The notes beneath the pieces are model-generated. The model was not told the origin of the DNA and did no database searches. It was given only the letters and a program-made list of their open reading frames with translations. From Halomonas aestuarii (GTDB lineage: Bacteria; Pseudomonadota; Gammaproteobacteria; Pseudomonadales; Halomonadaceae): a stretch of DNA of 64,000 bases. The stretch's first letter is position 1; each line of letters starts with the position of its first letter. The position numbers and the translations under genes were made by a program. Below, in pieces: positions 1 to 64,000 of the stretch. The DNA is taken from assembly GCF_001886615.1 (NCBI RefSeq), contig NZ_CP018139.1, positions 3,472,001 through 3,536,000 of the forward strand. Reading direction: 5' to 3'.

Positions 1-620
1 TGCAGGGCATAGCCCAGGTGGCGTTCCGGTGGCACCACGCTGGGCTGCCACCAGGACTCGAGATGGCCCGGCCCCTCCTCGAGGTGCAGCCAGCCGGCAT
101 GGGCGAAGCCCGCCCCCCAGGCCGAGAGGTCGATGCGCTGCAGGCGATTGCCCACGTGGTTAGGACCGAACAGCGGGGTGGCGTCGCCCGACGCCTGCCA
201 GCGCCCCTCTAGCGTCACAACGCCCCCGGGCGTCTCGATCGAGGGGGCGTCGCGGGTCGGACCGGTCGCCAGGAAGCCGCGCTGGACCAGCCAACGCCGA
301 CCCTGGAGATCACGGAAGGGGGTGAGGGGCGCCACCCCGAGGCGCCCCTCATGGGTCCGGTTGTCGAGAAACAACGTCTCGGCGGCCAGGTACTCTCCTC
401 GCAGGACCAGGCGGGCTCCGGGCGGCGGGGTCTCGGCAGGCGCCTCCAACCGGGGAGCGGCGGCCAGGCGAGCCAGGTAATCCCGCTTGTCGGCGGCACG
501 TTCCCACTGCCATAGTCCCAGAGCGAGGCCGAGCGCCACCAGGCAGGACCAGAACCCCCACCATCCGACCCGTCGCGCCAAGGCAGGACGGCGATGACTG
601 ACCGCTTCCGACGCTTTCAT
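1..620 (-). CDS. SURF1 family cytochrome oxidase assembly protein (partial, C-terminus off the left edge)
   Basis: Reading the minus strand from an ATG at 620 gives about 206 codons with no stop before the window edge. An N-terminal membrane segment leads into WQWERAADKR, the typical SURF1 start of the periplasmic part. LDNRTHEGRLGVAPLTPF, WLVQRGF and a final ERHLGYALQ near the edge are also SURF1 signatures. SURF1 proteins help insert heme a into the Cox1 subunit, which fits the oxidase operon next to it. The gene diverges from the small DUF2909 gene at 631, and their starts are only about 10 bases apart. The ribosome-binding site is weak, so the exact start is uncertain. Confidence 0.87.
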   Translation of the reverse strand, partial: MKASEAVSHRRPALARRVGWWGFWSCLVALGLALGLWQWERAADKRDYLARLAAAPRLEAPAETPPPGARLVLRGEYLAAETLFLDNRTHEGRLGVAPLTPFRDLQGRRWLVQRGFLATGPTRDAPSIETPGGVVTLEGRWQASGDATPLFGPNHVGNRLQRIDLSAWGAGFAHAGWLHLEEGPGHLESWWQPSVVPPERHLGYAL

Positions 621-630
621 GGAGCCGTGA

Positions 631-825
631 ATGTTACTCAAGATATTGATTGCCCTTGTCTTCCTCGCCATGGTGATCAGCCTGGCCGCCGGCGCGAGCT
701 TCCTGATCAAGGACGGCGGACGCTCCCGTCGTGTCCTGGTCTCGCTCAAGCTGCGCGTGGGCCTGGCCGCGCTGTTGCTGGCCCTGCTGTTCTTCGGCTT
801 CTACGTCGGCGACCTCGGTGGCTGA
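631..825 (+). CDS. DUF2909 twin-transmembrane small protein
   Basis: The product is 64 residues with two hydrophobic helices, roughly residues 2-22 and 42-60, joined by a short basic loop (KDGGRSRR). This is the DUF2909 pattern, a family commonly sitting between SURF1 and coxC in gammaproteobacterial oxidase clusters. A GGAG lies six bases before the ATG. Its biochemical role is unknown; location suggests a part in oxidase biogenesis. It faces the 3' end of ctaE, with a 36-base gap. Confidence 0.8.
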   Translation: MLLKILIALVFLAMVISLAAGASFLIKDGGRSRRVLVSLKLRVGLAALLLALLFFGFYVGDLGG

Positions 826-861
826 CCCCCACCGGAAGCCCCTGACTCAGCAGGCCTGCCT

Positions 862-1725
862 TCAGAAGACATAGACGAACGTGAACAGGCCGATCCACAC
901 CACATCGACGAAGTGCCAGTACCAGGCCCCCGCCTCGAAGGCGAAGTGATCGTCGGCCGTGAAGTGGCCCTGACGCACGCGCCACAGCATCACCGCCAGG
1001 ATGATGGTCCCGATGATCACGTGAAGCCCGTGGAAGCCGGTGAGCAGGAAGAAGGTGGCCCCGTAGATGCCGGCCTGCAGGGTGATCCCGTAATGGGAAT
1101 AGGCCTCGTAGTACTCGAACCCCTGGATGGTGATGAAGAAGAGGCCGAGCAGCACCGTGACGGTGAGCCAGAAGCGGGCGCTGTCCCGGAAGCCCTCCTT
1201 GATGCCCTCGTGGGCGATGGTCAGCGTGATGCTGGAGCTCACGAGGATCAGGGTGTTGACCAGCGGCAGGTGCCAGGGGCTGAAGGTCTGGTGGGGGCCC
1301 TCGATGGCGGTATCCGGCGGGTTCATCAGCGGCCAGGAGGCGGTGAAGTCTGGCCACAGCAGTGCCGCGACCCCCTTGGCGCCCTCCCCGTCCAGCCACG
1401 GCAGAGCGAAGGTGCGCACGTAGTAGAGCGCACCGAAGAAGGCGGCGAAGAACATCACCTCCGAGAAGATGAACCAGCCCATCCCCCAGCGGAAGGAGCG
1501 ATCCATCTGGGCGTCATAGAGGCCGCTTCGCGACTCCCGGATGACATCGCGAAACCACAGCGTCATCACCGAGAGGATGGCCAGCAGGCCGAGCACCATC
1601 ACCGGCATGCCCGCCAGGCCGTGCACCAGCAGGGTGCCTGCGCCGACCATCATCGCGCCCAGCGAGAGCGACCCAAGGATCGGCCACTTGCTGGACTCGG
1701 GTACATAGTAGCTGCCACCACTCAT
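862..1725 (-). CDS. ctaE: Cytochrome c oxidase subunit III
   Basis: This 287-residue polytopic membrane protein is subunit III of the heme-copper oxidase. Recognisable family stretches are WPILGSLSLGAMMVGAG near the N-terminus, RWGMGWFIFSEVMFFAAFF in the middle, and AFEAGAWYWHFVDVVWIGLF at the C-terminus. About seven membrane segments are visible. It supports the stability and proton uptake of subunit I rather than carrying redox centres. The start codon overlaps the ctaG stop by four bases (ATGA at 1722-1725), so the two are translationally coupled. Confidence 0.96.
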   Translation of the reverse strand: MSGGSYYVPESSKWPILGSLSLGAMMVGAGTLLVHGLAGMPVMVLGLLAILSVMTLWFRDVIRESRSGLYDAQMDRSFRWGMGWFIFSEVMFFAAFFGALYYVRTFALPWLDGEGAKGVAALLWPDFTASWPLMNPPDTAIEGPHQTFSPWHLPLVNTLILVSSSITLTIAHEGIKEGFRDSARFWLTVTVLLGLFFITIQGFEYYEAYSHYGITLQAGIYGATFFLLTGFHGLHVIIGTIILAVMLWRVRQGHFTADDHFAFEAGAWYWHFVDVVWIGLFTFVYVF

Positions 1726-2318
1726 GCGCTGTCTCCTTCTGTGATCGGCCCATGGGGCGAAACCTCTGCCTGCGCCGGCTGAACGGGATAGAGGGTGTAG
1801 ACCAGGGTCACCGTCTTGATGTCGGGCGGCAGGTCTCGGGTCAGCTGGAACACCAGGGGCGCCTTCAGCCCCTCACCGGCCGCCAGCTGCTGCTCCTGGA
1901 AACAGAAGCAGCTCAACTTGCGCAGATGCAGCGACGCCTCCGACGGCGAGACGCTGGGCACCGCGCGGGCGCGCGTCAACTCGTCGCCATTGTTGCGGAA
2001 GGTGAAGAACACCTCCTCGCGCTGCCCGGGGTGCAGCCGTATCTGGCGGGTATCCACCTCGAGGTGCCAGGGCAGCCCCTGGCTGCCGCGGGTGATGAAC
2101 TGCATCGTGACCATTCTCGACGCATCGACCTCCTGGTCGACAAGCGACTGGGCCCGCGCGCTGGTCTTGCCGTTGAGGCCGGTCAGGTCGCAGAAGACGT
2201 CATAGAGCGGCACCAGGGCGAAGGCGAAGGCAAACATACCGGCGAGCACCACCAAGGTGCGGGTCACGGTCCGCCGCACCCCCTCCTGGCGTGTGGCGTG
2301 CTGGTCACGACTGCTCAT
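1722..2318 (-). CDS. ctaG: Cytochrome c oxidase assembly protein CtaG/Cox11
   Basis: This 198-residue protein delivers copper to the CuB site of subunit I. One N-terminal membrane anchor (about residues 17-38) is followed by PLYDVFCDLTGLNGKT and a beta-rich periplasmic domain. The CuI-binding CFCF pair (KLSCFCFQEQQL) is present. A longer in-frame extension upstream exists, but the ATG at 2318 follows a clean AGGAGG and begins a normal Cox11 N-terminus. It lies between ctaD and ctaE in the oxidase operon. Confidence 0.94.
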   Translation of the reverse strand: MSSRDQHATRQEGVRRTVTRTLVVLAGMFAFAFALVPLYDVFCDLTGLNGKTSARAQSLVDQEVDASRMVTMQFITRGSQGLPWHLEVDTRQIRLHPGQREEVFFTFRNNGDELTRARAVPSVSPSEASLHLRKLSCFCFQEQQLAAGEGLKAPLVFQLTRDLPPDIKTVTLVYTLYPVQPAQAEVSPHGPITEGDSA

Positions 2319-2347
2319 GCCTGCCTCCTGTGCCCTGACGGGCTCGC

Positions 2348-3979
2348 TCAGTGGCGCTGGGGATGAAACTCCGGGGGCGTCTCGAAGGTGTGCAGCGGCG
2401 CCGGGCTGGGCACGCTCCACTCGAGGTCTTCGGCACCCTCCCAGGCCTGGGCGGGGGCCTTCTCGCCGCCACGCACGCACTTGATGATCACCAGCACGAA
2501 GAGCAGCTGGGAGGCACCGAACAGGAAGCCGCCGATGCTCGAGGCCATGTTGAAGTCGGCAAACTGCAGCGCATAGTCGGGGATACGTCGCGGCATGCCG
2601 GCCAGGCCCGAGAAGTGCATCGGGAAGAAGGTCAGGTTCACGCCGATGACCGACAGCCAGAAGTGCCACTGGGACAGGCGCACCGAGGGGTAGTGGCCGG
2701 TCCACTTGGGCAGCCAGTAGTAGGCGCCGGCGAGAATCGCGAAGAGCGCGCCGGGAACCAGCACGTAGTGGAAGTGCGCCACCACGAAATAGGTGTCGTG
2801 GTACTGGAAGTCGGCGGGCGCGATGGCCAGCATCAGCCCGGAGAAACCGCCGACGGTGAACTGCACCACGAAGGCCAGGGCGAACAGCATGGGCGGCTCG
2901 AAGCTGATCGAGCCGCGGAACATCGTGGCCACCCAGTTGAACACCTTCACCCCGGTCGGCACGGCGATCAGCATCGTGGTGTACATGAAGAACAGCTCGG
3001 CCACCAGCGGCAGGCCCACGATGAACATGTGGTGCGCCCAGACCATGAAGGAGAGGATCGCGATGGCCGCCGTGGCATAGACCATGGAGGCGTAACCGAA
3101 CAGGCGCTTGCGGGAGAAGGTGGGAATGATCGCCGACACGATGCCGAAGGCCGGCAGGATCATGATATACACCTCGGGATGGCCGAAGAACCAGAACAGG
3201 TGCTGGAAGAGGACCGGGTCACCGCCGCCGGCGGCATTGAAGAAGCTGGTGCCGAAGTTGATGTCCATCAGCATCATGGTGATCACGCCGGCCAGCACGG
3301 GCATCACCGCGATCAGCAGGAAGGCGGTGATCAGCCAGGTCCAGACGAACAGCGTCATGTCCATCAGGCGCATCCCCGGGGCCCGCAGGTTGAGGATGGT
3401 GGCAATGATGTTGATGGCGCCCAGGATCGAGCTGATCCCGGCGAGGTGCAGCGAGAAGATGAAGAAGCTGGTGGACGGCGGCGCATAGGTCGTGGAGAGC
3501 GGCGCATAGAAGGTCCAGCCGAAGTTGGGACCTCCCCCCGGCATCAGCAGGGTCGAGAGCAGCAGCAGGAAGGCCACCGGCAGCAACCAGAAGCTGAAGT
3601 TGTTGAGACGCGGCAACGCCATGTCGGGCGCACCGACCTGCAGCGGCACCATCCAGTTGGCCAGGCCAACGAAGGCCGGCATGATGGCGCCGAACACCAT
3701 GATCAGGCCGTGCATGGTGGTCATCTGGTTGAAGAACTCGGGCTGCACCAGCTGGAGGCCGGGCTGGAACAGTTCGGCACGCACCACCAGGGCAAAGATC
3801 CCGCCGATAAAGAACATGGTCAGCGAGAAGAGCAGGTAGAGGGTCCCGATCTCCTTGTGGTTGGTGGTCAGCAGCCAGCGCATCAGCCAGCGTGGCCGGG
3901 CATGCCCGGCACCGGCCATGCCACCGGCGGTGGCCGTGCTGTGCTGCGGGGTCGGCTTGGGAGGCAGGTGGGAAGCCAT
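2348..3979 (-). CDS. ctaD: Cytochrome c oxidase subunit I
   Basis: The product, about 543 residues, is the catalytic subunit that carries heme a, heme a3 and CuB and reduces O2 while pumping protons. Twelve membrane helices are visible. The CuB/heme a3 motifs are [18 protein letters not shown] (with the His-Pro-Glu-Val-Tyr crosslink segment), WAHHMF and VVAHFHYVL. The ATG at 3979 is preceded by a good GGGAGA; an upstream TTG at 4000 would add seven unlikely residues. It is followed by ctaG after 29 bases. Confidence 0.96.
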
Positions 3980-4026
3980 CGGAAATCTCCCTGTTGGCAA
4001 TCACGTAAGAGAAGCGGAAGGGCCGG

Positions 4027-5151
4027 TCATTCGCCCTGGCCGGCGATAAGCGCGGCGATTTCCGACGGTTGTACGCTGTCGCCGGTCTCGTTGCCCCAGG
4101 CGTTGCGCTCGTAGGTGATCACCGCGGCGATCTCCACCGGGCTTAAGGTGTTCCGGAACGCCGGCATGGCGGCCCCAGAGACCCCGTTGATCACGGTGTC
4201 GATGTGTCCCTCCCGGTCATCCATCAGTGCCTGGTTGCCCGCCAGGGCGGGGAAGGCCGGGGGATTGCCGCTGCCATCCGGCTGGTGGCAAGCCGAGCAC
4301 ACCGCGCCATAGGCCTTCTCGCCGCGCGCCATCAACTCGTCCATGCCCCACTCCCGGTCGGCGCTCATGGCCTCCTGCTGGGCCGCTTCCTTGCGCCCGG
4401 CCATCCACTCGTCGAACTGCTCCTGCTCGACGGCCTCGACCACCACCGGCATGAAGCCATGGTTCCTGCCACAGAGCTCGGCACACTGGCCGCGGTAGAT
4501 GCCGGGCTCGTCGATGCGCACCCAGTTCTCGTTGACGAAGCCGGGGATGGCATCCTGCTTGACGGCGAGATCCGGCACCCACCAGGAGTGGATGACGTCG
4601 TCCGACGTCAGCAGCAGGCGCACCTTCTGACCTACCGGCAGCACCAGGGGCTCGTCCACCTCGAGGAGGTAGTTCTCGCCCTTCTCGCTGGTTCCGCTGA
4701 TCTGCTCGCGCGGCGTGCCGAGGTTGGACGTGAAGGCAACATCCTCGCCCAGGTACTCGTAGTGCCAGCGCCATTGCTGACCGGTGACCATGATGTCGAG
4801 GTCGGCTTCCGAGGCGTCGTACATGGTCTTGAGGGTGGCGGTGGCGGGCACGGCCATGGCCACCAGGATCAGCAAAGGGATCGCCGTCCAGATGACCTCG
4901 ACGCTCGTGTGCTCGTGGAAGGTGGCGGCCTTGGCACCGCGCGAATGGCGGTAGCGGAAGAGCGAATAGAACATCGCGCCGAAGACGATGACCCCGATGA
5001 TCACGCAGATCCAGAAGATGATCATGTGCAGGGAGTAGATATCGCGGCTGACCGCCGTGACGCCCTCCGGCATGTTCCAGCCATTGGCCAGCGCAATCGG
5101 GGTAAGGGCTGCGGAGGCCAGCCCTCCCGCCAACACGAGCAGCATGCGCAT
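4027..5151 (-). CDS. ctaC: Cytochrome c oxidase subunit II with fused C-terminal cytochrome c domain
   Basis: This 374-residue protein accepts electrons for the oxidase. It has an N-terminal signal or anchor, a two-helix membrane hairpin (about residues 40-110) and the cupredoxin CuA domain. The CuA ligands are seen in the HSWWVPDL and GQCAELCGRNHGFM stretches. After residue ~280 there is a class I cytochrome c module with CSACHQ heme attachment and a downstream Met ligand region (GVSGAAMPAF). The fusion marks a caa3-like variant that carries its own electron-donor heme. AGGAGG precedes the ATG. A TATACT at 5201-5196 on the minus strand is a candidate promoter -10 for the operon. Confidence 0.95.
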   Translation of the reverse strand: MRMLLVLAGGLASAALTPIALANGWNMPEGVTAVSRDIYSLHMIIFWICVIIGVIVFGAMFYSLFRYRHSRGAKAATFHEHTSVEVIWTAIPLLILVAMAVPATATLKTMYDASEADLDIMVTGQQWRWHYEYLGEDVAFTSNLGTPREQISGTSEKGENYLLEVDEPLVLPVGQKVRLLLTSDDVIHSWWVPDLAVKQDAIPGFVNENWVRIDEPGIYRGQCAELCGRNHGFMPVVVEAVEQEQFDEWMAGRKEAAQQEAMSADREWGMDELMARGEKAYGAVCSACHQPDGSGNPPAFPALAGNQALMDDREGHIDTVINGVSGAAMPAFRNTLSPVEIAAVITYERNAWGNETGDSVQPSEIAALIAGQGE

Positions 5152-5270
5152 CGGCGCCTCCTATGATAATTGTTGTATTAGCTAGCGCTTGCAGGAGTAT
5201 AGAAGAGTGCGGCAGTTCGTCACGTCCCCCTGCGAGGCCCGGTAAACGCGGCCGTCAACGCTGACGAGGT

Positions 5271-5444
5271 TCATCGCGCAGCCATCACCGCCACGAAGGC
5301 CACCAACAGCACGAACACCACCCCCATGATGATCCCCGCCACGATGAAGGTGCCGGGGCGCTCGGACTCGAAATCCTCACGCCGCCGTTCGTCCTTCTGC
5401 ACACCCAGGAAGGCTGCCAGCACCGACTTGATCGCTTGCCACAT
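5271..5444 (-). CDS. DUF2970 small membrane protein
   Basis: The product is 57 residues. It begins MWQAIKSVLAAFLGVQ, carries an acidic/basic middle (KDERRREDFE) and ends in one hydrophobic helix (about residues 33-54). This is the DUF2970 pattern. The in-frame start 24 bases further upstream was rejected because the ATG at 5444 has a strong GGAGGGG Shine-Dalgarno. It lies upstream of ctaC on the same strand. Function is unknown; DUF2970 genes often sit near oxidase genes. Confidence 0.75.
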   Translation of the reverse strand: MWQAIKSVLAAFLGVQKDERRREDFESERPGTFIVAGIIMGVVFVLLVAFVAVMAAR

Positions 5445-5648
5445 CGCTCCCCTCCTCGTCTTCGCCATTATGATGTACTCACCCTAGTCCAGGCGCTGAC
5501 GGAGGCCCGTGAACTTTTTCACGAGGCAGATCAAGAAAGTCCCAGAAAGCGCTTCGCTGCAACGCACAATTCCACTGGTCATCTTCTATACTCAAGATGT
5601 TCGCCGACGCTGATGCCCAGCCACCCTGAAGACTGGAGGAGACCGATC

Positions 5649-6005
5649 ATGAGCAAGACCAAAGATACCGCCACCAACCCTGCCCTGGCCGCCGCCGAAC
5701 CCATGATGGAGTGGTGGCAGAAGCAGTGGAGCCAGGGCGCCACGCCCATGGCACGCATGCAGTTGGCATGGATGCAGAGCATGGCCGAGGCCATGCAGTT
5801 CGAGGCGGAGCTTCTCAAGACGCTCGCCGAGAACGGCCAGAAGATCGCCCAGTCCTTCGATGGTGGTGCCCCCCAGACACCGGCCGAGATGCAGGAGCAC
5901 TACCAGTCCCTGATGTCAGATCTCACCGATGCCCACATGGAACGGATGAAGAGGGCTGCAGAGCTCTCCCACGAGTTCCGCCGTCGCATCTGGGAAGAGA
6001 TCTGA
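5649..6005 (+). CDS. Phasin-like helical protein of unknown function
   Basis: This 118-residue soluble protein is almost entirely predicted helix, with many Met, Gln, Ala and Trp residues (MEWWQKQWSQG, RMQLAWMQSMAEAMQFEAE). The composition and amphipathic pattern resemble polyhydroxyalkanoate granule-associated phasins, and Halomonas species usually store such polymers, but no diagnostic motif allows a firm assignment. The ATG at 5649 follows CTGGAGGAGACC; a longer in-frame reading from 5436 lacks a ribosome site. A TATACT at 5587 could be the -10 of its promoter. A strong hairpin terminator follows. Confidence 0.65.
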   Translation: MSKTKDTATNPALAAAEPMMEWWQKQWSQGATPMARMQLAWMQSMAEAMQFEAELLKTLAENGQKIAQSFDGGAPQTPAEMQEHYQSLMSDLTDAHMERMKRAAELSHEFRRRIWEEI

Positions 6006-6057
6006 GCCGACCCCGACAGGCCGGGAGCGGTTCGTGCCAGCATGACGGGAAAGACGA

Positions 6058-6089
6058 GACCGGGAAGGCAGCCTCCTGCCTTCCCGGTC
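6058..6089 (+). terminator. Stem-loop terminator after the phasin-like gene
   Basis: A perfect 14-base-pair inverted repeat, GACCGGGAAGGCAG with its complement, encloses a four-base loop (CCTC). It lies 52 bases past the stop at 6005, and the downstream side is only weakly T-rich. It could also act on transcripts leaving lrgB from the other strand. Confidence 0.7.
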
Positions 6090-6161
6090 GTTCGTCTATA
6101 GCGAGATCACTCGAAGGAGATCGCTCGATCGTGCCGTCCGCCAGACCGCCTTCTGGGCCAC

Positions 6162-6893
6162 TCAGCCGATGCCGAGCATGCCTGTGATCAACGGCAGCAC
6201 GAAGGCCGTGACCAGGCCCGACAGCCCCATGGCCAGGCCCGAGAAGGCGCCGGCCACGGCGCCGATGCGCGCGAAGGCATGAGCCGTGCCGAAACCGTGG
6301 GCCGCCATCCCCAGGGTGAAACCCTGCACCGCCGGATCCTTGATGCGAAGCAGCCGGAAGATCCAGGGCCCCAGGGCGCAGCCGATGGAGCCGGTCAGCA
6401 GCACCAGGCCGGCGGCGAGCGAGGGAATGCCGCCGATCTGCTCGGCGATCCCCATGGCGATCGGCGAGGTCACCGACCGCGGCGCCAGCGACAGCAGTGT
6501 CTTGGTGTCCGCGCCGAGGAGCGTCGCCAAGGCCAGGGTTGAGGAGACGGCGGTGAAGACCCCCACTCCGCAGGCCATCAACAATGGCCACAGCAGGCGG
6601 CGCACACGCTCGCGATGGTCGTACAGCGGGATCGCCAGAGCTACCGTGGCAGGTCCCAGCAGGAAGTGGATGAACTGGGCCCCCTCGAAATAGGTGGCAT
6701 AGTCCATGTCCACCAGCAGCAGCAGGGAAATCAGCAGCGCGATGGACAGCGTGACCGGGTGGAGCAGCGGCGTGCCGCCCACGGCGGCGTTGATCCTCAC
6801 CGCCAGAGCGAAGACCAGCAGGGTCACCAGCAGGGAGAGCAGAGGGTTCCCCGAGAGGTAGACCCACAACTGGTCGAAGGACGCGACATTCAT
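6162..6893 (-). CDS. lrgB: LrgB/CidB family membrane protein
   Basis: This 243-residue polytopic protein belongs to the LrgB family, the partner of the holin-like LrgA. Family-typical stretches are FLLGPATVALAIPLYDH, LAPRSVTSPIAMGIAEQIGG and GMAAHGFGTAHAF. About eight membrane helices are visible. LrgAB/CidAB systems have been linked to murein hydrolase control and to export of pyruvate or other overflow metabolites, so the direct role here is open. The start overlaps the lrgA stop by four bases. Confidence 0.92.
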   Translation of the reverse strand: MNVASFDQLWVYLSGNPLLSLLVTLLVFALAVRINAAVGGTPLLHPVTLSIALLISLLLLVDMDYATYFEGAQFIHFLLGPATVALAIPLYDHRERVRRLLWPLLMACGVGVFTAVSSTLALATLLGADTKTLLSLAPRSVTSPIAMGIAEQIGGIPSLAAGLVLLTGSIGCALGPWIFRLLRIKDPAVQGFTLGMAAHGFGTAHAFARIGAVAGAFSGLAMGLSGLVTAFVLPLITGMLGIG

Positions 6894-7267
6894 CGATCAT
6901 CCCCCTCCTGACCGCTACCCAGGCTGAAGCGGCGCTGCAGCCGCTCGAGTATCCAGGCGGTCATCCCGAGGGTGACGGCCGTGGAGACCAGCAGGGTCAC
7001 CACGATCGGCCAGAAATCGGCCCCGATCAGCTCGAAATGCACCATCAGGCCCACGCCGGCAGGCACGAACAGCAACGTCAGGTAATGCAGCAGCCCCTCC
7101 CCTGCCAGGCGCAGGCTCGACGGCACCTGGCCACGGATCATCAGCGCGACCAGCAGGATCACCATGCCGATCACCGGCCCCGGTATTGGCAGCGTCAGTC
7201 CCTTCGCCACCAGTTCCCCAGCGAATTGGCACACCAGCAGCATGCTCATTCCTATGATCAACGGCAT
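6890..7267 (-). CDS. lrgA: LrgA/CidA family holin-like membrane protein
   Basis: The product is 125 residues with four membrane helices. It shows the LrgA/CidA signature around LTLPIPGPVIGMVILLV and LLFVPAGVGLMVHF. The chosen ATG at 7267 has GGAGGAAG just upstream; longer in-frame starts up to 7384 lack this and would add a basic non-family N-terminus. It forms a two-gene operon with lrgB through an ATGA overlap. Confidence 0.9.
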   Translation of the reverse strand: MPLIIGMSMLLVCQFAGELVAKGLTLPIPGPVIGMVILLVALMIRGQVPSSLRLAGEGLLHYLTLLFVPAGVGLMVHFELIGADFWPIVVTLLVSTAVTLGMTAWILERLQRRFSLGSGQEGDDR

Positions 7268-7473
7268 CGTGTCTTCCTCCATACGGGTCCCGAGGAGCCC
7301 ATCCTCGTGCTGATAGTGTGACAGAACCTGCATGATCCGGGGCCTGGCGAGCCTGCCGGCCAAGCAATTGAAAAGAAAGCGCAAAAGGGACTTTTCATTT
7401 GCCGCAGGACGCGCTAGTATACGCCTCGTTCTCGGGGGTCGGAATCAACGGCCAACTAGCCCGATAACGCCGT

Positions 7474-7550
7474 CGGAGCGTGGCGCAGCTTGGTAGCGCG
7501 TTGCAATGGGGTTGCAAAGGTCGCAGGTTCGAATCCTGTCGCTCCGACCA
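7474..7550 (+). tRNA. tRNA-Pro (anticodon GGG)
   Basis: The 77-base cloverleaf has acceptor stem CGGAGCG/CGCTCCG, discriminator A and an encoded CCA. The D-arm reads GCGCAGCTTGGTAGCGC, the anticodon stem TTGCA/TGCAA has loop ATGGGGT (anticodon GGG), and the T-loop reads GGTTCGAATCC. It decodes CCC. It borders an AT-rich accessory region, so it may be an integration site, although no duplicated 3' end was found in this window. Confidence 0.97.
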
Positions 7551-7561
7551 GAAAACACTGT

Positions 7562-7602
7562 AAAAACCGCCGCTTGGGTACGCCACACAGCGGCGGTTTT
7601 TC
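7562..7602 (+). terminator. Rho-independent terminator after tRNA-Pro
   Basis: AAAAACCGCCGCT pairs with AGCGGCGGTTTTT around a 14-base loop, and a T-run follows. It begins 12 bases beyond the tRNA CCA. Confidence 0.9.
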
Positions 7603-7736
7603 TTTGACTACTGTCCCAGGTGACAAATAGGTGACTCATGTCGGGAGCAAAGCGTTGCCGAATCAGCTGAAGACCCGACCCGGGGGTAAGGCAATCCAGC
7701 CTTGTTAGCCAAAGAAGTAATGTGGTTTGGGCACTC

Positions 7737-8007
7737 TCACACGCTCCAGCAGGGCACCACACAGCTCATAGTAGTTTCGTCACCAAATTCTTCTTTCCAC
7801 GCCCTCAGCGTCTGCTGATTTCCGCCACGAGTCTCGACAACCTCTCCAGTGCTTGGATTGTTATAGCTCTTAAGCTTTCGCTTGCGGCGCTGAGCGGGCT
7901 GTTGGGGAGCTGATGCCGCGCGCTTCGGATCCAAATGTCCAGCACATTCACTGCGCTCTTGTCGATCTCATACATCAACGCCTCGAGATTATCATTAAAC
8001 TAATTTA
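7737..8007 (-). pseudogene. Decayed MvaT/MvaU (H-NS-family xenogeneic silencer) gene
   Basis: The minus strand encodes the MvaT DNA-binding domain: KRKLKSYNNPSTGEVVETRG followed by GNQQTLRAWKEEFGDE. The preceding linker, DNLEALMYEIDKSAVNVLDI, is in a different frame; a one-base shift near 7935 would join it to LDPKRAAS, matching the MvaT arrangement of helix, LLDP and basic linker. Upstream of about 8007 a stop interrupts the frame and the N-terminal oligomerisation coil is missing. The C-terminus also ends abnormally (TMSCVVPCWSV). The gene therefore looks truncated and frameshifted. MvaT proteins silence AT-rich horizontally acquired DNA, and this remnant sits at the border of such DNA. Confidence 0.75.
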
Positions 8008-8222
8008 ATATCTTAAAGCACGGATCCGATATTATTTTTTACTAGTTTTTCGGCCACCTTTTTCAGTTGCTACTCTTGCTGGGCTTAATTTGTCAGAAAG
8101 CTTGAAACAGATTAGCTCTTCACCATTTTAATTCACACCGCTATGACAATTAGCAAAAATAAACATCAACGTGTTTTTTTTAGGCATCATACCGGTGGCA
8201 AAGAAGAGATGGAGTTAAAAAC

Positions 8223-8246
8223 GTAGTTATAAAACTACCATATACT
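8223..8246 (+). promoter_or_regulatory. Inverted repeat next to a candidate -10 box
   Basis: GTAGTT and AACTAC flank ATAA at 8223-8238, and TATACT follows immediately at 8241-8246. A repressor-type operator beside a -10 is plausible for the TerB/J-domain gene downstream. No convincing -35 is present. The surrounding 250 bases (8008-8256) are very AT-rich and otherwise show no gene. Confidence 0.35.
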
Positions 8247-8400
8247 CTACCGCTAAGTGCGGCGGCAATCTTATCCAAACACAACGAGGGTACCTAAAGA
8301 GGCTGAATCTCAGCAACTTAGCGCCTTTTGTCGAATTGCCAGATCCGGCTCCTCTGCTACTCTTACCCTCAGTGGACTTAACGTAACCAAGGAGTGGACT

Positions 8401-9183
8401 GTGGGGTCGGCAAACAACCTTTTCAGCGAATTCGAGAGAGAACTGCTCACAAGCGAAAATCAGCTCGGTGCGTCAATGCTTCTCATCTTAGCCTGGCTAG
8501 CGTCAGCCGATGGCCATATTGATGCGCAGGAGCGTGAGCAGTTCCAAGAGATCGTCAGCTCCTCCAAGACCAAAATCAGCACAGAATATGTCATCAAGGT
8601 TGCTTCCAGCGGCGACACCATCGCCTTGCAACTCGCGTGTGAGATTCTTGCGGAAGAGATGAAGGGGGAACGGGCCATCCTGTTGATCCAGTTAGCTATT
8701 GGAATGGCCATGGCGGATGGCAACATATCTCCTGAGGAAGTGCACATCATTCGCTTCCTTTCCGACCTGGTGAATGTATCTTCCAAGGCGCTCGATGCTC
8801 TTTTTATAGAGCTGACAGGACATAGTTGTCCCGACATTCTCGATCTGAGCCGGAAAGACGCATGGTCTCAAAAGAAGAAAAAGTCCCAAGAGGATAGTTC
8901 TCGCCAGTCGGGCCATCAAGAGGAGCAATCCTATCACTCACGGGGAGGGAGTGAGTCCGGCGCATACGCCAGAGATTTTTCATTCAAGGAAGCGAACGCC
9001 TTGGGTATTCTAGGGCTAGAACCGGGTGCCACCAAACAGGATATCAAAAGAAGTTATCGACGCATGGCACAGATCCATCATCCCGACCGCTATATTTCCC
9101 TTGGCGATGAGGCTGTTACTGCGGCAACATCGCACTTCCAAAAGATCAATGATGCTTATGAGTATTTGATGCGTTATGCGTAA
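8401..9183 (+). CDS. TerB-like domain plus C-terminal J-domain protein (DjlA-like architecture, no membrane anchor)
   Basis: The protein is 260 residues if it starts at the GTG at 8401, which has AAGGAG six bases upstream. The frame is open back to 8257, so the start is not certain. Residues ~20-140 form two acidic helical repeats with TerB-style motifs (LAWLASADGHIDAQE and GMAMADGNISPEE), which may bind metal. A Lys/Ser/Gln-rich linker follows. The last 65 residues are a J-domain with an intact HPD (MAQIHHPDRY) that should stimulate a DnaK-type chaperone. DjlA has the same domain order but a membrane anchor. The next gene overlaps its stop by eight bases. Confidence 0.82.
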   Translation: MGSANNLFSEFERELLTSENQLGASMLLILAWLASADGHIDAQEREQFQEIVSSSKTKISTEYVIKVASSGDTIALQLACEILAEEMKGERAILLIQLAIGMAMADGNISPEEVHIIRFLSDLVNVSSKALDALFIELTGHSCPDILDLSRKDAWSQKKKKSQEDSSRQSGHQEEQSYHSRGGSESGAYARDFSFKEANALGILGLEPGATKQDIKRSYRRMAQIHHPDRYISLGDEAVTAATSHFQKINDAYEYLMRYA

Positions 9184-10033
9184 TTTTTATAAGAGACTCA
9201 ACATCAAGCGAACGCTGACAGACGGGCAGGCACTCGGTGCCGCGCGAGAGTGTCCCAACAAAGCGCTTCGGGACGACGCGGATTTTGTGTTCTCCTCGAA
9301 AACTCGCAAAGCTGCGTATGACAACCTCAATGACACCCTAGTGACGATTGGACGCTTACGTCCTTCTCTTGGCTTGAGTCATACCGACAAATGGTCGGGT
9401 GAAATTGCAGCCGAGTATACGGACCCGTCCTATCAGGATAAGCCTCTTTTGCCGGATTTGATGAACCGTCTTGATAGGGCTAGCAAGAAGAAGGCTGCAA
9501 GAGAAAAGGAAGAGGCACAAAAAAAGGGGTGGATTTGGTGGCCTATTATCATCTTTGGTCTATTTGGTTACTTTATCTATGTCGATAGCCAAAGCTCGTC
9601 ATCTTCAAGTTACCAGCCCAAAGATACATTTGCGCAGAAACACCAAGCGCATAGCTTTCCTTACAATGGTAAGGTGGTGAACCTGACTAGGCGTGACGCG
9701 GTGGCACCATTCCAAATCAAGACACAAGCCGGGCAAGATTATGTGATAAAACTGAAAACTCTTTCAGAGAGGGATGCGGTTATTGTCTATGTTCATGGGG
9801 GACGAACGGTCAATGTTGATGTTCCTATGGGACGCTATAAGCTCTATTACGCTTCAGGCGATACCTGGTATGGCAATACCCACCTCTTCGGTCCTGATAC
9901 GGCATATTCCAAGTCAGATAGCCAATTCAACTTCCAATTACAAGGAAACCAGTACATGGGGTATACCGTCTCTCTCTACAGAGTGTCCAATGGCAACATG
10001 AACACTAGAAGTATTCCAAGAGAAAGTTTCTAA
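9176..10033 (+). CDS. Membrane protein with degenerate J-like N-terminus and extracytoplasmic domain
   Basis: The product is 285 residues. The first ~55 residues (NFYKRLNIKR to TRKAAYDNL) resemble a J-domain fold but lack HPD. A charged coil (KKKAAREKEEAQKKG) precedes one membrane helix (WIWWPIIIFGLFGYFIYV, ~residues 120-138) and a Ser-rich spacer. The remaining ~130 residues form a beta-rich domain with KLYYASGDTWYGNTHLFGP, a pattern found at the ends of assorted bacterial membrane proteins. The ATG lies inside the last codons of the TerB/J gene, so the pair is co-translated. A complex linking a cytosolic chaperone adaptor to the membrane is an inference. Confidence 0.75.
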   Translation: MRNFYKRLNIKRTLTDGQALGAARECPNKALRDDADFVFSSKTRKAAYDNLNDTLVTIGRLRPSLGLSHTDKWSGEIAAEYTDPSYQDKPLLPDLMNRLDRASKKKAAREKEEAQKKGWIWWPIIIFGLFGYFIYVDSQSSSSSSYQPKDTFAQKHQAHSFPYNGKVVNLTRRDAVAPFQIKTQAGQDYVIKLKTLSERDAVIVYVHGGRTVNVDVPMGRYKLYYASGDTWYGNTHLFGPDTAYSKSDSQFNFQLQGNQYMGYTVSLYRVSNGNMNTRSIPRESF

Positions 10034-10038
10034 TGACG

Positions 10039-10067
10039 AGAAAGGCGTCATATCATGGCGCCTTTCT
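10039..10067 (+). terminator. Stem-loop after the TerB/J operon
   Basis: AGAAAGGCG pairs with CGCCTTTCT across an 11-base loop, starting six bases after the stop codon. It has no strong T-tract, so termination is only likely. The following 240 bases (10068-10307) show no recognisable gene. Confidence 0.55.
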
Positions 10068-10307
10068 AATGCCAGCATCCTTATCTGACAGGACACGAGT
10101 ACATATCTCTCTAGGGATCCACTTGAGTACAGGGCTAAGCTTGATGCCAAGCAACGTGACATCTTCAGGAGCCCTATCCTGATAGACCTTGACTTGCCGG
10201 ATCTCTTGATAAGCTTTGGCTGTTAATATATGTATTAAGAAATGACTATCAGTCTCATTCTGACCGGCATAATAAGCAAAACCAATAAAAAATTTACAAG
10301 AAGAGAA

Positions 10308-10616
10308 CTAATTATATTTTTCCTTTTTCATCTTATATATATTCTGCTTAGTCATCAGCAAGAGAAAACCGGCGCCAATATCGATAAATGCCCATATCTC
10401 TTTTGGAAGATATATTTTCACGAAGGGGTTAAAAAGAAGCGCAAGCAGACCAAAAATCCACGGAAGGTATTGTTTTTTTCGTCCGTAGGTTTCAAATGCA
10501 GCCCAGGCAAACACAATCGTTGCTACTAGTCGGAGAAGAGTATAATAGCCATATGGCATAGGCGCTGCACCAAAGATAAGCATTGCAGCTGCGATGTAGA
10601 TCACGGCTAATGGCAT
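10308..10616 (-). CDS. DUF6804 family membrane protein
   Basis: The product is 102 residues with three to four hydrophobic helices. The stretch AAFETYGRKKQYLPWIFGLL leading into LFNPFVKIYLPKEIWAFID is the DUF6804 signature. Function is unknown. It starts four bases beyond the stop of the small membrane gene at 10620-10910, so the two probably form a minus-strand operon. A plus-strand frame covering the same DNA is rejected in favour of this one. Confidence 0.78.
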   Translation of the reverse strand: MPLAVIYIAAAMLIFGAAPMPYGYYTLLRLVATIVFAWAAFETYGRKKQYLPWIFGLLALLFNPFVKIYLPKEIWAFIDIGAGFLLLMTKQNIYKMKKEKYN

Positions 10617-10619
10617 TGG

Positions 10620-10910
10620 TTAAGACCTGTTCGAAAAATTTTCAAGAACACCAGCACCCATTGCTATGACGGCGATAACCAGGAATGGTCCAAAGAAAAG
10701 CCCCCCAGCCTCGAGCCACGACCAATGCCAGGCTGTCACAGCACCAAACATACCGATGACAGTACCTATAAGTGGCATATAAGCAATGAACAAAGCCAAT
10801 GGAGCAGCAATTATCCAGTGAAGACCGACCCAATCCTCCAGTCCCGCCATGACGGCAGCTAGCTGAAAAAGGCCAAGAACCAAGTATGCGATGAACACAA
10901 TAGATTGCAT
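10620..10910 (-). CDS. Small polytopic membrane protein, unknown function
   Basis: The 96-residue product starts MQSIVFIAYLVLGLFQ and has about three hydrophobic helices with conserved-looking WHWSWLEAGGLFFGPF between them. The composition is like bacterial inner-membrane YqaE- or superinfection-type small proteins, but no family was recognised. The ATG at 10910 has AGGAG seven bases upstream; a longer in-frame start to 10988 adds a soluble Cys-rich extension with no ribosome site. It precedes the DUF6804 gene closely. Confidence 0.65.
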   Translation of the reverse strand: MQSIVFIAYLVLGLFQLAAVMAGLEDWVGLHWIIAAPLALFIAYMPLIGTVIGMFGAVTAWHWSWLEAGGLFFGPFLVIAVIAMGAGVLENFSNRS

Positions 10911-10964
10911 TTCTTTCTCCTTTGCTGAGGCCCGACACACCAACCTCACATGACTCCGGCAAAT

Positions 10965-11109
10965 GGCGAGTGATTGTGCCCAGTTCATTCTTCCGGGACC
11001 CTACTTCCAGGCAAGATCGGTTAGCGGATGAGGCCTAGGAAGCCGTCAGCTAGGCACAATGACTCACCACAAGGGCCTCGCAGCTACCTACTCGGCACAA
11101 TCACTCACC
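10965..11109. repeat. Three copies of a 16-base motif between genes
   Basis: GGCACAATCACTCRCC occurs at 10965-10980 (minus orientation), at 11053-11068 (plus, with G instead of C at position 9) and at 11094-11109 (plus). The copies lie in the gap between the small membrane gene and the DUF2167 gene, in the presumed upstream region of the 10910 start. They could be operator sites or the remains of a small duplication. Confidence 0.5.
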
Positions 11110-11128
11110 GTTAGAGCCCTGGGGTCGC

Positions 11129-12040
11129 TTATTTGCCAATTTTCTTATGATCTGAAGCCTTGCTAGAAAAACCTTTCTTCACTAACGCCCAAAAACCACC
11201 AAAAAACAACACTATAGGCACAATAAAAAACTTCTTCATGAATGCGAGTATTGCTAAGCCGATAGCCGCCAATGTTGTTTTTCCAGCTTTAGACTTCCCG
11301 CCAGCCGTAGCAGCTACCAAAGTTGCAATACCGAAAGCAGCTACTTTATCTCCTGTTGAATAGTCCGCATAGCGGAAACCTTGATCAAAATCGTGCTCAT
11401 CCAAAATTGTTTCTAGAAAGCCATCCGAATTAAGGTACTGTTCTTTGGTACCTACCCAAGTTACTTTTTCAAAACCTTTTTTACCCAAGTTAAGGGCTAC
11501 TGCATTCACTACATTTCCACTACCTTCTTCGGCTAAAATTGCCCAATAAGCTGCATAATTTTTCTCATCTAGCACTGGTTTTACAAGCCAATCCGTCACA
11601 TGTAATTTTGGTAGACCATTCTCAATCCTCTCTTCGTTAGCTTTTTCCGTGTTCTTTCTTATTCCTTCCAAAAGATCATCGGGGTCAATCTCACTCCAAT
11701 CATCAATACTAACATACCCAGAGTCTTGGTAAGCAAAGGTTACCTGTGTGAGATTATCATAGTTTATGATTGTTGCCTCTATATTCGGGTGCTCAACACC
11801 CTGACTTAAATACATGAAGCGTCGGGCTCCATCCCCCCTTAGAAGCGCTAAACCTTGAGGAAGGTAAACTGAGCTATTCGATTTTGACAAATGGTAATCG
11901 GCAGGCTCTGTCTCCCATGGCAAGTTCGCCACTTCATTTTCGATTGCCGCCTGACTGAGCGGGTAATTTTCTTGTTTCGCATGACTCAGTGTCGAAAATG
12001 AAAATGTTAATACAACTAAAATAATTCCGAATTTATGCAT
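11129..12040 (-). CDS. DUF2167 domain membrane protein
   Basis: The product is 303 residues with an N-terminal signal peptide (MHKFGIILVVLTFSFSTLSHA). A soluble domain of ~200 residues follows, with the DUF2167 hallmarks WLVKPVLDEKNYAAYWAI and FRYADYSTGDKVAAFGIA. A Gly/Ala/Lys-rich segment and a C-terminal membrane helix (FFIVPIVLFFGGFWALV) end it. The family is a widespread but uncharacterised envelope group. The ATG at 12040 has GGGAGA upstream; an in-frame start 25 codons earlier would bury the signal peptide. The local DNA is AT-rich. Confidence 0.85.
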   Translation of the reverse strand: MHKFGIILVVLTFSFSTLSHAKQENYPLSQAAIENEVANLPWETEPADYHLSKSNSSVYLPQGLALLRGDGARRFMYLSQGVEHPNIEATIINYDNLTQVTFAYQDSGYVSIDDWSEIDPDDLLEGIRKNTEKANEERIENGLPKLHVTDWLVKPVLDEKNYAAYWAILAEEGSGNVVNAVALNLGKKGFEKVTWVGTKEQYLNSDGFLETILDEHDFDQGFRYADYSTGDKVAAFGIATLVAATAGGKSKAGKTTLAAIGLAILAFMKKFFIVPIVLFFGGFWALVKKGFSSKASDHKKIGK

Positions 12041-12106
12041 GTGTATCTCCCTGCTTAAAAATTTATTGTAGTAAGCGCTTTTTATATTCTCGCCAGCAAA
12101 GGCTAA

Positions 12107-12445
12107 ATTTTTCATTCAGCCCGCTGCAAATCGCAATCTAACTTCAAACCAACTTTATCGCTTTCTACTTGGGCTCCAAACGGTACAGAACCTCAATTTA
12201 TCAAATTTCAGCCTGTCAATACCCCAGAACAAATTATGATGACTGCCGTGCAGGTTACCTAAGGTCGCACCCTTGAGTAGGCAGGTGATCTCTACCTAGG
12301 AAAGAGGGCTTATGTGTATACCCGTGGCTTGTACAGTAATTCCGCTTCGTATGTAGACGTAAAGACTTGTCGCCAGCATGATGCGAACGAGGAGGGTCTT
12401 GTGCTGAAGGGTGGTACCAAGTTGATGGTTTGCGTTGAACCATAG
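12107..12445 (+). pseudogene. Unassigned gene remnant with two in-frame stops
   Basis: One plus-strand frame reads as protein-like sequence throughout, including LSLSTWAPNGTEPQFIKFQP, AGDLYLGKRAYVYTRGLYSN and EEGLVLKGGTKLMVCVEP, and ends at a TAG at 12443. It is interrupted by TAA at 12260 and TAG at 12278, each one C-to-T change from a Gln codon (CAA, CAG). No start codon or ribosome site is visible. The family was not recognised. The remaining DNA to 12725 shows nothing. Confidence 0.5.
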
Positions 12446-12725
12446 AAGCTTCCTTGCATCACTTTCGTTCAACTCAGCCTAGAAGAATCAGACCTAGATG
12501 TCACTCATACAGGCTCATGAGTCTCTCCACCATTCGTCGTGCATTCTGCTAGGTCAGTCCAACATCCTAGATATGCCAAGCTACCAACGCCCAGACCAGC
12601 AATTGCTCACACGTAGGTTATTTCGCACATAGACGTAAGTGATCGCCTACGGCGCTATAAAGCCCTCTTTGCCAAACTGACCAAAGGGACAAGCTGCCCT
12701 ATGAAAAACAACAAGGGAGCCATTC

Positions 12726-13379
12726 ATGTCATCTGCATCACTCAACCCCCATGGCCAGCCAGTAACCCGCCGCCTAGTACTGGCACGCAACGCTGATCGC
12801 GATGCGAGCGAACTGATCGGTCTAGCTCGTGGTGTGATGGCCGATGGCGCCATCAATCAGAGCGAGGCAGAGTACCTGCTGCGCTGGTTGGAAGAGCGAC
12901 CGGAATCTCTACAAGTCTGGCCCCTCAGCGTTCTGTTCGAACGGCTTCGTGATGCTCTGGAAGATGGCCACCTGGATGCAGATGAAGAGGCCGACCTGCT
13001 AGGACTCCTACTCGACTACACCGGTGGAGGAACCTTAGCTAGAGGTGAGAACACCAGCGCCAGTCGTCAGTCCTCTACCCTCCCCCTCTGCCATCCAGCA
13101 CCGGTGATCGAATTTGATGATTGTCATTTCGTGCTCACGGGCAAGTTCATTACCGGCACCCGTGCCGAGTGCGAAGCTGAGATCATCGAGCGAGGTGGCC
13201 ACACGCAGAGCAACCCCACCCGCAAGACATGTTTCGTGGTGATCGGCAACCTGGGCAGTACCGACTGGGCTCAATCCAGCTATGGTCGAAAAATCCAGAA
13301 AGCCGTGGAGCTTCGCGCGGACGGCAACGACATCGCCATCATCAGCGAGAAACACTGGGCCAGCTATTTGGGCGCCTGA
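12726..13379 (+). CDS. TerB-like helical domain plus BRCT domain protein
   Basis: The product is 217 residues. The N-terminal ~85 residues form an acidic helical bundle with two TerB-like turns (ARGVMADGAINQSEAEYLL and DALEDGHLDADEEADLL). After a linker, residues ~128-217 form a BRCT domain: FDDCHFVLTGKF, ECEAEIIERGGHT and the terminal IISEKHWASYLG. BRCT domains of this type resemble that of NAD-dependent DNA ligase and bind DNA or phosphoprotein. The ATG at 12726 follows AAGGGAG. It stands alone, 110 bases before the CRISPR array. A role in DNA repair or in response to foreign DNA is inference only. Confidence 0.82.
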   Translation: MSSASLNPHGQPVTRRLVLARNADRDASELIGLARGVMADGAINQSEAEYLLRWLEERPESLQVWPLSVLFERLRDALEDGHLDADEEADLLGLLLDYTGGGTLARGENTSASRQSSTLPLCHPAPVIEFDDCHFVLTGKFITGTRAECEAEIIERGGHTQSNPTRKTCFVVIGNLGSTDWAQSSYGRKIQKAVELRADGNDIAIISEKHWASYLGA

Positions 13380-13489
13380 CCCGATCACGTTGCTGCTGCA
13401 ATTCCCTACTCCCACCCTCAGTGCATGTAGGTTTTGAAACCATAACCTGCCCGCAATGGCTTTGGGCCTCGCTTGCGCGGTTAGTCACT

Positions 13490-13823
13490 CGGTTCATCCC
13501 CGCTTCCGAGGGGAACACTCTTCCCCGTTGGCCTTGACGGTGGTGTAGAGCGGTTCATCCCCGCTCCCGCGGGGAACACCAGGCGATCCTCGAGGTCACC
13601 GGCCCCGTGACCGGTTCATCCCCGCTCGCGCGGGGAATACTTGAGGTCATTCCAGTACGGCAGCTCGGCGGTCGGTTCATCCCCGCTCGTGCGGGAAACA
13701 CTTGTCGGGCACCGGGCGCTTGCCGTTCAGCCACGGTTCATCCCCGCTCACGCGGGGAACACTCATCACTCCGTGGGGCTCTCATCACTACAGACAGTTC
13801 ATCCCCGCTCGCGCGGGTTGACC
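13490..13823 (-). CRISPR. Orphan type I-E-like CRISPR array, six repeats and five spacers
   Basis: Six 29-base repeats begin at 13490, 13551, 13612, 13673, 13734 and 13795. They are separated by five spacers of exactly 32 bases, giving a strict 61-base period. On the plus strand the repeat runs CGGTTCATCCCCGC, then TCGCGC (variable), then GGGGAACAC, the type I-E family palindrome. By comparison with E. coli the crRNA strand would be minus, with 5' handle ATGAACCG. No two repeats are identical: the first has TTCCGA in the loop, the third ends AATAC, the fourth has GGGAAACAC, and the last begins CAG and loses its final six bases. No cas gene or AT-rich leader is visible in the window. Confidence 0.93.
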
Positions 13824-13856
13824 TTTCCCCCATAAACCGGTCCACTCGCAATGTGA

Positions 13857-13895
13857 GAAACCGCCACTTACGGACCATGCCGCGTGGCGGTTTTC
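13857..13895 (+). terminator. Stem-loop terminator beside the CRISPR array
   Basis: AAACCGCCAC pairs with GTGGCGGTTT around a 16-base loop and is followed by TTC. It lies 34 bases beyond the last repeat and could end plus-strand transcription coming from the array side. Confidence 0.6.
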
Positions 13896-14050
13896 ATGTG
13901 CGGATGATCTGGGTTCCAATCTGGTGGTCAGTCTGCGGCGCCTTCTTTCTCCATGAAGGGCAGTGACTGGCCACCATCCGATTCACAGCGCCAGATCGAT
14001 GTCTCGGTGTAGGAGGCGGAGTGCTGGAGCAGAGCTTCGCGACTAGCTGA

Positions 14051-14740
14051 TCAAGCAAGGTCAAACAGGAGAATCTCTGACGCTTCAATGCCGACCACCT
14101 CGATGGGTTCGCCCGGCTCGAAGGCGGCGGCATCTCCAGCCGACAGCCGCTGGCCGTTGACCGTGGCCTCACCCCGCGCCATCTGCAACCAGGCATAGCG
14201 AACCGCCGGCGTCTCCGCCTGTTCACCGGCATCGAATAGCCCTGCATAGAGGTTGACGTCCTGGTTGACACTCACGGAACCGTCTCGCCCCTCCTGGGAA
14301 ACGACCAGCCGCCATCGTCCCTGTTTCTCCCGCTCAGGGAAGTTCTTCTGCTCATAACCGGGGGCGATGTCGAGCTTCTGCGGCTCTATCCAGATCTGCA
14401 AGAAGTGAAGCTCCTCGCTGGACGAGTTATTGAACTCGCTGTGCACCACACCCGTGCCGGCCGATATTCGCTGTACCTCGCCAGGTCGCATGATCGCCCC
14501 GTTGCCCATGCTGTCCTTGTGGGCTATTGAGCCCTCCAGTACATAGGAAATGATCTCCATATTCCGATGTGGGTGGGCACCAAAGCCGGTACCGCCTTGG
14601 ACACGGTCTTCGTTGATGACACGAAGTTTTCTGAACCCCATGTAATCGGCATCGAAATAGTCGGCGAACGAGAAGGTGTGTCGGGATTTCAGCCAGCCAT
14701 GATCGCCATAGCCTCGATCGTTGGCACGTCGCAGGAACAT
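14051..14740 (-). CDS. Pirin family protein (YhhW-like, quercetinase-type cupin)
   Basis: The product is 229 residues and has two cupin halves. The metal-binding motif is in the first half: GFGAHPHRNMEIISYVLEGS followed by GTGVVHSEFN, giving His-His-Glu-His ligands. The N-terminal LKSRHTFSFADYFD is typical of the YhhW/pirin group, some members of which oxidise quercetin in vitro. The ATG at 14740 follows AAGGAG; an upstream in-frame start at 14767 is less likely. It is monocistronic, and its C-terminal region is less conserved. Confidence 0.93.
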   Translation of the reverse strand: MFLRRANDRGYGDHGWLKSRHTFSFADYFDADYMGFRKLRVINEDRVQGGTGFGAHPHRNMEIISYVLEGSIAHKDSMGNGAIMRPGEVQRISAGTGVVHSEFNNSSSEELHFLQIWIEPQKLDIAPGYEQKNFPEREKQGRWRLVVSQEGRDGSVSVNQDVNLYAGLFDAGEQAETPAVRYAWLQMARGEATVNGQRLSAGDAAAFEPGEPIEVVGIEASEILLFDLA

Positions 14741-15040
14741 GTAGTTCTCCTTTTCAAAGAGCGGCAACTAGGCCTGTGATAGCCAGACACGTCGCTCTCA
14801 TTAGTCGGTCAAATTAACAACATTCAAAAAATCGGCACGGCCCATCATAAACCAGGGACCCTGCCGACTCGTCAGGTCTTTTTCGATTATCAGCCGAGTC
14901 GATCCGCTGACGGACCTTTGCAGGCGGCCACATGCCTGGGCCCATGGGCCGTCGAGACGCGGAATGACGGCCATGGGGAGAACCCGGCTATCGGGCACCG
15001 GCCCGAGGGTTCCCGGGGAACATACCGGTGCCCGACGCCC

Positions 15041-16681
15041 TCAACCGTCTCCCTTGCGGGTTGGCTTCCGAGGACCTGAATCCTCGGAGGCTTTCGTGGC
15101 TTCATCGGTCTCAGAGGCCTCAGACGATTCAGAGGTCTCGGTGGCTTCAGGCGCTTCCGTGGCCTTGGTGGACTCAGTGGCTTCAGACGTTTGAGTGGCT
15201 TGGGTGGACTCAGAGGCTTCGCTGGTTTCAGGCTTTCCCGTGGTCTCAGAAGCGTCAGTGGTTTCAGACGGTTCAGTAGCCTTGACACCCTCAGAGGCTT
15301 CAGACGCTTCGGTGGCCTCCACGGGTTTCGCAGCTTCCGCGTCTTTCTCTGATTCCTCGGCTTTCTCTGATTCCTCGGCTTCCGCCGCCGCAGCGGCTTC
15401 CGCCTCTTCCGCTTCTTCTTCTTCAATATCCGCCACGGGCTGCAGCGGCTCGCCCTCCTCGTCCTGCAGCTGGTAATCGTATGCCGCCTGGAGACCGGAT
15501 TCTTCCTCGGCCTCTTCCTCTTCCGCCTGAGCAATATAGCCCGGGTAGAATGGCGAGAGGATGGCAAAGAGGATGCCGAGCGCCGAGAACATGGAAAACG
15601 CATTGGCGTAGCCGAAGGAGTGCACCAGCGAGCCAACGACCGGCGAGCCAGTTGCCTGCCCCAGGGAGACAGCCATGAAGGGCAGCACCGGCCCTGTGGA
15701 CAGCCGACCCGGCAGCAGACGAATGCCGGTCATCAGATAGAGGCCTGTCAGACTCATGTAAGCCAGGCCGAAGACCAGCGCGGAAAACGCCGCCAGGGCC
15801 GTCTGACCTGGGCTGGCCGCGATCAATGCCAGGCTCGCCGAAAGCATCATCAGCATCAGCGCATGCGTGATGGGGGGATTGTTGCGATCGGCCAGATCGG
15901 CCACCACGGCCCCGCCGAGCCCAGCGATGCCCACCGCGAGCCACAACCACCCGGTGGCACTGGACGCCAGGCCACCGAGGGTGACCACCAGGTCGGGCGC
16001 GAAGATCCAGTAGGCGGAAGAGACGAAGCCCATCACGTAGGCAAACAGCGAGAGCCTGACGAGCCGCGACCACGGCAGCTCGCTGACCGGCGGCGGTGGC
16101 GCGGCGTTCGCCGGCGTGATCCGCGAGACCGACGGCAGGAGAAACCACGCAGCGACCACCCCGACAACCGCCAGGACAGCGAAGGACACGTACGCTAAGC
16201 GCCAGGCGCCTGCCAGGAACAACACCGTCGGCACGGCCACGATCACGCCGATGCTGGTACCCGCGTTCATGACCGAGCTGACGCGCCCGTGCAGCGAGCG
16301 TCTCACCAGCGACTGCATGGCAGCCGTGAGCGCCGGCATCATCAGGCCGGTACAGATGCCGCAGGCGAACACCCCTGCGCCAAGCAGCAGCGCGCCCGGG
16401 GCCTGGCTGATCAGCACCAGACCGCCGACACCGAAGGCGCCGGAGAGCACCGCCGCGTTGCGGGCACCGAAAATGTGGGTGACGAGCGGCGCGACCAGGG
16501 TAGCCAGCAGGAAACTGATCAGCGGCAGTGCGCCGATGATACCGATAACGGACGCCGTGAGTTCCAGTTCGTCACGAATGGGAGGCACGAACAGACCAAA
16601 GGCGAAGCGCGCGAGGCCGTAACTGATCGCGACCAGTCCAGCCCCGAAGAGCGCAAACCCTGTGCTCGAAAGGGGCTTCAT
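15041..16681 (-). CDS. MFS transporter with long acidic Ser/Thr/Glu/Ala tail
   Basis: The product is 546 residues. Residues 1-385 form a standard 12-helix major facilitator of the YbfB/YjiJ-like group (AISYGLARFAFGLFVPPIRD at the start, RSLHGRVSSVMNAGTSIGV in helix 5). The last 161 residues are not membrane: an EEEEAEEE-rich block, then a Glu/Ala/Ser stretch, then some twenty imperfect TEAS/SEAT-type units, and a basic end (PRKPTRKGDG). The tail should lie in the cytoplasm. AAGGAGGTGGT precedes the ATG at 16681; an upstream start is not needed. Substrate is unknown. Confidence 0.88.
   Translation of the reverse strand: MKPLSSTGFALFGAGLVAISYGLARFAFGLFVPPIRDELELTASVIGIIGALPLISFLLATLVAPLVTHIFGARNAAVLSGAFGVGGLVLISQAPGALLLGAGVFACGICTGLMMPALTAAMQSLVRRSLHGRVSSVMNAGTSIGVIVAVPTVLFLAGAWRLAYVSFAVLAVVGVVAAWFLLPSVSRITPANAAPPPPVSELPWSRLVRLSLFAYVMGFVSSAYWIFAPDLVVTLGGLASSATGWLWLAVGIAGLGGAVVADLADRNNPPITHALMLMMLSASLALIAASPGQTALAAFSALVFGLAYMSLTGLYLMTGIRLLPGRLSTGPVLPFMAVSLGQATGSPVVGSLVHSFGYANAFSMFSALGILFAILSPFYPGYIAQAEEEEAEEESGLQAAYDYQLQDEEGEPLQPVADIEEEEAEEAEAAAAAEAEESEKAEESEKDAEAAKPVEATEASEASEGVKATEPSETTDASETTGKPETSEASESTQATQTSEATESTKATEAPEATETSESSEASETDEATKASEDSGPRKPTRKGDG
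15080..15420 (-). repeat. Degenerate codon-level repeat encoding the MFS tail
   Basis: Units of roughly 9-15 bases built around GAGGCCTCTGAA-like sequence on the minus strand recur through this stretch and encode imperfect (T/S)E(A/T)(S/T) repeats. The pattern suggests growth by slippage or unequal crossover, with length likely to vary between strains. Confidence 0.6.
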
Positions 16682-17160
16682 ACCACCTCCTTCAGGCCTG
16701 CGTCGATGAGGCGGTAGCATGCCTGCAGCACGATAGCCGCCGGTGGCTCGATTTCGTTCGTCGCGTAGATCACCATGTCTCCCTCACAGCCTGGATTCAT
16801 CGACACCCTGCAGCACTCAGGAGTGGCAGGAACGGCAGCAGGGCCAGTGGCACTCCCAGCCTCGGCTCTCCGAACAAGGTAGAGCAGGGCACGGGATACC
16901 GACAGCAGGCCCGGGCCCCCACGGTATCAGACTGCCCCCCGCTCTGGCCCACAGGAAACGACGACGGATCGGCCAGGATCAGGTACCCAAGATTCGATGC
17001 ACTAGCCCCGATGCTCAAGGGGAGAGCGCGACAGCACGGCCGACTCGCCATCGGGTCGACGCCAGGCGGCGAAGCGCCCGGGAGGGCCGGGCAGCGTCTT
17101 GTACCTCTCGCTGACCCGTTATAGCGTCTGGGGAACCGCCTCGCCGCGAAGGACACCCCC
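16682..17160. other. Intergenic stretch without a recognised gene
   Basis: Two overlapping opposite-strand frames of 120-150 codons exist here, but neither has a recognisable domain, good codon style or a ribosome site. Their Arg/Pro/Ser-rich translations look like out-of-frame high-GC sequence. A promoter for the DUF6482 gene should lie near the right end. Confidence 0.5.
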
Positions 17161-17511
17161 ATGTCGGCAACCACCTCTGCCCTGCCCGACCGCGTCACCC
17201 TCGAGGAACTCGCCGACTGGCTACAGGCGGGACTTTCCCCCACCGTCGAGGTGCAGTCGATCGACCAGGGCTACTACCTGGTTCGCCTGCATCACGGCCA
17301 CGGCATCAGCCAGCTGGTCGACGAGGACCGCAAGACCCGGCGCTTTACCGGCACCCAGTGGGTCAGCCGGGCATTGCTGCCGCTAGGCATCACCCACGGC
17401 ATCCTGACCTGGGCCGAGGTCACCGACGAGATGATCGGCCTGCCAGAGACGGCGACCGATCCGGCCAGCGTACTGGCTCATGGCACCCGGCTGGCCTTCC
17501 AGACGCGCTGA
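17161..17511 (+). CDS. DUF6482 family protein
   Basis: The product is 116 residues and soluble. VEVQSIDQGYYLVRLHHGHG near the start and LVDEDRKTRRFTGTQWVSR in the middle match the DUF6482 family, small proteins of unknown function found mostly in Halomonadaceae and related marine bacteria. It stands alone. The ATG follows GCGAAGGACACCCCC, a modest ribosome site. Confidence 0.75.
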   Translation: MSATTSALPDRVTLEELADWLQAGLSPTVEVQSIDQGYYLVRLHHGHGISQLVDEDRKTRRFTGTQWVSRALLPLGITHGILTWAEVTDEMIGLPETATDPASVLAHGTRLAFQTR

Positions 17512-17976
17512 GCTGGCGGCCACCACTGAGCCTGCTTCCCCCAGGCCGGTGGCGATTCGTTCTTTGGGAAATGAGTGTCCTGCATCCGCAGCCAGACGGA
17601 TAAAACACACAAGACCTCGAGTGCTGCAAGCCGAATGGTTATGCACGTCGAGACGTTGAGCGGGCCATCATATTGCGAGCCAAGGCTGATACACGTGTCT
17701 TCAGCGCCACCGTACGGAGCATCTGGCGCGACGGTAAAGATGGGACATGATGTCTGGTGTATCTTGCCTCAGGCGTTACCGCCTACAGCCGTTACTGCTG
17801 TCATCAATGGTGATACTATTCATCTCTGTGGCAGCTTGGAAAGGAGGAGTGTCAGTGAAGTGTCCAGGCTGACATCATAATATTATGTCCATCATAGACT
17901 TCTGCGACTTGGCAAAAGATCGAAAAAGCCAGTTTAACAAGAATATAGCGAAAGAAGATCAAGAGGGCACATAACA
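17512..17976. other. Intergenic stretch upstream of the LysR gene
   Basis: No gene was recognised. A plus-strand open stretch near 17648-17749 reads ERAIILRAKADTRVFSATVR and ends in TGA; it may be a coding remnant but matches nothing I know. The right end holds the palindrome described at 17871. GC content falls here as the lower-GC catabolic block begins. Confidence 0.4.
17871..17889 (+). promoter_or_regulatory. Palindrome upstream of the LysR gene, possible autoregulatory site
   Basis: GACAT and ATGTC flank an AT-rich centre that is itself palindromic (ATAATATTAT). It ends 87 bases before the LysR start. LysR proteins usually bind interrupted AT-rich dyads at such positions; the assignment is inferred from position only. 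Confidence 0.35.
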
Positions 17977-18894
17977 ATGCGTTGGCGGCAACTTCAGGCT
18001 TTTCGAGAAACCATGGTAGCAGGCACAGTCAGCGGCGCCGCAGAATTGATGGGCATTTCCCAGCCGGCAGTCAGCCGGTTGCTTGAATCACTGGAACAGA
18101 GATTATCCATCACCCTCTTTGACCGACGGTCGGGAAGACTACTCCCGACGGCGGAAGCACAGCTCTTTTACAAGGAAGTTCAGAAGGCTTTCAGCAGCTA
18201 CGACCAGCTTTCGACAGTAGCAGAAGATATACGCCTCGGTCGCATGGGAAGCCTGCACATCGCCTGCCTTCCTTCACTCGGTCTTTCCTTTATTCCCGAT
18301 GTAGTAGTCGATTTTTCAAGGAAACAGCCGGATGTGGCGATTCGCTACGACCTACAATTATCTATGCGAGTGGAAGGATGGGTAACCTCACAGCAAGTCG
18401 ACCTGGGGCTTGCTGAGTTTCCATGCGAGGGCTTCGGGTTCGATCGCGAGGACTTTTCAGTCGAACCCTATGTGATTGCCATTCCCGAGGGTCATCCGTT
18501 GGCCAACAAGCGAGTCATCAGGCCCGATGATCTCTCAGGTGTACCACTCGTATGCCTGGGACCGGAAGCAGTGGGAAGAAAACTGCTCGATGCATCGATG
18601 ACAAGACACAACATACGACCCAGGGTGGTCTGTGAAACACTCTATGCTTCGGGACTGTGCGAACTCATTGGGCGAGGACTCGGCATAGGAATGGTGGACA
18701 TGTTCACTGCTCATGCTTATGCAGATAAGGGAATCGCGTTCAGAAGATTCGAACCAGACATCATGTTTCACGTGGGGTTGCTGTACCCAAGACACCAGCC
18801 CCTGTCTCGCACCGCTTCAGAATTTCTACAACTGCTACGTGCGAAGAGAGATCTTGTTGTAAACGATGCACGAAAAATGCTGGACGCTGTATGA
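17977..18894 (+). CDS. LysR family transcriptional regulator
   Basis: The product is 305 residues. Residues 1-60 form the winged helix-turn-helix (RWRQLQAFRETMVAGTVSGA, then GISQPAVSRLLESLEQRLSI); from ~90 there is a type 2 periplasmic-binding-like effector domain. The helix-turn-helix resembles the opine/octopine-regulator (OccR, OoxR, NocR) branch. It converges on the GlpD/ABC/SDR operon, whose genes share its lower GC, so it probably regulates that operon, with a catabolic intermediate as inducer. This is inference. Confidence 0.9.
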   Translation: MRWRQLQAFRETMVAGTVSGAAELMGISQPAVSRLLESLEQRLSITLFDRRSGRLLPTAEAQLFYKEVQKAFSSYDQLSTVAEDIRLGRMGSLHIACLPSLGLSFIPDVVVDFSRKQPDVAIRYDLQLSMRVEGWVTSQQVDLGLAEFPCEGFGFDREDFSVEPYVIAIPEGHPLANKRVIRPDDLSGVPLVCLGPEAVGRKLLDASMTRHNIRPRVVCETLYASGLCELIGRGLGIGMVDMFTAHAYADKGIAFRRFEPDIMFHVGLLYPRHQPLSRTASEFLQLLRAKRDLVVNDARKMLDAV

Positions 18895-18921
18895 GTCCGC
18901 ATCGCCAGAAAGGCATCATTT

Positions 18922-18947
18922 GGACCTGTACGCGAATGTACAGGTCC
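18922..18947. terminator. Bidirectional stem-loop between LysR and SDR genes
   Basis: GGACCTGTAC pairs perfectly with GTACAGGTCC around GCGAAT. It lies between two converging genes (stops at 18894 and 18962) and can serve both. Confidence 0.7.
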
Positions 18948-18961
18948 CGTAGTTCAACAGG

Positions 18962-19723
18962 TCATGTCCACCGTCTAATCGGATGAGACGTTCGTGTCAG
19001 GCCCCCATCCACACAGATGTTCTGTCCTGACACATAGCCATTCTTTGGACTTACCAGCCAGGAAACGATTTCGGCCACCTCTTCGGGCTCACCCAAGCGT
19101 CCCACCGGAATGTGTCTGGACACCTCCTCGATCTGACTTTGACTGTACTTGGACTTGAGGGCTTCCGTGGCAGTGTATCCCGGCGCAACGGCATTGACCA
19201 ACACCCCTTTGTCGGCAACCTCGGACGCCAGTGATGCCGTGAAGCCGTCGATGCCGAATTTTGAAGCACAATATGCGCTGTTCCCGGAGTTGCCAATAAC
19301 ACTCCAGATGGATGAAATGTTCACGATACGTCCCCACTCATTGGCAATCATGGCAGGGAGAGAAGCCTGTGTTAACAGGTATGGACCAATGAGATTCACT
19401 TCCATGATGTCTCGAAGCAAGCTTGAGGACATTTCAGCAATGGGCGCTACGGAGTTGAAACCGGCATTATTGACAAGAATATCTGGCTTTAAATCTTCAC
19501 GGACAAAACCGAGAAAGTCGTCAACACTGCGTGGATCAAGAAAATCCAATGATTCATAATTCACTTCGGGATCGAGGTGTGACGGACGATCCTTCGACCT
19601 GCCCGTCACGGTACAGGTTATTCCGTCTTCCCGAAGAACCTGGGTGATCGCCGCCCCAATCCCCCGCTCGCCTCCCGTGATAAGGGCTGTCAACTTGTGC
19701 ACATCAGCCTCTGAACGATTCAT
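18962..19723 (-). CDS. SDR family oxidoreductase
   Basis: The product is 253 residues and a classical short-chain dehydrogenase. It has TGGERGIGAA for the nucleotide, VNNAGFN, the catalytic Ser in NISSIWSV and YCASK (Tyr and Lys). The C-terminal SWLVSPKNGYVSGQNICVDGG is typical of FabG-like members. The ATG at 19723 gives a normal N-terminus; the frame stays open upstream into the preceding ATPase gene, which it follows after four bases. It is last in the operon and probably oxidises or reduces a hydroxyl or keto group on the imported substrate. Confidence 0.92.
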   Translation of the reverse strand: MNRSEADVHKLTALITGGERGIGAAITQVLREDGITCTVTGRSKDRPSHLDPEVNYESLDFLDPRSVDDFLGFVREDLKPDILVNNAGFNSVAPIAEMSSSLLRDIMEVNLIGPYLLTQASLPAMIANEWGRIVNISSIWSVIGNSGNSAYCASKFGIDGFTASLASEVADKGVLVNAVAPGYTATEALKSKYSQSQIEEVSRHIPVGRLGEPEEVAEIVSWLVSPKNGYVSGQNICVDGGLTRTSHPIRRWT

Positions 19724-19727
19724 ATAC

Positions 19728-20675
19728 TTAAGCACCTTCTTTTTCATATAGATAGCAAGCCGTCGTATGCTCGGCGCCGACAGAGTAATGACCTGGATGC
19801 AGTGTCCTGCATTCATCCATGACATGACTACATCGATTTAGATATCGACAAGGCCTGACATCATCACTGAGGGGATTGAAGATGTCGCGCGTACTTGCAA
19901 TGACATGATTGTCACGGTCTAGCGTACCCAGCAGCTCTCGCGTATAGGGGTGACAGGGGTTGGCATAGACATCTTTCGTCGGCCCCAACTCGAGCATTTT
20001 TCCGAAATACATGATGGCAATCCTGTCACATAAAAAATGCGCAACATGCAAGTCGTGGGTAACGAATATAATAGTCAGATTGTACTTGTCCCTGAGACTC
20101 TTCAAGAGATTCAGGATTTGCGCCCGAACGGAGACATCAAGTTTCGAGACGGCTTCATCGGCAAAGATCACTTTAGGCTTTGTTGCCAAAGCACGAGCAA
20201 TCGCCACTCGCTGAAGTTGTCCGCCAGACAACTCATGGGGAAACCTGTTACGAAACTTTTCGTTCAAGCCGACATCGCCTAGAAGCTTGTCGATGGTCTC
20301 ATTGATGTTCGCTTTATTTTCATTGTGCAGCCGCAGGGGAATCTCGAGTGATTTGGCTACGGTCTGTCTCGGATTAAGAGACGACAATGGATCCTGAAAG
20401 ATCATCTGCAGTGATCCATTATTGATTGATAATGGCTTGCCTTCCTGGGTAATAGCCCCACTGGCTGTGCTGTGCAGCCCGAGTGCAGCTTTACAGATTG
20501 TCGTCTTGCCGCTACCAGACTCTCCGGCAATACCTAATATCTCACCTTTATCAACTGTCAGGCTTACATGATCCACCGCATTGAAGCCTGATTTCTTTCC
20601 GGACAACGTGGAAAGCAAGTTTCCACGTGCTTCAAAATGTACTACGACATCGTCAAATTCAAGTATGGTATTCAT
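19728..20675 (-). CDS. Dipeptide/oligopeptide-type ABC transporter ATP-binding protein (DppF/OppF-like)
   Basis: This 315-residue ATPase has Walker A GESGSGKTT, signature LSGGQLQRVAIARAL and Walker B VIFADEAVSKLDVS. The C-terminal CRYLNRCSHVMDECRT is the Cys-rich motif of peptide/nickel-type ATPases that can hold an iron-sulfur cluster. The usual Walker B DEPTS is DEAVS here, as in some DppF paralogs. Start and stop of the neighbouring ATPase overlap by four bases. Confidence 0.93.
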   Translation of the reverse strand: MNTILEFDDVVVHFEARGNLLSTLSGKKSGFNAVDHVSLTVDKGEILGIAGESGSGKTTICKAALGLHSTASGAITQEGKPLSINNGSLQMIFQDPLSSLNPRQTVAKSLEIPLRLHNENKANINETIDKLLGDVGLNEKFRNRFPHELSGGQLQRVAIARALATKPKVIFADEAVSKLDVSVRAQILNLLKSLRDKYNLTIIFVTHDLHVAHFLCDRIAIMYFGKMLELGPTKDVYANPCHPYTRELLGTLDRDNHVIASTRDIFNPLSDDVRPCRYLNRCSHVMDECRTLHPGHYSVGAEHTTACYLYEKEGA

Positions 20676-21658
20676 ACGTTCCCCCCTACCCTCTCGGCTT
20701 CAATGCACCGCACTTGCCCATGCTTTTCAATGTGCCTCAGCTCGATTGGCCTATCACATTTTGCACTGTAGAGGGGGCAACGCGGACCAAACCGGCATTT
20801 GTCATGAACACCGAGGCCCGATGTGATATCACCGGGAATTTCCGTCAAGACGTCGACGTCGCTCTCTAGCTCCCTGGCCGTATTGATCAAGGCTCGCGTA
20901 TAGGGGTGGTGAGGATTGTCGATAATGTCTTCAGTATTGCCATGCTCGACTATTTGCCCCGCATACATGACAGCAATCTCGTCACTGATTTGTTCCGCGA
21001 TGGTCATGTCGTGAGTAATGAAAATGAAACTAGCATCAATTTTCTTTCTGAGCTTGTCGAAGATATCGACAATCTGTCGCTCGACAAGATTATCCAGATT
21101 GGTCGTCGGTTCATCGGCAACGATCAGGGACGGCTTCAAGAAGAGCACCAGAGCAATCAGGCAGCGTTGCAACATCCCGCCGCTCAGCTGGTGAGGGTAT
21201 TTTTTCAGTGCCTCTCCGGGGTTCGCAATCTCAACCTCCTTCAAAGCCGCTTCGGCGTCCTCGAAAATTTTACCTCGACCATACTGCTTCAGGTTTCGCC
21301 TTTTTCCCGCATGCAAGAAGTGCCATCCGATCGTCTTAACGGGATTGAAGGAGCCCACTGGATCTTGAAAGATCATGGCCATGGCCGTGCCACGCATGGC
21401 ATCAAATTCCTTTTGGTCCAAACCCAGAAGATTCTGACCTTTGAAGCTGATTTCCTGGGCTTCCACCTCCGCGTTTTCAGGAAGCAAATCCAGAATGGCC
21501 TTGCATGTTATCGTTTTACCAGAGCCAGACTCGCCGATAAGGCCAAGTACTTTCCCCTGGGCCAGGCTGAACGACACATCAGAACAAATATTTATCGAAC
21601 TGGAATCCAGTGCAAAGCTGACATTCAGCCCTTTCACATCGAGCATTTTCATGTTCAT
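20672..21658 (-). CDS. Dipeptide/oligopeptide-type ABC transporter ATP-binding protein (DppD/OppD-like)
   Basis: This 328-residue ATPase has Walker A GESGSGKTITCKA, signature LSGGMLQRCLIALVLF, Walker B LIVADEPTTNLD and switch His in FITHDM. The Cys-rich C-terminus (CRFGPRCPLYSAKC) is typical of the family. It overlaps the permease gene on its 5' side and the second ATPase on its 3' side by four bases each, so the four transporter genes are tightly coupled. Confidence 0.93.
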   Translation of the reverse strand: MNMKMLDVKGLNVSFALDSSSINICSDVSFSLAQGKVLGLIGESGSGKTITCKAILDLLPENAEVEAQEISFKGQNLLGLDQKEFDAMRGTAMAMIFQDPVGSFNPVKTIGWHFLHAGKRRNLKQYGRGKIFEDAEAALKEVEIANPGEALKKYPHQLSGGMLQRCLIALVLFLKPSLIVADEPTTNLDNLVERQIVDIFDKLRKKIDASFIFITHDMTIAEQISDEIAVMYAGQIVEHGNTEDIIDNPHHPYTRALINTARELESDVDVLTEIPGDITSGLGVHDKCRFGPRCPLYSAKCDRPIELRHIEKHGQVRCIEAERVGGNV

Positions 21659-22488
21659 GACTCCCGAGTTTTGAGCCGAGGATCAGAGAGGTCTCTCAGG
21701 CCGTCGCCTAGCAAGTTGAGTCCCAGTAGCATGGCAGTGATAACCAGGCCCGTAAGGGTCATGACCCAAGGCGCTCGACGAAAATACTCTTGCCCATCGG
21801 CCATGATGACACCCAGTGAAGCGGTAGGGGGCTGTACGCCCAGGCCAATGAACGACAGTCCAGACTCGATCACTATGCCGAAGGCTACGGCAACGCTCGC
21901 CTGAACAAGTATCGGGGCCGAGATATTCGGAAGAATTTCAAGAAACAGTATGCGCGATGTGCTCTGTCCCATGATCTTTGCTGCCTGCACAAAATGATCG
22001 TTTTTGACGACCTCCGTCGTATTCCTTGTAATCCTGGCAAAGATTGGAAAGTAGACAAGCATGATCGCAAGGCTCACGTTCGTCACTCCAAAGCCAAGCG
22101 CCACCATGAGGAACAACGCCAGCACGAAAGCCGGGAAGCCAAAAAACAAGTCCACGACGCGCATGACGATCAGATCGAAGTGGCCGCCCCGGTAGCCTGC
22201 ATAAAGGCCGATACTCACACCGATGATCATCGCTGTTATAACGCCAGACAGGCTAATCAACAGCGAGATTTGCGCGCCTTCGAATACTCGCGTTGCAACG
22301 TCCCGGCCCAGGCTATCTGTCCCAAAAGGATGCAGGAATGACGGTTGCTTCAACACGTTTAAAAAATCGTGTCCGTTGCTGCTCCAGGGAGAGAATACCG
22401 GCCAGAAAATGATGGCCAAAACGAACAGTAATGTAATTACCGCTCCGGCAAGTGCTGTATGACTTTTCAACAAAGCTTTGTAATTCAT
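21655..22488 (-). CDS. ABC transporter permease (DppC/OppC-like)
   Basis: This 277-residue protein has about six membrane helices. The N-terminal LNVLKQPSFLHPFGTDSLGR is the OppC-type motif with the conserved HPFGTDxLGRD. The EAA-like loop appears at AAKIMGQSTSRILFLEILPN. It begins one base after the preceding permease stop. With its partner it forms the channel for the substrate handed over by the binding protein. Confidence 0.93.
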   Translation of the reverse strand: MNYKALLKSHTALAGAVITLLFVLAIIFWPVFSPWSSNGHDFLNVLKQPSFLHPFGTDSLGRDVATRVFEGAQISLLISLSGVITAMIIGVSIGLYAGYRGGHFDLIVMRVVDLFFGFPAFVLALFLMVALGFGVTNVSLAIMLVYFPIFARITRNTTEVVKNDHFVQAAKIMGQSTSRILFLEILPNISAPILVQASVAVAFGIVIESGLSFIGLGVQPPTASLGVIMADGQEYFRRAPWVMTLTGLVITAMLLGLNLLGDGLRDLSDPRLKTRES

Positions 22489-22489
22489 T

Positions 22490-23446
22490 TCAGCTGGCCC
22501 TCCTGGGATCTAGCAGAACGCATATCATGTCAACAATAAAGTTGATGACCAGGACTGTTGCCAGGAAGACGACTGCACACGCCTGGACGACAAAGTAGTC
22601 TCTCGCGAAAGCGGCCTCGACCATAAGGGATCCAACACCATCGACCCCGAATATTTTTTCGATGATCACTACACCACCGAGCAGATAACGCACCTGGAGC
22701 CCGATGACCACCACGAATGGAATAACGGAGTTTCTGAAGACATGGTGTAAAAATATGAATTTGTAGGAATGGCCGATGGATTTGGCCACGGTCACGTGAT
22801 CACGATTGAGATTTTCGACCAGGGAGGCCCGTAGCGTTCTTGAAAATACCGCAGCCATGGGTGCAGCTATTGCCAGCGCGGGTAGAAAGCCTGAATACAG
22901 AGATCCTGTGATCGACTCGAAGGGAGGAATAAAGCCGTAAGCGGGAAAGATACCAAGATTTATGGATAGACCCAATATCAGCATATATCCTAGCCAGAAA
23001 TCCGGCATTGACACGCCTAGAATGGCGAAGGATGTCGTTGCGGTATCGGTCAGCTTCCCACGATTCAGTGCAGCGGCGGTTCCCAAGACGAGAGAAATAA
23101 GCGTGGCAATGACAATGGCATAGATACCGATGGTAATGGTATTGGGAAGTCGATATGCCAACAGATCACTTATTTCTTGACCGCTTGAAATGGTCAACGA
23201 CTGACCGAAATCGAAACGGACGATGCCATTGAACCAGTCCAGGTACTGAATGATAAGAGGATTATCAAGACCATTTTCCTGATTGAATGCGGCTATCGTT
23301 TCTGGAGTGGCAAAGTCACCCAATACGGTGAGGGCAGGGTCTCCAGGAGCGGCTTTCATGACCAGGAACACAAGAAAGGAGCCGACTACAATGGTAGCCA
23401 AGGCACCCAGCAAGCGCGATAAGAAGTATTTTAATTGTGCAGGCAT
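22490..23446 (-). CDS. ABC transporter permease (DppB/OppB-like)
   Basis: This 318-residue protein has six membrane helices. The N-terminal LLGALATIVVGSFLVFLVMK, the FDFGQSLTISSGQEI region and the EAA loop VAKSIGHSYKFIFLHHVFRN place it in the DppB/OppB family. It is separated from the binding-protein gene by a strong hairpin (23466-23498). Confidence 0.93.
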   Translation of the reverse strand: MPAQLKYFLSRLLGALATIVVGSFLVFLVMKAAPGDPALTVLGDFATPETIAAFNQENGLDNPLIIQYLDWFNGIVRFDFGQSLTISSGQEISDLLAYRLPNTITIGIYAIVIATLISLVLGTAAALNRGKLTDTATTSFAILGVSMPDFWLGYMLILGLSINLGIFPAYGFIPPFESITGSLYSGFLPALAIAAPMAAVFSRTLRASLVENLNRDHVTVAKSIGHSYKFIFLHHVFRNSVIPFVVVIGLQVRYLLGGVVIIEKIFGVDGVGSLMVEAAFARDYFVVQACAVVFLATVLVINFIVDMICVLLDPRRAS

Positions 23447-23465
23447 AGTTTACCCATCATGGTTG

Positions 23466-23498
23466 GGGCTCGATAACAACCTGGTTGTTATCGAGCCC
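23466..23498 (-). promoter_or_regulatory. Intercistronic stem-loop between binding protein and permease genes
   Basis: GGGCTCGATAACAAC pairs perfectly over 15 bases around CTG. On the operon strand it follows the binding-protein stop at 23519 and precedes the permease start at 23446, and no T-run follows on that strand. Such hairpins commonly protect the upstream mRNA and reduce readthrough, giving more binding protein than permease. On the plus strand a TTTCGTTT follows, which would make it a terminator for antisense transcripts. Confidence 0.75.
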
Positions 23499-23518
23499 TT
23501 TCGTTTGATGCAATTTTG

Positions 23519-25111
23519 TTAGCAATCGTTTATGGAGGCAAACTGTGAGCCGAAAGCCGAATAAGGAACTTGCTTGAAGCCGCGAACATCAGGAGCAAGC
23601 AGATTGTGTATATTACTTTCGAAACACGGGATGACAGGACAGTCTTCCTGCATGATCGACTCTGCCTGCCGGTAAAGGTCGCCACGCGCGGCCTGATCGA
23701 ATTCACGCCTGGCTTGTTCAAGCAGAGAATCGACCTCCGGATTCGAATATCCGCCGTAGTTTCTCCATCCATTGGTATGCAAGATCTCGTAGGCATACTC
23801 ATCGGGGTCGATCAGCCCAAGCCATCCCCAGATACTGGCCTGGAAATCGCCGGTCTGCTTTCGTTGGTACACCGCTCCCGACTCCGACACTTCAACCGAA
23901 ATATTGGTGCCAAGCGTCTGGTTGACCTGCAGAGCAAACACTTCGGCAAACCGCTTCCACCAGCCAGAGCCCCACGTCAGCAGCTTGACTTCTGTATCGG
24001 CAGGGTATGCAGATTTCGAGAGCTCCTCCAGGGCCTTCTCGGCATCCATGTTCAGGATGTCGGATGTCGTCTTTCGGCTTGCCCACGAGATCGAGCTGGG
24101 AATGACGCCTTTGGCGACTTTCCCTTCGCCGAAGAGCACGACATCCACCATTGCCTGGCGGCTGAAGGCCATGGAGAGTGCTCGCCGAAAGTGAACGTCA
24201 TCAAAGGGAGCAGCCTGCGTATTCAGGCTGATAAAGCGTGTGTTGACGCCTGGCGAACTCAGCACCTGCACCCTTGAGTCGTCCTTGAGGTTCTTGACAT
24301 CAGAGAACGGTGCCGTACTCGTGATGTCCACATTGCCGCCGAGCAGAGCAGTGACGCCTGCGCTCTCTTCGGAGATCAAGGGGATATTGATCTTAGGGAT
24401 TTTCGGCTGATCCGCGACAAAATACTCGTTAAAACTTTCCAGCGTCACGGAAGCTCCGGCTTCCATGTTGGTGACCCGGTAGGCTCCGGTTCCGACCGGC
24501 GAGGTCGAGAAGTCATCAGGTGTTCCGTTTTCAAGAAGATGTTTAGGAACGATCTGACTTCCTGTCCGAGTATTGGTCAAGTAACTCAGCATGGGCGCAA
24601 AAGGCTCACGCGTGACGATCTCGATTTCGAGTCGATCCAGCACCTTGATTTCGGATACCGCTTCAAACTTGGTGCGGTGGGGTGAACCCTGGCTTTCGTC
24701 CATTGTGCGTTCGAGGCTGAACTTCACGTCTTCTGCCGTGACATCATGACCGTCATGGAATTTGATGCCATCGCGAAGCTTGAACCTCAGTACGGTTGGG
24801 CTGACGATTTCGTAGCTTTCCGCCAGATCCGGTACGATCTCCATGTCTTCATTGAACTTGACGAGACTATTGAAGACACCCCAGAGAACGTAGAACTCAG
24901 GAATGAGAGTCGCTTGCGATGGATCCAGTGTATTGATTGTCGTGAAGCCAGTAATCGCTGCTGTCAGCTCACTGCATCCTGTTTCTGCGAATGCCTTGGA
25001 GGCCCATGCTGGTGTCATTGCCAACAACCCCCCGGCCGCTCCGGCCTTGAGGAGTGTCCGACGACTCATGTTAAGCTCAACATTCTTTGTTTCTTTCATT
25101 TGTTCGCTCAT
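23519..25111 (-). CDS. Tat-exported peptide/opine-type ABC solute-binding protein (SBP family 5)
   Basis: The product is 530 residues. The N-terminus carries SRRTLLKAGAAGGLLAM, a twin-arginine signal, ending near AFA. Family 5 features include VPDLAESYEIVSPTVLRFKL, LRDGIKFHDGHDVTAEDVKF and ALSMAFSRQAMVD. It would bind the substrate in the periplasm and pass it to the two permeases. Tat export suggests folding before transport or a cofactor, which is unusual for this family. Family 5 members bind peptides, opines, nickel chelates and sugars, so the ligand cannot be named. Confidence 0.93.
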   Translation of the reverse strand: MSEQMKETKNVELNMSRRTLLKAGAAGGLLAMTPAWASKAFAETGCSELTAAITGFTTINTLDPSQATLIPEFYVLWGVFNSLVKFNEDMEIVPDLAESYEIVSPTVLRFKLRDGIKFHDGHDVTAEDVKFSLERTMDESQGSPHRTKFEAVSEIKVLDRLEIEIVTREPFAPMLSYLTNTRTGSQIVPKHLLENGTPDDFSTSPVGTGAYRVTNMEAGASVTLESFNEYFVADQPKIPKINIPLISEESAGVTALLGGNVDITSTAPFSDVKNLKDDSRVQVLSSPGVNTRFISLNTQAAPFDDVHFRRALSMAFSRQAMVDVVLFGEGKVAKGVIPSSISWASRKTTSDILNMDAEKALEELSKSAYPADTEVKLLTWGSGWWKRFAEVFALQVNQTLGTNISVEVSESGAVYQRKQTGDFQASIWGWLGLIDPDEYAYEILHTNGWRNYGGYSNPEVDSLLEQARREFDQAARGDLYRQAESIMQEDCPVIPCFESNIHNLLAPDVRGFKQVPYSAFGSQFASINDC

Positions 25112-25151
25112 TTTTTTATTTCCTTTTGTAATTTTATTAAGTCTTGATTAT

Positions 25152-26666
25152 TCAAATATCCGGCACATCGAATAACCTCTTTGACTCTTTGAGAAATGTT
25201 TGTACTTCGCTTTTTCTATCGACCTCTGTCCAGTGAAGCTCCCTGGCCATGATGCGGCTGACATGGTCGACGTCTAGCTCAGGTAAAGCATCGTAATCCC
25301 ATCCAATACCCAACCTCCTATAGATCACATCGAAAATTGTTCTGGCATCTTCATCTTTAACGGCTTTCTTGATGCTCTCTTCGCTGAACTCCGAATAGAA
25401 ATTGTCCGCATAGTTCAAGGAAAATTCGGACGCATACTCGAGTGAGGTTTTCTGTCCGTGCGGCTCGATTTCCTGGAGTAGCTTGGTGACGACCTCCCTG
25501 CCCGTATCCCTGTGACTCATGATAGGGCCTGCAGTCAGCGCATAGACCCCCGACAAGCCATGCCTGGAGAGGTCGTGAAGGACCTTGTTGCGAGCGCCCT
25601 TCGGCTGGTTTTCGTCGAAGGTCAAGGGGCGCACCCCTGCCCAGGTACTGACAATATCCTCATGGGTGATCTTCAGACCGGGAAAGAGTGATGCCGTCTC
25701 CTCAAGGAGAAATCTCACGTCGTCGCTATCCGCATGCACCTCATCGGGGTTGCCCTCATACAAGGTCTCAGTGGGCCCGATGTAGTGGTAGTCAGACCAC
25801 GGAATACAATAGAAGGGTTCACCTTGGCTGTTTAACTTGGTGATTCCCTGACCTCGGCAGGCTTCCGGCAACTTGACGACAATATGAGCGCCTTTTGTTC
25901 CCGTTGACTTGCGTGGCATGGTACTTTCAACGTCCGAAAGCACGCGATCGATCCATGCACCAGCCATAACCATGACGCGGGATGCCTTAACTTGAGCAGT
26001 CTTGCCTCCGTGACCCTTCAGTTCAATCGTTCTTTCACCTCCTGACGCGTCCTTTATCTTGGCTACCGTATAATTGAGCGTTACAGCGCCAAGACGCTTG
26101 GCATCCATGACTGCATCTACACAGAGTCTTTCGGGCCAATTGAACTGGTATTCCGTGAACTTGGCAGCGCCGATCAGCTTATCCTTGTTCGATAGTGATG
26201 CAATGAGAGGATTTGATAGTGCCTCACTTTTGCCAATTCTTTGGTAGTCCAGTGGAACGTCGTCAGGTGTGAAACGAGACAAGACGGAGAACCCTAGATC
26301 AATCTGCCATGGTTTGAAGTCATCGTCAGAGTAGATCGGCAGGATGAAGTTGATACTATTGACGCGCTGCGGGACCGATTTAACAACTTCGTACCTTGCC
26401 TTCATGGCTTGCTTTGACATCTTCAGCGCATTCAGCAGCCTGGACGGATGCATCATGAAGGTTCTGACAGGCTTCGGCGCCTCAAAATACCTGAGGCCAC
26501 AATGAAGGAGTCTACTGGAACGACTGGTAGCGCCAGATGCAAAATCATCTTTTTCCACCAGCAGCACGGAGTAACCCTCGGCAGCGACTTCGCGGGCGGT
26601 GCTTGCTCCAATGATGCCACCGCCTATGACGACAACGTCAAATGTCTGTCCGTTGATATTTTCCAT
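25152..26666 (-). CDS. GlpD-like FAD-dependent oxidoreductase
   Basis: The product is 504 residues. The N-terminal VVVIGGGIIGASTAREVAAE is the FAD-binding motif. LVEKDDFASGATSRSSRLLH and HCGLRYFE match the glycerol-3-phosphate dehydrogenase group, and SMPRKSTGTKGAHIV with a C-terminal cap domain completes the fold. It is first in the operon, 40 bases ahead of the binding-protein gene. Location in a transporter/SDR operon rather than with glycerol genes suggests a different hydroxy or amino substrate, perhaps phosphorylated or quaternary. The actual reaction is unknown. Confidence 0.85.
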   Translation of the reverse strand: MENINGQTFDVVVIGGGIIGASTAREVAAEGYSVLLVEKDDFASGATSRSSRLLHCGLRYFEAPKPVRTFMMHPSRLLNALKMSKQAMKARYEVVKSVPQRVNSINFILPIYSDDDFKPWQIDLGFSVLSRFTPDDVPLDYQRIGKSEALSNPLIASLSNKDKLIGAAKFTEYQFNWPERLCVDAVMDAKRLGAVTLNYTVAKIKDASGGERTIELKGHGGKTAQVKASRVMVMAGAWIDRVLSDVESTMPRKSTGTKGAHIVVKLPEACRGQGITKLNSQGEPFYCIPWSDYHYIGPTETLYEGNPDEVHADSDDVRFLLEETASLFPGLKITHEDIVSTWAGVRPLTFDENQPKGARNKVLHDLSRHGLSGVYALTAGPIMSHRDTGREVVTKLLQEIEPHGQKTSLEYASEFSLNYADNFYSEFSEESIKKAVKDEDARTIFDVIYRRLGIGWDYDALPELDVDHVSRIMARELHWTEVDRKSEVQTFLKESKRLFDVPDI

Positions 26667-27328
26667 TTATTTCTTGTATTCATTAATAAAATTGTGCGTC
26701 TAAGCATGGATACACAGGGGTATAATATCAAATGCACGTTAGTTGTTTGCGTATGCATTCATGTTATGCCTTCAATCGGTGCATGGGCCATTCTGTTTGT
26801 TTGAAAACATTTTGCACGCAATCAGTTAGAAGGAAGGGAGGGCCAGTGGGTAACTCGCGATGCTTGGCCGAAGGGTTCCGAGGTGATTTCCAACACACGA
26901 GAATCGCGTCCGACTTCAGCGGTAACGCTATAGAAAAGGGGCCATTTCCGAGACAGCCCAGGTGAGGGTTGAGCGGGTCGTCGATGAGGTACGCCGCCGA
27001 GTGGTGATCACCCACCACGAGCGTGTCACACTTCGGAAGGGCAAGGCATCCTCACGCCACCTAACCGGGTGCTCCAGGCCTCATGCCACCGACCTGCACT
27101 CGAATGGCGCATCACCAATATCAATAATTGGCATTTTCGATCGTCATTCATATCCATAACAATCGGCTATGTGGCTCTGCTAAGCTGTATCGGTTCCCCT
27201 GCAAGACACACACGCCCCACCCTGGTCGGGGCAAGGGCGCCGCATGGCCCCCCGACAGCCCCGGCCCACGAAGCCCGTCGGCCATCTGGGGTGAAGAATC
27301 CCGGGGTGAAGAATAAAGGAGACGTTGC
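26667..27328. other. Intergenic stretch between two divergent transport operons
   Basis: No gene was recognised. Short frames (26764-27018 minus, 26962-27159 plus) have no family features. GC rises from left to right, so the boundary between the lower-GC catabolic block and the high-GC backbone lies here. Promoters for the GlpD-like gene (left) and the OpuC-type operon (right) must lie inside. Confidence 0.5.
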
Positions 27329-27994
27329 TTGGAACTGTTTCAGTACGCTCTGGACAACCTGGAGCTCCTGTTGACCCGGACGGTCGAGCACATTTCGCTG
27401 GTGGCCGTGGCGGTCGGCATCGCGACCCTGACCGGGGTGCCGATCGGCATTGCCATCACCAAGAACGAGCGCGCGGCCAAGACCGTGCTGTACATCGCCT
27501 CGATCATCGTGACGATCCCGTCCATCGCCCTGTTCGGGATCATGATTCCGATCCTGTCGCTGATCGGCCAGGGCATCGGCTACATGCCCGCGGTCATCGC
27601 CGTGCTGCTCTATTCGCAGCTGCCGATCATCCGCAACACCTACACGGCCATCAACAACGTGGATCCCGCCCTGCGCGAGGCCGCCCGCGGCATCGGCATG
27701 AGCCCCAACCAGCGCCTGCGCATGGTCGAGATCCCGCTGGCCGTGCCGGTGATCATGGCCGGCGTGCGCACCGCGGTGGTACTCAACATCGGCGTCATGG
27801 CGATCGCCGCCTACATCGGCGCCGGGGGACTCGGCACCTTCATCAGCCGCGGCATCTCCCAGTCCGATCCGCGCCAGCTGATCGTCGGCGCCGTCGCTGT
27901 CAGCGTGCTGGCAATCATCGTCGACTATTCGCTGCTGGCGTTGCAGAAGCGCCTGACGCCCAAGGGCATGGAGCGCGCCGCCGCCACCGCCTGA
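27329..27994 (+). CDS. Osmolyte/quaternary-amine ABC transporter permease (OpuCB/YehW-like)
   Basis: The product is 221 residues with about five to six membrane helices. EAARGIGMSPNQRLRMVEIP is the EAA loop that contacts the ATPase, and VLNIGVMAIAAYIGAGGLGTF is typical of the OpuC/ProW family. The start is TTG at 27329, with AAAGGAG about nine bases upstream. It is the first gene of a four-gene operon. Confidence 0.9.
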   Translation: MELFQYALDNLELLLTRTVEHISLVAVAVGIATLTGVPIGIAITKNERAAKTVLYIASIIVTIPSIALFGIMIPILSLIGQGIGYMPAVIAVLLYSQLPIIRNTYTAINNVDPALREAARGIGMSPNQRLRMVEIPLAVPVIMAGVRTAVVLNIGVMAIAAYIGAGGLGTFISRGISQSDPRQLIVGAVAVSVLAIIVDYSLLALQKRLTPKGMERAAATA

Positions 27995-28037
27995 GCCGTC
28001 ATCCGCGAGACACTGCCGACTCGACAAGGACCGCTAC

Positions 28038-29219
28038 ATGATTCGACTCGATAGCCTGACCAAGGTCTTCGACACGCCCAAGGGCGCCGTGACCGCTGCC
28101 GACCATATCAGCATGGACGTACCGAGCGGCGAGATCTGCATCCTGCTCGGCCCCTCCGGGTGCGGCAAGACCACCACCCTGAAGATGATTAACCGCATCA
28201 TCCGCCCCACCTCGGGCAAGGTGTTCATCAACGGCGAGGACACCACCAGCCTCGACACCCAGGAGCTGCGCCGCAGCATCGGCTACGTGATCCAGCAGAT
28301 CGGCCTGTTCCCCAACATGACCATCGAGGAGAACATCACCGTGGTGCCCAAGCTGCTGGGCTGGGACAAGGCGAAGTACAAGGAGCGCGCCCGCGAGATG
28401 ATGCGGATGATCGCCCTGGAGCCGGATGCCTTCCTCAAGCGCTACCCGAGCGAGCTCTCCGGCGGCCAGCAGCAGCGCATCGGCGTGGCCCGGGCCCTGG
28501 CCGCCGACCCGCCAGTGATGCTGATGGACGAGCCCTTCGGCGCCATCGACCCGATCAACCGGGCGGTGATCCAGGACGAATTCCTGAAGATGCAGCAGGA
28601 TCTCAAGAAGACCATCATGTTCGTCAGCCACGACATCGACGAGGCGATCAAGATGGGCGACCGCATCGCCATCTTCCGCGAAGGCAAGCTGGTGCAGTAC
28701 TCGGAGCCCGACGAGCTGCTGGCCGCGCCCAGGAACGACTTCGTCGAGTCCTTCCTCGGCGAGGACCGCGCGCTCAAGCGCCTCAACCTGGTCAAGGTCC
28801 GCGACCTGGCCAGCAACGAGATCGGTCTGGTACGACCGGACGACACCCTCGCCACCGCCCTCGAGCGCATCGAGTCATACGGCTACCTGAACAGCATCGT
28901 GATGGTGAACGACAAGCGCCAGCCGGTGGGCATCATCAATTCCGCCGTGGCCCGCACCACCAAGGGCCATTGCCGCGACCACTTCCAGAGCGTGCCGGTG
29001 GTGGTCAGCCTCGACGATGACCTGCGCAAGGTCGCCTCGCTGATGTTCTCCAACGACATGACCTGGGTGCCCTGCGTCGACGATGACGGCCGCATCGTCG
29101 GCCAGATCACCCAGCGGGCGATCACCCACCACCTGGGCTCCCGCTACCGCGCCCACTCCAGGAGCGGCATCGGCGCCACGGGCACCGAGGCGTCACCGTC
29201 ACCAGCCAGCAAGGAGTAA
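28038..29219 (+). CDS. Osmolyte/quaternary-amine ABC transporter ATP-binding protein with CBS domains (OpuCA/YehX-like)
   Basis: The product is 393 residues. Walker A is LGPSGCGKTTTLK, signature LSGGQQQRIGVARAL and Walker B VMLMDEPFGAIDP. The C-terminal ~120 residues form a tandem CBS pair (VRPDDTLATALERIESYGYL and FQSVPVVVSLDDDLRKVASL), which in OpuA-type transporters senses ionic strength or cyclic-di-AMP. The gene lies 43 bases after the first permease. Confidence 0.93.
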   Translation: MIRLDSLTKVFDTPKGAVTAADHISMDVPSGEICILLGPSGCGKTTTLKMINRIIRPTSGKVFINGEDTTSLDTQELRRSIGYVIQQIGLFPNMTIEENITVVPKLLGWDKAKYKERAREMMRMIALEPDAFLKRYPSELSGGQQQRIGVARALAADPPVMLMDEPFGAIDPINRAVIQDEFLKMQQDLKKTIMFVSHDIDEAIKMGDRIAIFREGKLVQYSEPDELLAAPRNDFVESFLGEDRALKRLNLVKVRDLASNEIGLVRPDDTLATALERIESYGYLNSIVMVNDKRQPVGIINSAVARTTKGHCRDHFQSVPVVVSLDDDLRKVASLMFSNDMTWVPCVDDDGRIVGQITQRAITHHLGSRYRAHSRSGIGATGTEASPSPASKE

Positions 29220-29223
29220 GCCC

Positions 29224-29955
29224 ATGCCGACGCTGAACCTCTCGGGGGCCATGCGGCTGCTGGTGCTGGTAGCGTTCTTCGTGGCCGGGGTCTGGAGCCA
29301 GTCCAGCGGCGTGATCGACGACTTCATCTTCTACCTGCCGGACATCCAGTACCTGGCGGTGCAGCACCTGTGGCTGACCGCCGTCTCCGGCAGCCTGGCG
29401 ATCCTCGTCGCCATCCCGCTGGGTATCCTGCTGTCGCGCCCCAGCATGGCCAAGGTCGCCGAATCCGCGATGCAGGTGCTCAACGTGGGTACCACCATCC
29501 CGACACTGGCGGTACTGGCCCTGTCGATGAGCTTCCTGGGCATCGGCACCGTGCCGGCCATCTTCGGGCTCTTCGTGGCGACACTTCTGCCGATCACCCG
29601 TAACACCTACACTGGCCTCAAGGGCGTCTCGCCGGCCCTCATGGAGGCGGCGGCGGGCATTGGCATGTCGCCCACCCAGCGCCTGCTGCGGGTCGAGCTG
29701 CCCAATGCCCTGTACGTGATCTTCGCCGGCATCCGCACGGCGCTGGCCATCAACATCGGCACCGTGCCCCTGGCCTTCCTGATCGGGGCCGGAGGCCTCG
29801 GTGAGCTGATCTTCACCGGCATCGACCTCTACGACCCGGTGATGATGCTCTCCGGCGCCATCCCCACGGCATTGCTGGCGGTCGTGGTCGACATGCTCAT
29901 CGCCATCACCGCCTTCCTGGTGGTGCCGCGCGGCGTGAATCCCGGTCGCGCCTGA
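29224..29955 (+). CDS. Osmolyte/quaternary-amine ABC transporter permease (OpuCD/YehY-like)
   Basis: The 243-residue protein has an EAA loop at EAAAGIGMSPTQRLLRVELP, plainly homologous to the first permease of the operon. It has an extra N-terminal helix and a periplasmic loop (FYLPDIQYLAVQHLWLTA). The ATG at 29224 lies four bases after the ATPase stop with a GGAG upstream. A heterodimeric channel with the first permease is expected. Confidence 0.92.
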   Translation: MPTLNLSGAMRLLVLVAFFVAGVWSQSSGVIDDFIFYLPDIQYLAVQHLWLTAVSGSLAILVAIPLGILLSRPSMAKVAESAMQVLNVGTTIPTLAVLALSMSFLGIGTVPAIFGLFVATLLPITRNTYTGLKGVSPALMEAAAGIGMSPTQRLLRVELPNALYVIFAGIRTALAINIGTVPLAFLIGAGGLGELIFTGIDLYDPVMMLSGAIPTALLAVVVDMLIAITAFLVVPRGVNPGRA

Positions 29956-30033
29956 TGGCAACCAGCTCCCGTTCCCGCAACGGGGGCACACGACAACAGC
30001 AACGAACGACCCATCGACGACAAGGAGCAACGC

Positions 30034-30915
30034 ATGAAGAACGTGATGACCCTGCTATCCGGCCTGGCACTGGCCGGGACCCTGGCCACCGCCCAGGCCA
30101 ACGAGGTCGTGGTCGGCGGCAAGAACTTCACCGAGCAGCAGATCCTTGCCAGCATGACCAGCCAGTATCTGGAGCACCTCGGCTATGACGTCGAGAAGCG
30201 CTCCGGCATGGGCTCGGCCGTGCTGCGCCAGGCCCAGGAGAATGGCCAGATCGACCTGTACTGGGAGTACACCGGCACCTCGCTGATCAACTACAACGAT
30301 GTCACCGAGCGCCTGTCGCCGGAAGAGACCTACGAGCGGGTCAAGGAACTCGACGCCGAGAAGGGCCTGGTATGGCTCGCGCCCTCCGACGCCAACAACA
30401 CCTATGCCCTGGCCATGCGCGAGGATGATGCCGAGGAGCGTGGCATCGCGACCCTGTCCGACCTCGCCCAGGCGGTGAACGACGACGAGGGCCTGACCTT
30501 CGCCCTGAACGCCGAGTTCTATGCCCGCGAGGACGGCTGGCGCCCGCTGCAGCAGGCCTATGACTTCCGCGTCGGCCGCGCCGACGTCAAGCGCATGGAT
30601 TCCGGCCTGGTCTACCAGGCGCTGCGCGACGGCCAGGTCGAGGTCGGCCTGGTGTTCGCCACCGACGGCCGCATCCCGGCCTTCGACTTCCGCGTGCTGG
30701 CAGACGACCAGGACTACTTCCCGGCCTACGCCCTGACCCCGGTGGTGCGCGCGGAGACCCTCGAGGCCAACCCCGAGCTCGAGGCCCAGATGGACAAGCT
30801 CTCCGGCCTGCTGGACGATGCGACCATGTCCAGCCTCAACGCCCAGGTCGACGTGGAGAAGCAGACCATCGAGCGGGTGGCCGAGGACTTCCTCACCGAG
30901 CATGACCTGCTCTGA
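30034..30915 (+). CDS. Glycine betaine/choline-type ABC substrate-binding protein (OpuCC/OsmF-like)
   Basis: The product is 293 residues with a Sec signal peptide (to ATAQA) and the start VVVGGKNFTEQQILASM typical of the OpuAC/OpuCC fold. DLYWEYTGTSLINYN supplies the ligand-pocket Tyr/Trp residues seen in quaternary-ammonium binders. It ends the four-gene operon, with a hairpin after it. The YehZ/OsmF subgroup binds glycine betaine weakly, so other betaines, choline or sulfonium compounds remain possible ligands. Confidence 0.92.
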   Translation: MKNVMTLLSGLALAGTLATAQANEVVVGGKNFTEQQILASMTSQYLEHLGYDVEKRSGMGSAVLRQAQENGQIDLYWEYTGTSLINYNDVTERLSPEETYERVKELDAEKGLVWLAPSDANNTYALAMREDDAEERGIATLSDLAQAVNDDEGLTFALNAEFYAREDGWRPLQQAYDFRVGRADVKRMDSGLVYQALRDGQVEVGLVFATDGRIPAFDFRVLADDQDYFPAYALTPVVRAETLEANPELEAQMDKLSGLLDDATMSSLNAQVDVEKQTIERVAEDFLTEHDLL

Positions 30916-30960
30916 TCCTCGCCCGGCCGGGTTCCGTCCCGACCAGGCATGATCGTGACG

Positions 30961-30982
30961 AAGGCCGCCCCAGGGCGGCCTT
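30961..30982 (+). terminator. Hairpin terminator after the osmolyte transporter operon
   Basis: AAGGCCGCCC pairs with GGGCGGCCTT around CA, 45 bases after the stop, then CATTGG. The T-rich tail is short. Confidence 0.75.
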
Positions 30983-31111
30983 CATTGGTTTGCAACACAA
31001 GTTTGCCATCCGCCTGCTAGCGCGCGCCTTGCCTTGAAGGAGTGCCGGTCGGGTGCGATCATCCGCGGCCCGTTGCCCGCACTTCCCGACCCCCGACAGC
31101 GAGACGCCACC

Positions 31112-31954
31112 ATGCACTATCAGGACCACCTGCGCGTCGGCGCCGCCCAGATCAACGCCACCCTGGGCGACGTCGATGCCAACCTCGAACGCCACCTGGA
31201 GATGATCGCCGAGGCCCATCAGGCGGGACTGGAACTGCTGGTGTTCCCGGAGCTCTCCCTGACCGGCTACAGCCTGGGCAGCCGGGTGATCGAGCTGGCC
31301 TGCCCGGCCCAGGACCCGCGCCTGGCCGCCCTCGCCCGGGTGGCGGGCGAGATGCAGGTGATCGTGGGCTTCGTCGAGGAGGCAAGCCCGGGCGAGTACT
31401 ACAACGCCCTGGCGATCCTGCAGCACGGCGAGGTTCAGGCCGTGCACCGCAAGCTCAACCTGCCCACCTATGGCGGCCTGGAGGAAGGCAAGCTCTTCAC
31501 CCACGGCAGCGAGCTCACCCAGGAGGCGGTGCGCCCGGGCTGGTCCGCCACCTCGCTGATCTGCGCCGACCTGTGGAACCCGGGGCTGGTGCATGCCGCC
31601 CTGCTGGCCCGTCCCACGGTGCTCTGCGCACCAATCAACTCCGCCACGGGCATCGTCAGCGAGGACTTCTCCAACGAGCAGAACTGGGCCATCAACCTGC
31701 ACTTCTACGCCATGACCTACGGCACCCCGGTGATCATGGCCAATCGCTTCGGCCCGGAGAACGGCAGCCACTTCTGGGGCGGGTCGCGCATCCTCGGCCC
31801 GCGGGGCGAGGTCCTGGCCCAGGCCGAGGATCGCGAGATGCTGATCGAGGCCACACTCTCGCGCACCGCCATCGCCCGGGCCCGCTTCGAGCTGCCCACC
31901 CACCGCGACGCCGACACCCCGCTGGTGCGCGACCTGATGGCCGGCTACCGCTGA
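31112..31954 (+). CDS. Carbon-nitrogen hydrolase (nitrilase superfamily)
   Basis: The product is 280 residues with the catalytic triad intact: Glu in LLVFPELSLTGY, Lys in VHRKLNLPTYG and Cys in LICADLWNPG. It belongs to the amidase/NAD synthetase-like amidohydrolase group, not to true nitrilases, judging by ICAD at the nucleophile. The ATG at 31112 follows GACGCCACC with only a weak ribosome site; no better start exists. It sits in its own unit after the osmolyte transporter terminator, so a functional link to the transporter is possible but not shown. Confidence 0.88.
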   Translation: MHYQDHLRVGAAQINATLGDVDANLERHLEMIAEAHQAGLELLVFPELSLTGYSLGSRVIELACPAQDPRLAALARVAGEMQVIVGFVEEASPGEYYNALAILQHGEVQAVHRKLNLPTYGGLEEGKLFTHGSELTQEAVRPGWSATSLICADLWNPGLVHAALLARPTVLCAPINSATGIVSEDFSNEQNWAINLHFYAMTYGTPVIMANRFGPENGSHFWGGSRILGPRGEVLAQAEDREMLIEATLSRTAIARARFELPTHRDADTPLVRDLMAGYR

Positions 31955-31987
31955 AGCCGGGCAAGCGACGCCCTGACACGGGAAGGA

Positions 31988-32269
31988 TCAGGGCGTGAAC
32001 TCCCCGAGCATCCGCATGGTCTCGACCTTCAGCCGGTCTTCCACCATGGCCTGCCTGACCTCGTCGGTGGCCATGAAGGACTGGAAGCGCTCCATGTCCG
32101 GCACCTCCAGGATCAGTCCTACCGAGTTAGGGTGCTCGGGGTTCTTGAAGGTGCGGGCGGTGACCCCGATCTGGGCGAACAGCTCGTGCCGGCTGCCCGG
32201 CCCCTGTTTCCAGGCCTTGGCCCAGTGCTCGCCATCCTCGACGTCATGAAACACGATCAGCGTTGCCAT
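31988..32269 (-). CDS. Small dimeric alpha-beta barrel-like protein
   Basis: The product is 93 residues and starts MATLIVFHDVEDGEHWAKAW. Its length and alternating strand/helix pattern, with VGLILEVPDMERFQSFMATD in the middle, suggest a ferredoxin-like barrel of the antibiotic monooxygenase or DUF3764 sort. No catalytic residue can be named. It stands alone on the minus strand, converging with the hydrolase gene. Confidence 0.65.
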   Translation of the reverse strand: MATLIVFHDVEDGEHWAKAWKQGPGSRHELFAQIGVTARTFKNPEHPNSVGLILEVPDMERFQSFMATDEVRQAMVEDRLKVETMRMLGEFTP

Positions 32270-32682
32270 CAGCCTTCACTCCCCTCTGGGACAGGACGCC
32301 ACGTCCCGACAGTAACGGGCAGGAGGGGCTCGCCGATATGCGCACCCTCCTCCGGCCCTCCAGGCGAACCCGGGGACATCAGCGCATCGCCGTCGTCGTG
32401 GCTAGCCCAAGCATAGGCCGCCCTTCCCTTCGCCGCCTCGGCCTCAGGCCGCTGGCAGCAGGGAAATGGCGTTTGTGGTAGTAAGCGAGACGGGCTGACC
32501 TTCCCCCTGATTGAGGTCCGCGGCGGGGGGAGCGTGGGTGGGTGGCCAATCAATTTGCTTCCGGAAAGACCTGGGTTTCTTGTCAATATCGAAGCGGCCA
32601 GGAGCATTCCGACAAGGACGGAACAGTGTGCCCGCTATCCCCTGGCTGGCCAGCGAGTGACATATGCGCTGAGGGAAGGGGC
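32270..32682. other. Intergenic stretch without a recognised gene
   Basis: A minus-strand frame of about 112 codons and short plus-strand frames are present, but their sequences are Pro/Arg/Ser-rich and match nothing. No hairpin or promoter stood out. Confidence 0.45.
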
Positions 32683-33108
32683 TCAGGCCTTGGTGAACTC
32701 CATCCGATAGACCACCTCCTCACCAGTTGTGGGGTCGATGCCAGGAGCACCACTTATGATCAACCGGTCGCCCTTCAGCGTGAACGGACGCGACAGCATG
32801 CCTTGCCAGTTCGGGTTCCAGGAGGCATCGACATGATGCACGACGCGGTCTTCCTCGAGCGTGTAGGACGCGACATATGCCAGCATGTCGTCGAACAGTT
32901 GCGCCTTCTCCGACTCCGTCCAGCCCTCTCCCCTGGACGGCAGCCGGTCACGCCGGAACACGGTTGCCATCATTCGGCCGTCTCGATGATAGGCGATATA
33001 CCCGATGGGCGATGGCCCCAGCGCGTCCGTGGTCTCACCTGTCGTGATGGAAGTGCGAGTCCACGTGTCCATACGCCACGATCCGATCAATGCGCTTGAA
33101 TCCGGCAT
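32683..33108 (-). CDS. Lipocalin-like domain protein
   Basis: The product is 141 residues. LIGSWRMDTWT at the start, GYIAYHRDGRMMATVFRRDR and a C-terminal MEFTKA form the Lipocalin_5 pattern, an all-beta barrel found as a single domain in many proteobacteria. GAGGGGGG lies eight bases before the ATG. Ligand and role are unknown. GC content is lower than in the neighbouring backbone. Confidence 0.82.
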   Translation of the reverse strand: MPDSSALIGSWRMDTWTRTSITTGETTDALGPSPIGYIAYHRDGRMMATVFRRDRLPSRGEGWTESEKAQLFDDMLAYVASYTLEEDRVVHHVDASWNPNWQGMLSRPFTLKGDRLIISGAPGIDPTTGEEVVYRMEFTKA

Positions 33109-33165
33109 GCCATACCCCCCTCGAACATCCCTTGGTTGCTAAATGTCGGGCTCTGGGTGATTCAT

Positions 33166-33202
33166 TTGCTCGATGTAGCCGGCGACCTTGTCGCGGTGGC
33201 CG
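33166..33202 (-). pseudogene. Fossil fragment of an mmsA-type aldehyde dehydrogenase
   Basis: The minus strand encodes GHRDKVAGYIEQ, nearly identical to GQRDKVAGYIEQ inside the complete mmsA at 34393-35880, and the DNA matches at most positions over about 37 bases. Homology stops on both sides (it continues MNHPEPDI and a stop). It lies between the lipocalin and MAPEG genes and has no start. Confidence 0.6.
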
Positions 33203-33235
33203 CCCGTCCGCAACCACTGAGGTTGGGCGGCAACT

Positions 33236-33631
33236 CTAGTAGTTAACGAGGAGTTGCCACGCCAGAGTGGCTTGCGCGAAAAAGCCGACGGCGAACGCAA
33301 GCGTGCGAACCCATGGAATGGCGAACGTGTATGCGAGTACGTGCACCACGCGCGCCCAGAAGTACACCGCACATGCCGTGGCCGTGGCACCGCCGCTGAT
33401 ACCAGCAGCTTGCGCCGCAAGCACCAGAGCAGCAAATACAACCAAATTCTCGACGGCATTGGCATGAGCCTTCATCAATCGGGTGGCCCACGCGGACTGT
33501 GGTCTCGGGTTCGCGGGGTAGCCCACCGCGTCGGAGAGACCTCGTACAAGGATGCGGTCCAGAATGTAGGGAACCCACATCAACCCGGTTATTGCCGTTA
33601 CCAACGTGAGATACAACAGCTCACTCTGCAT
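33236..33631 (-). CDS. MAPEG family membrane protein
   Basis: The product is 131 residues with four membrane helices. RLMKAHANAVENLVVFAALV carries the family ExxN-type motif of the membrane-associated glutathione/eicosanoid group. The bacterial branch has few tested members. GAAGGAG precedes the ATG. It probably belongs with the lipocalin gene in a small accessory cassette, though the mmsA fragment lies between them. Confidence 0.88.
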   Translation of the reverse strand: MQSELLYLTLVTAITGLMWVPYILDRILVRGLSDAVGYPANPRPQSAWATRLMKAHANAVENLVVFAALVLAAQAAGISGGATATACAVYFWARVVHVLAYTFAIPWVRTLAFAVGFFAQATLAWQLLVNY

Positions 33632-33809
33632 GATCTTCTCCTTCTTATTTTTGACGTACGACTATCACCTTCCCGGCCGTCGTGACCTACCAGGAATCAC
33701 GCCCCAACCCTGTGCAGAAATACGCTTCAGTGTCCCTTAATCTAGCGTGTCTTCGCGTCGATTGACGTGGCACTTCATTGACCAGGCGGACGACGCTGTG
33801 GCCCCGGGC

Positions 33810-34226
33810 CTAGGCATCCTCATCGCCTGGGCCGATCCAGAACAAGGGGTTGTAGGCCACCTCCCAGAGGTGGCCGTCGGGATCGGCGAAGTAGCCGGAA
33901 TAGCCGCCCCAGAAGACCTTCTGGGCGGGCTTGACCAGGGTGGCGCCGGCGGCCACCGCCTGGGCGAGCAGTGCGTCGACCTCAGCCTCGGAGCCGAGGT
34001 TATGCGCCAGGGTCACCCCGCTAAAGCCGCTGCCCTCGGCCGGCACACCGGCGTCCTCGGCAAGCGCATTGCGGCCATAGAGCCCCAGCCAGCTGCCGTT
34101 GAGCGGAAAGAAGGCCACCTCGGGGGGCGAGTCCCTGCGCGGCAGGCCCAGGCCCTGCTCGTAGAAGCGGATCGCGCGCGCCAGGTCGCTGACGCCGAGG
34201 GTGATCATGCTGATTCTGGGCTTCAT
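33810..34226 (-). CDS. VOC family (glyoxalase/dioxygenase fold) protein
   Basis: The product is 138 residues. ISMITLGVSDLARAIRFYEQ at the start and GGYSGYFADPDGHLWEVAYN at the end are the paired beta-alpha-beta motifs of the vicinal oxygen chelate fold, with the usual metal-ligand Glu in LWEVAYN. The ATG at 34226 has GGGGAG upstream; earlier in-frame codons to 34295 have no ribosome site. The substrate is not evident. Confidence 0.9.
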   Translation of the reverse strand: MKPRISMITLGVSDLARAIRFYEQGLGLPRRDSPPEVAFFPLNGSWLGLYGRNALAEDAGVPAEGSGFSGVTLAHNLGSEAEVDALLAQAVAAGATLVKPAQKVFWGGYSGYFADPDGHLWEVAYNPLFWIGPGDEDA

Positions 34227-34316
34227 GTGGCCGGCTCCCCCACGTGGCCTGACACCTTTTCCCTTCAGGGTGGTTGGCCAGGCGAGGCGGCACAAGGCCC
34301 GCTTTGTGAGGGGAAA

Positions 34317-34350
34317 CGAAAACGCCCGCCCCGGTTAGCCGGGGCGGGCG
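34317..34350 (-). terminator. Rho-independent terminator after mmsA
   Basis: On the minus strand CGCCCGCCCCGG pairs with CCGGGGCGGGCG around CTAA, then TTTTCG. It lies 43 bases after the mmsA stop. It also lies in the upstream region of the VOC gene, so that gene has its own promoter. Confidence 0.88.
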
Positions 34351-34392
34351 TGGTCGTCAGCGTCTCGCGTCGGCTATCTATCTGGGAAAACC

Positions 34393-35880
34393 CTAGGACG
34401 GGAAGCTGAACTGGGCGCTCTCCTGGGCGCTGCGCTTGGGCCAGCGCTGGGAGACCGACTTGCGGCGGGTGTAGAAGCGCACGGCATCCGGGCCGTAGGC
34501 GTGCAGGTCGCCGAACAGCGAGTCCTTCCAACCACCGAAGCTGTGGAAGGCCACCGGTACCGGCAACGGCACGTTGATGCCCACCATGCCGACCTCGATG
34601 GCGTCGCTGAAGCGGCGCCCGGCCTCGCCGTCGCGGGTGAACACGCAGGTGCCGTTGCCGTACTGGTGGGCGTTGATCAGCGCGATGGCCTCCTCGAAGG
34701 TCTCGACGCGCACCACGCACAGCACCGGGCCGAAGATCTCGTCGCGATAGATGCTCATCTCCGGGGTGACCCGGTCGAACAGGGTCGCGCCGAGGAAGTA
34801 GCCGGGCGAGCTGTCGACCAGCGGGTGGGTGCGGCCGTCGACCACCAGCTCGGCGCCGGCGGTGGCCCCCTGCTCGATGTAGCCTGCGACCTTGTCGCGC
34901 TGGCCGGCGTTGATCAGCGCGCCCATGTCGAGGCCCTTCTCGGTGCCGGGGCCGATCCTGAGTTCGCGGGCCTGGCCGGCCAGGCGCTCGACCAGGGCGT
35001 CGGCGGTCTCATCGCCCACGCACACGGCCACCGAGATCGCCATGCAGCGCTCGCCGGCGCTGCCGTAGGCGGCGCCGATCAGGGTGCTGGCGGCATTGTC
35101 CAGATCCGCGTCGGGCAGCACCACGGCATGGTTCTTGGCCCCGCCGAGGGCCTGCACGCGCTTGCCCTGGCGGGTGCCGCCCTCGTAGATCTTGCGCGCC
35201 ACCGGGGTGGAGCCGACGAAGGAGAGCGCGCGGACCTCCGGCGCCTCGATCAGCGCGTCGACGGCCTCGCGATCGCCGTGCACCACGCTGAACAGCCCCT
35301 CGGGCAGGCCCGCCTCGTCGAGCAGCTCGGCCATCTTCACGGCCGCCGAGGGCGCCTGCTCGGAGGGCTTCAGGATGAAGGCGTTGCCGCAGGCCAGCGC
35401 CATCGGATACATCCACAGCGGCACCATGGCCGGGAAGTTGAAGGGCGTGATGCCGGCGACGATGCCCAGCGGCTGGTGGTTCGACCAGGTGTCGATGCCC
35501 GGGCCGGCATTGTGGGAGTACTCGCCCTTGAGCAGCTCCGGCACGCCGCAGGCGTACTCGACGTTCTCGATGCCGCGCTTGAGCTCGCCCATGGCGTCTT
35601 CCAGCACCTTGCCGTGCTCCTCGCTGACCAGCGCGCAGATCTCGTCGGCATCGCGCTCGAGCAGGGTCTTGAAGCGGTACATCACCTGGGCGCGCCGGGC
35701 CGGCGGCGTGTCGCGCCAGGCGGGCTGGGCCTCGCGGGCGGCCTCGATGGCGTGCTGCACGGTGCCGGTATCGGCCATGGCCACGCAGCGCACCGGCTCG
35801 GCGGTGGCCGGGTTCAGCACCTCGAGGGTGCGTTCGCTGGCGACGGCATTTCCGGCGATGTGATGGTTCAGGGTCTGCAT
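34393..35880 (-). CDS. mmsA: CoA-acylating methylmalonate-semialdehyde dehydrogenase
   Basis: This 495-residue aldehyde dehydrogenase superfamily member has the MmsA features: NHQPLGIVAGITPFNFPAMV, FVGSTPVARKIYEGG, the general-base-region QALGGAKNHAVVLPDAD, and the catalytic Cys in SAGERCMAISVAV. MmsA oxidises methylmalonate or malonate semialdehyde with CoA and NAD to propionyl-CoA or acetyl-CoA, as in valine, beta-alanine and DMSP-derived 3-hydroxypropionate breakdown (DddC is an MmsA homologue). It is the last gene of the operon with the M24 enzyme and the oxygenase, 69 bases after the former. Confidence 0.93.
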   Translation of the reverse strand: MQTLNHHIAGNAVASERTLEVLNPATAEPVRCVAMADTGTVQHAIEAAREAQPAWRDTPPARRAQVMYRFKTLLERDADEICALVSEEHGKVLEDAMGELKRGIENVEYACGVPELLKGEYSHNAGPGIDTWSNHQPLGIVAGITPFNFPAMVPLWMYPMALACGNAFILKPSEQAPSAAVKMAELLDEAGLPEGLFSVVHGDREAVDALIEAPEVRALSFVGSTPVARKIYEGGTRQGKRVQALGGAKNHAVVLPDADLDNAASTLIGAAYGSAGERCMAISVAVCVGDETADALVERLAGQARELRIGPGTEKGLDMGALINAGQRDKVAGYIEQGATAGAELVVDGRTHPLVDSSPGYFLGATLFDRVTPEMSIYRDEIFGPVLCVVRVETFEEAIALINAHQYGNGTCVFTRDGEAGRRFSDAIEVGMVGINVPLPVPVAFHSFGGWKDSLFGDLHAYGPDAVRFYTRRKSVSQRWPKRSAQESAQFSFPS

Positions 35881-35949
35881 CGGGGAATGACTCCAACCTT
35901 GGGTCGTGTTCTCGGTGCGGGGTTCGTCGTTCGGGTCCGTCGCGCGCGG

Positions 35950-37233
35950 TCAGACCTGGCGGCCCAGCAGGGCCTCGTCGAAGGGATAGCGGGAGAGCTT
36001 CTCGATGCCGGTCTCGGTCACCAGCACCTCCTCCTCGAGCTTGACGCCGTCGGCGGCGCCGACCTCGCCGATGTAGCTCTCCACCGAGACCACCATGCCC
36101 GGCTCCAGGATGCCGTCCTTGGAGAAGCGATCGAAGTCCATGTGGTGGGCGACCAGCGGTGTCTCGCCGTGCATGCCGACACCGTGGATGATCGACGGGT
36201 AGCGGCGGTCCAGGAAGCGCTCGGGGATCTTCCAGGCGTTTTCAGCGATCTCGCGGTAGCTCATGCCGGGCTTGAGGATCGACATGTTGTGATGCACCTG
36301 GTCGTAAGCCATCTGGTAGAGGCTCTGCTGGTAGGCGCTGGGGCGGCCCGGCCCGACGTGGAAGGTGCGCGAGAAGTCGGAGTAGTAGCCGTGGCAGCCG
36401 ATGGTATCGGTGTCGAGGGCGATCAGCTCGCCGGGACGCACCACGCGGTCGCTGGCCTCATTGAACCAGGGGTTGGTGCGCGGCCCGGACGACAGCAGGC
36501 GCGTCTCGATGAACTCGCCGCCCTGCTGGATGACGTTGCCGTAGAGGATGGCGAACAGCTCGGTCTCGGTGATCCCCGGCTTGATGGCGGCCTCCACCTC
36601 GGCCACCGCTGCCTCTGAGCCGGCCATCGACTGGGCCAGGCAGGCGATCTCCTCCGGGGTCTTGATGCGCCGGCAGTGCAGAGTGTCCTGCATGCAGTCG
36701 AAGACCTCGAGGCCCTGGGCCTCCAGCGAGCGGGCCAGGTTCAGCGCGCAGCGGTCCAGGCCGATCTTCTTGTTACCGCGGCCGTGCTCCTCCATCAGCT
36801 CGGCGATCTCGACGCCGAAGGGATCGGAGGAGAGGTTGTCGCGCTGGTTGACCGCCGACCAAACCACCTTGGAGGTGCGCGACTCGTCGATAGTCTCGAG
36901 CCAGGTGGAGACGTGGGCGCTGCCCGGGTACTCGAAGAGGATCACCGGGCCCTCGAGCGGCACGAAGATGTAGCGGGTGGAGTTGCGCAGGAAGTAGCCG
37001 AACATGTTGCGCGAGCCGGTGGCGTAGCGCTGGTTGTAGGGGTCGAACAGCACCACGGCGCCGTAGCCCTGCTCGGCCATCATCGCCCGCAGGCGCTGAA
37101 GGCGCCCGGCGCGAAGCTGCACCGGGTCGAAGGCGGTGGGGATGCTGTCGCCATTACCTACCGGGGCAGAAGGCACCACCGGGATGGAAGCGGGTTCGTT
37201 GTCGGTCAGGCGTTCGAAGTCGACGATGCTCAT
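35950..37233 (-). CDS. M24-fold metalloenzyme, DddP-like but missing the DddP catalytic Asp
   Basis: The product is 427 residues. It has an N-terminal creatinase-like domain and a C-terminal pita-bread domain. GGEFIETRLLSSGPRTNPWF and the ending LSRYPFDEALLGR closely match the DMSP lyase DddP of roseobacters. All six metal ligands of the family are present (Asp274, Asp276, Asp286, His350, Glu385, Glu400). At the position of the DddP catalytic Asp (six residues after the ligand His, as I recall from structural work) there is Gly356 in GVGMHGE. It is therefore a DddP-like relative, perhaps a hydrolase or lyase for another zwitterion. The ATG at 37233 is preferred over a GTG at 37239. Confidence 0.85.
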   Translation of the reverse strand: MSIVDFERLTDNEPASIPVVPSAPVGNGDSIPTAFDPVQLRAGRLQRLRAMMAEQGYGAVVLFDPYNQRYATGSRNMFGYFLRNSTRYIFVPLEGPVILFEYPGSAHVSTWLETIDESRTSKVVWSAVNQRDNLSSDPFGVEIAELMEEHGRGNKKIGLDRCALNLARSLEAQGLEVFDCMQDTLHCRRIKTPEEIACLAQSMAGSEAAVAEVEAAIKPGITETELFAILYGNVIQQGGEFIETRLLSSGPRTNPWFNEASDRVVRPGELIALDTDTIGCHGYYSDFSRTFHVGPGRPSAYQQSLYQMAYDQVHHNMSILKPGMSYREIAENAWKIPERFLDRRYPSIIHGVGMHGETPLVAHHMDFDRFSKDGILEPGMVVSVESYIGEVGAADGVKLEEEVLVTETGIEKLSRYPFDEALLGRQV

Positions 37234-37296
37234 GGTCACGTTCTCTGTGGATTCGCGGGAAATTCGAGGTATGTCGGGGTGGAGGCGTCGCAGCCC

Positions 37297-38178
37297 TCAG
37301 TCGGCCAGGCTGTCGCTGCGCTCCATGCCTTCCTCGAGCAGGCGCTCGTGCACGGGGGCCATGCGCCCGAAGATGCGCCGGGCGCGCTCGGGGCGACCGA
37401 TGAAGCCCGGCTCCTTGGCATAGGCGAAGATCACGGTGTGGCGCTCCTTGTCGCCCTCCACCGGGGTCACCCGGTGCAGCGAGTAGCGGCCGAAGAAGAT
37501 CTGCAGGTCGCCCGGCTGCAGGTCGAGGGCCTTGAGTCGCGACCGGTCACCGTCGATGACCCGCTCGACTTCCTCGAAGTTCTCGCCCTTGGGGCTGCGG
37601 ATGCCCGGAGCGTACTCGAAGCGCCCGCCGCCATGCGACTGGCGAGTCATCATGGTGACGATGAACTCGTTGGTGTCGTAGTGCCAGGGGTGCTGGCAGC
37701 CCTCCCGCAGCACGTTGACGACCAGGTCGGCCAGGGGATCGGCATACTGGTAGATCTCGTCCATGCCCACCACGCTGGCGATGAACTGCTGGAACCCGGT
37801 GTGGGAATAGACCTGGCGGATGATGGTGTCGTCATCGATGCGGTCGCCGGCGACGAAGCCGTTGGTGCGATCGTCGAAGCGGTTCTTGGGGTGCGAGGCC
37901 TGCAGGCTCGGGTCACCGTCGCTGTTGTAGGGGTTGGTCTCGGTCTGGTTGTAGTGCGCCTGCGGCGACAGCCGTTCGGTCTCGCGCTCCAGCCGCGCCA
38001 GGGCCTCGTCGGGGACGAACCCCTTGAGCACCACGCAGCCGTCCAGGCCGAGCTGTTGCCGGCACTCGGCGATCAGTTCACGTCCGCGGTCACCCTCCAG
38101 GTGGTGGATCGGGTAACGTTCCAGGTCGATCAAACCGTGAAGTGAGGTATCGTCTTCCTGAATGCGGGTGCTGTGCAT
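37297..38178 (-). CDS. HalD/ArpA-type 2-oxoglutarate and Fe(II)-dependent oxygenase
   Basis: The product is 293 residues. The iron site is HxD-type: His166 and Asp168 in PWHYDTNEF, with distal His235 in YSLHRVTP and the 2-oxoglutarate Arg246 in KERHTVIF. The sequence style (SHGGGRFEYAPGIRSP) is that of the HalD/BesD and ArpA group acting on free amino acids and small amines. Because Asp168 is present it should hydroxylate rather than halogenate. It is first in the operon with the M24 enzyme and mmsA, and diverges from a LysR gene 105 bases away. GGCAGGAG lies upstream of the ATG. Confidence 0.86.
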   Translation of the reverse strand: MHSTRIQEDDTSLHGLIDLERYPIHHLEGDRGRELIAECRQQLGLDGCVVLKGFVPDEALARLERETERLSPQAHYNQTETNPYNSDGDPSLQASHPKNRFDDRTNGFVAGDRIDDDTIIRQVYSHTGFQQFIASVVGMDEIYQYADPLADLVVNVLREGCQHPWHYDTNEFIVTMMTRQSHGGGRFEYAPGIRSPKGENFEEVERVIDGDRSRLKALDLQPGDLQIFFGRYSLHRVTPVEGDKERHTVIFAYAKEPGFIGRPERARRIFGRMAPVHERLLEEGMERSDSLAD

Positions 38179-38283
38179 GTCTCTGCTCCTGCCTGATCAA
38201 TGACGTATGGACAGGGTAGAGAGGGGAGTTTGATAATAGAAATGAATGGTTCAGATACAACGCATTGCAAGGGCTCATAGATC

Positions 38284-39168
38284 ATGGACACCGACCTGCT
38301 CCGCGCCTTTGTCACGGTGGCCGAGTGCGAGGGCTTCAGCGCCGCCGGCAAGATCCTGCATCGCACCCAGTCGGCGGTCAGCCTGCAGATCAAGAGGCTC
38401 GAGGACCAGATGGGCGAATCGCTGTTCGAACGCACCAGCCGCAGCGTGGTGCTGACCACGCCGGGGGGCCGCCTGCTGCCCTACGCCCGCCATATCCTCA
38501 AGTTGCAGGACGAGGCGCACCGCGTGATGGGGGTGGAGCGCCAGGGCGAGCTGATCCGCCTGGGGACCTCGGAGGAACAGGCCAGCACCTACCTGCCGGA
38601 GCTGCTGCCGCGCTTCGCCGCCCTCCATCCCGAGGTGCGCCTCGAGGTGATGTGCGGCATCAGCGGCTCGCTGGTGCATGATTTCCAGGAGGGCCTGCTG
38701 GACGCCGCCCTGGTGGTGCGCCACGGCCCGACCCAGACCGGGCAGCTGCTGGGGCGAGAGCCCATGGTGTGGGTGGTAGCCGAGGGCGCTTCCCTCGCCG
38801 ACTGGGAGACCCTGCCGCTGGCCCTCAACCCGGAGGGTTGCATCTTCCGGGCCCATGCCTTCGCGGCGCTCGGCACGTCGGAGTGGCGCTGGGACGTCCG
38901 CTACTCCAGCCAGTCGCCCACCGGCATCAACCTGCCGGTGCAGGCGGGCCTGGCGGCCACGGTCAAGACACCGCGCAGCGTCCCCGACGGCTGCCGCATC
39001 GTTGGCGACGACGAGGGCCTCCCTCCCCTGGGGCATGTCGAGATCGAACTTCATCGCACCCCGGGCCACGCCAGCGATGCCTTCACCGCCTTCTGCGACG
39101 AGCTGGAGGCGATCGTCACCGGCAACGCCGCCCTGGAATCCTTCGACTACGTGGCGGGCGACGGCTGA
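38284..39168 (+). CDS. LysR family transcriptional regulator of the oxygenase/M24/mmsA operon
   Basis: The product is 294 residues. The helix-turn-helix spans FVTVAECEGFSAAGKILHRT and QSAVSLQIKRLEDQMGESLF; the effector domain follows. It is transcribed divergently from the oxygenase, the classical LysR arrangement, and the 105-base gap holds both promoters. A decayed copy of its N-terminal part is present at 39680-39895. The inducer is likely the operon's substrate or an intermediate. Confidence 0.92.
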   Translation: MDTDLLRAFVTVAECEGFSAAGKILHRTQSAVSLQIKRLEDQMGESLFERTSRSVVLTTPGGRLLPYARHILKLQDEAHRVMGVERQGELIRLGTSEEQASTYLPELLPRFAALHPEVRLEVMCGISGSLVHDFQEGLLDAALVVRHGPTQTGQLLGREPMVWVVAEGASLADWETLPLALNPEGCIFRAHAFAALGTSEWRWDVRYSSQSPTGINLPVQAGLAATVKTPRSVPDGCRIVGDDEGLPPLGHVEIELHRTPGHASDAFTAFCDELEAIVTGNAALESFDYVAGDG

Positions 39169-39197
39169 ACGGGCAAGCCCGGCGACAGGCAACGAAA

Positions 39198-39220
39198 AGA
39201 CCCCGGCGCTGCCGGGGTCT
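39198..39220. terminator. Bidirectional terminator between LysR and acidic-protein genes
   Basis: AGACCCCGGC pairs with GCCGGGGTCT around GCT. On the minus strand TTTTCGTT follows, and it lies between two converging genes. Confidence 0.85.
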
Positions 39221-39245
39221 CGATCCACCTCACGACCGGTGAAGG

Positions 39246-39539
39246 TTATTCCTGACTGGCGGCATCCACGCCGCTGTCCGGTGCGACCTCGCCCTCGTCC
39301 AGGGACGCATCGTCCGGGCTTTCGACATCCACCTCATTGGCGCTGTCGACACCGCCATCCTCGACCACGGCCCCGTCTCTCAGGAGAGCGTCATCGGGGG
39401 ATGCCATCTCGCTGACCTCGTTCGCGGAGTCAACGCCGGTCGGGTCGGCCATGTCCTCGTTGTGATCCTCGGCCAGGGCGGCGCCCGACATCATCAGCAG
39501 CAGCGTCAGGGCTGAGGCAAGGATCACGTTGCGCGTCAT
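39246..39539 (-). CDS. Secreted acidic protein with internal repeats
   Basis: The 97-residue product has a Sec signal peptide (TRNVILASALTLLLMMSGAA, cleavage near ALA-ED). The mature part is very acidic and built from repeats beginning GVDSANEV and containing SPDDA: residues ~35-62, ~63-89 and a short GVDAASQE end. The Asp/Glu-rich makeup fits an exported protein of a halophile. No family is recognised. It may bind cations or mineral surfaces, but nothing in the sequence shows this directly. Confidence 0.72.
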   Translation of the reverse strand: MTRNVILASALTLLLMMSGAALAEDHNEDMADPTGVDSANEVSEMASPDDALLRDGAVVEDGGVDSANEVDVESPDDASLDEGEVAPDSGVDAASQE

Positions 39540-39679
39540 GATGAACCTCTCATTCCATGAATGGCTTTTTCATGCATCCGCAATCCTATACGAATGCTAT
39601 ACACAACCTGTCCAAAAGTTGGATAGGCCGCAACCCCATCGTCCTCGGGGTACCACGACGCCCCCTGCGACAATGCACC

Positions 39680-39895
39680 GACCTCCAGAGTTCCAGACAG
39701 GCGGGCATCGCCCGCGAATCCCTGTACAAACGCACCAGCCGCAGCGCAGCGTTGACCATGCCGGGTGGCCGCCTGCTGCTCTGCTAGCCATATCCTCAAG
39801 CAGCAGGACGAGTTGCGCTGCGTGACGGGGGGGAAGCGCCAGGGCGAGCTGATTGGATGGAGAACCGCAGAGGAGCCAGCGAGCACCTCACTCTC
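39680..39895 (+). pseudogene. Decayed copy of the LysR gene at 38284
   Basis: The plus strand reads ESLYKRTSRSAALTMPGGRL then a stop, matching ESLFERTSRSVVLTTPGGRL of the intact LysR. The DNA keeps recognisable similarity to about 39895 (CATATCCTCAAG, CGCCAGGGCGAGCTGAT) despite stops and indels. It is a partial duplication of the regulator that has lost function. The rest of 39540-40086 shows no gene; the last 100 bases must carry the promoter of the GGDEF/EAL gene. Confidence 0.75.
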
Positions 39896-40086
39896 CCAGT
39901 AGAGATCACCGTGCTTGCGACGGTTGAGAAGCTCGCCCCGAGGCGGCGTCGAGGCTGGCATCACCGGATGGATGCAATGCCGAAGGAGGGTTAGAAAAGC
40001 GGTGAAAAAATCGCAGGAATAGGGTCGTATGTTAGGACGAACGGATCTAAGTTGTTCGTGAGGTACTTTTCCACAGGAATAACAAG

Positions 40087-41769
40087 ATGCTTCCCACCAG
40101 TGCCCAAGGGAACGACTCCTGGCCGACACGTGCCGTTCGCTGTCTCTCGCAGTGCAGCCATCCCATTCGATGGGCCCTGATTGCCCTCCTGCTGGGCCTT
40201 AGCGCCTGGACCGTCCTTGCCACGGGAGGAACCGCCTACGCGTATCCCTACATCATGCTGATCCCGGTATTGATCGCCGCCTCCTGGTATGCCTTGCCGG
40301 GGGCCCTGGTCACGGCCCTCGCGGCAGGCATCCTGATGGCGTACATGCCCCAGGACGCGGCCCTGGGAAGCGTGCAAACCACCTACAACTACTGGCTGAG
40401 AATCGCCTTCTATCTGCTGCTGGGGGGACTCGCCGGCTGGCTGTTCCATCTGCGGCGCCGTTCCTTCGCCACCCACAGGAGCATCGCCCGCACCGACCAT
40501 CTGTCGGGCCTGGCCAATCAGGTGGCGCTCGATGAGGATCTGGAACAGTGCCTGTCATCGTCGTCTCGGGCCACCGGTACGACCGCGGTGATCCAGGTGA
40601 AGGTCACCGACATGGCGGACGTCATCGAGGCCCTGGGCCTGAGAGCGGCCGATGAACTGGTCGTCGAGATGAGTCAGCGGCTCGCTCGGTCGGTGCGCAA
40701 GGGAAGCAGCCTCTACCGTCTCGGCCCGGATGAACTGGCCCTGGTCGTGACCGATATCGAGCGGAAGGATCTCGACGCCATCACCCGCCGACTGGTCGAG
40801 GTCGGCGAAGAGAGCGTGCTGATCCATCAGGTGCCTGTGCGTGTGCAACTGGCCATGGGCACTGCCATCTCGGAAGGCAACAGCAAGACCGCCACGGAGC
40901 TGCTTCGACAGGCACGCACGGCCCTCATGGCGGCCGTCCGGCAGCGGCGTGACCATGCCCATTTCAGCCCCACCTTCGATCAATCCACCCTGGCGTCGCT
41001 CAAACTGATCGCCCGGGTACGTGACGGTTTGGCCGCCAGGGAGTTCGAGCTGCATTACCAGCCCAAGATCTGTCTGGCGGATGGCCGGGTGACGGGCTGC
41101 GAGGGCCTGATCCGATGGCGCGGAGATGGCGACAGCCTGATACCGCCCGGCGCATTCATGCCCAAGGTGGAACAGACGTCGCTGATTGGCCCGATCTCCT
41201 ACTTCGTGGTGCAGGCCGCCGGCGCCTTTTCCCTGCACACCGGGAGCGAGGATACGATTGCCATCAACCTGTCGGTGCATAACCTTCACGACGAGCAGAT
41301 ACATGACCTTCTGCGGCAGCTGATCGAGCAGAATGGCGTGCGACCCGACCGCCTCGAGGTGGAGATCACCGAACACGCCCTGATCGGTGACCTGGAGGAG
41401 GCGCGCAGCGCGATCCAGCGCATTCGCGATCTCGGTATCGGCGTGAGTCTCGATGACTTCGGGACCGGCTACGCCTCGTTCGAGTACCTGCAGCACCTGC
41501 CGCTGACGGGCCTCAAGATCGATCGGGCCTTCGTGACTCAGCTGGAGGGCAATGAGCCAGCGCGCAGGTTGATGGCCTGCATGATCGATGTCGGCCACGC
41601 CCTGGGCCTGGAAGTGACGGCGGAGGGCGTGGAAACCCGCGAGCAGGCCGATATCCTGCGCCAGCTGGGCTGTGACCTGGCCCAGGGGTTCCTCTACACG
41701 CCCGCCCTTCCCGACTCGGAATACCAGGGCTGGTGCCGGCGCCATGCAGAGGCGCTGGGTCATTCCTGA
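40087..41769 (+). CDS. GGDEF/EAL protein: degenerate cyclase domain, likely active c-di-GMP phosphodiesterase
   Basis: The product is 560 residues. Four to five N-terminal membrane helices (to ~residue 120, no periplasmic sensor domain of note) lead to a GGDEF-like domain whose signature is YRLGPDELAL, too altered for diguanylate cyclase activity. The EAL domain (from ~305) keeps its catalytic residues: EGL in GCEGLIRWR, Asn in INLSVHN, Glu in VEITEHAL, Asp-Asp in LDDFGTGYAS, Lys in LKIDRAF and Glu in EGVETREQ. Degradation of c-di-GMP to pGpG is the expected activity. The stop overlaps the convergent AraC gene by ten bases. Confidence 0.9.
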   Translation: MLPTSAQGNDSWPTRAVRCLSQCSHPIRWALIALLLGLSAWTVLATGGTAYAYPYIMLIPVLIAASWYALPGALVTALAAGILMAYMPQDAALGSVQTTYNYWLRIAFYLLLGGLAGWLFHLRRRSFATHRSIARTDHLSGLANQVALDEDLEQCLSSSSRATGTTAVIQVKVTDMADVIEALGLRAADELVVEMSQRLARSVRKGSSLYRLGPDELALVVTDIERKDLDAITRRLVEVGEESVLIHQVPVRVQLAMGTAISEGNSKTATELLRQARTALMAAVRQRRDHAHFSPTFDQSTLASLKLIARVRDGLAAREFELHYQPKICLADGRVTGCEGLIRWRGDGDSLIPPGAFMPKVEQTSLIGPISYFVVQAAGAFSLHTGSEDTIAINLSVHNLHDEQIHDLLRQLIEQNGVRPDRLEVEITEHALIGDLEEARSAIQRIRDLGIGVSLDDFGTGYASFEYLQHLPLTGLKIDRAFVTQLEGNEPARRLMACMIDVGHALGLEVTAEGVETREQADILRQLGCDLAQGFLYTPALPDSEYQGWCRRHAEALGHS

Positions 41770-42803
41770 GGACGCGCCCTCCCGTCCGGGAGGCCGTCGT
41801 CGGCGCCTGCCGCCCCTGGCCCGTCGTCGGCCCGAGGAAGCGTATGGTGTCGGGCCATCCTCGGCGACATCCCGTAGCGGGCCTTGAAGGCGCGGGCGAA
41901 GCTGGAACCGGACGTGAACCCGCAGGCCAGCCCCACCGAGAGGATGTCCCGCTCCGTCTCCGCGAGCAGCCGCCAGGCCCGCTCGAGGCGCAGCGTCAGA
42001 TACCACGCCCGCGGGGAGCTGCCGAGGTGCCGCTCGAAGAGGCGCTGGAGCTGACGCAGGGAGACCCCGCTGCGCCGGGCCACCTCGGCGAGCGGCAGGG
42101 GCGTCTCCTGGTGGCGTTCCATCAGGGCGACCGCTTCCACCAGGCGGCGATGATGCACGCCCAGCCGCCTCGCCAGGGTCATGCGCTGCTGGTCACCCCG
42201 GGTGCGAATCCGCTCGTGGATCAGCTGCTCCGAGACATCGATGGCCAGTCGCGTCCCGTGACGACGGGCGATCACCGCCAGCGCCATGTCCATGGCGGCC
42301 GTGCCGCCGGCACAGGAGAAGCGCCGCTCCCCCAGCTCGAAGAGTTCGTCGGAGGTCTCGATGGCCGGGAAGCGCTCCTGGAAGGCGGGCAGGCTTTCCC
42401 AATGCAGGGTGACCCGCTCCCCCGCCAGCAGGCCCGCCTCGGCCAGCAGGAACCCGCCGGTATCGAGTCCGCCCAGCACGCAGCCGGCCTGGTCCAGCCG
42501 GTGCAACCAGGCCATCAGGGGACGGCTCAGGGTGTCCTCGGGGCCGAAGCCGCTGCACACCGCCAGCGACGGCAGATGATGCACCTCGCCGATGGCACGG
42601 TCGGCCAGCAGGGTCATGCCGTTGGAGGCCGTGACCGGCGCGCCGTCCTCGCTGATCAGCTGCCAGTCGAACAGCGGCCGCGCCGCGATCCGGTTGGCGA
42701 TGCGCAGCGGCTCCACGGCCGAGAAGAAGGCCATCATCGAGAAACGCGGCAGCAGCAGGAAGCCCACGGCTTCGGGCAGCAGCCCGTGATAGTCCAGGCG
42801 CAA
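41760..42803 (-). CDS. GATase-like AraC family regulator (GbdR/CdhR/SouR group)
   Basis: The product is 347 residues. Residues ~1-190 form a DJ-1/PfpI-type domain (VGFLLLPRFSMMAFFSAVEP; the elbow Cys in VCSGFGPE), and ~215-315 two AraC helix-turn-helices (LAEVARRSGVSLRQLQRLFE, SVGLACGFTSGSSFARAFKA). This group controls quaternary-amine catabolism (glycine betaine, carnitine, dimethylglycine, sarcosine). No target gene lies beside it, but the osmolyte transporter and the M24/oxygenase operon are within 13 kb. The start TTG at 42803 has AGGAGG six bases upstream; an ATG nearby is out of frame. Confidence 0.9.
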   Translation of the reverse strand: MRLDYHGLLPEAVGFLLLPRFSMMAFFSAVEPLRIANRIAARPLFDWQLISEDGAPVTASNGMTLLADRAIGEVHHLPSLAVCSGFGPEDTLSRPLMAWLHRLDQAGCVLGGLDTGGFLLAEAGLLAGERVTLHWESLPAFQERFPAIETSDELFELGERRFSCAGGTAAMDMALAVIARRHGTRLAIDVSEQLIHERIRTRGDQQRMTLARRLGVHHRRLVEAVALMERHQETPLPLAEVARRSGVSLRQLQRLFERHLGSSPRAWYLTLRLERAWRLLAETERDILSVGLACGFTSGSSFARAFKARYGMSPRMARHHTLPRADDGPGAAGADDGLPDGRARPQE

Positions 42804-43014
42804 GTCATGCCTCCTGTCGGCCCCGCCGCGAAGCACAACGAGGCGCGGCGGGGGGATGCGTGTCCACGCCCCCGAGGATACTCGCTGATCCTCGTGCCAT
42901 CACACCCCCCGTCGATCAGGCCGGGCGAGGCGGTCTCCCTGGGCGGTGACCCTCGCGCCACCGGTGCCTCGCCGCCTAGACTGAAGCCAGATAAACCACT
43001 GCGAGGTTCTTACC

Positions 43015-43263
43015 GTGTCAGCACATGAACGCACCATCCTGGCCTTCGACGAGGCGGGCAACGAGTACTTCATCGACGTGTTCGTCAGCGTCCGCGACCT
43101 CTCCGATCTGCAGCACGCCGGCGCCACCCGCAGCGGCCTGCCCTCCTTCCGCACCCGAGAGGGCCACGCGGTCACTCACCTCGGCGGTGGCGAGTTCGCC
43201 GTGACGGTCCCCGGGGAGGAGGAGGCGACCACCGTGAGGACGGACGATCCCGAGTTCGTCTGA
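43015..43263 (+). CDS. Small hypothetical protein
   Basis: The 82-residue acidic protein starts at GTG (43015). It reads like a small beta-rich domain (TILAFDEAGNEYFIDVFVSV) and ends TDDPEFV. No family was recognised. It lies between the AraC regulator and the DUF2188 gene on its own, with GCGAGG eight to twelve bases before the start. Confidence 0.6.
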   Translation: MSAHERTILAFDEAGNEYFIDVFVSVRDLSDLQHAGATRSGLPSFRTREGHAVTHLGGGEFAVTVPGEEEATTVRTDDPEFV

Positions 43264-43355
43264 CGCCCCCTTTCAGCCCCGGCCGATGCGACGGCCGCTA
43301 TACTGAAGGATGGGCCAGACCCGGCAGCGCCCACCGCAACGGAGGGACGAACGCC

Positions 43356-43559
43356 ATGCACCCATCGACCCATCACGTGATGCCCAACGACAAGGGCGGC
43401 TGGAGCGTCAGGAAGAGCGGCGCCGCCAGGGCCAGCCGGCATTTCGCCACCAAGAAGGAGGCCAAGGCCTTCGGCCGGCGGGTCAGCTTCAACCAGCAGA
43501 CCGTGCTGATCATTCACCACAAGGACGGCACGCCTCAGTCCTCAGAGGACCCGAAGTAG
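43356..43559 (+). CDS. DUF2188 domain protein
   Basis: The 67-residue protein has HHVMPNDKGGWSVRKSGAAR, then an Ala/Lys helix (FATKKEAKAFGR) and LIIHHKDGTPQ, the full DUF2188 pattern. These small basic proteins are of unknown role. GGAGGGA lies about 10 bases upstream of the ATG. Confidence 0.85.
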   Translation: MHPSTHHVMPNDKGGWSVRKSGAARASRHFATKKEAKAFGRRVSFNQQTVLIIHHKDGTPQSSEDPK

Positions 43560-43689
43560 ACCCGGCGATCCTGAAGCGCATCCCCACAAGTTGATCCGGC
43601 CGTGAGCGATCCTCACGCCCACGGCCAGGGCGCACTGAGGTAGAATCCCCCTCATCACGAATCACTGATCTATCCGGCAAGGGGATTCC

Positions 43690-44535
43690 ATGAACTACCT
43701 CGGCGCCCATGTCAGCGCGGCGGGCGGTGTCGACCAGGCGGTCAAACGCGCCGTGGAGATCGGCGCCGATGCCTTCGCCCTGTTCACCAAGAACCAGCGC
43801 CAGTGGCGGGCGAAACCGCTCGACGAGGCGACCATCGAGGCCTTCCGCGCCGCCTGCACCGAGCACGGCTTCGGCCCCGGCCAGATCCTTCCCCACGACA
43901 GCTACCTGATCAACCTCGGCCACCCCGAGGCCGAGGGCCTCACGAAGTCACGCACCGCCTTCCTGGAGGAGTGTCGCCGCTGCGAGTTGCTCGGGCTGTC
44001 GCTGCTCAACTTCCACCCCGGCAGCCACCTCAGGAAGATCAGCGAGGGCGACTGCCTCGCCCGCATCGCCGAATCGATCAACGGCGCACTCGCCGAGACC
44101 GCCGGCGTCACCGCCGTGATCGAGAACACCGCGGGCCAGGGCAGCAACCTGGGCTGGCGGTTCGAGCACCTGGCCGAGATCATCGACCAGGTGGACGACA
44201 AGAGCCGCGTCGGGGTGTGCCTCGACACCTGCCACGCCTTCGCCGCCGGCTACGACCTGCGCACCGCCGAGGCCTGCACGACCACCCTGGACGAGTTCGA
44301 CCGCGTGGTGGGATTCCGCTACCTGCGCGGCATGCACCTAAACGACGCCAAGAGCGAGTTCGGCAGCCGGGTGGACCGCCATCACAGCCTGGGCCAGGGC
44401 AACATCGGCCTGGACGCCTTCACCACCCTGATGCGCGACACGCGTATCAACGGGATCCCCATGATCCTCGAGACCATCGACCCCTCGATCTGGGCCGATG
44501 AGATCGCCTGGCTGCGAGAACAGCAGGCCACCTGA
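43690..44535 (+). CDS. nfo: Endonuclease IV (AP endonuclease)
   Basis: The 281-residue protein cuts DNA 5' of abasic sites in base excision repair, using three Zn ions. Family motifs are present: [11 protein letters not shown] at the start, [61 protein letters not shown] and [10 protein letters not shown]. Length is normal. It starts a cluster with a GNAT gene 25 bases downstream; the promoter may include TAGAAT at 43642. Confidence 0.97.
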
Positions 44536-44560
44536 TACCCGCCCGGCAAGGAGCCCCCGA

Positions 44561-45049
44561 ATGATCCGACTCCGCCCCTACCAGCCCGAGGACTGGCCCT
44601 CCCTGTGGGCCATTCTCGAACCGGTCTTCCGCGCCGGCGAGACCTACGCCGTGCCACGCGACATCAGCGAACAGGATGCCCACCGCCTGTGGGTCGAGCT
44701 GCCCCGTGCGGTGCGCGTGGCCGTGGACGATGGGGGCCGCCTCACCGGGTCCTACACCCTCAAGGCCAACCAGCCGGGGCCCGGCGATCATGTCTGCAAC
44801 TGTGGCTACCTGGTGGCCGAGGACGCGCGGGGTCAGGGCGTCGCCGGCGAGATGTGCGAGGACTCCCTGACCCTGGCCCGGCAGCTGGGCTTCGTGGCCA
44901 TGCAGTACAACCTGGTGGTGGCCAGCAACGAGACCGCCATCCGGCTGTGGCAGAACCACGGCTTCGAGATCGTCGGCACCCTCCCTCGCGCCTTCCGCCA
45001 TCCCGAGCTGGGCCCGTTGGATGCCCATGTGATGTACCGGCTGCTGTGA
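44561..45049 (+). CDS. GNAT family N-acetyltransferase
   Basis: The 162-residue protein has the acetyl-CoA-binding signature YLVAEDARGQGVAGEMCEDS and the C-terminal AIRLWQNHGFEIVGTLPRAF. Length and order are typical. CAAGGAG is seven bases upstream of the ATG. It probably forms an operon with nfo (25-base gap). The acceptor is unknown; a small-molecule or protein amine is usual for this group. Confidence 0.9.
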   Translation: MIRLRPYQPEDWPSLWAILEPVFRAGETYAVPRDISEQDAHRLWVELPRAVRVAVDDGGRLTGSYTLKANQPGPGDHVCNCGYLVAEDARGQGVAGEMCEDSLTLARQLGFVAMQYNLVVASNETAIRLWQNHGFEIVGTLPRAFRHPELGPLDAHVMYRLL

Positions 45050-45131
45050 GCCGGCGAGTGGCCAAGTTGACCCCCGGCACTGGCCTCGGGCATGCTCACC
45101 AAGCAATTGACTCTCAAAAGGAAAAACGATA

Positions 45132-46127
45132 ATGCAAGGTTTTGCACGCAGCACGCTGGCACTCGGCATTTCCCTCGCCCTGGTCTCCGGGGCCCAGGCC
45201 GCCGACTTCTCCGACATGGACCCGGTCACCCTGCGCCTGGCCCATGTGGTGAACGAGAAGGACGGCTTCCACATCGCCGCCGAGAAGTTCGAGGACCTGG
45301 TGGAGGAACGCACCGACGGCAAGGTGAACATCGAGCTCTATCCCAATGCATCCCTGGGGGACGAGCGCACCCTGCTGGAGGGCATGCAGATCGGCACCGT
45401 CGACATGGGCGTGATCACCAACGGGCCGGTGGCCAACTTCCTCGAGGAGATGGCGGTGTTCGAACTGCCCTTCCTCTTCCCCTCCCCCGAGGCGGCCTAC
45501 GAGGTGCTGGACGGCCCGATCGGCCAGGAGCTCCTGGACAGGCTCTCCGAGGTCAACCTCAAGGGCCTGGCCTACGCGGAGCGCGGCTTCCGCAACCTGA
45601 CCAACAGCGAGCGCCCCGTGACCACGCCCGAGGATCTCGAGGGACTGCGCATCCGCGTCATGGAGAACCCGGTCTACGTCGACACCTTCCGTGAGCTGGG
45701 CGCCAACGCCATCCCGATGGCCTGGACCGAGGCGCTGACCGCCATGCAGCAGGGCACCATCGACGGTCAGGAGAACCCGGTCAACGTCATTCACTCCTTC
45801 AAGCTCTATGAGACCCAGGACTACATGACCCTGTCGCGGCACACCTATGCGCCGGCGATCTTCGTGATGGGCATGCCGGCCTGGGGCCAGCTCCCCGAGG
45901 CCGCCCAGACCGTGCTGGTCGACGCCGCCCAGGAGGCCGCCGAGCACGAGCGGCGCGTCAACGCCGAGATGGCCGCCGAACAGATGGCCGCGCTGCGCGA
46001 GGCCGGCATGGAGATCGTCGAGGAGCCGGACATTGCGGCCTTCCAGGAGGCCGTGGCCCCGGTCTACGAGAAGTACGGCGAGCAGTTCGGCGACTACCTG
46101 CCGCGCATCCAGGAGGCGCTGAAGTAA
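45132..46127 (+). CDS. dctP: TRAP transporter solute-binding protein (DctP family)
   Basis: The 331-residue protein has a Sec signal peptide ending near AQAA. The DctP signatures include HIAAEKFEDLVEERTDGKVN, IELYPNASLGDERTLLEGMQ and LRIRVMENPVYVDTFRELGA with the Arg that grips substrate carboxylates, then WTEALTAMQQGTIDGQENPV. It begins a three-gene operon. C4-dicarboxylates or other organic acids (sugar acids, hydroxy acids) are expected ligands. Confidence 0.94.
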   Translation: MQGFARSTLALGISLALVSGAQAADFSDMDPVTLRLAHVVNEKDGFHIAAEKFEDLVEERTDGKVNIELYPNASLGDERTLLEGMQIGTVDMGVITNGPVANFLEEMAVFELPFLFPSPEAAYEVLDGPIGQELLDRLSEVNLKGLAYAERGFRNLTNSERPVTTPEDLEGLRIRVMENPVYVDTFRELGANAIPMAWTEALTAMQQGTIDGQENPVNVIHSFKLYETQDYMTLSRHTYAPAIFVMGMPAWGQLPEAAQTVLVDAAQEAAEHERRVNAEMAAEQMAALREAGMEIVEEPDIAAFQEAVAPVYEKYGEQFGDYLPRIQEALK

Positions 46128-46670
46128 GTGACTCGTCTGCCGGTTGCCGCGCTGACGACCCTGCAACGCATCGAGCATGCCATCGACGCCGCCCTTCGCC
46201 CCGTGGTCTTCGCGGGCATGGCGGCGTTAATCGGCGTGATCACGCTGCAGATCGTCTCGCGCGTGTTCTTCGAGGCGGTGGGCTGGACCGAGGAAGTGGC
46301 ACGCTTCCTGCTGGTCTGGATCACCTTCCTCGGCGCCACGCTGGCCTTCCAGCGTGGCCGCCATATCGCCGTGACCTTCGTGGTGGATGCCCTGCCCGAC
46401 CCGCTGCAGCGCGTCGCGCGCATCGCCGCGGTACTCGTGGCCCTGGGCTTCATGATCGCCCTGATGGTGATCGGCTACCGCTACATGCAGGTGCAGAGCT
46501 TCCAGAAGTCCGCATCGCTGCGCCTCTCCATGACCTGGGTCTATGCCGTGATCCCGCTCTGCTCGGCCCTGATGGCCTGGTACGCCTTCGTCGACCTGGT
46601 CGGCCTGATCGTCCGGGGGTCCAACGACGGTGAACCCGACCAACCTTCCCCGGAGGAGCCTCCGGCATGA
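46128..46670 (+). CDS. dctQ: TRAP transporter small permease (DctQ family)
   Basis: The 180-residue protein has four membrane helices. GWTEEVARFLLVWITFLGAT is the DctQ motif. The start is GTG at 46128, directly after the dctP stop; GGAGG lies about 12 bases ahead. The stop overlaps dctM by four bases. Confidence 0.93.
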   Translation: MTRLPVAALTTLQRIEHAIDAALRPVVFAGMAALIGVITLQIVSRVFFEAVGWTEEVARFLLVWITFLGATLAFQRGRHIAVTFVVDALPDPLQRVARIAAVLVALGFMIALMVIGYRYMQVQSFQKSASLRLSMTWVYAVIPLCSALMAWYAFVDLVGLIVRGSNDGEPDQPSPEEPPA

Positions 46671-47926
46671 CCGCCCTGCTCTTCGTGCTGTTCTTCGTCT
46701 TCATGCTGCTCGGCGTGCCGGTCGCCCTGGCCATCGGGGCGAGCACCCTGCTGGCCCTCCAGGCCGAAGGCGTGCCGCTGATGGTGGTCACCCAGCAGAT
46801 GTTCCAGGGCATCAACTCCTTCGCCCTGGTGGCCGTGCCGATGTTCATCCTCGCCGGCGACCTGATGGCCCAGGGCAAGGTCAGCGAGAAGCTGGTCGAC
46901 TTCGCCGATGCGCTGTTCGGCTTCCTGAAGGGCGGGCTCTCCATCGTCTCGGTCCTGGCGGGAATGTTCTTCGCCGCCATCTCCGGCTCCGGGGCCGCGA
47001 CCACCGCCGCCGTGGGTTCTACCCTGGTCCCGGAGCTGCGCAAGAAGGGCTACGAGCCTGCCTCGGCGGCCAGCCTGATCGCCGCCAGCGGCACCATCGG
47101 GGTGGTGATCCCGCCCTCGGTGCCGATGATCATCTATGCGGTGATCGCCCAGCAGTCGGTCTCCCAGCTGTTCCTCAGCGGTTTCCTGCCCGGGCTCGCC
47201 ATGGGGATGGGCCTCGCGACCATTGCCATCGTCCAGGCTTACCGGCGCAACTATCCGCGCGGCACGGCCTTCTCGGCGGCGACCATCTGGCGCACCCTGA
47301 AGAGCGCCAGCTGGGGGCTCGCGACGCCGGTGATCATCCTCGGCGGCATCTTTTCCGGCATCTTCACGCCCAGCGAGGCCGCGGTGGTGGCGGTCAACTA
47401 CGCGCTGCTGGTGTCGCTGTTCGTCTACCGAGACCTGAGCCTGGGCGACGTCTATCGCATACTGATCCGCTCGGCGATCACCACCTCGGTGATCATGCTG
47501 GTGATCGCCACCTCGGCAGTGCTCAGCTGGACGCTCTCCAGCTGGCAGGTGCCCGGCGCCATCGCCCAGGCGGTGCTCTCCCTCTCCACCGATCCCTACG
47601 TGATCATGCTGCTGGTCGTGGCGGTCATCCTGCTCACCGGGGTGTTCATCGAGACGGCCAGCGCCCTGATCATCCTCACCCCGGTGCTGCTGCCGCTGGT
47701 CACGCAGCTGGGCATCGACCCGATCCACTTCGGCCTGATCATCGTGGTGGGGCTCGCGATCGGCATGATCACGCCACCGGTGGCGATCAACCTCTATGTG
47801 GCTTCCTCGGTCACGCAACTGCCGCTGGAGCGCATCACCCGCGCCATCCTTCCCTACCTGCTGGGGCTGGTCTCGGTGCTGCTGCTGGTGGTCTATGTCC
47901 CGATCCTGCTGGGCCTCTCCGGCTAG
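46667..47926 (+). CDS. dctM: TRAP transporter large permease (DctM family)
   Basis: The 419-residue protein has about 12 membrane helices. FAAISGSGAATTAAVGSTLV and ASGTIGVVIPPSVPMIIYAV are the Na+-site motifs of the DctM family, repeated in the second half as GMITPPVAINLYVASSVT. With dctP and dctQ it makes a complete Na+-coupled TRAP transporter. Confidence 0.95.
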   Translation: MTALLFVLFFVFMLLGVPVALAIGASTLLALQAEGVPLMVVTQQMFQGINSFALVAVPMFILAGDLMAQGKVSEKLVDFADALFGFLKGGLSIVSVLAGMFFAAISGSGAATTAAVGSTLVPELRKKGYEPASAASLIAASGTIGVVIPPSVPMIIYAVIAQQSVSQLFLSGFLPGLAMGMGLATIAIVQAYRRNYPRGTAFSAATIWRTLKSASWGLATPVIILGGIFSGIFTPSEAAVVAVNYALLVSLFVYRDLSLGDVYRILIRSAITTSVIMLVIATSAVLSWTLSSWQVPGAIAQAVLSLSTDPYVIMLLVVAVILLTGVFIETASALIILTPVLLPLVTQLGIDPIHFGLIIVVGLAIGMITPPVAINLYVASSVTQLPLERITRAILPYLLGLVSVLLLVVYVPILLGLSG

Positions 47927-47950
47927 GTCGCCTCACGAAAGGAACCTTCG

Positions 47951-48151
47951 ATGACTCGATCGCTGTCACTCGTCGCCGGCGCACTCGCCATGAGCCTGCT
48001 GGCCGGCTGCACCACCTACACCTGGGAGGACGGTCGCCGGGAAACCGTGTGGGGCGTACCCGCCGAGGACGAGACGAAGACCCGGGAGGAGCGCCAGGCC
48101 GAGGGCGTGCAGTACCAGGTGCCGGGCGAGATCCCGGAGTCGGGCGAGTGA
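47951..48151 (+). CDS. Small lipoprotein
   Basis: The 66-residue protein has a lipoprotein signal ending at the lipobox LLAGC (Cys21). The mature part is short and hydrophilic: TYTWEDGRRETVWGVPAEDE. It lies 25 bases after dctM, so it may be co-transcribed, but no link in function is known. Small TTYTWEDG-type lipoproteins occur in several Halomonas relatives. Confidence 0.75.
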   Translation: MTRSLSLVAGALAMSLLAGCTTYTWEDGRRETVWGVPAEDETKTREERQAEGVQYQVPGEIPESGE

Positions 48152-48175
48152 CGCGCGTCGGCGCCAGGGCCGGTG

Positions 48176-48775
48176 CTAGGGTCGGCGAAAGACCACGCTG
48201 AGGTTGTTGGCGGGCATCTCCACCACCCGTTCGAGGACGATGCCGCACCGGGCGGCCTCCTCTGTGACCGTGCCCAGGTCCCTGAGGCCGAAGCGGGGAT
48301 CGCGATGCCTCAGGTCGGCATCGAAGGCCGCATTGCTGGGCGCCGTATGGCGCCCTTCACGCGTGAAGGGGCCATAGAGAAAGAGCACCCCGCCGGTCGT
48401 CAGTCGACGTCCGGCACAGCGTAGCAGGGCCTCGGTGACCTCCCAGGGCGAGATATGCAGCAGGTTGATCGCCACGATGGCGTCATGGGGCCCGGCCGGA
48501 CAGAGCGAAGTCACGTCCACCGCCAGGGGAGGGTGCAGGTTGGCAAGGCCGGCATGCTCGCGCCATGCCTCGATGGAGCGGCGCGCCCGGGGGTTCGGGT
48601 CGCTGGGCTGCCACGACCAGCCGGGCATCACCCCGGCAAAGCTGACGGCATGCTCGCCGCTGCCGCTGGCGATCTCCAGCACCCGGGCATCGCGTGGCAG
48701 CACCGTCCTGAGCACGTCCAGGATCGGCCGGCGATTGTGCGCCGCGGCAGGGCTCTGGAGCCGTGGGTCGTTCAT
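48176..48775 (-). CDS. DUF938 SAM-dependent methyltransferase-like protein
   Basis: The 199-residue protein shows the DUF938 set: AAAHNRRPILDVLRTVLP, VLEIASGSGEHAVSFA (SAM-binding), WQPSDPNPRARRSIEAW, NLLHISPWEVTEAL and YGPFTREGRHTAPSNAAFDA. The substrate is unknown. It converges with the lipoprotein gene and lies 39 bases downstream of rluF. Confidence 0.92.
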   Translation of the reverse strand: MNDPRLQSPAAAHNRRPILDVLRTVLPRDARVLEIASGSGEHAVSFAGVMPGWSWQPSDPNPRARRSIEAWREHAGLANLHPPLAVDVTSLCPAGPHDAIVAINLLHISPWEVTEALLRCAGRRLTTGGVLFLYGPFTREGRHTAPSNAAFDADLRHRDPRFGLRDLGTVTEEAARCGIVLERVVEMPANNLSVVFRRP

Positions 48776-48814
48776 GGTGCGCCTCCGATCAGGGGGGGAT
48801 GGCTACTCAAGGGG

Positions 48815-49858
48815 CTACTTCCTGCCCCTGGCCTTGCGCGCCGCGTTGCCGGGCTTCTGGCGCCGGCTCGTCGAGGGAGAGGACTTGGCGCCCGACGCCT
48901 TGGACTTGGGCTTGCGGCCTGCCGGCGCCGGCTTTCCGCCGTTCGCCTGGCGGGCGGGCTTCCCGGCGCCACTCCCCTTGGCGGGGGCGCCGCGCTTGCC
49001 GGGAGCGGCCTTGCCGGCCTTCCTGCCACCGGGCTTGGTTCCACCGGGCTTGGTTCCGCCGGGCTTCCTGGCAGCGGCCTTGCTCGCCCCGGCCTTCTTT
49101 GATCCGCTTCCCGGGCGCGCGCTCTCCTGCGCCTCGGAGGTGGAGTGCTCGGTCCGGGCCATGATCGTCGCCACCTCGTCTTCCGTCAGGTCGCGCCAGT
49201 CGCCCAGGCCCAGCCCCTTCAGCGACACGTTCATGATGCGAATGCGCTCGAGCTTGACCACCTCGTAGCCGAACACCTCGCACATGCGACGGATCTGTCG
49301 GTTCAGGCCCTGCACCAGGGTGATGTTGAACACGAACCGCGACTCCCTCACCACGGGGCATGGCTTGGTGGTTTCCCCCAGGATCCGCACGCCGCCGCCC
49401 ATCCCGGCGATGAACTCGTCGGTGATCGGCTTGTTGACGGTGACCCGGTACTCCTTCTCGTGGTGGTTGCTCGCCCGGAGGATCCGGTTGACCAGGTCGC
49501 CGTTGTTGGTCAGGAAGATCAGCCCCTGGGAATCCTTGTCCAGCCGGCCGATGGGAAAGATGCGGGCCCCGTGCTTGATGAAGTCGACGATGTTGGACTT
49601 CTCGCTGGACTCCGTGGTGCTGACGATGCCGACCGGCTTGTTGAGCGCGATGAACACCAGGTCCTCTTCCTCCAGGGGTTCGACCACCTGGCCGTTGACC
49701 TTGACCACGCTGCCCGGCAGGACCTGGTCGCCGGGGGTGGCACGCCGCCCGTCGATGAAAACGTTGCCCTGCTCGATGTAGCGGTCCGCATCCCGTCGGG
49801 AGCACATCCCGCTCTCGCGAATGTACTTGTTGATGCGTTTCGAGCGTGTCTGGGCCAT
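48815..49858 (-). CDS. rluF: 23S rRNA pseudouridine(2604) synthase with basic C-terminal tail
   Basis: The product is 347 residues. An S4 RNA-binding domain ([20 protein letters not shown]) leads into the RsuA-type catalytic domain with the active-site Asp in [19 protein letters not shown]. RluF modifies U2604 of 23S rRNA. After residue ~240 there is a ~110-residue Lys/Ala/Gly/Pro tail with near repeats such as [13 protein letters not shown] that most RluF proteins lack; it would bind RNA or other anions nonspecifically. The ATG at 49858 follows GGTAGCGATCCC, a weak ribosome site. Confidence 0.92.
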
Positions 49859-49961
49859 GGGATCGCTACCGGGGTGGAAGGAGGAAACAAGGGCGGGTCA
49901 TGCGCACAAGGCCGCCGGACCGGGCAGTGTAAGGGCTCCCCTTCCCGGCGGCCAGCCGGCG

Positions 49962-50417
49962 CTACCCGGCGCCGCAGCAGCCCTTGAGCTTGCGCCCGCT
50001 GCCGCAGGGACAGGGGGCGTTCCGGCCGGGCTTGAGCCGGCTCACCGAGGGGGTGCCGTCGAGATAGTACCAGCGCCCCTCCTCGCACATGAAACGCGAG
50101 GCCTCCTCCAGCACTCCCCAGCGGCGCCCATCGAGGAAGGTGGCGCGAAACCGCACCCGCCCGGTGTCGCCCTGCTCCTCATGCTCGAGGATCTCCAGGC
50201 GACGCCAGCGGGTGGCGTCGTCCGGCGGCAGGCTCGCCGGCCGGGTCGTGGAGTGCCAGGTCTCGCGCAGGTAGTCGGTGAGGTTCAGGGCGAAGGCGCT
50301 GTAGCGCGAGCGCATCAGCGCCTCCGGCGAGGGCGCCGGTTCGCCACGGTGATAGCGGCCACAGCAGTCGGCCAGGGGCCTGCCGCTGCCGCAGGGGCAC
50401 GCCTGGGGGGTTGTCAT
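49962..50417 (-). CDS. YchJ family protein with two SEC-C motifs
   Basis: The 151-residue protein has a zinc-binding SEC-C at each end (CPCGSGRPLADCCGRYH and CPCGSGRKLKGCCG). Between them is the YchJ core (ALMRSRYSAFALNLTDYLRE; WGVLEEASRFMCEEGRWYYL), an NTF2-like fold. The ATG at 50417 has AGGAG eight bases upstream; longer frames do not. Function is unknown; SEC-C usually mediates metal-dependent protein contacts. Confidence 0.9.
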   Translation of the reverse strand: MTTPQACPCGSGRPLADCCGRYHRGEPAPSPEALMRSRYSAFALNLTDYLRETWHSTTRPASLPPDDATRWRRLEILEHEEQGDTGRVRFRATFLDGRRWGVLEEASRFMCEEGRWYYLDGTPSVSRLKPGRNAPCPCGSGRKLKGCCGAG

Positions 50418-50645
50418 CACGGCTCTCCTGAAGGGAATGGCGCCATTGTGCCATCCGGCGGGCCTCGCTCCGACCCCGGGTCCCGACACTCCCCCGCGCA
50501 AGGGTCGATGGCATCAAGGACCCGTCACCGCAGTGTCGGTCGAGAACCGCCCTGCCCTCGATTACTGCGCCGCAGCATGCGGTGTGGTACACCTAGGCAG
50601 AGGGACAAGCGGGACGCAGACACCCTCGATGCACGGAGGTACGGA

Positions 50646-53417
50646 ATGCCCCAGCAAGTTGCCGAAAACGACCGCCCCTGGCATGCCCTGTCGCCCGAGG
50701 AGGCGCTGGCCAGGCGCGAGAGCACCCCGGGCGGGCTCGAGGCGGAGGACGCCCGGGCCCGCCTGGCGCGCCACGGCCCGAACCAGCTGCAGCAGGTTCA
50801 GGGCCGGCCGGCCTGGAAGCGACTGCTCGCTCAGTTCAACAACATCCTGATGGTGATCCTGCTGGTCGCCGCCGCAGCAAGCCTCGGCCTGGGTCATCTG
50901 CTGGACGCCATCGCTATCTTCGGCGTGGTCCTGATCATCGCACTGATCGGTTTCATCCAGGAGGGCAAGGCCGAGCAGGCGCTCGACAGCATCCGCGACA
51001 TGCTGTCACCGCGGGCCCAGGTAGTGCGCGACGGACGGCGCTCCGAGATCCCGGCCGAGCAGCTGGTGCCCGGCGACATCGTGCTGGTGGAGAGCGGCGA
51101 TCGGGTGCCCGCCGACCTGCGCCTGCTCGAGGCGGGGCGGCTGCGCGCCGAAGAGGCGGCGCTGACCGGGGAGTCGATACCCGTGGACAAGGGAGTCGAC
51201 GCCGTGGCCGAGGACACCGACCTCGCCGAGCGTTCCTGCATGGCCTACGCCGGTACCATCGTGGTCCAGGGCAACGCCCGGGGCCTGGTGGTGGAGACCG
51301 GCGAGACCACCGAGATCGGCCGCATCTCCGAGCTGCTGCGCGGGGTCGAGACGCTCAGGACGCCCCTGCTGCGCCAGCTCGACCGCGCCGGTCGGGTCCT
51401 GGCGCTGATCATCATGGTCACGGCGGTGCTCACCGCGGCCTTCGGGATCCTGGTCCACGGCGAGCCCCTCGTCGGGATGTTCATGGCGGCGGTGGGGCTG
51501 GCGGTGGCCGCCATCCCCGAGGGCATGCCGGCCATCGTCACCATCGGCCTGGCCCTGGGGGTGCAGGCCATGGCACGCCAGAACGCCATCATCCGTCGAC
51601 TACCGGCGGTGGAGACCCTGGGCTCGATCTCCACCATCTTCTCCGACAAGACCGGCACCCTGACCCGTAACGAGATGACCGCCCGCGCGGTCTGCCTGCC
51701 CGACGGCGAGATCCGGATCGAGGGCACGGGCTTCACCCCCGAGGGGACGTTCCACGAGGTGCGCGACGGCGAGCCGCTCGACGAGCCCCTTGACCTCGAT
51801 GCTCACCATGCCCTGCGACACTTCCTGAAGGTCGGCGTGCTGTGCAACAACGCCGAACTCGCCCGGGACGAGGGCCGTTGGCACATTCACGGCGACCCCA
51901 CCGAGGGTGCCCTGGTGGTGGCCGCCGCCAAGGCCGGCCTCGCGGCCGGGGAGCTGCGCGGCGACCACGATCGCCAGGACGCCATCCCCTTCGAGTCCGA
52001 GCGCCGGTACATGGCCACCCTCCACGAGATGGACGGCGAGCCGTACCTGCTGGTCAAGGGCGCACCGGACCGGCTGCTGGAGATGTGCCATCGGGTTCGC
52101 ACCGACGCGGGCGAGACCGAGTTAGATCACGGCGAGTGGGAGGCGCGCATCCATGCCCTCTCCGAACGCGGCCTGCGAGTGCTGGCCCTGGCCGAGAAGC
52201 GCGCCGAGGGCATCACCGACCTGGTCGACGAGCATGCCGAGGATGGCCTGGTACTGCTGGGCCTGGTGGGCCTGCTCGACCCGCCCCGGGACGAGGCCAT
52301 CGCGGCGGTGAAGGATTGCCTCGCGGCGGGCATCCGGCCGGTGATGGTGACCGGTGACCATGCCGTCACCGCCCGGGCCATCGCGGTGCAGCTGGGCTTC
52401 GCCCAGACCGGGCGGGCGATCACCGGACGCGAGATCGAGGCCATGTCCGACGCCGAGCTGGAGGACGTCATCCTCGACGTGGACGTCTACGCCCGCGCCG
52501 CCCCGGAGCACAAGCTGCGCCTGGTCACCGCCATGCAGGCGCGGGGCGGCGTCTGTGCCATGACCGGCGACGGGGTCAACGACGGCCCGGCGCTGAAGCG
52601 CGCCGACGTGGGCGTGGCCATGGGCATCCAGGGCACCGAGGCCGCCAAGGAGGCCGCCGAGATGGTGCTGGCCGACGACAACTTCGCTACCATCGTCCGT
52701 GCCATCCGCGAGGGACGAAAGGTCTACGACAACATCCGCAAGACCATCACCTTCCTGCTGCCCACCAACGGCGCCCAGGGCCTCGCCATCATGATCGCCG
52801 TGCTGGCCGGTGGCCTGCTGCCGGTCACCCCGCTGCAGGCGCTGTGGGTCAACATGGTGGTGGCGGTGACCCTCGGCCTGGCACTGGCCTTCGAGGCCGG
52901 CGAGCGGGACCTGATGCGCCGCGCCCCCCGGGACCCCGCCGCCCCGCTGCTCGACCTCTTCCTGCTGTGGCGGGTGGTGTTCGTCTCGGTGCTGCTGCTG
53001 CTCGGAGTGTACGGGATCTTCTCGTGGCTCCTCGACGGCCAGGGAGGCAGCCTCGCGCTGGCACGCTCCGGCGCGGTCAACATGCTGGTCACCGGCTGCG
53101 CGGCCTACCTGATCAACAGCCGCTACCTGCGCCGCAGCAGCCTCTCCCTCACGGGCCTGTTCGGCAGCCGCCCGGTGTGGATCGCCATTGCCCTGGTCGT
53201 CGCCCTGCAGCTCGCCTGGACCTACCTGCCCGTCATGCAGCTGGTGTTCGGCAGCACCGCCCTGGCGCCCGGCCACTGGCTGGCGATCCTGGTCGTCGGC
53301 GTGGCGATCTTCCTGGCGGTGGAGCTGGAGAAGGGAGTGCTGCGCCGCTTCCACGGCGAGCAGGGCGCAACCGAAGACGCCGGTGAGGACCCGCGGGAGC
53401 GCGCCGAGGCACGCTGA
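50646..53417 (+). CDS. Cation-transporting P-type ATPase (type II)
   Basis: The product is 923 residues. Cation ATPase N-domain (WHALSPEEALARRESTPGGL), actuator TGES, phosphorylation motif SDKTGTLTRNEMT, KGAPDRLLEMC in the nucleotide domain and the hinge TGDGVNDGPALKRADVGVAM are all present; the hinge usually reads NDAPAL. The helix 4 motif is AAIPEGMPAIV, close to the PEGLP of Ca2+-type pumps. Ten membrane helices fit. The pump could export Ca2+, Mn2+ or Na+; sequence alone does not settle this. The ATG at 50646 follows CGGAGGTACGGA; the frame is open far upstream by chance. Confidence 0.92.
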   Translation: MPQQVAENDRPWHALSPEEALARRESTPGGLEAEDARARLARHGPNQLQQVQGRPAWKRLLAQFNNILMVILLVAAAASLGLGHLLDAIAIFGVVLIIALIGFIQEGKAEQALDSIRDMLSPRAQVVRDGRRSEIPAEQLVPGDIVLVESGDRVPADLRLLEAGRLRAEEAALTGESIPVDKGVDAVAEDTDLAERSCMAYAGTIVVQGNARGLVVETGETTEIGRISELLRGVETLRTPLLRQLDRAGRVLALIIMVTAVLTAAFGILVHGEPLVGMFMAAVGLAVAAIPEGMPAIVTIGLALGVQAMARQNAIIRRLPAVETLGSISTIFSDKTGTLTRNEMTARAVCLPDGEIRIEGTGFTPEGTFHEVRDGEPLDEPLDLDAHHALRHFLKVGVLCNNAELARDEGRWHIHGDPTEGALVVAAAKAGLAAGELRGDHDRQDAIPFESERRYMATLHEMDGEPYLLVKGAPDRLLEMCHRVRTDAGETELDHGEWEARIHALSERGLRVLALAEKRAEGITDLVDEHAEDGLVLLGLVGLLDPPRDEAIAAVKDCLAAGIRPVMVTGDHAVTARAIAVQLGFAQTGRAITGREIEAMSDAELEDVILDVDVYARAAPEHKLRLVTAMQARGGVCAMTGDGVNDGPALKRADVGVAMGIQGTEAAKEAAEMVLADDNFATIVRAIREGRKVYDNIRKTITFLLPTNGAQGLAIMIAVLAGGLLPVTPLQALWVNMVVAVTLGLALAFEAGERDLMRRAPRDPAAPLLDLFLLWRVVFVSVLLLLGVYGIFSWLLDGQGGSLALARSGAVNMLVTGCAAYLINSRYLRRSSLSLTGLFGSRPVWIAIALVVALQLAWTYLPVMQLVFGSTALAPGHWLAILVVGVAIFLAVELEKGVLRRFHGEQGATEDAGEDPRERAEAR

Positions 53418-53426
53418 GCACGGTAC

Positions 53427-55883
53427 TCAGCCCCGTCGCTTGGTGCGGGCGGTCGCCTCGGCGGAGAGGGGATCCTCCGGCCAGGGGTGCTTGGGATAGC
53501 GGCCGCGCATCTCGCGGCGCACCTCCGGGTAGCCGTTGGCCCAGAAGCTCTCGAGGTCGGCGGTGACCTGCAGCGGGCGCCGCGCCGGCGAGAGCAGGTG
53601 CAGCAGCACCGGCACCCGCCCCTCGGCCACGCGCGGCGACGCCTGCCAGCCGAAACACTCCTGCAGCTTGACCGCCAGCACCGGCAGCTTGCCCGACAGG
53701 CACGGCGTATAGTCCAGCCGAGGGTGCGCGCCGCTGGGGACCGCCAGGCGCGTCGGTGCCAGCTCGTCGAGGCGCGCGCGAAGCGGCCAGTCCAGCGAGT
53801 CCAGCAGGATGCGCGCCAGCGGCAGCTTCTCCACCGCCTCGAGGCGGCTGACGCCGTCGAGGTAGGGCGAAAGCCACTGCTCCAGGTCCTCGAGCAGGGC
53901 CGACGTCGACCAGTCCGGCCACGTCTCGCCCAACTCGCGGCGCAGCAGCGCCACCCGACCGCGCAGCTGCTCGGCCTCGTCGTCGAAGGGCAGCCGTTCT
54001 CGCCGTCGCAGGGCCGCCAGCAGCGCCTCGCGCACCGCCTCCGGCGGCAGTTGGCGAAGCGGCCGGCGCTCGAGCACCACGGCGCCGAGCCCCCTCACCT
54101 GCTCGCCGATCATACGGCCCTGGGCGTCGGACCACTCGAGGCTGGCGCGCCACTCACGGGCCTCCGGGTAGAGCGCCTCCAGGCGCGACGGGGCGAGCGC
54201 CACGGCGCGGAAGATGCGGGCACCGCTCGCCTCGCCGTCGAGCTCGGCGGCCACCAGCAGGGAGGCATGGGCCAGGGGATGGGACTCGGGCAGCGTGGCG
54301 AGGGTCCTGCCCGCCAGGCGGAAGCGGCCGGGCTCGAGGCGCTGCCCGATGCGCTCCGGGTAGGCCAGGGCCAGCAGCTCGCCCAGCGGGGCCAGGCTCC
54401 TCACGTCCAGCCCCCCCTTGTCCAGGCCGCCACCGGCGACCCGGGCCAGGCGCCGTACCTCCTGATGCCACTGGCGATGCTCCCGCGGGGCGGCCAGCCG
54501 CGCGGCCAGGGCCCGCTCCAGGTCCCGCTCCTGATCGAGGTCGCGTCCCTCAAGGGCGGCCACCAGCGCGCAGGCCAGCGGCCGGGCCTCGAGCTCGGCG
54601 GACCGCTCCAGCATCACGGCGAGGCGGGGATGGGTCGGCCAGCGCACGCAGGCGCGGCCCAAGGCGGTGAGATGGAAGGCCGCATCCAGCACGCCGAGCC
54701 GGATCAGTAGTTCCCGCCCGGCCGCCAGGGCCCCGGCGGGCGGCGGCGTCACCCAGGACAGCTCACCCGGGTCGCTGATCCCCCAGCGGGCCAGCTCGAA
54801 GGCGAGCGGCGCCAGGTCCGCCTGGCGGATCTCCGGCTCGCCGTGGGGCACCAGCGGCTGTTCCTCGGCCCACAGGCGGACGCAGCGTCCCGGCCCCTGG
54901 CGGCCGGCACGGCCGCGTCGCTGGTCGGCGCTGGCCCGGTTGACGCGCCGGGTCTCCAGACGGGTCAGCCCGGTGCGGGGCTGGAAGACCGGCACCCGCT
55001 CCTGCCCCGCGTCGATCACCAGTCGTACGCCGTCCACGGTCACGCTCGACTCAGCGATGGCCGTGGCCAGCACCACCCGACGCCTACCCTCGGGGTCCGG
55101 TCGCAGGGCGCGCCGCTGGGCGTCCAGCGGCAGGCGGCCGTGCAGCTCCATGACGGCGAGCCCGGGGGCCCGACCCGCCAGTTCGCGGGCCAGGCGGCGT
55201 ATCTCGGCCACCCCGGGCAGGATGACCAGGGCGTCGCCCGTCGCGTCCTCGTCCAGCGCCTCGAGCACCGCCGCGGCCTGCTGGCGGACAGCGTCCTCGC
55301 GGGGCCGCAGCGGGCGGTGACGGGTCTCGACGGGAAAGTGGCGCCCGGGGCAGTCGATCACCGGCGTGGCCTCGCCCAGCACCCCCAGCAGGGCCTCGAC
55401 GTCCAGGGTGGCCGACATCACCAGCAGGCGCAGGTCGTCGCGCAGGCCCTGCTGGGCATCGAGGGTCAGGGCCAGGCCGAGGTCGGCCTCCAGGCTGCGC
55501 TCGTGGAACTCGTCGAAGATCACCCCGGCCACGCCCTCGAGCATCGGGTCGTCCTGGAGCATGCGGGTCAGCACGCCCTGGGTGACCACCTCGAGACGGG
55601 TCGAGGGCCCCACCCGGCTCTCGCCGCGCATCCGGTAGCCCACCGTCTCGCCCACCGGCTCGCCGAGGGTCTCGGCCATGAAGCCGGCCGCCAGCCGCGC
55701 CGCCACCCGCCGGGGCTCCAGCAGCAGCAGCCGGCCTTCGCGACACCAGGGCGCGTCGAGCAGCGCCAGGGGCACTCGGGTGGTCTTGCCGGCCCCGGGC
55801 TCGGCCACCAGCAAGGCCCGGACATGGGTGTCCAGGGCCTCGCGGATCGCCGGCAGGCGGGCGTCGATGGGGAGCTCGCTCAT
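53427..55883 (-). CDS. hrpB: ATP-dependent RNA helicase HrpB
   Basis: The 818-residue DEAH/DExH helicase has motif I AEPGAGKTTRVPLAL, motif II DEFHER, motif III MSATLD and motif VI DQRRGRAGRQGPG. A helicase-associated domain and the HrpB-specific C-terminus (FWANGYPEVRREMRGRYPKH, then PWPEDP) are present. The ATG at 55883 overlaps the stop of a 46-codon upstream frame. It ends ten bases from the P-type ATPase stop. Its role is unassigned in most bacteria; mRNA processing of specific genes is known for some HrpB proteins. Confidence 0.95.
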   Translation of the reverse strand: MSELPIDARLPAIREALDTHVRALLVAEPGAGKTTRVPLALLDAPWCREGRLLLLEPRRVAARLAAGFMAETLGEPVGETVGYRMRGESRVGPSTRLEVVTQGVLTRMLQDDPMLEGVAGVIFDEFHERSLEADLGLALTLDAQQGLRDDLRLLVMSATLDVEALLGVLGEATPVIDCPGRHFPVETRHRPLRPREDAVRQQAAAVLEALDEDATGDALVILPGVAEIRRLARELAGRAPGLAVMELHGRLPLDAQRRALRPDPEGRRRVVLATAIAESSVTVDGVRLVIDAGQERVPVFQPRTGLTRLETRRVNRASADQRRGRAGRQGPGRCVRLWAEEQPLVPHGEPEIRQADLAPLAFELARWGISDPGELSWVTPPPAGALAAGRELLIRLGVLDAAFHLTALGRACVRWPTHPRLAVMLERSAELEARPLACALVAALEGRDLDQERDLERALAARLAAPREHRQWHQEVRRLARVAGGGLDKGGLDVRSLAPLGELLALAYPERIGQRLEPGRFRLAGRTLATLPESHPLAHASLLVAAELDGEASGARIFRAVALAPSRLEALYPEAREWRASLEWSDAQGRMIGEQVRGLGAVVLERRPLRQLPPEAVREALLAALRRRERLPFDDEAEQLRGRVALLRRELGETWPDWSTSALLEDLEQWLSPYLDGVSRLEAVEKLPLARILLDSLDWPLRARLDELAPTRLAVPSGAHPRLDYTPCLSGKLPVLAVKLQECFGWQASPRVAEGRVPVLLHLLSPARRPLQVTADLESFWANGYPEVRREMRGRYPKHPWPEDPLSAEATARTKRRG

Positions 55884-56020
55884 CGGGGACGGCTCCCCCC
55901 GCACTCCTCGAGGATGCCCCGGCAGAGGAAGGCGGTGAGCGCCTCGACGTCGGCATCGCCGAGCGCGTCCCGGCGAGCCTCGATGGCCAGGACGGCCCGT
56001 GGGGAAAGCTCATCGCGCAT
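55880..56020 (-). CDS. Small protein upstream of and overlapping hrpB
   Basis: The frame encodes 46 residues, MRDELSPRAVLAIEARRDAL to ILEECGGSRPR, with codon usage like the neighbours. GGAGG lies about 11 bases before its ATG, and its stop overlaps the hrpB ATG (ATGA). Translational coupling to hrpB is therefore likely. No family was recognised; it could be a regulatory leader or a small partner protein. Confidence 0.5.
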   Translation of the reverse strand: MRDELSPRAVLAIEARRDALGDADVEALTAFLCRGILEECGGSRPR

Positions 56021-56109
56021 GGTGATACCGGCCTCCTCGGTGGCGTAAAGACTTCATCTTTTCGTATGCAAGAAACACGTTGAGTGTTGCCTATTCACTG
56101 CCTTCTTGA

Positions 56110-56247
56110 CTGGTCTGGACCGGCGTCGCCTTCGACTTCATGAACTTCGTGCTGATCAAGGCCGCGACCGGGCGGATCGGCGAGATCATGCCGACCATGT
56201 GGGCCTGCGCCGCGCTGTCGGTCGTGATACTGATCACCGCGCAGTAA
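56110..56247 (+). pseudogene. C-terminal fragment of a membrane transporter
   Basis: A short open frame after a TGA at 56107 encodes VWTGVAFDFMNFVLIKAATG and ends GEIMPTMWACAALSVVILIT-AQ. It looks like the last helix of a polytopic permease with no start region, ribosome site or partner. The family cannot be fixed. A translated 35-residue product from the internal ATG at 56135 is unlikely. Confidence 0.4.
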
Positions 56248-56304
56248 GCCAACACGGGGGGGCCGGGAAGCGACATCCCGTGCCCCTCGTTACCCCGGGA
56301 GAAA

Positions 56305-56988
56305 TCAGGGGTGGGCGTGCCGCCCGAGAGATTCGGCGGCGTGATCGGGATGGCGAACCCCGCACCCCTTGATGACCACCCGGGTCAGGAAGTCGGTGAT
56401 CTGCTCCAGGTCGTCGTCGCGCAGGGCATCACGCCCGGTGATGCCCAGCACCTGGGCCTCGAAGTCGGCGTAATGCTGGGTGGACGACCAGATCAGGAAG
56501 ATCAGCCAGACCGGGTCGACCGGATCCATCAGGCCCCGGTCGGCCCACTCCCGGAACACCGCCGCACGGCTCTGCACCCAGTCGCGCAGCTCACCGCGCA
56601 GGTACTCCTGCAGGAAGGGTGCCCCGCCGAGAATCTCGCTGGCGAAGAGCCGCGACCCCTCGGGGTGAAGGCGGGACATCTGCATCTTGGAGCGGATGAA
56701 GGCGGAGAGCACCTCGGCCGGGTCGTCCTCCGCGGAGATGTCGTCGAGCATCGCGTTCCAGCGTTCCATCATGCGCTCGAGCAGGCGGACATAGAGCTTG
56801 CGCTTGCTGCCCATGTAATAAAGGACGTTGGACTTCGGCAGGCCAGCCTGCTCGGCGATTTCCTGGAGACTGGTCCCGCGATAGCCATGCCGAGCGAAGA
56901 CGCGTTCCGCCGCCGCCAGGATCGCCTGCTCGTTGCGCCGTCGAATGGCGCCACCTTCCTGCTCGCTTGGGTGTTCTGGCTTGGCCAT
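56305..56988 (-). CDS. TetR/AcrR family regulator, RutR-like
   Basis: The 227-residue protein has a TetR helix-turn-helix (ILAAAERVFARHGYRGTSLQ, EIAEQAGLPKSNVLYYMGSK) and a RutR-type C-terminal domain (FIRSKMQMSRLHPEGSRLFA, IFLIWSSTQHYADFEAQV). RutR senses uracil or thymine and controls pyrimidine and purine breakdown. The gene diverges from xdhA, and a RutR-like palindrome lies in the shared gap at 57239. Control of purine oxidation is therefore likely; the effector may be a purine here. Confidence 0.9.
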   Translation of the reverse strand: MAKPEHPSEQEGGAIRRRNEQAILAAAERVFARHGYRGTSLQEIAEQAGLPKSNVLYYMGSKRKLYVRLLERMMERWNAMLDDISAEDDPAEVLSAFIRSKMQMSRLHPEGSRLFASEILGGAPFLQEYLRGELRDWVQSRAAVFREWADRGLMDPVDPVWLIFLIWSSTQHYADFEAQVLGITGRDALRDDDLEQITDFLTRVVIKGCGVRHPDHAAESLGRHAHP

Positions 56989-57113
56989 GGGCCCTCACTG
57001 CTCAAGATACGCACGCGTCGGCCACGAGCTTGCCTGATAGCCGAGCCACAAGGCAATTCGGCATTGGATCATCGCGATACCGGCAACGGAAGAAACACCG
57101 GAGGCAAGTCGAA

Positions 57114-57189
57114 GAGGAGGTCCTACGCCAGGGAGGGCGTCGGTAGCGCTCAGGGACGAGTTCACAGCGCCTCCTCAATGGTCCGGCAC
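57114..57189 (+). ncRNA. Candidate purine-sensing riboswitch in the xdhA leader (copy A)
   Basis: An RNA element is shared with 62154-62229. Stem P1 is GAGGAGG (57114-57120) with CCTCCTC (57170-57176). Hairpin P2 is ACGCC with GGCGT around AGGGAG (57125-57140). A short hairpin P3 is CTC/GAG (57149-57160). Conserved single-stranded parts are GTAGCGC and TTCACAGCGC, and AATGGTCCGGCAC follows P1. All three stems differ in copy B but still pair. Location before xanthine dehydrogenase suggests a purine ligand, as in the xanthine (NMT1) class, but the class is inferred. Confidence 0.6.
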
Positions 57190-57228
57190 CCCGGGACTTG
57201 TCTTCGGAGAGAAAAAAAGCGTCATGAC

Positions 57229-57257
57229 TTGTAAAAGCTGACCACCAGGTCAAGAAT
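57229..57257 (+). promoter_or_regulatory. RutR-like operator within a candidate promoter for xdhA
   Basis: TGACCA, a CC spacer and AGGTCA (57239-57252) make a palindrome close to the RutR consensus half-site TGACCA. It lies between TTGTAA (57229) and AAGAAT (57252), which have 17-base spacing like -35 and -10 boxes. Repression by the divergent RutR-like protein is likely. If this promoter is used, the RNA element at 57114 would lie upstream of it, so a second promoter further left must exist for that RNA. Confidence 0.5.
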
Positions 57258-57307
57258 TGAGACATCCCCTGAGACTTCGGCCAACACAACCATAAACGGA
57301 GCCGACC

Positions 57308-58801
57308 ATGATCGACTTCTACCTCAACGGCAGGCGTCAGCGATGCACCGATGTGAGCGCCGACACCAGTGCCCTCGAGCTGCTGCGCGAGACGCTGGGC
57401 CAGACCGGCACCAAGGAAGGCTGTGCCTCCGGCGACTGCGGGGCCTGCACCGTGGCCATCGGCGAGCCGGATGCCGCCGGTGAGCTCGTCTATCACAACG
57501 CCAACGCCTGCATCACGCCCGCCCACCAGCTCGAGGGCTGCCATCTGGTGACCGTCGAGGGCCTGGCCCGGGGCGAGCGACTGCATCCCGCCCAGGCGGC
57601 CATGGTCGACTGCCACGGCAGCCAGTGCGGCTTCTGCACGCCGGGCATCGTGATGTCGCTGTTCACCCTCTACGAGCACCAGCGCCGCCACCCCGCCCCT
57701 CTGACCCAGGCGCGCCTGGAGGACGCCCTGGGCGGCAACCTGTGCCGCTGCACGGGCTACCGGCCAATCCGTGACGCCGCGCTCGGCATGGGCGACTATC
57801 CGGCGGCCGACCCCGAGTGGGCCGAGGATGCCACGCTCGCCGGCCACGTCGCCGAACTGCGCAGCGCCGACGACGCGCCGGAGGCAGCGGGTCACTACCG
57901 CGTACCCCGGGACCTGGCCGAGCTGCGCGCCCTGAAGGCCAATCATCCCGGCGCCCGACTGGTGGCCGGCGCCACCGATCTGTGGCTCGAGACCACCCAG
58001 CAGCTCAAGGCGCTCGATGATCTCATCGACGTGCGCCGGGTCGCCGAGCTGAACGCCGTCGAGGAGACCTCCGAGGGCTGGTGGATCGGCGCCGCCGTGA
58101 CGCTCGCCCGGCTGACCCCGCTGCTGGCCGAGCCCTACCCGGCCTTCGAGCACCTGATGCACCGCTTCGCCTCCTCGCAGATCCGCAACCGCGCAACCCT
58201 GGGCGGCAACATCGCCAACGCCTCGCCGATCGGCGACACCCCACCGGTGCTGCTGGCCCTCGACGCCCGGCTGCGCCTGGACGGCCCGCGGGGTGAGCGG
58301 GAACTGCCCCTGGCGGACGTCTTCCTCGACTACCGACACACGGCGCTGGCCGAGGACGAGTTCATCGCCGCGATCTTCCTGCCCAGGCCCATCCATGGTC
58401 AGCACCTCAAGGTATGGAAGCTCTCCAAGCGGCGGGAAGACGACATCTCGGCGGTGCTGGCTGCCTTCGCCTGGCGCCTCGAGGACGGCGTGATGCGCGA
58501 CGTCCACCTGGCCTTCGGCGGCATGGCGGCGATCCCCCGCCGGGCACCGGCCGCCGAGGCCGCCCTGGAGGGGCGCGCCCCCGACGTCGAGGCCTTCGCC
58601 GCCGCCCGAGCGGCCCTGGCCAAGGAACTGACCCCGATGTCTGATGTGCGCGGCAGCGCCGAGTACCGGCGCCTTGCCGCCGGCAACCTGCTGGATCGGC
58701 TGCGCCTGATGATCGCCACCGAACGCGGCCCGGCCGAGGGCGGCCCGGCTGACCACCACGATCCTGCGACCAAGGTGACCCTCGATGCGTACGCTCACTG
58801 A
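57308..58801 (+). CDS. xdhA: Xanthine dehydrogenase small subunit
   Basis: This 497-residue subunit carries the two [2Fe-2S] clusters (CASGDCGACTVAIG; CGFCTPGIVMSLF with GNLCRCTGYRP) and the FAD domain (GATDLWLETTQQL; FASSQIRNRATLGGNIANAS). It passes electrons from the molybdenum subunit to NAD. The stop overlaps the start of xdhB by 17 bases. GGAG lies seven bases before the ATG. The enzyme oxidises hypoxanthine to xanthine and xanthine to uric acid. Confidence 0.96.
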   Translation: MIDFYLNGRRQRCTDVSADTSALELLRETLGQTGTKEGCASGDCGACTVAIGEPDAAGELVYHNANACITPAHQLEGCHLVTVEGLARGERLHPAQAAMVDCHGSQCGFCTPGIVMSLFTLYEHQRRHPAPLTQARLEDALGGNLCRCTGYRPIRDAALGMGDYPAADPEWAEDATLAGHVAELRSADDAPEAAGHYRVPRDLAELRALKANHPGARLVAGATDLWLETTQQLKALDDLIDVRRVAELNAVEETSEGWWIGAAVTLARLTPLLAEPYPAFEHLMHRFASSQIRNRATLGGNIANASPIGDTPPVLLALDARLRLDGPRGERELPLADVFLDYRHTALAEDEFIAAIFLPRPIHGQHLKVWKLSKRREDDISAVLAAFAWRLEDGVMRDVHLAFGGMAAIPRRAPAAEAALEGRAPDVEAFAAARAALAKELTPMSDVRGSAEYRRLAAGNLLDRLRLMIATERGPAEGGPADHHDPATKVTLDAYAH

Positions 58802-61241
58802 CATTGCCCAAGACGCCTCCCGGAGCAATCAGGGCGACGCGCCGCTGGCGAGGGAGGCCGTCGCCCCCCGGGGAGGCCCCGGCGCCTCCCGCGCCCACGA
58901 CAGCGCCATCAAACACGTTACCGGCCGCGCCGCCTACATCGATGACATCCCGAGCCCCGCCGATACCCTTCACGTGGCGCTCGGCCTGTCGCCGACGGCC
59001 CATGGCCGCCTGACCCGACTGGACCTGGAGAAGGTCAGGGCCGCACCGGGCGTGGTGGACGTGATCACGCTGGCCGACATCCCCGGCCACATCGACATCG
59101 GCCCGGTGTTCCCCGGCGACCCGCTGTTCGCCGACGACGAGATCAGCTACGTGGGCCAGTGCCTGTTCGCCGTGGCCGCCGAGAGCCACCGGGACGCCCG
59201 CCTGGCGGTGAAGGAGGCGGTGGTCGAGATCGACGAGCGGCCCGCCTCCCTGGACCCGGTCGCAGCCGCCGAGCGCGGGGAGTTCGTGCGCCCCACCCAC
59301 GTCCACGAGCGAGGCGACTGGCAGCAGGCCCTGGATGACGCGCCCCACGTCCTCGAGGGCGAGCAGTTCGTCGGCGGCCAGGAGCACTTCTACCTCGAGG
59401 GCCAGGCCTGCCTGGTCCTGCCCACCGAGGACGAGGGCGTGATCATCCATACCTCCAACCAGCACCCCAGCGAGACCCAGAAGCTGGTGGCGGAGGTGCT
59501 CGGGATCCCCTTCCACGCGGTGACGGTGGAAGTGCGCCGCATGGGCGGGGGCTTCGGCGGCAAGGAGACCCAGGCCTCCCCCTGGGCCTGCATCGCCGCC
59601 CTGCACGCGAGACGCACCGGCCGGGCCACCAGGATTCGCCTGCCCCGCGCCGAGGACACCCGCGCCACCGGCAAGCGTCACCCCTTCCACAACCGCTACC
59701 GGCTCGGCGTCGACGCCCGGGGCGTGCTGGCCGGCGGCGAGATCACGCTGATCGGCGACTGTGGCTATTCGCCGGACCTGTCAGATGCCATCGTCGACCG
59801 CGCCATGTTCCATGCCGACAACGCCTACTCGCTGGGCGCCGCCCGGGTCACCGGGAAGCGCGCCCGCACCCACAAGGCCTCGAACACCGCCTTCCGCGGC
59901 TTCGGCGGCCCCCAGGGCATGATGATCATCGAGCGGGCCATGGACGACATCGCCCGGCACCTGGGCGAGGACCCGCTGACCATCCGCAAGCGCAACCTCT
60001 ATCGCACCAAGGACCCGGATGGCACCCCCCGGGACGTCAGCCACTACGGCCAGCGGGTCGAGCAGCTCTCGCTGCTGCAGGACATCGTCGCCCGGCTGGA
60101 GGAGAGCAGCGACTACTGGGCGCGCCGGCGCGAGATCGCCGCCTTCAATGCGCAAAGCCCGGTCATCCGGAAGGGGCTGGCGCTGACCCCGGTGAAGTTC
60201 GGTATCTCCTTCACCGTCCAGCACCTGAACCAGGCCGGCGCCCTGCTGATCGTCTATACCGACGGCAGCGTGATGATCAACCACGGCGGCACCGAGATGG
60301 GCCAGGGGCTGCACACCAAGGTCTGCCAGGTGGTGGCCCGGGAGCTGGGCCTCGACCTGGCGCGGGTGCGCATCACCGCCACCCGGACCGACAAGGTACC
60401 CAACACCTCCCCCACCGCCGCCTCCAGTGGCGCCGACCTCAACGGCCAGGCCGCCCGGGATGCGGCCAGCAAGCTGCGCGAGCGGCTGTTCGACTTCGCC
60501 GCCACGCACTTCGATCGCGAGGCCGGCGGGCTGGACCGCGAGGCCATGCGCCTGGAGGACGGCCACCTGGTGGCGGGCCTCGGCGAGGACGAGACGCGCA
60601 TCCCCTGGGGCGAGCTCGTCCAGGCCGCCTACATGGCCCGGGTCTCACTCTCCGAGAAGGGTTTCTACGCCACCCCGCTGATCCACTACGACCGCGCCAC
60701 CGGCCGTGGCCGGCCCTTCTACTACTACGCCTTTGGGGCCGCCGTGGCCGAGGTGGAGGTGGACACCCTGTCCGGCGAGTACCGGCTGAGCCGCGCCGAC
60801 ATCCTCCACGACGTCGGCGACTCCCTGAACCCGGCCATCGACATCGGCCAGATCGAGGGCGCCTTCATCCAGGGCATGGGCTGGCTGACCAGCGAGGAGC
60901 TCAGGTGGAACGACGCCGGCCGGCTGGTCACCGACGGCCCGTCCACCTACAAGATCCCGGCCTTCGGCGACCTGCCGCCGACCTTCAAGGTCGACCTGCT
61001 CCAGGGGCACCCCAACTCCCGGGCCAGCCTCTACCGCTCCAAGGCCGTGGGCGAGCCTCCGTTCATGCTCGGCATCTCGGTGTGGTCGGCGCTGCGCGAT
61101 GCCCTGGCGAGCCTCGCCGGCTACCGGGTGAGTCCGGCACTCGACACCCCCGCCACCCCGGAACGGGTGCTGATGGTCGCCGATGCGCTGCGCCGAACCC
61201 AAGACGCGTCCCCGACGAGGCCCGACCATGCCCCTGTCTGA
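58785..61241 (+). CDS. xdhB: Xanthine dehydrogenase molybdenum-binding subunit
   Basis: This 818-residue subunit binds molybdopterin and holds the active site. GQCLFAVAAES, VEVRRMGGGFGGKETQAS, SNTAFRGFGGPQGMMIIE, GGTEMGQGLHTK and the catalytic Glu in KAVGEPPFML are all present. It overlaps xdhA upstream and xdhC by 14 bases downstream, so the three are translated together. Confidence 0.96.
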   Translation: MRTLTDIAQDASRSNQGDAPLAREAVAPRGGPGASRAHDSAIKHVTGRAAYIDDIPSPADTLHVALGLSPTAHGRLTRLDLEKVRAAPGVVDVITLADIPGHIDIGPVFPGDPLFADDEISYVGQCLFAVAAESHRDARLAVKEAVVEIDERPASLDPVAAAERGEFVRPTHVHERGDWQQALDDAPHVLEGEQFVGGQEHFYLEGQACLVLPTEDEGVIIHTSNQHPSETQKLVAEVLGIPFHAVTVEVRRMGGGFGGKETQASPWACIAALHARRTGRATRIRLPRAEDTRATGKRHPFHNRYRLGVDARGVLAGGEITLIGDCGYSPDLSDAIVDRAMFHADNAYSLGAARVTGKRARTHKASNTAFRGFGGPQGMMIIERAMDDIARHLGEDPLTIRKRNLYRTKDPDGTPRDVSHYGQRVEQLSLLQDIVARLEESSDYWARRREIAAFNAQSPVIRKGLALTPVKFGISFTVQHLNQAGALLIVYTDGSVMINHGGTEMGQGLHTKVCQVVARELGLDLARVRITATRTDKVPNTSPTAASSGADLNGQAARDAASKLRERLFDFAATHFDREAGGLDREAMRLEDGHLVAGLGEDETRIPWGELVQAAYMARVSLSEKGFYATPLIHYDRATGRGRPFYYYAFGAAVAEVEVDTLSGEYRLSRADILHDVGDSLNPAIDIGQIEGAFIQGMGWLTSEELRWNDAGRLVTDGPSTYKIPAFGDLPPTFKVDLLQGHPNSRASLYRSKAVGEPPFMLGISVWSALRDALASLAGYRVSPALDTPATPERVLMVADALRRTQDASPTRPDHAPV

Positions 61242-62106
61242 ACAACGTCCTGAACCCTGGCACGCGGCGCTGGATCGCCTGCAGCGCGGGGCACGCCCGC
61301 ATGCGCTGGCAAGCATCGTGGGTGTGGCGGGCTCCACCCCCCGGGAGCCCGGCGCCAAGATGGTGATCACCCCGGAGGCCGTCCATGACACCCTGGGCGG
61401 CGGCACCTTCGAGCTGCAGGTCATCGAGACCGCCCGGGAGGCCCTCGGCCGGGGCGACGCCGGCACGCGGCTGGAGGCCTTCCCCCTGGGCGGGCGCTCC
61501 GGCCAGTGCTGCGGCGGCTACGTGCACGTGCTGATCGAGCTGTTCGCCGGCGCCGAGATGACCGTGGCGCTGTTCGGCGCCGGCCACGTGGGCCAGGCCC
61601 TGGTCGAGGTGATGGCGCCACTGCCCTGGCGGGTGCTGTGGTTCGACAGCCGCGAGGACGCCTTCCCGGACACGCCCCCCGAAGGCGAGCGCGTGCGCCG
61701 TCGGCGCATCGCCCCCGGCGCCGAGGGCCCCCGGGTAGAGGCCGCCGTGAACGGCCTGCCCGCGGGCTGCCACGCCCTGGTGATGACCCATGACCACGCC
61801 GAGGACCGCGCCCTGGTCGATGCCCTGCTGCGTCGCGGCGACTGCGCCTCCATCGGCCTGATCGGCTCGCACAGCAAGTGGGCAAGCTTCCGCCGGCGGC
61901 TCGACGAGGCCGGCCACGATGAGGCGGCGCTGGCCGGGGTACGCTGCCCCATCGGCGTGCCCGGCGCCGTCGGCAAGCGGCCCTACGAGATCGCCCTGGC
62001 CGTGGCCGCGGAGCTGCTGACCATCAGGCCGGCGCCCGAGCGGGCCGACCGCCGCGGCGTGCCCGCCGAGACCCTGCGCGAGACCTTTTCCCCTTCACGG
62101 GACTGA
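61228..62106 (+). CDS. xdhC: Xanthine dehydrogenase accessory protein
   Basis: The 292-residue protein loads sulfurated molybdenum cofactor into the enzyme. An N-terminal XdhC-CoxI motif (ASIVGVAGSTPREPGAKMVI; GRSGQCCGGYVHV) is followed by a Rossmann-like domain (VALFGAGHVGQALVEVMAPL; SIGLIGSHSKWASFRRRL). The ATG at 61228 is within xdhB. The stop precedes the second RNA element by 48 bases. Confidence 0.95.
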   Translation: MPLSEQRPEPWHAALDRLQRGARPHALASIVGVAGSTPREPGAKMVITPEAVHDTLGGGTFELQVIETAREALGRGDAGTRLEAFPLGGRSGQCCGGYVHVLIELFAGAEMTVALFGAGHVGQALVEVMAPLPWRVLWFDSREDAFPDTPPEGERVRRRRIAPGAEGPRVEAAVNGLPAGCHALVMTHDHAEDRALVDALLRRGDCASIGLIGSHSKWASFRRRLDEAGHDEAALAGVRCPIGVPGAVGKRPYEIALAVAAELLTIRPAPERADRRGVPAETLRETFSPSRD

Positions 62107-62153
62107 GCGCACATGGCGACAGGCCGGCGAGATGATCGCCAGGGACAGGCGGC

Positions 62154-62229
62154 GCGAGGGTCTTTTGCCGGGGATGGCAAAAGTAGCGCCCATGGAGGGG
62201 TTCACAGCGCCCTCGCAATGGTCCGGCAC
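62154..62229 (+). ncRNA. Candidate purine-sensing riboswitch in the guaD leader (copy B)
   Basis: P1 is GCGAGGG (62154-62160) with CCCTCGC (62210-62216); P2 is TTTTGCC with GGCAAAA around GGGGAT (62163-62182); P3 is CCC with GGG (62189-62200). The parts outside stems match copy A: GTAGCGC, TTCACAGCGC and the following AATGGTCCGGCAC are identical, and the P1-to-GTAGCGC distance is 23 in both. It lies between xdhC and guaD, 108 bases before guaD, and lets guaD respond separately from xdhABC. Confidence 0.6.
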
Positions 62230-62336
62230 TCCGGAGCCTGTCGATGGAACAGCTCATCACGTGCCAAGCAATGAAAGACACTTTAAATCAGTTGTTTCTT
62301 GAGCACCGGCCAAGCCGATGCTGAATGGAGAGAGTC

Positions 62337-63659
62337 ATGAACGACCCCCGACCCCATGTGCGCGTCCTGCGCGGTCCCCTGCTGAGCTTCGACGCCGACC
62401 CGGGCGACGGCGACACTCCGGCGCCGGGGAGCGTGCGTCACCTGGAGGACGGTGCCCTCTGGCTGGTCGACGGCCAGATCCACGCCGTCGCCGACTACGC
62501 GGCGCTGGCGCCCCACCTGCCGTCGGACATCGAGGTGGTGGACTACTCGGGAAAGCTGATGCTGCCGGGGTTCATCGACAGCCATGTGCATTATTCGCAG
62601 CTGGACATCATGGCCTCCTACGGCCGACAGCTGCTCGACTGGCTCAACGACTACACCTTCCCCGAGGAGTGCCGCTTCGCCGAACGCGCCCACGCCGAGG
62701 CCGTCACCGACGCCTTCCTCGACGAGATGCTCAGGGTCGGCACCACCACCGCCCAGGTCTTCTGCTCCAGCCACCCGGTCTCGGTGGACGCCTTCTTCAC
62801 GGCCTGCCGCCGACGCGGCCTGCGCATGCTCGCCGGCAAGGTGCTGATGGACCGCCATGCCCCCGAGGCGCTCCGTGACGACACCCTGGGCGGCATCCGG
62901 GATACCGAACGACTGATCGGCGACTGGCACGGCAGGGGCCGGCTCGGCTACAGCCTGACGCCGCGATTCGCCCCCACCTCCACCCGGGCGCAGCTCGATG
63001 CTACCGGGGCACTCTTGCGCAACGACCCGAGCCTTTGGCTGCAGACCCATCTCGCCGAGAACACCGGCGAGCTCGACTGGGTGGCCGAGCTCTTCCCGGA
63101 GAGTCGCGACTACCTGGAGGTCTATGAACGGTCGGGCCTGGTGGGGCCCCGCAGCACCTTCGCCCACGGCATCCACCTCGACCAGGAGATGCGCGGACGC
63201 CTGGCGGCCCGGGGGGCCAACCTGGCCTTCTGCCCCAGCTCCAACCTCTTCCTCGGCAGCGGCCTGTTCGACCGGCTCGCCGCCCGGGAGGCCGGCCTGG
63301 CGATCAGCTATGCCAGCGATGTCGGCGGCGGGACGGACCTCTCGGGACTGGCCACCCTCAAGGCCGCCTACCAGGTCGGCCAGCTGCGCGGACAGCCGCT
63401 CACGGCCTGGCAGGGCTTCTACGGGCTGACGCTGGGCAATGCCAGGGCGCTGTCGCTGGACGAGCGGATCGGCCGGTTTGCCCCCGGCATGGAGGCGGAT
63501 CTCGTGGTGCTCGACCCGGCCGCCACCCCGCTCATGGCGAGGCGCACGGCGCGCAGCCGGAGCCTGGCCGAGATGCTCTTCGCGATGATGATGCTGGGCG
63601 ACGACCGGACGGTGGCCGAGACCTGGGCGGCGGGACGGCCGGTGCACCGCCGGGGGTGA
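62337..63659 (+). CDS. guaD: Guanine deaminase
   Basis: The 440-residue amidohydrolase converts guanine to xanthine, the substrate of xdhAB. Zn-site motifs are present: GFIDSHVHYSQLD, WLQTHLAENTGEL, FAHGIHLDQEM and SYASDVGGGTDLS. The GuaD-type NDYTFPEE segment follows the first motif. The ATG at 62337 has GGAGAGA six bases upstream; the ATG at 62325 has no ribosome site. Confidence 0.96.
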   Translation: MNDPRPHVRVLRGPLLSFDADPGDGDTPAPGSVRHLEDGALWLVDGQIHAVADYAALAPHLPSDIEVVDYSGKLMLPGFIDSHVHYSQLDIMASYGRQLLDWLNDYTFPEECRFAERAHAEAVTDAFLDEMLRVGTTTAQVFCSSHPVSVDAFFTACRRRGLRMLAGKVLMDRHAPEALRDDTLGGIRDTERLIGDWHGRGRLGYSLTPRFAPTSTRAQLDATGALLRNDPSLWLQTHLAENTGELDWVAELFPESRDYLEVYERSGLVGPRSTFAHGIHLDQEMRGRLAARGANLAFCPSSNLFLGSGLFDRLAAREAGLAISYASDVGGGTDLSGLATLKAAYQVGQLRGQPLTAWQGFYGLTLGNARALSLDERIGRFAPGMEADLVVLDPAATPLMARRTARSRSLAEMLFAMMMLGDDRTVAETWAAGRPVHRRG

Positions 63660-63668
63660 GCCCGGCGC

Positions 63669-64000
63669 TCAGACGGCGATTCGGGCCAGGTTGCGGCCGT
63701 CGTCCTTGGCCTGGTAGAGGGCCTCGTCGGCCCGCTTGAGGATGTCGTCCAGGTCGTCGCCGGGAACGGTCAGGCTGGCCCCCACGCTGACGGTCACCGG
63801 CATCCCCTCCACCTCGATCGCCGCCACCTCCCGCCGCAGCCGTTCGGCGACCAGGACGAGGGTGGGCTGATCGCAGGGGGAGAGCAGCACGAGGAACTCG
63901 TCCCCTCCCCAGCGCGAGGCCCGATCATAGGGGCGCAGGCCGCTCTGCAGCACCTCGGCGACCTGGATCAGGGCCTGGTCGCCCGCCGCATGGCCCTGGG
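63669..64000 (-). CDS. GGDEF domain protein (partial, N-terminus off the right edge)
   Basis: The C-terminal ~110 residues of a diguanylate cyclase are present: GHAAGDQALIQVAEVLQSGL, the active-site SRWGGDEFLVLLS and EALYQAKDDGRN. GGDEF is intact, so c-di-GMP synthesis is expected. No RxxD inhibitory site (usually five residues before GGDEF) is evident: YDRAS precedes RWGGDEF. It converges on guaD with a nine-base gap. Confidence 0.93.
   Translation of the reverse strand, partial: QGHAAGDQALIQVAEVLQSGLRPYDRASRWGGDEFLVLLSPCDQPTLVLVAERLRREVAAIEVEGMPVTVSVGASLTVPGDDLDDILKRADEALYQAKDDGRNLARIAV

Follow-up and report, generated by a model that had tools for sequence, protein, structure and literature searches.

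Does the purine-oxidation locus of Halomonas aestuarii carry a pair of purine riboswitches, or do the two structured elements in it belong to something else? The window, i.e. the whole stretch of DNA that was analysed (64,000 nucleotides), encodes xanthine dehydrogenase domains, XdhC and an amidohydrolase compatible with GuaD, as judged with Pfam. An earlier note had described a structured, covarying RNA element in the leaders of xdhA and guaD and had read it as a riboswitch for xanthine, guanine or urate; the covarying element was retained in our analysis and the ligand-binding role was not. The features are listed below, where R1 is a covariance model built from three copies.

57098..57207, + strand: element copy 1 in the xdhA leader, folded palindrome (R1 match 57104-57207, 123.2 bits, in the R1 seed; fold)
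57098..57110, + strand: copy 1, 5' arm of the outer stem P0 (13 bp with 57195-57207; fold)
57195..57207, + strand: copy 1, 3' arm of P0 (fold)
57114..57120, + strand: copy 1, 5' arm of P1 (3' arm 57170-57176; motif check, covariation and fold)
57125..57140, + strand: copy 1, P2 hairpin, hexaloop AGGGAG at 57130-57135 (fold)
57149..57160, + strand: copy 1, P3 hairpin, hexaloop AGGGAC at 57152-57157 (fold)
57161..57169, + strand: copy 1, conserved strand TTCACAGCG, comprising the TTCAC bulge and the putative lower strand of P3
57183..57194, + strand: copy 1, P4 hairpin (fold; the short form of the repeat is without P4)
57308..58801, + strand: xdhA, neighbour outside the element (Pfam)
62144..62247, + strand: element copy 2 between xdhC and guaD (R1 match 62145-62247, 114.9 bits, in the R1 seed)
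62154..62160, + strand: copy 2, 5' arm of P1 (3' arm 62210-62216; motif check and covariation)
62163..62182, + strand: copy 2, P2 hairpin, hexaloop GGGGAT at 62170-62175 (first A replaced by G, non-canonical)
62189..62200, + strand: copy 2, P3 hairpin, hexaloop ATGGAG at 62192-62197 (canonical)
62222..62235, + strand: copy 2, P4 hairpin (fold)
62337..63659, + strand: guaD, neighbour outside the element (Pfam amidohydrolase; the name guaD is that of the earlier note)

The motifs said to be shared by the two leaders were present where they had been placed. The P1, P2 and P3 sequences differ yet pair in both copies (e.g. P1, GAGGAGG/CCTCCTC versus GCGAGGG/CCCTCGC), and the stems also pair in a third copy, which was found in another genus of the host family upstream of a nirB-like gene (presumably nirB; the neighbour names were assigned from the N-terminal sequence). 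In the three copies, 9 of 27 pairs were changed on both sides, with a shuffled mean of 3.3 and none of 500 shuffles as high, for a structure that was made by hand and for three sequences only. The outer stem P0, absent from the earlier note, has 13 bp at xdhA and 7 bp at guaD. All model stems were present in the minimum-energy fold of the xdhA copy. The stretch 62150-62245 of the guaD copy adopts the proposed fold; for a longer stretch, an alternative fold was favoured (-55.2 versus -43.2 kcal/mol). The folding z-scores against shuffles were 0.89 and 0.05 (xdhA) and -1.56 and -2.92 (guaD), and the folding energies are weak evidence for the structure.

A riboswitch for xanthine, guanine or urate would suit a purine-oxidation locus holding two copies, and this gene context in the window is the likeness to the NMT1/xanthine riboswitch. 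However, at E-values up to 10, cmscan against Rfam gave no riboswitch family for either copy, including the suggested NMT1/xanthine class, which we take to be a member of the Rfam library used. The supposed association with purine genes was lost when R1 found copies beside unrelated genes throughout the genome. As for conservation at xdhA, R1 gave no match at E<=0.01 upstream of 28 of the 30 fetched orthologs. At guaD, 15 of the 30 fetched loci had an R1 match, and these were 8 sense and 7 antisense, which speaks against the riboswitch; decayed copies can escape such searches at xdhA and guaD, as at locus L320, where a degenerate composite copy was visible in the alignment although R1 gave no match. 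The riboswitch was therefore rejected on the Rfam result, the copy number, the empty xdhA sites and the two orientations at guaD, and we consider it almost certainly wrong; as a purine-specific device it is largely refuted by the xdhA and guaD ortholog loci. The link of the elements to xanthine is incidental; that both lie at a single purine locus seems to be a coincidence, combined with an often-hit gap. A nitrogen regulon, considered because of the copy near nirB, was also dropped, since the neighbours were diverse.

The elements are best read as copies of a mobile palindromic repeat, for which dispersal, insertion polymorphism and covarying stems were shown. The own genome contained at least 34 R1 matches at E<=0.01 and at least 36 at E<=1 (150 of 282 first-look candidates scored), and matches were obtained in 195 of 250 genomes of the host family. 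In seven aligned relatives, the flanks of the xdhA leader were the same and the element was absent (empty site); the alignment gap was about 135 nt, the folded element is about 110 nt, and the flanks were too diverged for a target duplication to be read. A P3 pattern with a free loop occurred 462 times in one 5.1-Mb genome. In the named scan, 134 of 135 copies were outside called genes. The context table of the own genome (32 rows, 30 distinct copies after removal of duplicates) gave 20 sense copies and 6 antisense to both neighbours, and many of the sense copies began about 30-45 nt past a stop codon. In the co-directional gaps of the named set, the orientation was balanced (32 sense, 27 antisense; 28 of the 135 elements were at locus edges and hence had no orientation class). 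The gene calls in the scripts were home-made.

The head of the repeat consists of two hairpins, each with an ANGGAN hexaloop on a C-G closing pair. Since R1 favours the loops of the three copies that it was built from, the loop counts were based on N6 patterns. When the P3 loop was left as N6, it was ANGGAN in 244 of 250 distinct contexts; the P3 stem letters were fixed in the named scan, so the pair counts of this set are partly preset (the listing of 462 occurrences is not affected). For P2, which was outside the pattern, ANGGAN was found in 171 of the 193 best hexaloop hairpins and in 0 of 65 from shuffled sequence (of the 250 contexts, 9 were dropped for incomplete flanks, and a further 48 of the remaining 241 for lack of a hexaloop hairpin). 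All four Watson-Crick types were used at pairs 2-4 from the P2 loop; these hairpins were picked for pairing, so their pairing rate is no test. The gltD-pyrG gap was abandoned as a single orthologous site because the core was present in only 4 of 30 loci, and a flank-matched ortholog set was used, namely 80 fetched of 100 places found in eight genomes of one related genus, with copies located and aligned by R1 and paired by their flanks (window copies and a second L447 match excluded). At 19 orthologous sites, one pair each, loop bases 2 and 6 differed in 22 of 56 comparisons and loop bases 1, 3, 4 and 5 in 1 of 112, where 12 of 23 pairs of P2 loops had been dropped because at least one copy had another loop length. 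Thus, loop bases 1, 3, 4 and 5 are constrained at orthologous sites in this genus. In the P3 and P2 context counts, G3 and A5 are conserved to the same degree as A1 and G4. Antisense copies keep the loops too: the P3 loop was kept in 26 of 27, and the fixed bases showed no change in 36 comparisons at six antisense-side ortholog sites.

The head matches the YPAL/RU-2 repeats of Yersinia (Rfam Ysr224, RF02770) on the opposite strand; Ysr224 was drawn from a Yersinia RNA and models the strand opposite to the GGA strand. These repeats were reportedly described by De Gregorio in 2006, as cited by Delihas in 2007. Common to both is a head with a P2 hexaloop hairpin and a P3 hairpin having an ANGGAN loop and a TTTAC bulge (TTYAC over both), from which only the first base of the guaD P2 loop deviates, and the element is likewise dispersed, intergenic and mobile. 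On the other hand, YPAL/RU-2 is about 168 bp long, whereas the window copies are shorter (about 110 nt folded, about 135 nt as alignment gap) and carry GTAGCGC linkers and P4. Target duplications of 3-26 bp at or near the dyad symmetry are a further trait of YPAL/RU-2. They scored 16.3 and 14.1 bits with Ysr224 (gathering cut-off, 70), against 126.5 bits in Yersinia similis (L183) and 133.9 bits in a viral contig (L453). Because the cut-off and the length were missed, we call the element a distant variant. In PMC2229807, YPAL is a mobile repeat with target duplications and is proposed to influence upstream transcripts; Cozzuto 2008 (PMC2267715) lists it as one of the structured repeat families in Y. 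pestis. The element resembles ERIC, REP/BIME and further palindromic repeats in being a high-copy intergenic palindrome; their core is not known to match that of the element.

PMC4005645 defines a high-affinity Csr/Rsm site as an ANGGAX hexaloop placed directly on a stem with a C-G closing pair. Three of the four window loops fit this definition, and the guaD P2 loop starts with G. What is new here is that the two C-G-closed ANGGAN hexaloop hairpins of the head are of this published type. Each copy would thus be a long outer stem carrying the conserved two-hairpin head, whose GGA-strand RNA would present two tandem CsrA/RsmA-type sites; transcripts might bind CsrA, so that the copies would enlarge the pool of CsrA sites across the genome and might change the stability of any RNA in which they lie. 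A search with PF02599 found csrA in the own genome. Of 45 pattern-positive genomes, it found the gene in 42 and not in the other three, one of which (G677) is 98% complete. To our knowledge, csrA is near-universal in the class of the host, so its presence there is a weak test. We favour, as the probable reading, a mobile repeat, a distant YPAL/RU-2 variant, that spreads double CsrA sites; the binding of CsrA, the transcription of the copies and their benefit are inferred. The dispersal and mobility of the repeat, the ANGGAN loops, the ortholog constraint, csrA in carriers, the known site definition, the 20 sense against 6 antisense copies in the own genome and the head shared with YPAL/RU-2 argue for it. 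Against it stand the balanced orientation, the loops kept in antisense copies, the opposite strand of Ysr224, the three csrA-negative carriers and the G of the guaD P2 loop. In particular, the antisense copies point away from a simple cis role, and selection via the sense mRNA of the neighbours cannot be the whole story.

A rival is a purely DNA-level mobile palindrome, in which the loops of the folded single-stranded head are recognition sites for a transposition or recombination enzyme and any role as RNA is incidental. In its favour, the copies are dispersed, polymorphic in insertion and conserved in their loops whatever the orientation, and the mobility with target duplications given for YPAL (PMC2229807) agrees. 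We nevertheless hold it to be rather unlikely, since copies at rest should not show loop constraint between species without frequent overwriting, and since no obvious transposase was seen in the 25 largest clusters of 446 neighbour proteins (153 loci, within 1.5 kb); these clusters, of up to six members, were unrelated housekeeping genes as judged by eye. A hairpin that merely blocks exonucleases, or serves processing or termination at the 3' end of mRNAs with no particular protein on the loops, would explain the intergenic location, the copies just past stop codons and the effect on upstream transcripts proposed for YPAL (PMC2229807). It leaves unexplained the near-invariant A, G, G and A with free positions 2 and 6 in both loops, and 6 of 30 distinct own-genome copies are antisense to both neighbours; it seems improbable to us. 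Still more so is a target of an ANTAR antiterminator protein of the NasR/NasT type. Its motif is a pair of hexaloop hairpins having A at loop position 1 and G at position 4. Both bases are conserved in the tandem hexaloops, and one copy lies upstream of a nirB-like gene, but G3 and A5 are fixed just as strongly and the neighbours are diverse.

Under the CsrA reading, the mobile family may further have supplied genomes of Gammaproteobacteria with double high-affinity CsrA/Rsm sites, by the tens to hundreds, which selection keeps at individual positions. A transposable element would then have built a CsrA sponge spread over the genome, from which new members of the CsrA regulon could arise; we offer this extension tentatively, as something that could well be wrong. 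The sponge RNAs CsrB, RsmY and RsmZ similarly have several A(N)GGA hairpin loops, whereas the element has two sites per copy in many dispersed copies and no Rfam match to them. Likewise, cmscan gave no match to the TwoAYGGAY RNA (RF01731), which is discussed for Clostridia. In the literature searched, CsrA and YPAL were not found together, and no title matched the element itself. The analysis removes a false riboswitch lead, ties a repeat already known from Yersinia to a family that occurs across the Gammaproteobacteria, and gives this family a candidate function in the spread of sites for a global post-transcriptional regulator. If this is true, the level of free CsrA would change with the number of repeats, and an insertion would rewire regulation.

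Among phages and plasmids, the Yersinia-type pattern was found in one viral contig, the above-mentioned L453, which is itself Ysr224. Copy 2 had no match in phage records, and copy 1 had one in plasmid records, a 1.8-Mb Halomonas replicon. Hairpins of animal microRNAs also gave Rfam matches below threshold, which were disregarded as hairpin noise. In the model-fitted alignments, G.U exceeded A.C (63 versus 21), with 77 other mismatches.

The motifs and stem arms listed in the earlier note were located in both leaders, as it had stated, within the following copies of the element:

57098..57207, forward strand, copy in the leader of xdhA
62144..62247, forward strand, copy in the gap between xdhC and guaD

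The covariation claimed for the stems was also borne out; with a third copy (from a different genus of the same family, 5' of a gene reading as nirB), nine pairs were altered on both sides, a number above all 500 shuffles, and the structure drawn by hand over the three copies was paired in 92.6% of cells. An outer stem (P0; 13 bp at the xdhA copy), which had been overlooked, was added to P1, the two hairpins P2 and P3 (the head), and P4. All five stems were present in the minimum-energy fold of the xdhA copy. As for the guaD copy, a shorter stretch took the proposed fold and a longer stretch favoured a different one, and the fold-energy z-scores of the window copies against shuffles were mixed; thus, the structural case is based on covariation, not on energy.

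The covariance model R1 was built from these three copies. In the 3.54-Mb genome of Halomonas aestuarii, at least 36 places matched R1 at E ≤ 1 and at least 34 at E ≤ 0.01 (150 of 282 first-look candidates scored), and the window held the two copies plus three chance-level matches (E, 0.21 to 0.46). The neighbours of the copies in this genome are genes that we take to be pyrG, leuD, and leuB, among others (names read from N-terminal sequence). Of 250 genomes sampled from the family, 195 had R1 matches, spread over 15 of 24 genera, as did 68 of 244 from the order; in both surveys, a per-genome count of 15 or 16 stands for at least that number. A P3 pattern with six unspecified loop bases matched 32 of 274 genomes sampled class-wide (31 of 222 genera), and its reversed control gave no match in the same sample; in the phylum sample it matched 15 of 299 genomes, every one within the class, with one control match. 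With a narrower pattern, at least 119 stretches were matched in named genomes, the genera among the matches listed including Stenotrophomonas, Marinobacter, Rheinheimera, Idiomarina, Methylomicrobium, Ectothiorhodospira, Alcanivorax, Shewanella, and Yersinia. One 5.1-Mb genome (G730, locus L116) had 462 exact P3-pattern matches, and locus L064 had a tandem array of six copies (359-1589; spacing, about 228 nt). Copies in L069 (1501-1604) and L042 (1501-1595) lay within a long open frame according to a home-made gene caller, and could be intragenic insertions or gene miscalls.

Loci of xdhA and guaD, genes that the earlier note had proposed to search, were searched with R1. xdhA was found in 84 and guaD in 87 of the 90 genomes of the genus. 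An R1 match lay upstream of xdhA in 2 of 30 loci (the best 30 of the xdhA matches), and seven aligned relatives had the same xdhA flanks without the approximately 135 nt containing the element. For guaD, 15 of 30 fetched loci had a match (8 sense and 7 antisense to the gene), and a decayed copy below threshold at L320 adds at least one locus to these. A purine-sensing leader is not expected to be missing from most orthologs or inverted in about half of its carriers, and the xanthine, guanine or urate riboswitch that had been suggested was rejected. The element is almost certainly a mobile palindromic repeat rather than a purine riboswitch. Next to xdhA, at 56305-56988 of the window, lies a divergent TetR-family regulator whose C-terminal domain is YcdC-like; it is a more plausible controller of this locus than the repeat. 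Composite copies were seen in the guaD leaders L316, L318, and L320 and near 1450-1600 in L092 and L093; in these, the 5' part of P1/P2 is replaced, and one more hairpin, whose loop bears GGA (or its reverse complement), lies alongside.

The Rfam cmscan search, also proposed earlier, yielded at cut-off only a tRNA gene (7474-7547) in the window. Below threshold, both copies matched Ysr224 best, on the opposite strand; in 11 of 20 distant loci, this family again scored below its cut-off on the strand opposite to the element. Ysr224 is the Rfam family of the Yersinia repeats YPAL/RU-2, and the review PMC9029176 lists it among the sRNAs most often annotated. One Yersinia similis locus, retrieved with the head pattern, scored 126.5 bits and a viral contig 133.9 bits for Ysr224 (cut-off, 70); the eight other loci in that test were all below 70. 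The RU-2/YPAL sequence in an excerpt of Delihas (PMC2759123) includes the same head, and an excerpt of PMC2229807 describes YPAL/RU-2 as mobile, about 168 bp long, with target duplications and a possible effect on upstream RNA. Having the head in common with YPAL/RU-2 but falling short of the Rfam cut-off and of the length, the window elements were classed as a variant.

The P3 loop, left unspecified, was ANGGAN in 244 of 250 distinct contexts, with all four bases at positions 2 and 6. P2, outside the search pattern, formed a hexaloop hairpin in 193 of 241 contexts with full flanks; 171 of the 193 loops were ANGGAN, against 0 of 65 hairpins in shuffled sequence. Among 77 distinct P2 arms, the second to fourth pairs counted from the loop included all four Watson-Crick types, the hairpins being selected partly for pairing. 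Coupling across the TTCAC bulge (C-G, 176; G-A, 72; others, 2) is partly set by the narrower named-genome pattern in these counts; it also appeared, with a few exceptions, among the class and phylum pattern matches. PMC4005645 describes the high-affinity Csr/Rsm site as a hexaloop, ANGGAX, straight on a C-G-closed stem; in the solved complexes, the N and X bases vary and are looped out. Three of the four window loops have this form, the exception being the guaD P2 loop (GGGGAT).

Orthologous sites were compared in one related genus (80 stretches fetched at R1 matches, eight genomes), giving 23 cross-genome pairs at 19 sites with both flanks in common. Over all pairs, differences were seen at loop positions 2 and 6 in 26 of 68 comparisons, against 1 of 136 at positions 1, 3, 4, and 5; when a single pair represented each site, the values were 22 of 56 and 1 of 112 (Fisher p ~2e-11). 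Such a pattern would be predicted from CsrA recognition, in view of the looped-out, variable N and X. In the model-fitted alignment of the 23 pairs, P0 to P3 base pairs with pairing kept had 28 two-sided and 10 one-sided changes, and 6 switched to or from unpaired. A palindromic insert of roughly 51 nt lay in the P2 loop after GG in 21 of 81 R1 matches of this genus, and in one copy of the pair only in 9 of the 23 pairs; this loop therefore seems to be a target of another small element. The insert-bearing 140-nt forms include, among others:

L387, 601-740
L427, 601-740
L407, 601-740
L391, 601-741

We consider it somewhat probable that the head, as RNA, binds CsrA, and less so that such binding benefits the host. 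Against a simple CsrA account, antisense copies retain the loops: in the named set, the P3 loop fitted in all 32 sense copies and in 26 of the 27 antisense copies, and six antisense-side ortholog sites had 0 of 36 changes at fixed and 7 of 18 at free positions. Orientation in the named set was close to even (32 sense, 27 antisense), and the Yersinia RNA of Rfam is the strand opposite to the GGA strand (on which the hexaloops read ANGGAN). These points leave three options: read-through or antisense transcription may supply the GGA strand, the head may work as folded DNA, or copies may overwrite one another. A further point against a simple CsrA account is that csrA was not found in three of 45 carrier genomes (two incomplete, one 98% complete). 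The 30 distinct copies in the H. aestuarii genome were sense-leaning (20 sense versus 6 antisense). In genome G264 (locus L249), nine csrA-like matches occurred alongside 35 pattern matches.
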